From a virus, in the IMG/VR virus record IMGVR_UViG_3300021409_000092, positions 1 to 22,213 of that record: a stretch of DNA of 22,213 nt, one strand, 5' to 3'. Of the stretch, positions 1 through 22,213 are shown piece by piece; position 1 is the first letter of the stretch; the number at the start of each line of letters is the position of its first letter. The position numbers and the translations under genes were made by a program. The notes beneath the pieces were generated by a model. It did not search any database. It saw nothing but the letters and a program-made list of their open reading frames with translations, and was not told the origin of the DNA.

Positions 1-324
1 CAGATCAGAGTGGTGTCGCTGACCGCAGCCGTCGGCGTCGAGGCCAAGGCCAAACAGGACGCCCTCGACGCCAACAAGGAAAGCCAGGCCACGATCACCA
101 CTCTTCGCGCCGAAGCGAAGCGCAACGCGGACTATCAGGCTGACCTCAACAAGCGGCTCAAGGCCAGCGAGCAAAAAGCCCAGAAGGCGAGGAAAGACTT
201 TGAAGACCTCAAGAACCACAGTCCTGCTGTTCGCAAGTGGGCTGATCAGCCTCTGCCTGACGGGCTGCGCGGCAAGCCAGCCAGCACCAGTAAAAACAAC
301 AACGGTAAGGCTCGAGCCCCCTGA
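1..324 (+). CDS. Rz-like i-spanin, 5' end outside the window
   Basis: Probable inner-membrane spanin subunit of the lysis cassette. The reading frame is open to the first base of the window, so the N-terminal membrane anchor is missing and only about 107 C-terminal residues are seen; a GTG at 10 is unlikely to be the real start. What remains is charged and alanine-rich, rich in K, E, D, Q and R, and predicted to form a long coiled coil, as expected of the periplasmic part of Rz. The strongest support is context: an out-of-frame lipoprotein gene (Rz1) starts inside it at 200 and runs past its end. In such pairs Rz and Rz1 form a complex across the periplasm and fuse inner and outer membrane at the last step of lysis. 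The sequence alone would not identify it, since Rz proteins diverge strongly. Confidence 0.75.
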   Translation, partial: QIRVVSLTAAVGVEAKAKQDALDANKESQATITTLRAEAKRNADYQADLNKRLKASEQKAQKARKDFEDLKNHSPAVRKWADQPLPDGLRGKPASTSKNNNGKARAP

Positions 325-472
325 GCTGGTCCCGTGCGAGCGCATCACCACCAGTGACGATGACTTGGCACTTAACGGCGACCTTTGGGCGTTGAAAGAT
401 CGGGCCATCAACCTGCTCGACACTTGCGCCGATCAGGTCGACGCGCAGATCCAGCGCAGTAAAAGCAAATGA
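200..472 (+). CDS. Rz1-like o-spanin lipoprotein, nested in Rz
   Basis: Probable outer-membrane spanin lipoprotein, 90 residues. It begins with a TTG codon at 200, preceded by AGGA at 190-193 at a good spacing. The N-terminus has a basic pair of residues, a hydrophobic stretch (residues 7-20) and a lipobox L-T-G-C at 20-23, so Cys23 should be lipidated. A proline-containing segment follows (QPAPVK, later EPPELVP), typical of Rz1. The gene lies in the +1 frame relative to the Rz frame, overlaps its last 125 bases and continues 148 bases beyond it, so it is an overlapping rather than fully embedded pair. Its stop overlaps the ATG of the next small gene (ATGA). The function follows from the family: it binds the Rz C-terminus to disrupt the outer membrane. 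Confidence 0.8.
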   Translation: MKTSRTTVLLFASGLISLCLTGCAASQPAPVKTTTVRLEPPELVPCERITTSDDDLALNGDLWALKDRAINLLDTCADQVDAQIQRSKSK

Positions 473-597
473 AGAAGTCTTGGTACGTCACAGTGCCGGG
501 CTATCCATCGTTCCCCATGATCCTTCAGCAAGACGCCGACTATGCGGCAGCATTGGCTGCGGCGCGACTCGTCTGGCCAACCTGCACAGTAGAGTAG
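469..597 (+). CDS. small unknown phage protein, 42 residues
   Basis: A short gene whose ATG overlaps the Rz1 stop codon as ATGA, so it is probably translated by coupling. It encodes 42 residues beginning MKKSWYVTVPGYPSFPM and ending in a TAG at 595-597. The body has an aromatic/proline motif (WYVTVPGYPSFPMI) followed by an alanine-rich, probably helical stretch (DADYAAALAAARLVWP). I recall similar small proteins after Rz1 in Pseudomonas prophages, but cannot confirm that here. There is no signal peptide or membrane segment, and no function is known to me. The case for a real gene is the tight ATGA junction, the fit with the next ATG at 603, and a protein-like composition. Confidence 0.6.
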   Translation: MKKSWYVTVPGYPSFPMILQQDADYAAALAAARLVWPTCTVE

Positions 598-602
598 ATC
601 CC

Positions 603-983
603 ATGACTGATATATCGAGCCATCCACTATTGCAGCAGGCATACGACCTCTGCCAAGCAATCGAAGAGTGCGGCGCTTCGGTTCAGCTGACGCAAGCAGT
701 AGGGCGCGCCAGTGAACTGCTGCGCTCTATCGACGATCATCTGCGCGCTCTGCCGAAACCGGCCAAGATCGAAGCCATTCAGGGGGAGGCGCTCAGCTTC
801 ATGCTTGACCCGCTCGAGCAGGCCATAGAGTCGACTGCTCGCGTGCTGCGAGATGAGCATGAACACTTGGCGCAGATCAACATAAGCCGAGATGGTGAGA
901 TCCGGCTGAGCCCGCTGTACAGGCGCATGAGTTCCCACTTCGAGGCGCTACTTGCGGCTCAGTTGAAGCGGGTGTCGGCCTGA
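603..983 (+). CDS. conserved phage protein of unknown function
   Basis: A 126-residue soluble protein with no signal peptide or membrane segment. The frame is open further upstream to 480, but that extension overlaps the 42-residue gene and has poor protein character; the ATG at 603, six bases after that gene's stop, gives a start typical of this kind of protein (MTDISSHPLLQQAYDLCQAI). The protein looks mostly helical, with leucine/alanine-rich amphipathic segments (LLQQAYDLCQAIEECG, SELLRSIDDHLRAL, EQAIESTARVLRDEHEHLAQI). Its place between the spanins and the HNH endonuclease is common in Pseudomonas prophages. I cannot assign a function. It ends two bases before the GTG of the HNH gene, so the two are very probably co-transcribed. 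Confidence 0.7.
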   Translation: MTDISSHPLLQQAYDLCQAIEECGASVQLTQAVGRASELLRSIDDHLRALPKPAKIEAIQGEALSFMLDPLEQAIESTARVLRDEHEHLAQINISRDGEIRLSPLYRRMSSHFEALLAAQLKRVSA

Positions 984-985
984 TC

Positions 986-1318
986 GTGGTTCGATTGAAG
1001 ACCCTCGGTAACCGGGTCAGCACCCAGTCGAGCGCGGTGCCGATCACTCAGCCTGGATCGTGGAGAACTGACAAAGCCACGTCGGGCCAGCGCGGTTACA
1101 CCTACGCATGGCAGAAGGCGAGCAAGGCATTCCTGCTTCAGCGTCCGCTGTGCGCCATGTGCGAGAAGCGTGGTCGCGTCACTGCGGCGACGCTGGTGGA
1201 CCACATCGAGCCGCACCGAGGTGACATGACGGTGTTCTGGGATCGCGCCAACTGGCAGCCGCTGTGCACCACCTGTCACTCGTCTGTGAAGCAGCGGGAA
1301 GAGGCGGGGCGGCTGTAG
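986..1318 (+). CDS. HNH endonuclease of the packaging module
   Basis: A 110-residue HNH nuclease. The C-terminal half carries the zinc-bound beta-beta-alpha-metal fold: Cys56 and Cys59 (CAMC), the DHI motif with Asp72-His73, His77, Asn89 (ANWQPLC), Cys94 and Cys97 (CTTC) and His98. All residues expected for metal binding and catalysis are present. Small HNH proteins encoded directly before the terminase genes occur in many HK97-type phages, and HK97 gp74 works with the terminase in cutting DNA at cos and in head morphogenesis; I infer the same role here. The GTG at 986 is chosen because it lies two bases after the previous stop; no strong ribosome binding site is visible. The following gap contains inverted repeats that may be its or the terminase's target. 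Confidence 0.88.
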   Translation: MVRLKTLGNRVSTQSSAVPITQPGSWRTDKATSGQRGYTYAWQKASKAFLLQRPLCAMCEKRGRVTAATLVDHIEPHRGDMTVFWDRANWQPLCTTCHSSVKQREEAGRL

Positions 1319-1330
1319 CACGTCAGTTCC

Positions 1331-1376
1331 CCAGATCAGGAATGCACCGATCTGGTGCGGCACGCTGTTGGCGTGC
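1331..1376. repeat. two perfect inverted repeats before terS (candidate cos/terminase site)
   Basis: The gap between HNH and the small terminase holds two dyads side by side. The first has 7-base arms CCAGATC (1331-1337) and GATCTGG (1349-1355) separated by 11 bases. The second has 6-base arms GCACGC (1360-1365) and GCGTGC (1371-1376) around the 5-base loop TGTTG. Neither is followed by a T-run, so they are not intrinsic terminators. A symmetric site next to an HNH gene and terS is where cos or terminase binding sites usually sit; this role is inferred. The rest of the gap (1377-1473) shows no gene and no convincing promoter. Confidence 0.5.
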
Positions 1377-1473
1377 AGCAGGAGCAGGGGTGCCTCGAGA
1401 GTTCGGAGCTTTCTTGCTCTAGACCACCTGGGCCCGCATTCAGAGTTTTTTTCCTCCCATACGGTTTTTGTTA

Positions 1474-1992
1474 ATGGCTTTAACATCCAAAAAGCGCCTA
1501 TTTATTGACGCTTTGAGGGGAGGTGCGTCCAACAAAGACGCAGCCATTGCGGCCGGATGTCCAGAGAAATCGGCAGCTTCAGCCGGATCTCGCATGGCAA
1601 AAGACCCCGATGTCATGGCCGAGCTGCACAAGCTCAACGCACTGCAACCTGTTAAAGCCGGTGTTAAAGGTTCTGTTAAAGCGAAGCAGAGTAAAGAGCC
1701 CGCCGAGGCAACGCCTGATGCCGATTCAGAGCCCGATGATGAGCATGTAAACGGCTCGTTCGATCTGAGCAAGGCGCTGCACTACTCGGACCCGAAAGCG
1801 TATCTGCTGGCCGCCATGAACGACCCCGAGACTGAACCGAAGCTGCGGATCGATGCAGCCAAAGCACTGATGCCGTTCGTTCACCAACGCAAAGGCGAGA
1901 CCGGGAAGAAAGACGCCAAGGTCGATGCGGCCAAGACTGCAGCGGCTGGTCGATATGGCACCGGCAAGCCACCGCTTAAGGTGGTTCGGTGA
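1474..1992 (+). CDS. terS: terminase small subunit
   Basis: DNA-recognition subunit of the packaging motor, 172 residues. Residues 1-50 form a helix-turn-helix region (KKRLFIDALRGGASNKDAAIAAG) of the kind seen in Terminase_2-type small subunits. A low-complexity Lys/Glu/Pro/Asp-rich linker (about 62-92) follows, then a C-terminal segment with SDPKAYLLAAMNDP and RIDAAKALMPFVHQ that resembles the part contacting the large subunit. The ATG at 1474 is preferred over a TTG two codons upstream. No clear Shine-Dalgarno precedes either; the leader is T- and C-rich, which is odd for a late gene. The stop TGA overlaps the ATG of terL (TGATG), indicating coupled translation. Confidence rests on domain layout and position more than on residue matches. 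Confidence 0.88.
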   Translation: MALTSKKRLFIDALRGGASNKDAAIAAGCPEKSAASAGSRMAKDPDVMAELHKLNALQPVKAGVKGSVKAKQSKEPAEATPDADSEPDDEHVNGSFDLSKALHYSDPKAYLLAAMNDPETEPKLRIDAAKALMPFVHQRKGETGKKDAKVDAAKTAAAGRYGTGKPPLKVVR

Positions 1993-3674
1993 TGGAGTGG
2001 TCTACCGCGTGCCCGGACTGGGAGCGGCGGATTCTTTCTCGTCAGTCGCTGATCCCGTTTCCGCCGCTGTTCCGCAGTGAAGCAGAAGAAGCGCTCGATC
2101 TGTTCAAGTCGCTCAAGGTCGTGGACGTTCCAGGCCAGCCAACGTTTGGTGAGTGCTGCGAGCAGTGGGTGTTCGATTTCGTGTCGGCGGTCTTCGGCGC
2201 GTATGACGCCGAGACCGGGCAACAGAAAATCCGCGAGTTCTTCCTGCTGATCAGCAAGAAGAATTCAAAATCGACCATCGCGGCTGGGATCATGGTCACT
2301 GCCCTAGTGCGGAACTGGCGGGAGAACGAAGAGCTGCTGATCCTGGCGCCGACGATCGAGGTTGCGCAAAACAGTTTCAAGCCAGCTGCCGCGATGGTGC
2401 GAGCTGATCCGGTACTGGAACAGATGATGAACGTGCAGGACCACCTGCGGACCATCACACACCTGAACACAAAGGCTTCCTTGAAGGTGGTCGCTGCTGA
2501 CTCCGACACGGTGTCCGGTAAGAAATCCGGCAAGATCCTCATCGACGAACTCTGGGTGTTCGGTAAGCGGCCCAACGCCGACGCGATGCTGATGGAAGCT
2601 ACCGGCGGTCTCATCTCGCGTGACGAAGGGTTTGTGATCTTCCTGTCCACGCAAAGCGACGAGCCGCCGGCGGGAGTTTTCAAGGAAAAGCTCGACTACT
2701 ACCGCGATGTCAGGGACGGGAAGGTCAAGGACAAGAAGTCCTTGGGCGTTCTGTACGAATTCCCCAAGGCGATGATTGAGTCTGAGGAATACCTGCTCCC
2801 CCACAATTACTACGTCACAAACCCCAACATGGGGAGGTCTGTCAGCGCGGAATGGCTGGAAGACCAGATGATCAAGGAAAGCCAGAAAGAGCCTGGCAGT
2901 CGGCAAAAATTCCTCGCGAAGCACCTGAACATCCAGATCGGTATGAACCTGCGGGCGAATCGCTGGCCCGGCACGGATTTCTGGGAGCAACAGGCCAAGC
3001 TCAAGACGCTGACGCTCAAGCAATTGATCAAGCGCTGCGAGGTCATTGACGTCGGTATTGACGGTGGCGGCCTCGACGACCTGCTGGGCCTGGCCGTGGT
3101 GGGGCGCGATGCAATTACCCGGGAATGGCTGGCTTGGACAAGGGCCTGGGCGCACCCGTCGGTGCTGGAGCGCCGGAAAAGTGAGGCACCTCGATTCCAT
3201 GACTTCGCCAAAGACGGTGACCTGATTCTTGTCGAGCGGATCGGCGAAGACGTCGAGCAGGTTGCTGAGCTGGTGCTGGAAATTTACGAGTCCGGCCTGC
3301 TGGACATGATCGGCGTTGACCCGGCTGGCGTCGGCGCGATTCTCGACGCGCTGATCTCGCTGGGCATCCCTAAAGAGCTGGTGATCGGCATTTCTCAAGG
3401 CTGGCGCCTCTGCGGAGCGATCAAGACTGCAGAACGACGGCTCGCCGAAGGCGGCTTGGTCCACAGCGGCCAACCGTTGATGGCCTGGTGCTGCGGTAAC
3501 GCGAAGGTAGTGCCCGCTGGTAACGCAATCCTGATCACCAAGCAGGCGTCAGGCACCGCAAAGATTGACCCCTTGATGGCGCTGTTCAACGCAGTCGAAC
3601 TGATGTCCCGCAACCCAGTGGCGCGCGGCAACGTCGACGATTTCTTCGATGATCCGATAATGGCAGGGCTCTGA
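1992..3674 (+). CDS. terL: terminase large subunit (Terminase_1, HK97 type)
   Basis: ATPase and nuclease that pumps DNA into the prohead, 560 residues. The ATPase domain shows a deviant Walker A (LISKKNSKST, about 86-95), a Walker B (KILIDELW, 181-188, with Asp185-Glu186) and a coupling motif FLSTQSD (217-223). The RNase H-like nuclease domain shows the three expected acidic residues: Asp357 (VGIDGGG), Asp443 (GVDPAG) and Asp526 (KIDPLMAL). The length is normal for the family. I chose the ATG at 1992 rather than the GTG at 1989, because AAGGTGG at 1978-1984 is better spaced for it and it overlaps the terS stop. It ends TGATG into the portal gene. No damage is visible. Confidence 0.97.
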   Translation: MEWSTACPDWERRILSRQSLIPFPPLFRSEAEEALDLFKSLKVVDVPGQPTFGECCEQWVFDFVSAVFGAYDAETGQQKIREFFLLISKKNSKSTIAAGIMVTALVRNWRENEELLILAPTIEVAQNSFKPAAAMVRADPVLEQMMNVQDHLRTITHLNTKASLKVVAADSDTVSGKKSGKILIDELWVFGKRPNADAMLMEATGGLISRDEGFVIFLSTQSDEPPAGVFKEKLDYYRDVRDGKVKDKKSLGVLYEFPKAMIESEEYLLPHNYYVTNPNMGRSVSAEWLEDQMIKESQKEPGSRQKFLAKHLNIQIGMNLRANRWPGTDFWEQQAKLKTLTLKQLIKRCEVIDVGIDGGGLDDLLGLAVVGRDAITREWLAWTRAWAHPSVLERRKSEAPRFHDFAKDGDLILVERIGEDVEQVAELVLEIYESGLLDMIGVDPAGVGAILDALISLGIPKELVIGISQGWRLCGAIKTAERRLAEGGLVHSGQPLMAWCCGNAKVVPAGNAILITKQASGTAKIDPLMALFNAVELMSRNPVARGNVDDFFDDPIMAGL

Positions 3675-5104
3675 TGGCGAGCGATAAAAAACCGGGACGG
3701 ATTCGCTCCGCGCTGCAGAGTTGGCTGGGTGTCCCGATCGGCCTAACGAATGAGGCGTTTTGGCAAGAGTGGTTCGGCAGCTCCACCAGCGGGAAGAACG
3801 TCACCGTCGACGGATCGATCCGGCTCTCGACGGTCTGGGCGTGTGTGCGCCTGCTGTCCGAGTCGGTATCGACACTGCCGCTCAAACTCTATCGCCGCAT
3901 GCCCGATGGTTCCCGCGAGTCGGCGAAGGACCATCCGCTGTTTCGTGTGCTCTGCCGTTCGCCAAATGCTGAGATGACCCCGCAGCGCTTCATGCTGATG
4001 GTTGTGGCCAGCATCTGCATGCGTGGCAATGCTTTCGTCGAGAAGAAGTTCATCGGTAGCTGCATCGTTGCGCTTGATCCGCTGCTGCCTCAGTGCATGA
4101 CGGTCAAGCGGCAAACCAATGGTCGGTTGAAGTACACCTACACCGAGAACGGCGTCGAGCGGGACATTCCTGAAAAGAATTTGATGCACATCCGAGGCTT
4201 CGGCCTGGATGGCGTCTGCGGGATGCTGCCGGTCACCACCGGGCGTGATGTGATCGGCGCCGCGCTGGCGGCAGAAGAGGCAGCCGCCAAGGTGTTTGCC
4301 AACGGATTGCAGGCTTCCGGTTTTCTTACCGTGGAAGGTGGTGCCGCGCAGGGCGCTGGCACACTGACGCCCAAGCAGCGCGAGCAGCTGAAAAAGGCAC
4401 TGGCTGCATTCAGCAGCTCGAAGAATGCTGGCAAGACAATGGTTCTTGAGGCTGGCCTGAAGTACCAGGGCATCACCATGAACCCCGAAGCGGCTCAGAT
4501 GCTTGAGACGCGCGCTTTCAACGTTGAGGAAATTTGCCGCTGGTTCCGCGTGCCGCCGTTCATGGTTGGGCACATGGACAAGCAGTCGAGCTGGGCGGCC
4601 AGTGTCGAGGCGCAGAACCTTCACTTTCTGACGAACAGCTTGCGCCCGTTGCTTGTGAACATCGAGCAGGAAATCACTCGCTGCCTGATAGGAGAGGCGG
4701 ATGCCGACGAGTTCTTCGCGGAATTCTCGGTTGAAGGCTTGTTGCGAGCGGACAGCTCCGGCAGAGGCGCCTGGTACAACACGGCACTGATGAATGGCTG
4801 GATGAGTCGCAACGAGGTTCGGCGGCTGGAGAACCTGCCTCCGATACCTGGCGGCGACACCTACACCGTTCAGTCGGCCATGGTCTCGCTGGAAAGTTTG
4901 GGCCAGACCGACGACGTCTCGGCCAAGTTCAACCGGTTCATGTCCAAGGCGCTCACCGCGCACAAGGACGGCGACACCCATGCCACGCGGCAGCTGCTGC
5001 AGGACATCTGCATGGCGCTGGATGGTGGTGACCCGGATGCGCCCGCGATGGCTCACGCCCTTCTCTCGGTAACACGGCTCAAAGTCACTGAGCCTGCGGA
5101 GTAA
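3674..5104 (+). CDS. portal protein (HK97 family)
   Basis: Forms the ring at one capsid vertex through which DNA enters and to which the tail attaches; 476 residues, a normal length for the HK97-type Phage_portal family. Typical features are an N-terminal SIRLSTVWACVRLLSESVSTLPLKLY segment (shown here as residue signature SIRLSTVWACVRLL), the KDHPLFRVL and PNAEMTPQRF motifs, RGNAFVEK, and the later EICRWFRVPPFMVGH and NSLRPLLVNIEQEI segments with a C-terminal tail of weaker conservation. It overlaps the terL stop by one base and lies two bases before the head protease gene. The order terL, portal, protease, capsid is the classic HK97 arrangement and fixes the assignment. Confidence 0.96.
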   Translation: MASDKKPGRIRSALQSWLGVPIGLTNEAFWQEWFGSSTSGKNVTVDGSIRLSTVWACVRLLSESVSTLPLKLYRRMPDGSRESAKDHPLFRVLCRSPNAEMTPQRFMLMVVASICMRGNAFVEKKFIGSCIVALDPLLPQCMTVKRQTNGRLKYTYTENGVERDIPEKNLMHIRGFGLDGVCGMLPVTTGRDVIGAALAAEEAAAKVFANGLQASGFLTVEGGAAQGAGTLTPKQREQLKKALAAFSSSKNAGKTMVLEAGLKYQGITMNPEAAQMLETRAFNVEEICRWFRVPPFMVGHMDKQSSWAASVEAQNLHFLTNSLRPLLVNIEQEITRCLIGEADADEFFAEFSVEGLLRADSSGRGAWYNTALMNGWMSRNEVRRLENLPPIPGGDTYTVQSAMVSLESLGQTDDVSAKFNRFMSKALTAHKDGDTHATRQLLQDICMALDGGDPDAPAMAHALLSVTRLKVTEPAE

Positions 5105-5106
5105 TC

Positions 5107-5991
5107 ATGACGATCAAGAACCTTCCGGCCGCGCCGGCGGATCGCCCGCGCGTGAGCGCTTCATCTGATCTGCTGCCAATGGCGCTCGAGCGCTGGAACC
5201 CGGACATCCGCGCCGCGGCAGACGATGAAAACACCATTTCGATGTTCGATCCCATCGGCTACGACTACTGGTCTGGCGACGGAGTGACTGCCAAACGCGT
5301 CGGCGCAGTGCTGCGCAACCTTGGCGGCGCTGACGTCACGGTGAACATCAATTCACCTGGTGGCGACATGTTCGAAGGGCTGGCCATCTACAACCAGTTG
5401 CGCGAGTACAAGGGCAAGGTAACCGTTCAAATTCTCGGCCTCGCCGCCTCTGCAGCTTCGATCATCGCCATGGCGGGCGATGAGGTCCGCATGGGCCTCG
5501 GCGCCTTTCTGATGATTCACAACTGCTGGGTCGGGATCGCAGCCAATCGGCTCGGACTGCGCGAGATGGCAGACTCGCTGGAACCTTTCGATAAGGCCAT
5601 GGCAGGCATCTACGCAGCGCACACCGGCGGCGATATCGCCGTGATGCAGACGCTCATGGATGCAGAAAGCTGGATCGGTGGAAGTGACGCCGTCGATCAG
5701 GGGTTTGCTGATGCGTTGCTGGACAGCGCGAAGCTCAAAGAAGACCCGAAGGCTTCCACCCCGCAGCAAATCGCTGCCCGCCGGCTCGACGTAATCCTGG
5801 CGAAGCAGGGCATGCCCCGCTCAGAGCGGCGGGCAATGATTCAAGAACTCAAAACCGGTACGCCTGGCGCTACCGGCTCTGGTACGCCGAGCGCTACCGA
5901 CCCCCCGGCCATCTCGGCCTCCGTAATCGCTGATTTCGAAAAGGCCCTGGCCTCGTTCAAGTCGGCAGCCTCTACCGTACCTGGAGTTTGA
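5107..5991 (+). CDS. ClpP-like head maturation protease (S14)
   Basis: Prohead protease of the ClpP/S14 family, 294 residues; it should remove the N-terminal scaffold segment of the capsid protein inside the prohead. The catalytic Ser115 is in GLAASAAS, the His138 in FLMIHNC, and the acidic residue is probably Glu187 or Asp185 in MDAESW, where phage S14 enzymes often have Glu. An NSPGGD motif (82-87) upstream forms the oxyanion region. Residues after about 230 are a linker rich in Gly, Thr, Ala, Ser and Pro (TGTPGATGSGTPSATDPP) and then a short helix, a tail not needed for the fold. HK97 itself uses an unrelated U35 protease; ClpP-type proteases are common with HK97-fold capsids in Pseudomonas phages. 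Confidence 0.95.
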   Translation: MTIKNLPAAPADRPRVSASSDLLPMALERWNPDIRAAADDENTISMFDPIGYDYWSGDGVTAKRVGAVLRNLGGADVTVNINSPGGDMFEGLAIYNQLREYKGKVTVQILGLAASAASIIAMAGDEVRMGLGAFLMIHNCWVGIAANRLGLREMADSLEPFDKAMAGIYAAHTGGDIAVMQTLMDAESWIGGSDAVDQGFADALLDSAKLKEDPKASTPQQIAARRLDVILAKQGMPRSERRAMIQELKTGTPGATGSGTPSATDPPAISASVIADFEKALASFKSAASTVPGV

Positions 5992-5994
5992 CCC

Positions 5995-7206
5995 ATGACT
6001 GATACAAACGAACTGCTCAAGAGCGTGTCCGCTGAACTGGCCAAGGCCACCAGTGAATTCAGCACCAAGGCCGAGGCCGCTCTTGCTGAAGCCAAAAAGG
6101 CAGGCAGCTTGTCTGCTGAAACCAAAGCGACCGTCGATGAGCTGGCGCTGAAATTCAACTCGCTGACCGAAGCTGAAAAGCAGCTGAAGGCGAAGCTGGG
6201 CGAGGTTGAGCAAGAGTTTGCCCGCCTGCCATCGGCAAGCGCTCCGCAGATCCGTGACAGCCTGGGTGGTGTCGTCATCAAGAGCGAGGCCCTGAAACAG
6301 TTTGCGGCCAGCATCGAAGGCGGCAAACGGGTGAACATTCCTGTAAGCGCCGCGCTGCTGTCCACGGACGTGGCGCAGGGCGTGGTGGAACCGCAGCGTC
6401 TGCCTGGCATTGACGTTGCGCCGAAGCAGCGCCTGTTCATCCGCGACCTCATCGCGCCGGGCCGAACCACTTCACCGGCCATCTTCTGGGTCCAGCAAAC
6501 CGGTTTCGTCAACGCTGCGAAAGTGGTTGCCGAAGGCACTGCAAAGCCTTATTCGAACATCAGCTTCGCGTCGAAACTGACGGCGGTCTCCACCATCGCG
6601 CACATGTTCAAGGCCTCCAAGCAGATCCTCGATGACTTCGCGCAACTGCAATCGACCATCGACACAGAGATGCGTTACGGCCTGAAATACGCCGAAGAGC
6701 AAGAGATTCTTTTCGGCGACGGTACCGGGGTTCATCTGCACGGCATCGTGCCGCAGGCCTCGGCATTCGACCCTGCTTTTGAGGTCGAGAACCAGTCCGG
6801 TATCGATGATCTGCGCTTGGCCATGCTCCAGGCACAGTTGGCGCGCCTGCCGGCTTCCGGTCACGTCCTGCACTTCATCGACTGGGCGAAGATCGAGCTG
6901 ACCAAAGACTCCCTCGGCCGTTACATCCTGGCTAACCCGCTCGGCCTGGCTGGTCCAGTGCTGTGGGGCTTGCCGGTGGTCGCCACCGAAGCGGTCGGCT
7001 TCGAAGGCAAATTTCTGACCGGCGCGTTCCAGACCGGTGCGCAGCTGTTCGACCGTGAAGACGCCAACGTGGTGATTTCCACCGAGAACGCCGACGACTT
7101 CGAGAAGAACTTGATTTCGGTACGTTGCGAAGAGCGTGCCGCCCTCGCGGTGAAGCGTCCGGAAGCGTTCATCTACGGTGCATTCACCGCTCCGACCACC
7201 CCGTAA
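5995..7206 (+). CDS. major capsid protein (HK97 gp5 family)
   Basis: Main shell protein, 403 residues. Residues 1-80 are a charged coiled-coil scaffold (delta) domain rich in Ala, Lys and Glu; from about 120 the HK97 fold begins (VEPQRLPGID, RLFIRDLIAPGRT). By comparison with HK97 from memory, the protease should cut near residues 115-120. The E-loop (residues 160-195) contains AEGTAKPYSNISF, followed by HMFKASKQILDDF, LFGDGTG, LWGLPVV and the C-terminal RCEERAALAVKRPEAF. Lys184, Asn372 and Glu379 align with the HK97 crosslink residues (see findings). GGAG at 5983-5986 supports the ATG at 5995. It follows the head protease by three bases, so enzyme and substrate are made together. Confidence 0.96.
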   Translation: MTDTNELLKSVSAELAKATSEFSTKAEAALAEAKKAGSLSAETKATVDELALKFNSLTEAEKQLKAKLGEVEQEFARLPSASAPQIRDSLGGVVIKSEALKQFAASIEGGKRVNIPVSAALLSTDVAQGVVEPQRLPGIDVAPKQRLFIRDLIAPGRTTSPAIFWVQQTGFVNAAKVVAEGTAKPYSNISFASKLTAVSTIAHMFKASKQILDDFAQLQSTIDTEMRYGLKYAEEQEILFGDGTGVHLHGIVPQASAFDPAFEVENQSGIDDLRLAMLQAQLARLPASGHVLHFIDWAKIELTKDSLGRYILANPLGLAGPVLWGLPVVATEAVGFEGKFLTGAFQTGAQLFDREDANVVISTENADDFEKNLISVRCEERAALAVKRPEAFIYGAFTAPTTP

Positions 7207-7215
7207 CCTAATGCT

Positions 7216-7236
7216 GGGCCGTCCGCGCGGCGGCCC
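7216..7236 (+). other. GC-rich hairpin after the capsid gene, no U-tract
   Basis: The arms GGGCCG (7216-7221) and CGGCCC (7231-7236) enclose a second self-complementary core, CCGCGCGG, with one unpaired T. The predicted RNA hairpin is very stable but is not followed by T residues, so it is not a canonical terminator. It lies between the capsid stop (7206) and the ribosome binding site GAGGT of the next gene, and could protect the 3' end of capsid mRNA or reduce expression of downstream genes. Confidence 0.55.
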
Positions 7237-7249
7237 ATTGGAGGTAATC

Positions 7250-7501
7250 ATGAAGCTGAAGACTTTGAAGCCGCTGTATCTGGGCGGTCAAACCTTGGTC
7301 GAGGGTAAATCCTTCGAAACCATTGAGCAGCACGGCCGCGAGCTGATCCAGAAAGGTTACGCCGAGCCTGATGCTGGAGACGGCGAATCAGCAGTGGTGC
7401 TGGGCGAGGAAGATGCCGCTGGTGCTGGTGTTCTGACCAGCGACCTGGTGGCAGCTCCGTCGAAGACCGAAAAGCCGCCAAAGCCCAAAAAAGGCGAATG
7501 A
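7250..7501 (+). CDS. small protein downstream of capsid, unknown
   Basis: An 83-residue acidic-to-basic small protein. I start it at the ATG at 7250, preceded by GGAGGT; the frame extends upstream to 7178 but that would overlap the capsid gene and the hairpin. The N-terminal 45 residues (MKLKTLKPLYLGGQTLVEGKS start, then FETIEQHGRELIQKGYAE) look like a small beta-alpha domain; the middle is acidic and the end is a Lys/Pro tail (KTEKPPKPKKGE). The gene at 8173 has the same plan (MKVKAL start, Gly-x-x-Phe, Leu-x-x-x-Gly-Leu-Val-Glu, Lys/Pro tail), so the two may be paralogues. Small proteins with this plan occur between capsid and connector genes in Pseudomonas phages; a role in head assembly is only a guess. 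Confidence 0.75.
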   Translation: MKLKTLKPLYLGGQTLVEGKSFETIEQHGRELIQKGYAEPDAGDGESAVVLGEEDAAGAGVLTSDLVAAPSKTEKPPKPKKGE

Positions 7502-7502
7502 C

Positions 7503-7844
7503 ATGTCGGTCATCGATATCGACGTGGCAATGAAGCACTGCCGGGCCGAGGAAGTCGACCGCGATGACGTGCAGCTGAAGCTGGACGCCGCGGAAGAGTC
7601 GGCGGCTTTGTTCCTGAACCGGTCGTTCTACGCCGATGCTGACGCATTGGCCGCAGCGGTGCTGGATGGCAGCGCCGGGGATGATCCCATGGTGATTACC
7701 AAGTCCATTATATCGGCCTGCCTGCTCATTCTCGGCAACCTGTATGCAAATCGTGAAGATGTGGTGGTGGCCACCAACGTGTTCGAACTGCCCCAAGGAT
7801 CGCGCTCGCTGTTGAGCCCTTATCGCGTATCACTGGGGGTCTGA
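7503..7844 (+). CDS. head-tail connector protein (HK97 gp6-like)
   Basis: Probable adaptor that binds beneath the portal ring, 113 residues, the normal size for the HK97 gp6/Phage_connect family. Family features are the start MSVIDIDVAMKHCRAE, a helix with DDVQLKLDAAEESAALFLNR and the C-terminal ITKSIISACLLILGNLYANRE followed by a short tail containing LSPYR. The last pattern (helix, then LxPYR or LLxPYR) is characteristic. It begins one base after the stop of the previous gene and overlaps the next one as TGATG. Identification is by sequence pattern plus order between capsid and head closure genes. Confidence 0.9.
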   Translation: MSVIDIDVAMKHCRAEEVDRDDVQLKLDAAEESAALFLNRSFYADADALAAAVLDGSAGDDPMVITKSIISACLLILGNLYANREDVVVATNVFELPQGSRSLLSPYRVSLGV

Positions 7845-8164
7845 TGAGAGCCGGCCGATTGCGTCACGAATTGTCGCTCCAGTCAAAACAGCGCGTACCT
7901 GATGGCATGGGCGGAGGCGTTGACGGCTGGGTCGAGCTTCGCAAGATACGGGCGGAAATCACCACTCCGACAGGACGCACGTCACCTGTCTCACAACAGC
8001 TGACCGCGCTGGTGACAGCCGAAATCATCGTCCGGCCAGCCGGTGATGTTGTTGCAGGCCTGCGCTTGGTCAGCGCGACCACCACTTACCTGATCGAAGC
8101 CGCGTTGCCGGACAACGAAGGCTCGCTGCTTCGGTTGCTGTGTTCGAACGTTCCCCATCCTTGA
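7844..8164 (+). CDS. head closure protein (phage head-tail joining, gp16/gp7-like)
   Basis: Probable stopper that seals the packaged head and joins it to the tail, 106 residues. It shows the family's typical beginning, MRAGRLRHELSLQSKQ, then DGMGGGVDGWVELRKIRAEI, a TGR segment and a beta-rich C-terminus. This matches the Phage_H_T_join (SPP1 gp16/HK97 gp7-like) family in length and layout. It overlaps the connector gene by one base at TGATG and is followed nine bases later by the next small gene, whose GAGGTGA ribosome binding site lies in the gap. Confidence 0.9.
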   Translation: MRAGRLRHELSLQSKQRVPDGMGGGVDGWVELRKIRAEITTPTGRTSPVSQQLTALVTAEIIVRPAGDVVAGLRLVSATTTYLIEAALPDNEGSLLRLLCSNVPHP

Positions 8165-8172
8165 GGTGAAAC

Positions 8173-8367
8173 ATGAAAGTGAAAGCATTGGCGAGTCTGT
8201 CCACGGCGAGCGGCTGGAAAGAACCTGGTGAAGAGTTCACGGTCAGCGCAGCTGAGGCGGATGCCTTGGTGGAGCGTGGCCTGGTTGAGCGTTCTGGTGC
8301 TGAGCCTGAGCAAGCAGTCGATTCTGCCCCTCCCAAGGCACCCAAAGCGCCGAAATCGAAGAGCTGA
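8173..8367 (+). CDS. small Lys/Pro-tailed protein, unknown
   Basis: A 64-residue protein starting MKVKALASLS, with a good ribosome binding site (GAGGTGA, spacing about 5). Residues 1-40 resemble the N-terminal part of the 83-residue protein encoded at 7250: a short MKxKxL strand, a Gly-x-x-Phe turn (GEEFTV) and a helix ending in Gly-Leu-Val-Glu. The remainder is a Ser/Ala/Pro-rich linker with a basic tail (PPKAPKAPKSKS). It sits between head closure and the gp10-like gene, so it is part of the head-tail operon. No function is known to me; two related small proteins in one cluster suggest either a duplication or two subunits of one structure. Confidence 0.75.
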   Translation: MKVKALASLSTASGWKEPGEEFTVSAAEADALVERGLVERSGAEPEQAVDSAPPKAPKAPKSKS

Positions 8368-8369
8368 TC

Positions 8370-8795
8370 ATGGCTAGACGCTCGAGCATTCAAGGCGATT
8401 TCAAGTTGCGCGGTCTGTTGCGGCGGATCGGCAACGAGATCGAAAGCGACCTGCGGCCCGCGATGGTGGAGGCCGCTGACCTGGTGTTGGAGACGCAGAC
8501 ATTTCTGATTCCGCGCGACACTGGCGACGCCGCCGAGTCGCTTACGGCCTTTGTCTCGAAAAGCGGGTTGGATGCCGAAATCGGTATCCGCGGCAAGAAG
8601 AACAACACTCGGTACTTCTATACGAAGTTCCTCGAGTACGGCACCAAGGGGTACGCCCGTGGCGAAAGCGAAGTTCCTGCACGTCCAGCGCATCCTTGGC
8701 TTCGCCCGTCCTACGACCTGAATCGTGAGCAGATCATTCTGCTGATCAGCAGAGCGATCGACTCCACTTTACGCAAGGCTGCGGAGGGCAGATGA
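8370..8795 (+). CDS. HK97 gp10-like tail/neck protein
   Basis: A 141-residue protein of the HK97-gp10 family (Pfam HK97-gp10_like), usually a tail-completion or neck component. Signature features: an N-terminal helix (LRGLLRRIGNEIESDLRPAMVEAADLV region), the PRDTGDAAESL motif (related to the common P-x-x-T-G-x-L), a beta stretch, FLEYGTKGYA and the typical PARPAHPWLRPSYD motif followed by a C-terminal helix. It begins two bases after the previous stop and overlaps the next gene by four bases (ATGA). Position between head closure and tail terminator agrees with HK97-type gene order. Confidence 0.92.
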   Translation: MARRSSIQGDFKLRGLLRRIGNEIESDLRPAMVEAADLVLETQTFLIPRDTGDAAESLTAFVSKSGLDAEIGIRGKKNNTRYFYTKFLEYGTKGYARGESEVPARPAHPWLRPSYDLNREQIILLISRAIDSTLRKAAEGR

Positions 8796-9178
8796 GCAAC
8801 CCAGGCTTGGCGCTGCAGAAGGCGCTCTTCGAAAGACTCTCTGCCAGCCTGTCGACGCCGGTGTTCGATGCCGTGCCGGCCGGAACGCCTTACCCCTATG
8901 TGACGCTGGACTACGAAATAACCGACAACACGACGCCGGTGAGCGGGAAGAAGCGTGAGAACCGCCTGTTCTATCTTTCGGTCTGGTCGAGTTATCAGGG
9001 ACAGGCCGAGGTTAAGCGTATCAATGGCGAAATCGCGGATGCCCTTGACGAAGTCGCACTGCCATTGGAGACAGGTGCCGCCGTTTCTGTTCGCGTGCTG
9101 CGGACCGAAACAAGCCGAGAGCCGGACGGCAAGACTTACATGGGATCGGTGACTCTTCGGATCATCACCCAACACTGA
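8792..9178 (+). CDS. DUF3168 tail terminator/completion protein
   Basis: A 128-residue protein matching the DUF3168 layout: an N-terminal helix (LALQKALFERLSASL), the motif VPAGTPYPYVTLDYEI, a beta strand with LFYLSVWSSYQGQAEVK, a helix (RINGEIADALD) and the C-terminal TYMGSVTLRIITQ. The family includes tail completion proteins equivalent to lambda gpU/HK97 gp10-11 that cap the tail tube and join it to the head. It overlaps the preceding gene as ATGA and is followed by an intrinsic terminator-like hairpin, so the head/connector block appears to end here. Confidence 0.9.
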   Translation: MSNPGLALQKALFERLSASLSTPVFDAVPAGTPYPYVTLDYEITDNTTPVSGKKRENRLFYLSVWSSYQGQAEVKRINGEIADALDEVALPLETGAAVSVRVLRTETSREPDGKTYMGSVTLRIITQH

Positions 9179-9198
9179 CACCGCCGAGCAACACCAAC

Positions 9199-9221
9199 AC
9201 CCGCCATCGAGCGGGTTTTTT
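9199..9221 (+). terminator. intrinsic terminator before tail tube gene
   Basis: The 6-bp stem ACCCGC (9199-9204) / GCGGGT (9211-9216) has a 6-base loop and is followed by six T residues ending at 9221. It lies 21 bases after the DUF3168 stop. It could separate head and tail expression, or be read through by phage antitermination. The core resembles the terminators at 11005 and 21092. Confidence 0.8.
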
Positions 9222-9257
9222 ATTGCTTGAAAACCACCCGCGCCCTGGAGGGCAACC

Positions 9258-9737
9258 ATGACTATTCAAACTTCCGCTGGCGTTCGCTGCCTGATCGGGC
9301 CCGCCCACAATGTCACCTACAAAGAAGACGCCACCGGTCGTGCCGCTGCACTGACCGCGCTGAAGGCGCTGACCTACGTCGAGCTGGGCGAGGTCGAAGA
9401 TGCTGGCGAACTGGGCGACGAGGCCAGCACCGCTGATTTCACTGCCCTGTCCAATCGCCGTAAGCGCAAGGTCAAGGGTACGTTCGACGCCGGTACCCAG
9501 CAGCTGACGCTGGGCCAAGACCCTAAGGACGCCGGCCAGAAGGCGGTTAAAGCCGCAGTGGCCAGCGACAGCAACTACGCCTTTCAGATCGACTACGGCG
9601 ACGGCACTGCGGATTACTACCTCGGCCAGGTGCTGAGCTTCCGCAAGCAGATCGGCACCGCTGAATCGATCCGCAAAGCCACCGTTTCCGTCGCGATCAA
9701 CTCGGCGATTTACGAGCAGGAAGCCCCGGCGACCTGA
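9258..9737 (+). CDS. major tail tube protein
   Basis: Probable subunit of the tail tube, 159 residues. It has the beta-rich layout and length of siphophage tube proteins: MTIQTSAGVRCLIG at the start, a YVELGEVEDAGELGDEAS stretch, a long charged loop and strand around NRRKRKVKGTFDAGTQQLTLGQDP, and FQIDYGDGTADYYLGQVLSF near the end. The phrase KxKGTFDAGT-x-x-L is typical of HK97 gp12-like tube proteins. It starts with a strong ribosome binding site (GGAGG, 9247-9251), as fits a highly produced protein. It lies directly before the tail assembly chaperones, as usual for the tube gene. A weak hairpin follows the stop. Confidence 0.9.
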   Translation: MTIQTSAGVRCLIGPAHNVTYKEDATGRAAALTALKALTYVELGEVEDAGELGDEASTADFTALSNRRKRKVKGTFDAGTQQLTLGQDPKDAGQKAVKAAVASDSNYAFQIDYGDGTADYYLGQVLSFRKQIGTAESIRKATVSVAINSAIYEQEAPAT

Positions 9738-9763
9738 TTTCGCGATCACCAGCCACACCCAAG

Positions 9764-9782
9764 CGCCGCGCTCGCGGCGTTT
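9764..9782 (+). terminator. weak hairpin, possible terminator after tail tube
   Basis: The arms CGCCGC (9764-9769) and GCGGCG (9774-9779) form a 4-base-loop hairpin followed by only three T residues. It lies between the tail tube stop and the chaperone start at 9820. The short U-tract makes it at best a partial terminator or an mRNA-stabilising hairpin. Confidence 0.4.
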
Positions 9783-9819
9783 GCCTCAGCATTTTTCCCA
9801 CCATTAGGAATATTGATCC

Positions 9820-10179
9820 ATGTCGAAGACTGACCACGGCGCAACTGATGTAACGATCGGCTCTGAAGTCTACAGCCTCGCCTTCACCCTGAAGGCCGTG
9901 AAGAATATCGAGCGCCGTTTCGGCGGTATCTCGCCTGCCTTGCAGGAAGTCCAGAAACTGAGCCTGGGTGCGGCCGTGGCCGTCATTGCGGCTGGCGCTG
10001 GCCTGACGCTGAAGCCGAAAGAGGTTGAAGCGCTCGAGGAAGAGATTTACCAAGCCGGTATCGGCGAGGTCACTCCGCCGCTGATTCAATACCTGCTGGC
10101 GTTGCTGAATCCAGCGGCCAAGACCGAAGAAGAGCTCGCGAAAGACGCCGAAGAAGGCGCGAGCAAGGGAAAAAAGTAA
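9820..10179 (+). CDS. tail assembly chaperone G
   Basis: Zero-frame product of the G/G-T gene pair, 119 residues. It acts in tail assembly by binding the tape measure protein and tube subunits and is absent from the finished virion. The protein has a short beta N-terminus (VTIGSEVYSLAFTLKAVKNIE), a helical core (FGGISPALQEVQKLSLGAAVAVIAAG) and a charged tail (AAKTEEELAKDAEEGASKGKK) where the frameshift occurs. Its start ATG at 9820 is preceded by AGGA in a suitable position. The location between tail tube and tape measure is decisive, as is the slippery sequence at its very end. Confidence 0.9.
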   Translation: MSKTDHGATDVTIGSEVYSLAFTLKAVKNIERRFGGISPALQEVQKLSLGAAVAVIAAGAGLTLKPKEVEALEEEIYQAGIGEVTPPLIQYLLALLNPAAKTEEELAKDAEEGASKGKK

Positions 10180-10430
10180 ATCGCCCGAGCAACGGTAGCT
10201 ATGTGGATGAGATCTTCTGCATTGCTACCGGCAGCCTCCAATGGTCGCCGCGCGATGCCTGGGAGACGCCAGTTCCTCAAATCCTGATGGCTTGGGAGGC
10301 GCGAGTCGAGTTTCTTCGCGCGACCAACCCGTTCCGTAAGGTAGAAGACCCCGATACGCCGCCGCCCGAAGAAACCCCCGAGGAGAAACGCCAGCGTCTC
10401 AAAGCGAAGATCCGCGGGATGCGTGGTTGA
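9820..10430 (+). CDS. tail assembly chaperone G-T, made by -1 frameshift
   Basis: Extended form of the chaperone, predicted 203 residues. Ribosomes reading G slip back one base at 10167-10176 and continue in the frame that is open from 10176 to the TGA at 10428-10430. The T part adds 84 residues: VNRPSNGSYVDEIFCIATG, a segment with WSPRDAWETPVPQILMAWEARVEF and a Lys/Glu/Pro-rich tail (EETPEEKRQRLKAKI). The downstream frame has no good start of its own (only GTG at 10203 without a ribosome binding site), as expected for a frameshift-only domain. In lambda, the T domain recruits the tube protein and the G to G-T ratio is critical; I infer the same here. The coding is spliced by frame, so the interval contains two reading frames. 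Confidence 0.85.
10167..10176 (+). promoter_or_regulatory. -1 programmed frameshift site GGGAAAAAAG
   Basis: In the G frame the codons read AAG GGA AAA AAG TAA. Two overlapping slippery heptamers fit the X_XXY_YYZ rule in phase: G GGA AAA (10167-10173) and A AAA AAG (10170-10176); the latter is the efficient E. coli dnaX-type site. The zero-frame stop follows at once (10177-10179). A purine-rich SD-like AAGG (10154-10157) lies about 12 bases upstream, where it could stimulate slippage. Confidence 0.88.
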
Positions 10431-10484
10431 GCTATCGAAAAATTTCTTATGGTAGATTTCTTCCCTTCTAAGGGAGGGTCATGC

Positions 10485-10973
10485 ATGAGGAAGTTGCGCA
10501 CAGCGTTAGTGGCGAGTTGTCTGCCATTTTTTGTCGCGGGGTGTGGTAAGTCGGTAGAGGAGAAAATGGGGGCGATCTGTGAGGATGTAGTAAAAGCATC
10601 CGTTATCGACCCTTCAGCACTAGTTTTCAACTCAGTGTCGGCCAAGCCACAGGAGGCCAGTAAGGAAAGCCTCGTTCGGTTTTTAGGCCTTCGAAATGGT
10701 GGAAGTCTTAATGCTGATCAGCAGCAGGGCCTGCAAAACCTGATGTCGGATATGAGCAAAGTTAAAGAAGCTCTTGCTCGGGTGGACTTTACTGACAAGA
10801 CCGGTGTGGCCCGCAGAGACAATGCTGTTTGCTGGTTTATGGATACTGGACATGGATTTGAGCTTGGTTCGGCGTCTGTTCTTGGAAAAAGATATGTGGG
10901 TATCGACCTAATCGGCCTGTTCGTTAGTCACAACCAGCCAGAATATTTAGATGATATGAATCGAGTTCGTTAG
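10485..10973 (+). CDS. putative lipoprotein, moron between tail chaperones and tape measure
   Basis: A 162-residue predicted lipoprotein. The ATG at 10485 follows AGGGAGGG (10471-10478); an ATG at 10481 is out of frame. Residues 1-19 form a signal peptide (MRKLRT basic start, hydrophobic ALVASCLPFFVAG) with lipobox V-A-G-C at 17-20, so Cys20 should be lipidated. The mature part has two cysteines, Cys32 and Cys116, that could form a disulfide in the periplasm, and motifs IDPSALVFNSV and DNAVCWFMD. Codon use is more AT-rich than the flanking genes. It has its own leader, with TTGAGC (10427) and TATGGT (10448) as a weak promoter candidate with a short 15-base spacer, and two tandem terminators behind it. 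HK97 carries its gp15 superinfection-exclusion gene in this same slot; a similar role here is inference. Confidence 0.85.
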   Translation: MRKLRTALVASCLPFFVAGCGKSVEEKMGAICEDVVKASVIDPSALVFNSVSAKPQEASKESLVRFLGLRNGGSLNADQQQGLQNLMSDMSKVKEALARVDFTDKTGVARRDNAVCWFMDTGHGFELGSASVLGKRYVGIDLIGLFVSHNQPEYLDDMNRVR

Positions 10974-11004
10974 CGTGTCGAGTTAAAGAGCAACGATTGA
11001 AATG

Positions 11005-11030
11005 AAAGCCCGCCTTGTGCGGGCTTTTTT
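11005..11030 (+). terminator. strong intrinsic terminator after lipoprotein gene
   Basis: The 9-bp stem AAAGCCCGC (11005-11013) / GCGGGCTTT (11019-11027) has the loop CTTGT, and the T-run continues to 11030. It lies 32 bases after the lipoprotein stop and is the first of two terminators in tandem. Confidence 0.92.
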
Positions 11031-11034
11031 AATG

Positions 11035-11057
11035 GCCGCCGTTTGGGCGGCTTTTTT
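11035..11057 (+). terminator. second tandem terminator before tape measure
   Basis: The 6-bp stem GCCGCC (11035-11040) / GGCGGC (11046-11051) has the loop GTTTG, followed by six T residues (11052-11057). It ends only 17 bases before the tape measure ATG, so the tape measure ribosome binding site (GGAGA) directly follows it. Confidence 0.85.
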
Positions 11058-11074
11058 GCGTCCGGAGAAAATGC

Positions 11075-14000
11075 ATGGCAGGGCAAGAAGTTCGCGGGAT
11101 GCTGATCCGGCTTGAGGCGACTACGGCACAACTCCGTCAGGAGATGGACCGTGCTGACGCCTCGGTTACGAAGGCGACCGGGCGCATTGACACCCAGCTG
11201 GGCAAGGTTGACTCAGCATTTGATCGTGCAGCGAAAAGTGCGCAGTCGGCGGCCGGGGTTTTAAAAGGCGCACTGGCGCTGGCCGTGGGTGGCGCAAGCA
11301 TAAGCGCCATTTTTGATCAGGCTGAAGCCTACACAACCGTTGCAAACCGTCTCAAATTGGTGACGTCTAGCAGCAAAGAATTCACCGACGCTCAAAACGC
11401 GGTTTTCAGTATTGCGCAAAAATCCGGGCAGCCGCTCGGGGCAACTGCGGAGCTCTACCAGCGCATCGCTACAAATCAGAAGGAATTGAAGCTGAGCGGC
11501 CAGGGTGTGGCTGGGATTGTCGAAACCATCTCGAAAACAATGGTCATCAGTGGTGCATCGGCCGCGTCCGCCGATGCTGCGTTGGTGCAGCTTGGACAAT
11601 CCTTTGCGTCTGGCACTTTGCGTGGTGAAGAGCTGAACTCGGTGCTAGAGCAAGCTCCGGCGCTTGCCCAGGCGATAGCGAAAGGCATGGGGAAAACCGT
11701 GGGCGAGCTCCGTTCACTCGGCACGGACGGCAAGCTGACTGCCGCCGCTGTAGTGGCAGCCTTGCAGGCTGAAGCGGGAGCTGTAGACGCGCTGTTCAAT
11801 CAGATGCAAAGCACGATCGGCACTGCTCTGACGCGCATACAAACCTCTTTTACCCGCATCATTGGCGAGGCAGATAAACTGTCCGGTACCAGCGTTTCCC
11901 TCGCAGGTGCAATTAACCAAGCATCCCGAGCACTGGATCAGATCAAGGTTCCAGAGGCCGTAGCGGTGGTCTCCAAACACGCCGAGACGTTGTCCACAGT
12001 GCTGGATGCGGTTCTCTACGCTGCCCTCGGGAAAGTTGCAGCAGGTTTTGCGCAATGGACAGCCGCTTCCGGCGCCGCGGTGCTCGCCAATCAGAAAGCT
12101 CTTGCCGCTGCTGCAAAAACGGCCCAGCAGGATCTTTGGTCGGCGCAATCCAAGCAGATTGACGCTCGGGCCATCGTGGAGCGCCAAGCGTTGGAACTGC
12201 GGGCTGCCCAAGGGAAGGTCTCTTCGGACCGTGCCCGGCAATTATCCGAAGTCGGAAACATCCAGGCCGCGCAAGCGACGCTTGCAGCTGAGGTGGCGTT
12301 GGAGCGTCAGCGCCTGGGGGCACAAATCAGCGAGCAAGGAAGACTCGCATCGAGTGCGCGGCTTAGTGGGCTGCTGGATGCCCAGACACTCGTAACCAAC
12401 AAGCTTGCCGCTGCGGAACAAAAGTTGGCCGCAACTACCGTTGCCACATCTGCGGAAATCCAAGCGGCAAATGCTCGCGTCACGGCTTCTAAGGCCGCCC
12501 TTGCTGAAACAACGCTGGCGGTAAATGCCGCAACTGTGGCCTCTGAAAAGGCAGCTGCAGCCGCATCTATTGCAGGGCGAGCTTGGGGCGGTTTGAAGAC
12601 AGGAGCGGCGGGCCTTTTGGGGCTGCTTGGCGGTCCGGTTGGGCTGGCTTTCATGGCTGGCGCCGTCGCGCTGTCCTTCGTCGATTTCAGCGACAAGTCA
12701 AAGACCCTGATGGGTGATTTGGGCGACCTTGGCAAGTCCGTCGACCAGGTCCGTACCGAGTTTAACAAGCTCAACGAGGATCAGCAGCGCGCCCAAATCA
12801 ACACTTGGAAGGACAAGCAGCTCGGCGCAGCCCTGGCAGTGGAGAACGCTTATAAAGATCTGAAAGAATCGGTTCAAAGCGCACTGGTCGAGCCGGTTAA
12901 TCCTGAGATGGTTGATCCTGCCAAAATGGCAGAGCAACTCCGGTCGTTTGAGGCTTTGGTCGCAAAAATGGATGCCGCACGCGCGGCTGGCCAATCTCTT
13001 AGCCCAATCCTGCGTGAAGCCGCCGCCAATGGTCAGATTTCCCCTGAGCAGCTACGTCAGTGGGAAACAAAAGCCGGGCTGCTGAGCGATAACGCTTCCA
13101 TCGCCGCGCAAGTTACGGCGCGTCTCAGCGAGTTGACAGGCGCGCTTAACCAAAACACGACGGCTACCCAGGCCAATAATCAGGCAAAGGCAGGCTTTAC
13201 AACCGAGGGCGAGAAGTACCTCAGCACCATTCAGAAGCAGCTTGCCGGCCTGCAGGACGGCGGTAACGCAATCAAGGAGGCGAACCGCTACATAGCAGAG
13301 CACGCGGATCTGTCTGAAGCTGACCGCGTTGCGATTCTTTCGACTGCCAATGCGATCGAGGCTAACAAAGCTGCAACCAAGGCAGCAAAGGATGAAACGA
13401 AACTCGGCAACGCAGCGGCGAGAGAGGCGGCTACTGAGCTCAAAAACCAGCAGAAGGCACTCGAAGATCTAACCGCGAAGTCGGCGATCTCGACCAAGTC
13501 CGCCAATGATTTGGCTGATTCTTATTTGGCTGGGATCGGGAGCATTCGCGAGATCACCCTTCAGCAGAAGGTTGAGGAAGAACTTCTCAAGACTGGTGCT
13601 GATGCGCGCGACAAGGTCACAGAGTCGATCCGCAGTCAGATGGCTGCGGAGGATCGCCGAGACGTCGCCAGGAACATCGCAGATCTTCGAATTGAGGCCA
13701 CGCAAACTCTGGCACAGGCAACCGCGACCTTGCGCGGGGCTGACGCGCTCGAAGCGTTCAACGTGCAGAAAGCCATGCAGGTCGCGCTCGTTGGAAAAAA
13801 TATCGAGTACGGCAGCAAAGAGTATGACCAGCTGCTCGAAGCAACCAAGGCGCAGCTGGACCATAACAAAGCGTTGGAACAGGCCGGCGCGGCTAACAGT
13901 ATCGTCGACCGCCTGTATCCACAGACCAAGCTACTGCGCGATTACACCCAGGAGCAGGAAGCGCTCAATAAAGCGATCGAGCTTTATCCGGAAAAAGCAG

Positions 14001-17000
14001 ACGCGTACCGGGACGCGCTGGGCCGTCTTGGCGTCGAATACGAACAAAATCAGCGCGCGGCAACCGCTTGGGGTCAGTTCACCGAGGGTGCAGTTGATCG
14101 GATCGATGACGCCTTTGCAGACATGTGGAAATCTGTCCTCAGCAAGTCCGGGAATTTCATGGACTCGCTCAAAGACAGCTTCCGCCAGTTCCTTGCCGAA
14201 ATGCTGCATATGGCGATCACCAAGCCGATCATCGTGCAGTTTGCGAGTGCGCTCGGGATTGGTGGCGCCGCTGCTCAGTCTTCCGGTTTCTTTGGAGATC
14301 TGGGTGCTGGCGGCGGGGGTGGAATCAGCTCTCTGCTGAGCAACGCAAGCTCTGTCATGTCTGTTGCTGGCAGCAAATTCGGCCAGGCCGTCATGGCGGG
14401 CTGGAACGGCAGCGACGGAATCCTGAACGGCATCCAGGGTGCGTTTGGCAACGGTGCCAGCTACATCAGCTCCGCGATTACTGGCGCATTCACTGCCGGG
14501 TCTGCGACTGCCAGCAGCGCTGCCGCAAGTTTGGCCGCTGGCGGAACTCAGGCTGGCTACACCGGCGCAGCCATGCAGAGCTGGGTAGCTTCGGCAAATG
14601 CTTCGTCCACCCTGGCGTCGCTGAGCACCGCTGTCAGCTACATCGGTGCCGCCTACTCGGTCATCAGTTCGTTCCAGAACTATGGCGTGAAGGGTGGGGC
14701 AACTACGGCTGGCTTCGCCGCGGGTGGCGCGTACTTGGGATCGTTGGTAGGTCCAATCGGCACCGCGGCAGGCGCTGCCATCGGCTCGGTACTGGGCTCG
14801 TTCGTCTCCGGCAAGCTCTTCGGTGGAAGCGGAGAGAAGTATGCAGACCTCAGCACCTCATCTTCGGGTAATTACATCAACGGCCAGTATGTCAGCAACG
14901 GCCCTGTCATGGGCTGGCAGACAAAAGCGCCTAAATACGGCAGCGCAATGGATGCGCAGGTCGACGGTATCGTCGCGAAGTTCACCAGCACCCTGGGCAT
15001 GCTCTATGACGTCCTCGGCAATGGCGCGGATGTGTATGCGTACGACCTGATGCAGGTCCGCAAGACCTCTGGGAAGTACTCGACCACGTTCGGCGCAACG
15101 CTGGATGACGGCACGGGCGTGGGCCTGGACATCCATCAGCAGTTCAATGCTGCTGATGCTGCCGCAGCGCTGCAGCACAACTATGACGACGTCCTGGGCA
15201 CCTTCCTTGCCAAGGCCATTGTCAGTTCGAAGTCGTTGCCGGACTACTTCAAGGCCCAGTTCACAGATTTCGCCGATAGCTGGGACACCACCGCTGATGA
15301 AGTCATCAAGGCTATTGAAGGGGTTTTCACACGTTTTAATGGCGTGAACGATGCGCTGGCGCTGATCAACGTCAACGGCCTGAAGCTTGATAACACCGGC
15401 TTGATGGCTTCGGATGCGATCCTCGATATGGTCGCTGCGATGGCCAAGCTGGATACCACCACGGCCACAGCCAAGGACAAGGTTGATGCGCTGAACAAGT
15501 CGGTCAGCACCTACTACCAGGCGTTCTTTACCGCCGACGAGCAGTTTGCCGATCTGACCAAGAGCCTGAAGAACGCATTCGCCGGGTTCGGCCTGCAGCT
15601 GCCCGACACGCGATCTGCCTACCGGGCCATGGTTGAAGACATTGACGTCACGACGGCTGCAGGACAGGCGATGTTCGCCACATTGGTAGGCCTGGCCCAA
15701 AACGCCGACTCGTATTACTCGACGCTTGACCAAAAGGCTAAGGCAGCGCAACAGGCGGCCGAAGAAGCGGCTGAGGCTGCCAGCCAAGCAGCTACCGATG
15801 CCGCGAAGAAGATTGCTGACGCCCTGATGAAAGGGGCTGCAGACGGGTACAGCGCGTTGCAACGTGCAGTCAGCGCCCAGCAGAAAGCGACAACCGACGC
15901 GCACAACGCTCGCACCGCCTCGCTGAACGACATGCTCAGCACGGTTAACACCAACATCACCGATTTGACCGGCGTCAGCAATGACCTCGGCACGGCGCTG
16001 AAAGCGTTGCGCGGCAACTCGGACGATGCGGTAAAGATGCTGCGCAGCCAGGCTCAGGCCACGTTGCGTTCGGCTTTGGCGATTGCCCAGGCCGGAGGCT
16101 CGTTGGCTGGTTTCAGCGGCTTGAGCGATGCACTGGATACTGTCAGCAGCACCAGCACCGACCTGTATTCGTCGCTTGAGGACTTCAATCGCGATCAGGG
16201 CCGCACCGCGAACGTTGTCAGCCAGTTGGAAGCGCTCAACGGCAAACAACTGACGAATGCCGAGAAGTCGGCGAAGGCTTTGCAGGATCAGCTCGACCAG
16301 GCGAAGAAGGCCTACGATGCCCAGATGGCCCAGTATGAAACACAGCTGGCAATCGGGCAGGCGCAGCTTGATGCGCTCAACGGCGTGGATACATCCGTGC
16401 TGTCGGTCGCGGACGCTGTGAATCGCATGAATGCAGCAGTTGTGGCGGCCTTGGGCGGATTGCCAAGGACTGGCGCGGGCAGTGCCTCCGGCAACACCTG
16501 GGAAAATAACGCGAGCCTGGTGCACACCGCTTACCAGGCGGCCTTTGGCCGAGACGCGGACGAGGGAGGCCTGAGATTCTGGACCGATGCTCTGCAGAAC
16601 GGGACGCTGAGCTATGACCAACTGATCGCTGAGCTGGTCAAGGTCGGAAGGCAGAATGGGGAGTCGATCAAGATTCCAGGCTTCGCTACAGGTGGGTTGA
16701 TTTCCGGACCCGGCACCGGCACCAGCGACAGCATCCTGGCGAGGCTGTCGGCAGGCGAATACATCGTAAATGCTGATGCAGTCCGCACTTACGGCACGGG
16801 CCTGCTGGACCAGATGAACGGCCTCAGTCTCCCGGCGTTCGCCTTGGGAGGCCCTGTGCTGGACATCGTTGAGCCGAGCGGGGTTCGCGTTGCCCCTCAG
16901 ACTTCCGAGATGCTGCAGGGCGGTGGCGACAACGGCGCTGTCCTGGCCGAGCTACGTGCGCTGCGTTCCGAGCTGGAAAGCATCAAGGCCAACACCCAAT

Positions 17001-17086
17001 CCAGCGCCGTCAGCGCAAGCAAGCTTGGAAGAGTCGTAGACCGGGTTACAGACGGCGGCAACGCCATGCTCACGAAGGAACTCTAA
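11075..17086 (+). CDS. tail tape measure protein, 2003 residues
   Basis: Sets tail length and helps DNA entry at infection. The N-terminal domain (about 1-280; MAGQEVRGMLIRLEATTAQLRQ start, then RGEELNSVLEQAPALAQAIAKGMG) is the conserved tape measure domain. A long, mostly helical, Ala/Gln/Lys-rich region follows, with hydrophobic segments near 60-82, 500-540 and 1207-1250 that could insert into the membrane. Near the end, about residues 1811-1860 resemble DUF4214 (AYQAAFGRDADEGGLRFW), and 1870-1905 carry the FATGGLISGPGTGTSDSILA and SAGEYIVNADAV motifs common at tape measure C-termini. By the rule of thumb of about 0.15 nm per residue the tail would be roughly 300 nm if no processing occurs. 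The start has GGAGAAAA upstream; the stop overlaps the next ATG (TAATG). Confidence 0.96.
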   Translation: MAGQEVRGMLIRLEATTAQLRQEMDRADASVTKATGRIDTQLGKVDSAFDRAAKSAQSAAGVLKGALALAVGGASISAIFDQAEAYTTVANRLKLVTSSSKEFTDAQNAVFSIAQKSGQPLGATAELYQRIATNQKELKLSGQGVAGIVETISKTMVISGASAASADAALVQLGQSFASGTLRGEELNSVLEQAPALAQAIAKGMGKTVGELRSLGTDGKLTAAAVVAALQAEAGAVDALFNQMQSTIGTALTRIQTSFTRIIGEADKLSGTSVSLAGAINQASRALDQIKVPEAVAVVSKHAETLSTVLDAVLYAALGKVAAGFAQWTAASGAAVLANQKALAAAAKTAQQDLWSAQSKQIDARAIVERQALELRAAQGKVSSDRARQLSEVGNIQAAQATLAAEVALERQRLGAQISEQGRLASSARLSGLLDAQTLVTNKLAAAEQKLAATTVATSAEIQAANARVTASKAALAETTLAVNAATVASEKAAAAASIAGRAWGGLKTGAAGLLGLLGGPVGLAFMAGAVALSFVDFSDKSKTLMGDLGDLGKSVDQVRTEFNKLNEDQQRAQINTWKDKQLGAALAVENAYKDLKESVQSALVEPVNPEMVDPAKMAEQLRSFEALVAKMDAARAAGQSLSPILREAAANGQISPEQLRQWETKAGLLSDNASIAAQVTARLSELTGALNQNTTATQANNQAKAGFTTEGEKYLSTIQKQLAGLQDGGNAIKEANRYIAEHADLSEADRVAILSTANAIEANKAATKAAKDETKLGNAAAREAATELKNQQKALEDLTAKSAISTKSANDLADSYLAGIGSIREITLQQKVEEELLKTGADARDKVTESIRSQMAAEDRRDVARNIADLRIEATQTLAQATATLRGADALEAFNVQKAMQVALVGKNIEYGSKEYDQLLEATKAQLDHNKALEQAGAANSIVDRLYPQTKLLRDYTQEQEALNKAIELYPEKADAYRDALGRLGVEYEQNQRAATAWGQFTEGAVDRIDDAFADMWKSVLSKSGNFMDSLKDSFRQFLAEMLHMAITKPIIVQFASALGIGGAAAQSSGFFGDLGAGGGGGISSLLSNASSVMSVAGSKFGQAVMAGWNGSDGILNGIQGAFGNGASYISSAITGAFTAGSATASSAAASLAAGGTQAGYTGAAMQSWVASANASSTLASLSTAVSYIGAAYSVISSFQNYGVKGGATTAGFAAGGAYLGSLVGPIGTAAGAAIGSVLGSFVSGKLFGGSGEKYADLSTSSSGNYINGQYVSNGPVMGWQTKAPKYGSAMDAQVDGIVAKFTSTLGMLYDVLGNGADVYAYDLMQVRKTSGKYSTTFGATLDDGTGVGLDIHQQFNAADAAAALQHNYDDVLGTFLAKAIVSSKSLPDYFKAQFTDFADSWDTTADEVIKAIEGVFTRFNGVNDALALINVNGLKLDNTGLMASDAILDMVAAMAKLDTTTATAKDKVDALNKSVSTYYQAFFTADEQFADLTKSLKNAFAGFGLQLPDTRSAYRAMVEDIDVTTAAGQAMFATLVGLAQNADSYYSTLDQKAKAAQQAAEEAAEAASQAATDAAKKIADALMKGAADGYSALQRAVSAQQKATTDAHNARTASLNDMLSTVNTNITDLTGVSNDLGTALKALRGNSDDAVKMLRSQAQATLRSALAIAQAGGSLAGFSGLSDALDTVSSTSTDLYSSLEDFNRDQGRTANVVSQLEALNGKQLTNAEKSAKALQDQLDQAKKAYDAQMAQYETQLAIGQAQLDALNGVDTSVLSVADAVNRMNAAVVAALGGLPRTGAGSASGNTWENNASLVHTAYQAAFGRDADEGGLRFWTDALQNGTLSYDQLIAELVKVGRQNGESIKIPGFATGGLISGPGTGTSDSILARLSAGEYIVNADAVRTYGTGLLDQMNGLSLPAFALGGPVLDIVEPSGVRVAPQTSEMLQGGGDNGAVLAELRALRSELESIKANTQSSAVSASKLGRVVDRVTDGGNAMLTKEL

Positions 17087-17994
17087 TGAAGGTCATCAAG
17101 CCACACATCATCACCGACCTGATGATGCTCAGTTCCTCCGTTGCGGAAAACGACTACCCCGCCTGGGCGTCTGGGACCACATATGCCATTGGTGCGAAGG
17201 TGATCCGCACCAGCGTGCATCGGGTGTTCGAACGGCTTGTGGCGGGGGCAGGGACTGTAGCCCCCGAACTCGACACCAGCAGCCCGCCGGTCTGGATGGA
17301 CGTCGGGCCTACCAACCGGTGGGCACCGTTTGACGATGTGGTGGGGACGTTGGCGACAGGCAACTCTCCGCTCAGCTATGTGCTCAGCGTCGGGTTTACC
17401 GACAGCCTGGCACTGTTTGAGATGAGCGGGCGGTATGTCGACCTGGTGATGAAGGATGGCACCGGTGGCACTGTCGTTTACCAGAAGCGGATTGATCTGG
17501 AGGTCACCGACATCGAGACGATTTTCGACTGGTTCTTCAGCGAACTCGATGTGCGTACCGATATCGTCGTGACAGACCTCCCCGGCCAGTACGCCAGCGC
17601 AGAGCTGTCCATCACCGTCACTTCGACCAGCGGTCCGGCGTCGATCGGGGTCATCAAGCCTGGCCTGATCAGTGATCTGGGAGAAACGCAGTACGGCGCC
17701 CGGGTCGGCATCGACGACTACAGCCGCAAAGAGCGTGACGCTTTTGGCAACACCGTGATCACCCAGCGCGCCTACAGCAAGCGGGGCAGCTTCACGATGA
17801 TGACCACGCTCGGCACTTTCAACCGGATCTATCGCACGCTCGCGGCGCTGCGGGCGACGCCGTGCGTATACATCGGGACGGAGGAGCCCGGCTACGAGCC
17901 TCTGCTGATCTACGGCTTCTTCTCCAGCTTCAACATCGACATCTCCTACCCGGATTACCACCTCTGCTCGCTTGATATCGAGGGCCTTATCTAA
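17086..17994 (+). CDS. putative tail-tip protein, 302 residues
   Basis: A phage structural protein found after the tape measure gene. Residues about 25-90 look like a small carbohydrate-binding-like module with a pattern seen in phage tip proteins: YPAWASGTTYAIGAKVIRT, VFERLVAG, PPVWMDVGPTNRWAPFD. The middle is beta-rich (YVLSVGFTDSLALFEMSG, VYQKRIDLEVTDIETIFDWF) and the C-terminal part contains LGETQYGARVGIDDYSRKE and a final YPDYHLCSLDIEGLI. It overlaps both neighbours by one base. In lambda-like siphophages the minor tail proteins M, L, K, I and J follow the tape measure; here only this gene separates it from the fibre, so it may do the distal tail job alone. The exact role is inference. 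Confidence 0.75.
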   Translation: MKVIKPHIITDLMMLSSSVAENDYPAWASGTTYAIGAKVIRTSVHRVFERLVAGAGTVAPELDTSSPPVWMDVGPTNRWAPFDDVVGTLATGNSPLSYVLSVGFTDSLALFEMSGRYVDLVMKDGTGGTVVYQKRIDLEVTDIETIFDWFFSELDVRTDIVVTDLPGQYASAELSITVTSTSGPASIGVIKPGLISDLGETQYGARVGIDDYSRKERDAFGNTVITQRAYSKRGSFTMMTTLGTFNRIYRTLAALRATPCVYIGTEEPGYEPLLIYGFFSSFNIDISYPDYHLCSLDIEGLI

Positions 17995-19190
17995 TGGCAG
18001 TTACACCACTTCCGTTTCTTGACCGGACAGCAGCAACGTTCAAAACCGACGTCGATGCCTTCTTTGCCCAGAAACTGCCGCAGTTCTCAGTGGAGGTGAA
18101 CCAGGTTGCTACCGACGCGCAGACAAGCGCCACGGCGGCCAACACGTCAAAAACCGCAGCAGCAACCAGTGCCACCAACGCCAAGACCAGCGAGACCAAC
18201 GCGGCGAACTCAGCCAGTGCAGCGAACACGTCGAAAACCAACGCTGCCACCAGCGAGACCAACGCAGCCAGCTCAGCCACAGCTGCAAACAGCTCGAAGA
18301 CGGCGGCAGCCAACAGCGCAACGGCGGCAGCTACCAGCGCGACGAACTCCGAGGCATCAGCTGTTCGTGCAAAAAACGCGGCTGATAGCATTGCCAGCGG
18401 CCCGGTCACCAGCGTGAACGGGAAGACCGGCGCGCCGGTGCTGAACAAGGCCGATATCGGCTTGCCCAACGTTGACAACATCTCGGTCTATAACAAAGGT
18501 CTCTTTCAGACCGGATCGGGCGGCCTCCTTTCCAGTATCGCAAACATTGATGAGCTGGTAACTCTAACCAATGGCTGGTATGCGATATCAGGAACTGGTA
18601 CCACTGGAACCAAGCCACCGGGAGAAACTTGGGGCACATTGCTTGTATCTGGCAGGGCCTTTCAATCCGATGCACGAATTACACAGATATTCTTTTCGGA
18701 ATCTTCCGATCTGATTTGGTGGCGCAGAAATGCAGGCGGCACTTGGGGTGCGTGGAAACTTCTGAGCTTCCCCATCTTACCGGGGCCACTTCGACTGCCT
18801 TTGACCACAGGCAGCGATGGCCTTACCCCAGCATGGACTAACACCCTCAGCATTACCCAATATATTGATAAAGTCATTGAGACCAACGTAGCTGCATCAA
18901 GAACACTCAACCTAGCCCAAGCTACTGTTTATGACCTCACCCTTACAACGGCTAATGCCACCATCAGCACATCTAATATGCCGTCGCTGAGCGGAGAGAC
19001 ATTAACTCTGGTGGTGCGAATTCGACAGGGAAGCACTCCGCGAGCTATCACATGGTTTAGCGGTATCACCTGGCTGACTCCAGGCGGCCTTGCCCCTGCG
19101 ACCCCTGTGGCTAACCAGGTTGTGGAATACATATTCAGCACGAACGGCGATGGTTCTGCATGGCTCGGCCGCGTTGGGGCGTCAACATGA
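17994..19190 (+). CDS. tail fibre protein
   Basis: Probable receptor-contacting fibre, 398 residues. Residues 1-37 form the attachment end. Residues 38-135 are an Ala/Ser/Thr/Asn-rich repetitive shaft with two exact-register 21-residue units (65-85 and 86-106), probably a trimeric coiled coil as in lambda Stf-type side fibres. A linker VTSVNGKTGAPVLNKADIGL (138-157) is a motif common to phage fibres. Residues about 188-259 resemble the pyocin-knob domain (NGWYAISG, WGTLLVSG, WWRRNAGGTWGAWKLL). The C-terminal part (270-398) is beta-rich and more AT-biased at DNA level from about 18540. It ends ATGA into the next gene, a lectin-like protein, so translation is coupled. Confidence 0.9.
   Translation: MAVTPLPFLDRTAATFKTDVDAFFAQKLPQFSVEVNQVATDAQTSATAANTSKTAAATSATNAKTSETNAANSASAANTSKTNAATSETNAASSATAANSSKTAAANSATAAATSATNSEASAVRAKNAADSIASGPVTSVNGKTGAPVLNKADIGLPNVDNISVYNKGLFQTGSGGLLSSIANIDELVTLTNGWYAISGTGTTGTKPPGETWGTLLVSGRAFQSDARITQIFFSESSDLIWWRRNAGGTWGAWKLLSFPILPGPLRLPLTTGSDGLTPAWTNTLSITQYIDKVIETNVAASRTLNLAQATVYDLTLTTANATISTSNMPSLSGETLTLVVRIRQGSTPRAITWFSGITWLTPGGLAPATPVANQVVEYIFSTNGDGSAWLGRVGAST
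18121..18375 (+). repeat. repetitive fibre-shaft coding region with 63-base units
   Basis: The shaft of the fibre gene is internally repetitive. The 17-base string starting ACCAGCGAGACC occurs at 18186 and again at 18249, exactly 63 bases (21 codons) apart, and the whole unit TSETNAAxSAxAANxSKTxAA is repeated twice with looser copies on either side. Such repeats allow unequal recombination that shortens or lengthens the shaft. Confidence 0.75.
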
Positions 19191-19840
19191 GGCTCGCTAC
19201 CGCTACGCTGATGTCAAGGGCGCCAATCCCCACCATACCAGGCACCCCATATGGCGGGGGTTACTACGTCGGGCGGATGATAGGCGGTGACGGCGTCAAA
19301 TACGCTGTCATCTTGGCGCCGAAGTCTGGTGGTGAGTGGCCATATACTCTCAACTACAGAACTTCTGCGGTTTCTACACCAGCTGCTGCGAGCGCTTGGG
19401 ATGGGGCTGCCAACACTGCGGCTCTTATCGCATTAGGTGCCGGGGTTAGTGCGATTGCTGACTTTGTTCTTCAGGTGAATAATAATGGCGGAATAAATGG
19501 ATATACCGACTGGTTTATACCTGCCCGCTATCAGCTCGAAATGTGCTATCGCAACCTGAAACCGTTCACTTCTGCTAATAGTACCGATAGTCCAGGTGCA
19601 ACAAACAACACCTATGCAGATCCAAATACCCCTGCGTATACGGCAACTGTTCCAGCCCAAACAACGGTTGCCGCATTTCAAGGTGGAGGCGCTGAAGCCT
19701 TTTTTAATGATAACTATTGGACTTCGACTGAATATCCAACGGCTAATGCTTGGTGTCAGGATATGAACTCTGGCCGTATGCCCAACAATAGTAAGACTCT
19801 CGGATTCCGATGCCGATTGATCAGACTTATCAAAATTTAA
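19187..19840 (+). CDS. DUF1566 lectin-like tail protein
   Basis: A 217-residue protein with a C-type-lectin-like DUF1566 (Lcl_C) domain. The ATG at 19187 overlaps the fibre stop (ATGA); an upstream frame opening at 19160 would overlap the fibre. Residues 20-60 contain PYGGGYYVGRMIGGDGVKYA; the DUF1566 core shows TDWFIPARYQLEMCYRNL (about 107-124), YWTSTEY (177-183), AWCQDMNSG (188-196) and GFRCRLIR (206-213). No signal peptide is visible. The gene is AT-richer than the head and tape measure genes and uses many AAY codons. With its position behind the fibre it is probably a receptor-binding tip or fibre cap. DUF1566 folds are also used by diversity-generating retroelement targets, but no reverse transcriptase lies in this window. 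Confidence 0.82.
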   Translation: MRLATATLMSRAPIPTIPGTPYGGGYYVGRMIGGDGVKYAVILAPKSGGEWPYTLNYRTSAVSTPAAASAWDGAANTAALIALGAGVSAIADFVLQVNNNGGINGYTDWFIPARYQLEMCYRNLKPFTSANSTDSPGATNNTYADPNTPAYTATVPAQTTVAAFQGGGAEAFFNDNYWTSTEYPTANAWCQDMNSGRMPNNSKTLGFRCRLIRLIKI

Positions 19841-19849
19841 GGAGCGGCA

Positions 19850-20362
19850 ATGTTCGCCAATATCGAAACCCTAGCTGTCATCGACCGCAACCAACTGCAG
19901 GAAGCGTTTCCAGACACCAGCTTTCCCCCAGATCTCACATCGGACACGCTCTCGGATTTCGGCTATGTCGTGTTGGAGTTCGACCCCACGCCGGATGTTG
20001 GTCTTGGTGAACAAGTGGTGGCCGGTGAGCTGCGCCGCGATGGCGATCGGGTCATTCGCGGCTGGGCGATCGTGCCCCCAACCCAGGCGGAACTGAGCTC
20101 GATCTTTGAGCGGGCAGTGCAGGACAAGCTCGATGGCGCGGCGCGGGACCGGGGCTATGACAGCTTGGCAACCGCTATTTCTTATGCTGACGAACCGGCG
20201 GTGCCGCGCTTCCAGGCAGACGGCCAGGCTTTCCGCCGCTGGCGCTCGCTGGTGTGGGATTACGCCCATGCCGAGTTGAAGGCAGTGCTGGCCAATCAGA
20301 AGCCGCAGCCCGAGCTTGACGCCTTCATCGCGAGCTTGCCGCCGCTGGAACTGCCATCGTGA
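19850..20362 (+). CDS. probable fibre-associated/assembly protein
   Basis: A 170-residue soluble protein after the receptor-binding genes. AAGGAG at 19840-19845 is well spaced for the ATG at 19850. The N-terminal half is beta-like (MFANIETLAVIDRNQLQEAF, FGYVVLEFDPTPD, GDRVIRGWAIVPPTQAE); the C-terminal half is a helical segment with ARDRGYDSLATAISYADEP and FRRWRSLVWDYAHAELKAVL. This second part is typical of small proteins encoded next to phage tail fibres, many of them fibre assembly chaperones or fibre attachment subunits. Which of the two applies is uncertain. The stop overlaps the next start (GTGA). Confidence 0.7.
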   Translation: MFANIETLAVIDRNQLQEAFPDTSFPPDLTSDTLSDFGYVVLEFDPTPDVGLGEQVVAGELRRDGDRVIRGWAIVPPTQAELSSIFERAVQDKLDGAARDRGYDSLATAISYADEPAVPRFQADGQAFRRWRSLVWDYAHAELKAVLANQKPQPELDAFIASLPPLELPS

Positions 20363-20739
20363 GCCGTTTCACCACCACGCTGAAAACCGAACAAATCGGC
20401 AAGTGGACGCACGTCCTCCTCGATGAGCTGGTGCTGGCCGACGAAGACCAACGCGTTATCACCGTCCCTGCCGGTTTTGCCACCGACTTTGCGAGCATCA
20501 AGGTGCTGCACAACGCTTTCCTGTTCGTGCTGTTCGCCTTGGTCTCTGGCTACGGAAACTACGCCGCGACCGTGCACGACTGGCTCTACACGTGCGGACA
20601 GCTCAGCCGAAAAGATGCGGATGCGGTGCTTTATCGCGCATTGCGCGCTGAAGGCATTGCCCGATGGCGGGCCTGGATCTTCTGGGCCGGCGTCCGAATA
20701 GGAGGCTCAGCCTCGTATACCAAAATACTGACCAAATAA
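20359..20739 (+). CDS. DUF1353 phage protein
   Basis: A 126-residue protein of the DUF1353 family, frequent at the end of phage tail operons. The family pattern is seen in the N-terminal beta part (MSRFTTTLKTEQIGKWTHVL, then ITVPAGFATDFASIKV) and in AATVHDWLYTCGQLSRKDADAVLYRAL, where the conserved FATDFAS and HDWLY motifs are intact. A hydrophobic stretch (LFVLFALVSGYGNY) may be a buried or membrane-associated helix. The function of the family is unknown to me. It starts with GTG, overlapping the preceding stop by four bases, so it belongs to the tail operon. Confidence 0.9.
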   Translation: MSRFTTTLKTEQIGKWTHVLLDELVLADEDQRVITVPAGFATDFASIKVLHNAFLFVLFALVSGYGNYAATVHDWLYTCGQLSRKDADAVLYRALRAEGIARWRAWIFWAGVRIGGSASYTKILTK

Positions 20740-20799
20740 GCCTGCTGCCTCTTCGGTAATGCACCCATTTGATGATAGTTCGCACCCTTTTTTGAGCGT

Positions 20800-20827
20800 T
20801 TTACACCGATGCAGTGCGGGCTACTAT
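20800..20827 (+). promoter_or_regulatory. candidate sigma-70 promoter for the small CxxC gene
   Basis: TTTACA (20800-20805, one mismatch to the -35 consensus) and TACTAT (20822-20827, two mismatches to the -10) are separated by 16 bases. The pair lies 33 bases upstream of the ATG at 20861, in a 121-base gap after DUF1353 that otherwise holds no gene. It would make the next gene a separate unit. Confidence 0.45.
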
Positions 20828-20860
20828 GCAGCACCAGCCACAAGTGATGAGGGTCGTCGT

Positions 20861-21067
20861 ATGGATGCGGAGAGCAAGCTTAAGGAATGGAACGATGCTT
20901 TTCTGATCGCCAAGGGGCATGTCGTATGCACCAGATGTTTGCGCACGCAGCCGATGAGTAGCGCTGGAAGCCCCTTCCCACACCAAGCCGGATGTCGGCA
21001 TATCAGCTCCACATATGGCAGACCGTGGATTGCGCTCCACAACATATTGGATCAAGCCAGGGGCTGA
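20861..21067 (+). CDS. small putative zinc-binding protein (moron)
   Basis: A 68-residue soluble protein. I start it at the ATG at 20861, with GAGGGT at about 20849-20854; the upstream open frame to 20759 covers the promoter-like sequence. Residues 22-41 hold a CTRC motif followed by HQAGCRH, i.e. C-x2-C and H-x3-C-x-H, which could bind one zinc ion. The C-terminus (PWIALHNILDQARG) is a short helix. I recall similar small proteins near the ends of Pseudomonas prophages, but without a known role. With its own promoter-like sequence upstream and a terminator downstream, it looks like a moron that can be expressed in the lysogen. Confidence 0.7.
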   Translation: MDAESKLKEWNDAFLIAKGHVVCTRCLRTQPMSSAGSPFPHQAGCRHISSTYGRPWIALHNILDQARG

Positions 21068-21089
21068 CATTCCCTTAGTTAATTTTTTG

Positions 21090-21114
21090 AGCCCGCCATG
21101 AGCGGGTTTTTTTT
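21090..21114 (+). terminator. intrinsic terminator before cell-wall hydrolase
   Basis: The stem CCCGC (21092-21096) / GCGGG (21102-21106) is extended by G-U and A-U pairs, with a 5-base loop and eight T residues (21107-21114). It lies 24 bases after the CxxC gene and directly before the hydrolase ribosome binding site GGAGAAAA. The core sequence resembles the terminators at 9199 and 11005. Confidence 0.9.
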
Positions 21115-21131
21115 CGCCTGGAGAAAAGTGA

Positions 21132-21569
21132 ATGGCCGTAACGGAGAAAGATCGTGATGTGCTGGCGCGCACCCTGTGGGGCGAGGCGCGTGGGGAAGGT
21201 ACTGCGGGGATGGTGGCCGTGGCCTGGTCGATTCGCAACCGGGTAGATATGGACCTGCACAATGACGGCAAGCCGGATTGGTGGGGGGAGGGCTACGTCG
21301 AGGTCTGCAAGAAGCCTTGGCAGTTCAGCTGCTGGAACAAGGGCGACCCGAATCAGCCGTTCCTAACCGGTGCGCGGCAGATCCCGTTCCGAGAGCTGGC
21401 GCAGTGTCGTGCCGCTGCTGACCTGGTGATCGATGGGAAGGTGCCGGACCCGACCGGCGGAGCAACGCATTACTACGCGACCACGATGCCGGCGGCGCCG
21501 AAGTGGGCGGCCGGCGCCAAGAAGACGCTGACCCTGGTCCATCACGTCTTCTTCAAGGATGTGCTTTAG
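21132..21569 (+). CDS. cell-wall hydrolase (SleB-like, Hydrolase_2)
   Basis: A 145-residue muralytic enzyme of the Hydrolase_2/SleB family, probably a lytic transglycosylase acting on peptidoglycan. The conserved start DRDVLARTLWGEARGEG contains the catalytic Glu18, followed by GMVAVAWSIRNRV, typical of the family (AVAxxIxNRV), and by CKKPWQFSCWN and the C-terminal GATHYYATTMPAAPKWA. It has no signal peptide, so it would need a holin or be carried in the virion. The ribosome binding site is GGAGAAAA at 21120-21127. It may be the endolysin, an additional lysin, or a tail-associated enzyme for entry; distance from the spanins (about 20 kb in this linear layout) leaves this open. Confidence 0.9.
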   Translation: MAVTEKDRDVLARTLWGEARGEGTAGMVAVAWSIRNRVDMDLHNDGKPDWWGEGYVEVCKKPWQFSCWNKGDPNQPFLTGARQIPFRELAQCRAAADLVIDGKVPDPTGGATHYYATTMPAAPKWAAGAKKTLTLVHHVFFKDVL

Positions 21570-21590
21570 CTTAGGCGGCCGCAAAATAGA

Positions 21591-21613
21591 AGAGCCTGCA
21601 CGGAGCAGGCTTT
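21591..21613. terminator. hairpin between convergent genes
   Basis: The 7-bp stem AGCCTGC (21593-21599) / GCAGGCT (21605-21611) has the loop ACGGA and is followed by a short T-run. It lies between the hydrolase (forward) and DUF4760 (reverse) genes and probably terminates transcription from the forward side; the reverse side has only a weak T-rich stretch. Confidence 0.65.
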
Positions 21614-21637
21614 CAGTGTTCAGCGGCATATGCCACT

Positions 21638-22213
21638 TCAGATAAAGGTAATACGCTTAATTTTCTTCGGCTTCAGCGGCATGCTTTTCCATCGCAGGGC
21701 AAGCCTTTCAATGTCGACATAGTAAGTCGGGACACGGCTTCGCTCTCGGACGGCCTCGATGTAGGGTAGCGACTGAGTGTAAAGGTTAATCACGCTGGTA
21801 TTGCTGGCGTACCGAAGCATCCGCTCGTCGTATATCCCCTCATCGATGCCAATGCTGATCCGTTCCCAATGGTTGAGAACATAGTTGATGAGGGTAGATT
21901 TCTTTTTCTGCTCTGTGTACTTCTGAGCCGCTTCTTCGTCCGCAGGCATAGCCTTCTTATCAGCAAAAGCAGCACGTATGTTGCCATTCGGATCGTTATG
22001 GAGCTGTCTGATTATCTCCATACCTTCGCTAAGCTGGGCATCGATCCTGCTGCCAAACAGCAAATCAGCCGTCTGCTTCCTCCGAGCGATCACCTTACTC
22101 ATCCATACAGATGAGATCGCGACACCTAAGCCTAGGATAAGCAGAACGTTTCTCAGAATCTCCGACCCTAGCCCTTGCAGAGCAGCTGTCAAAACCGTAC
22201 AGGACATTTCCAT
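21638..22213 (-). CDS. DUF4760 membrane protein, start at window edge
   Basis: A 191-residue protein on the reverse strand, convergent to the phage late genes. The first codon seen is ATG at the very last bases; a second ATG two codons in is also possible, and the frame might begin outside. Residues 17-38 form one membrane segment (VLLILGLGVAISSVW) followed by a basic stretch (KVIARRK). The rest is a cytoplasmic helical domain with the DUF4760 hallmark LNHWERISIGIDEGIYDE (113-130) and YIEAVRER. The family has no known biochemical activity that I can state. Opposite orientation, AT-richer sequence and position beyond the late operon make it a candidate prophage accessory (lysogen-expressed) gene. 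Confidence 0.8.
   Translation of the reverse strand: MEMSCTVLTAALQGLGSEILRNVLLILGLGVAISSVWMSKVIARRKQTADLLFGSRIDAQLSEGMEIIRQLHNDPNGNIRAAFADKKAMPADEEAAQKYTEQKKKSTLINYVLNHWERISIGIDEGIYDERMLRYASNTSVINLYTQSLPYIEAVRERSRVPTYYVDIERLALRWKSMPLKPKKIKRITFI

What the first reader, a model, noticed from the sequence alone, without database searches (positions are those of the whole stretch)
10431..11057. Lipoprotein moron in the slot of HK97 gp15: candidate superinfection exclusion gene
A predicted lipoprotein gene with its own strong ribosome binding site, AT-richer codons and two tandem terminators interrupts the otherwise tight tail operon exactly between the chaperone pair and the tape measure gene. 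In HK97 the same slot holds gp15, a superinfection exclusion protein whose target is linked to the tape measure. Here the protein is a lipoprotein with two cysteines rather than an inner-membrane protein, so it would be a different solution at the same locus, possibly undescribed.
Basis: partly seen in the sequence, partly recalled or inferred. Interest (0 to 1): 0.65.

Follow-up and report, generated by a model that had tools for sequence, protein, structure and literature searches.

The report
Envelope-protein cargo slot beside tape measure
A small membrane-anchored protein gene sits in a cargo slot of a Pseudomonas virus's tail genes; related viruses carry many unrelated envelope proteins in the same slot, most behind the same promoter-like signal, which suggests an exchangeable set of genes probably used to keep rival viruses out of the cell.

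Summary
Window 10485-10973 encodes a 162-aa lipoprotein (lipobox FVAGC, strong SD, GC3 0.47 against 0.65-0.81 in most neighbours) between the tail-chaperone pair and the tape measure gene (TMP), the HK97 gp15 slot. The gene is dispensable: the nearest relatives (TMP 84-90% identical) have the slot empty or filled with something else. Across 51 non-redundant relatives, 40 slots are filled, and nearly all TMP-adjacent occupants are lipoproteins, signal-peptide proteins or membrane proteins of unrelated families.

New here: 31 of 40 filled slots carry an extended -10-type element, TGnTAnnnT (window: TGGTAGATT, 10450-10458), 21-29 nt before the start codon in 30 of them; 1 of 521 other SD-led ORF starts does. 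Searching 2.9 million viral contigs with this leader alone returned mostly envelope-protein genes: of 77 hits with an ORF, 63 lie just upstream of a TMP gene and others before tail gene I. Homologues of the lipoprotein occupy both slots.

Best explanation: a self-transcribed moron whose lipoprotein, possibly kept in the inner membrane (CGKS as in MexA), blocks genome entry of related siphophages. The moron and slot are well supported by sequence. Promoter function, lysogen expression and exclusion are inferred. It is not a gp15 homologue.

The parts
9820..10179 (+). tail assembly chaperone, G-like (119 aa)
   Evidence: phrog_6454 E 1.7e-32, phrog_2115 tail protein E 2.7e-10; Pfam Phage_TAC_11 only weak, below cut-off
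10170..10176 (+). A AAA AAG slippery site for a -1 frameshift joining G and GT
   Evidence: in phase; -1 frame open to 10430
10203..10430 (+). GT-like chaperone extension
   Evidence: phrog_7493 E 2.1e-16, matching only the C-terminal part of a 178-aa profile
10450..10458 (+). TGGTAGATT, putative extended -10 promoter element (hexamer TAGATT), 26 nt before the start codon; the only copy in the window
   Evidence: same element at 21-29 nt in 30 of 40 non-redundant filled slots (31 with any spacing), 1 of 521 control starts; blind collection scan
10470..10478 (+). Shine-Dalgarno AAGGGAGGG
   Evidence: sequence; GGGAG is part of the shared leader
10485..10973 (+). lipoprotein moron (162 aa, P0001)
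   Evidence: homologues
10485..10541 (+). signal peptide, residues 1-19, before lipidated Cys20; mature start CGKS
   Evidence: sequence; CGKS identical to mature MexA
11004..11028 (+). first intrinsic terminator, arriving with the moron
   Evidence: hairpin -15.7 kcal/mol plus T run; no counterpart in empty slots
11034..11052 (+). second intrinsic terminator, part of the TMP flank
   Evidence: hairpin -14.6 kcal/mol; a terminator at this place is kept in empty slots
11075..17086 (+). tape measure protein gene (2003 aa)
   Evidence: size and position; similarity to TMPs of phiPSA1 and others

Best explanation
It is a moron cassette in an exchangeable cargo slot upstream of the tape measure gene of Pseudomonas siphophages. 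An extended -10 promoter (TGGTAGATT) with a short leader drives the lipoprotein on its own from the otherwise silent prophage, and its terminator insulates the tail operon. The protein is exported, lipidated at Cys20 and folded in the periplasm with a likely C32-C116 disulfide, possibly held in the inner membrane by its CGKS start. There it interferes with a late step of genome entry of related siphophages, most plausibly by meeting the incoming tape measure protein or the host entry partner it needs. Shown by sequence: moron anatomy, exchange and loss in relatives, the shared leader, envelope targeting. Inferred: promoter activity and lysogen expression (strong inference), inner-membrane location (moderate), exclusion of phages via TMP-dependent entry (from the slot, the class of cargo, and gp15/Ltp as precedents).
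For: Slot empty or differently filled in relatives with 84-90% identical TMP: L027, L029 empty; L028, L031, L032 other proteins. No copy elsewhere in the 46.6-kb record of L029. 40 of 51 non-redundant slots filled, nearly all by lipo-, signal-peptide or TM proteins of many families. Shared leader: 31/40 against 1/521 and 0/51 TMP starts. Blind leader scan: 63 of 77 hits with an ORF lie upstream of a TMP, 3 scored (and others by inspection) upstream of tail gene I. Lipoprotein relatives at the TMP slot in three further lineages (L043/L046, L097, L098) and at K-I in P. aeruginosa phages Alize and U2. Precedents: HK97 gp15 in the same slot, escaped by HK97 hybrids with HK022 tail tube and TMP genes; Ltp lipoprotein overcome by TMP changes (PMC10883804); Tab moron of JBD26 targets the TMP (PMC10884400).
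Against: No experiment. No homology to any known exclusion protein. CGKS is not conserved among relatives, and K3/S4 is a disputed signal (PMC6469965). The window holds no lysogeny module, so temperate life is inferred from relatives. Some of the leaders that defined the motif were also counted in the 31/40. The same leader heads many families that could have other envelope functions.
Confidence: 0.5

Rival explanations
1. Lysogenic-conversion factor unrelated to phage exclusion: the slot carries envelope proteins that change host fitness, stress resistance or surface properties, and the lipoprotein is one of them.
For: Cargo is very diverse in family and topology (24 protein clusters), including a lipoprotein that looks RcsF-like by eye (L037) and C-terminally anchored proteins; no defence model matches.
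Against: The confirmed gene at this slot, HK97 gp15, is an exclusion protein (PMC10883804); constant coupling of envelope cargo to two tail slots fits a phage-entry role better.
Confidence: 0.27
2. Superinfection exclusion at the outer membrane: the lipoprotein goes to the outer membrane and inactivates a receptor, in the manner of phi80/N15 Cor or T5 Llp, not TMP-linked entry.
For: Small phage lipoproteins with this role are known (own knowledge); relatives lack CGKS.
Against: CGKS start of this protein matches inner-membrane MexA; the slot has no link with receptor-binding genes.
Confidence: 0.13
3. Tail assembly factor or virion component transcribed only late.
For: Lies in the tail operon on the same strand.
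Against: Absent from close relatives, lipoprotein signal, alternative position between K and I, own promoter-like element and terminator.
Confidence: 0.04
4. The TGGTAGATT leader is not a promoter but a recombination linker or RNA element that lets cargo be swapped.
For: In the phiPSA1-type group the flank up to the element is conserved while the cargo differs.
Against: In the window's group, different slots hold different TGnTAnnnT variants (TGGTAGATT, TGGTACCCT, TGCTAGGCT), as a degenerate promoter would; fixed spacing to the start codon; weak T-rich/TTGG box about 18 bp upstream of the hexamer in many.
Confidence: 0.12

Closest known systems
HK97 gp15 superinfection exclusion moron
   Same: Same slot between tail chaperones and TMP, short gene with its own terminator, envelope-targeted; exclusion linked to the tail tube/TMP region (PMC10883804)
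   Different: gp15 is a 62-aa one-TM protein without sequence similarity; here a 162-aa lipoprotein with a folded periplasmic domain; HK97's leader lacks TGnTAnnnT
Ltp of Streptococcus thermophilus phage TP-J34
   Same: Prophage lipoprotein outside the cytoplasmic membrane that blocks DNA injection; TMP is its target (PMC3952083, PMC10883804)
   Different: Gene lies in the lysogeny module (PMC3952083); no sequence match of this family to any solved structure
Tab of Pseudomonas phage JBD26
   Same: Pseudomonas siphophage moron in the late operon, expressed from the prophage, acts on the TMP (PMC10884400)
   Different: 83 aa, sits between terminase genes and blocks tail assembly, not entry
Lipoprotein of P. 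aeruginosa phages Alize and vB_Pae_U2
   Same: Homologue, 36-39% identity, C20, C32 and C116 conserved
   Different: Sits between tail genes K and I; leader TGCTACCCT rather than TGGTAGATT; unannotated or hypothetical

Membership tests
HK97 gp15-type superinfection exclusion moron | located between tail assembly chaperone genes and TMP | tested here: met
HK97 gp15-type superinfection exclusion moron | sequence homology to gp15 | tested here: not met
   BLASTP 11 bits, hhalign probability 0.3%
HK97 gp15-type superinfection exclusion moron | N-terminal transmembrane anchor in the inner membrane | tested here: not met
   signal peptide with lipobox instead; possible inner-membrane lipid anchor by CGKS
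HK97 gp15-type superinfection exclusion moron | blocks genome entry of phages with related TMP | not testable with these tools
   needs plating and entry assays
Moron (autonomous accessory gene) | present or absent between otherwise similar genomes | tested here: met
Moron (autonomous accessory gene) | own promoter and terminator | tested here: inconclusive
   terminator present; promoter-like element strongly enriched; transcription not measured
Moron (autonomous accessory gene) | base composition unlike neighbours | tested here: met
   GC3 0.469; most neighbours 0.65-0.81, three exceptions
Ltp lipoprotein family | Ltp-type sequence or fold | tested here: not met
   no significant PDB sequence or Foldseek match; Ltp itself was not aligned directly

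The most novel reading that the evidence does not exclude
Pseudomonas siphophages share a standard cargo module: one promoter-leader (TGGTAGATT plus SD) and terminator flank in two tail-operon slots (before TMP and before tail gene I), into which some twenty unrelated envelope-targeted genes are swapped, forming a common, largely unannotated arsenal of entry-exclusion proteins that can be found from the leader alone.
Probability: 0.45. Interest if true: 0.78.

Novelty: new variant of a known kind. Interest (0 to 1): 0.62.

Why it matters
A single undescribed lipoprotein becomes one member of a class. The shared leader gives a simple, testable way to find prophage-expressed envelope genes, and the two slots point to many uncharacterised candidates for proteins that control phage entry in Pseudomonas. 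Whether unrelated envelope proteins at the tape measure slot all act on entry is an open question that this makes directly testable.

Tried and rejected
Pfam, NCBIfam and PADLOC: no family for the lipoprotein; a weak PHROG 2320 match (E 0.007) is mostly signal peptide plus a DPS motif, and that family is widespread in Pseudomonas genomes, so no assignment. Profile comparison with the L028 slot protein failed. AlphaFold model (pLDDT 76.5, pTM 0.69, only four sequences) found no fold relative at E <= 0.001 in BFVD or PDB; LptE-like hits are insignificant. Plasmids: no match. First genome-contig scan: none. Consensus sigma-70 scan found no promoter because it needs a -35 match; the extended -10 was seen only by comparing leaders. 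Signal-peptide-only matches L100-L103 discounted (L101 read). Wrong-start 43-aa ORFs and random pattern hits (for example L158, L180, L210) in the leader scan discounted. Spanin role rejected: no partner gene, wrong place.

Full report
1. The observation. The window is a 22,213-base IMG/VR virus record. Its gene order is head, connector, tail tube, chaperone pair, lipoprotein, TMP, tail tip, lysis. The chaperone pair has a textbook A AAA AAG slippery site at 10170-10176, and the -1 frame stays open to 10430. The ORF at 10485-10973 encodes MRKLRTALVASCLPFFVAGCGKSVEEK..., a signal peptide and lipobox. GC3 is 0.469, against 0.65-0.81 for most other genes. Two terminator hairpins follow.

2. Which parts belong to the gene. 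Relatives with 87-88% identical TMP N-termini have an empty slot: L027 (96 bp) and L029 (101 bp), against 644 bp here. These empty slots still hold a terminator immediately before the TMP ribosome site (L029: ACCGGTTCAACAGCCGGTTTTTTT). The second tandem terminator of the window therefore belongs to the TMP flank; the first arrives with the gene.

3. The slot. A search with the TMP N-terminus gave 82 loci (12 from sequenced Pseudomonas genomes, 70 viral contigs). With the chaperone end located, 78 slots, 51 of them non-redundant, could be measured: 11 are empty and 40 filled. The TMP-adjacent occupant is a lipoprotein, signal-peptide protein or membrane protein in nearly all; the clear exception is a TPR-like soluble protein in L014 (the classification is a simple hydropathy and lipobox rule, and a few start codons were chosen by rule). 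In L028 and L031 (TMP 90% and 84% identical to the window's) the slot holds a two-TM protein with a periplasmic domain and a TM-hairpin protein with a zinc ribbon.

4. The lipoprotein family is rare. Homologues: an identical contig; P. aeruginosa phages Alize and vB_Pae_U2 and related contigs L009-L013; L043/L046 in the same slot, 25% identical, hhalign E 5e-9; L097 and L098, found in 2 of 399 Pseudomonas genomes, again directly upstream of a TMP. Gly19-Cys20, Cys32 and Cys116 are invariant in the six-sequence alignment. In Alize and U2 the gene lies between tail genes K and I, and the chaperone-TMP gap is 39 bp. The near relatives D14B and 5400 have a different lipoprotein and a TM-hairpin protein at K-I; by sequence inspection these resemble occupants of the TMP slot elsewhere (L075 and L033). 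The two slots thus seem to draw on the same pool of genes.

5. A shared leader. Lining up leaders showed TGnTAnnnT, the extended -10 form, before unrelated genes. In the whole panel it stands 21-36 nt before a Shine-Dalgarno-led start codon in 31 of 40 filled slots, 30 of them at 21-29 nt, and reads exactly TGGTAGATT in 16. Controls in the same loci: 1 of 521 other SD-led ORF starts, 0 of 51 TMP starts, and in the window only this gene among 22 (Fisher p about 1e-41). This p-value is too optimistic: the motif was defined on some of these leaders, and some leaders are related. With flanks under 60% identical, 21 leaders with the motif remain. The out-of-sample test is the scan of 2.9 million viral contigs with TGGTAGATTGN{8,13}CAGGGAG, which contains no protein information: 94 stretches; of 87 analysed, 77 had an ORF, 63 of these directly upstream of a TMP of several types, 3 upstream of tail gene I by the rule used, 4 at contig ends, 7 unassigned, of which several are K-I or truncated cases by eye. 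About ten of these contigs were already in the panel. The pattern includes the SD, so being followed by an ORF is partly built in; lying next to TMP is not. Occupants with the leader fall into 24 protein clusters, about 20 of them envelope-type. Many leaders also have a T-rich/TTGG box about 18 bp upstream of the hexamer; the window's does not.

6. How it most likely works. An extended -10 promoter independent of late antitermination would express the gene from a prophage, with a 5' UTR of about 20 nt. The product would be exported and lipidated. Its first four residues, CGKS, are those of mature MexA (PDB 1t5e), an inner-membrane lipoprotein; Lys+3 and Ser+4 have been proposed as retention signals in P. 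aeruginosa, although they are not general (PMC6469965). AlphaFold gives a helix followed by a mainly strand-rich domain with a helical insertion (pLDDT 76.5), without a recognisable solved relative. Function by precedent: HK97 gp15, in the same slot, blocks injection and is escaped by HK97 hybrids with HK022 tail tube and TMP genes; TP-J34 Ltp, a lipoprotein outside the cytoplasmic membrane, is overcome by TMP changes (PMC10883804, PMC3952083); Tab targets the TMP inside the cell (PMC10884400); SNIPE acts through the TMP at entry (PMC13190303). Tail-slot cargo acting on TMP-dependent entry is the simplest common reading, but no slot protein other than gp15 is known to me to have been tested.

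7. Limits. The window has no lysogeny genes; temperate life is inferred from relatives found in bacterial genomes. Neither transcription nor exclusion was measured. Many contigs are fragments, so 'absent' means absent in the record held. The primary gp15 paper (JB.00843-12) was not held; it and the 2015 follow-up are cited through PMC10883804.

Noticed in passing
window 10170-10176: A AAA AAG slippery site in phase, giving a G-GT tail chaperone fusion open to 10430.
   Followed up: yes
L005 13286-13528 and L033 418-735: TM-hairpin proteins with an APW motif occur in both the K-I slot and the TMP slot; L033 has a weak match to phrog_944 'membrane protein, moron'.
   Followed up: partly
L037 3590-3943, L039 3591-3944: 117-aa cysteine-containing slot lipoprotein that looks RcsF-like by eye; no Pfam match.
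   Followed up: partly
L017 3586-3945, L028 3280-3780, L083, L141: Slot proteins with a recurring '(K/D)xPxSAxF ... C' periplasmic domain, as in phrog_2320/13160, widespread in Pseudomonas genomes.
   Followed up: partly
L098 2144-2569: ORF of 141 aa on the opposite strand between the chaperone and the lipoprotein gene, possibly a reverse moron.
   Followed up: no
L104 1489-2052 (L135): Distant homologue (E 1.2e-18) in another gammaproteobacterium, without lipobox and with no obvious phage genes next to it in the stretch seen.
   Followed up: no
window 19160-19840: Another low-GC3 gene (0.469) in the tail region, perhaps horizontally acquired.
   Followed up: no
L096 7561-7659 (HK97 K-I gap): 32-aa TM peptide ORF followed by an annotated terminator in the HK97 K-I gap, so HK97 may use the same second slot.
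   Followed up: no
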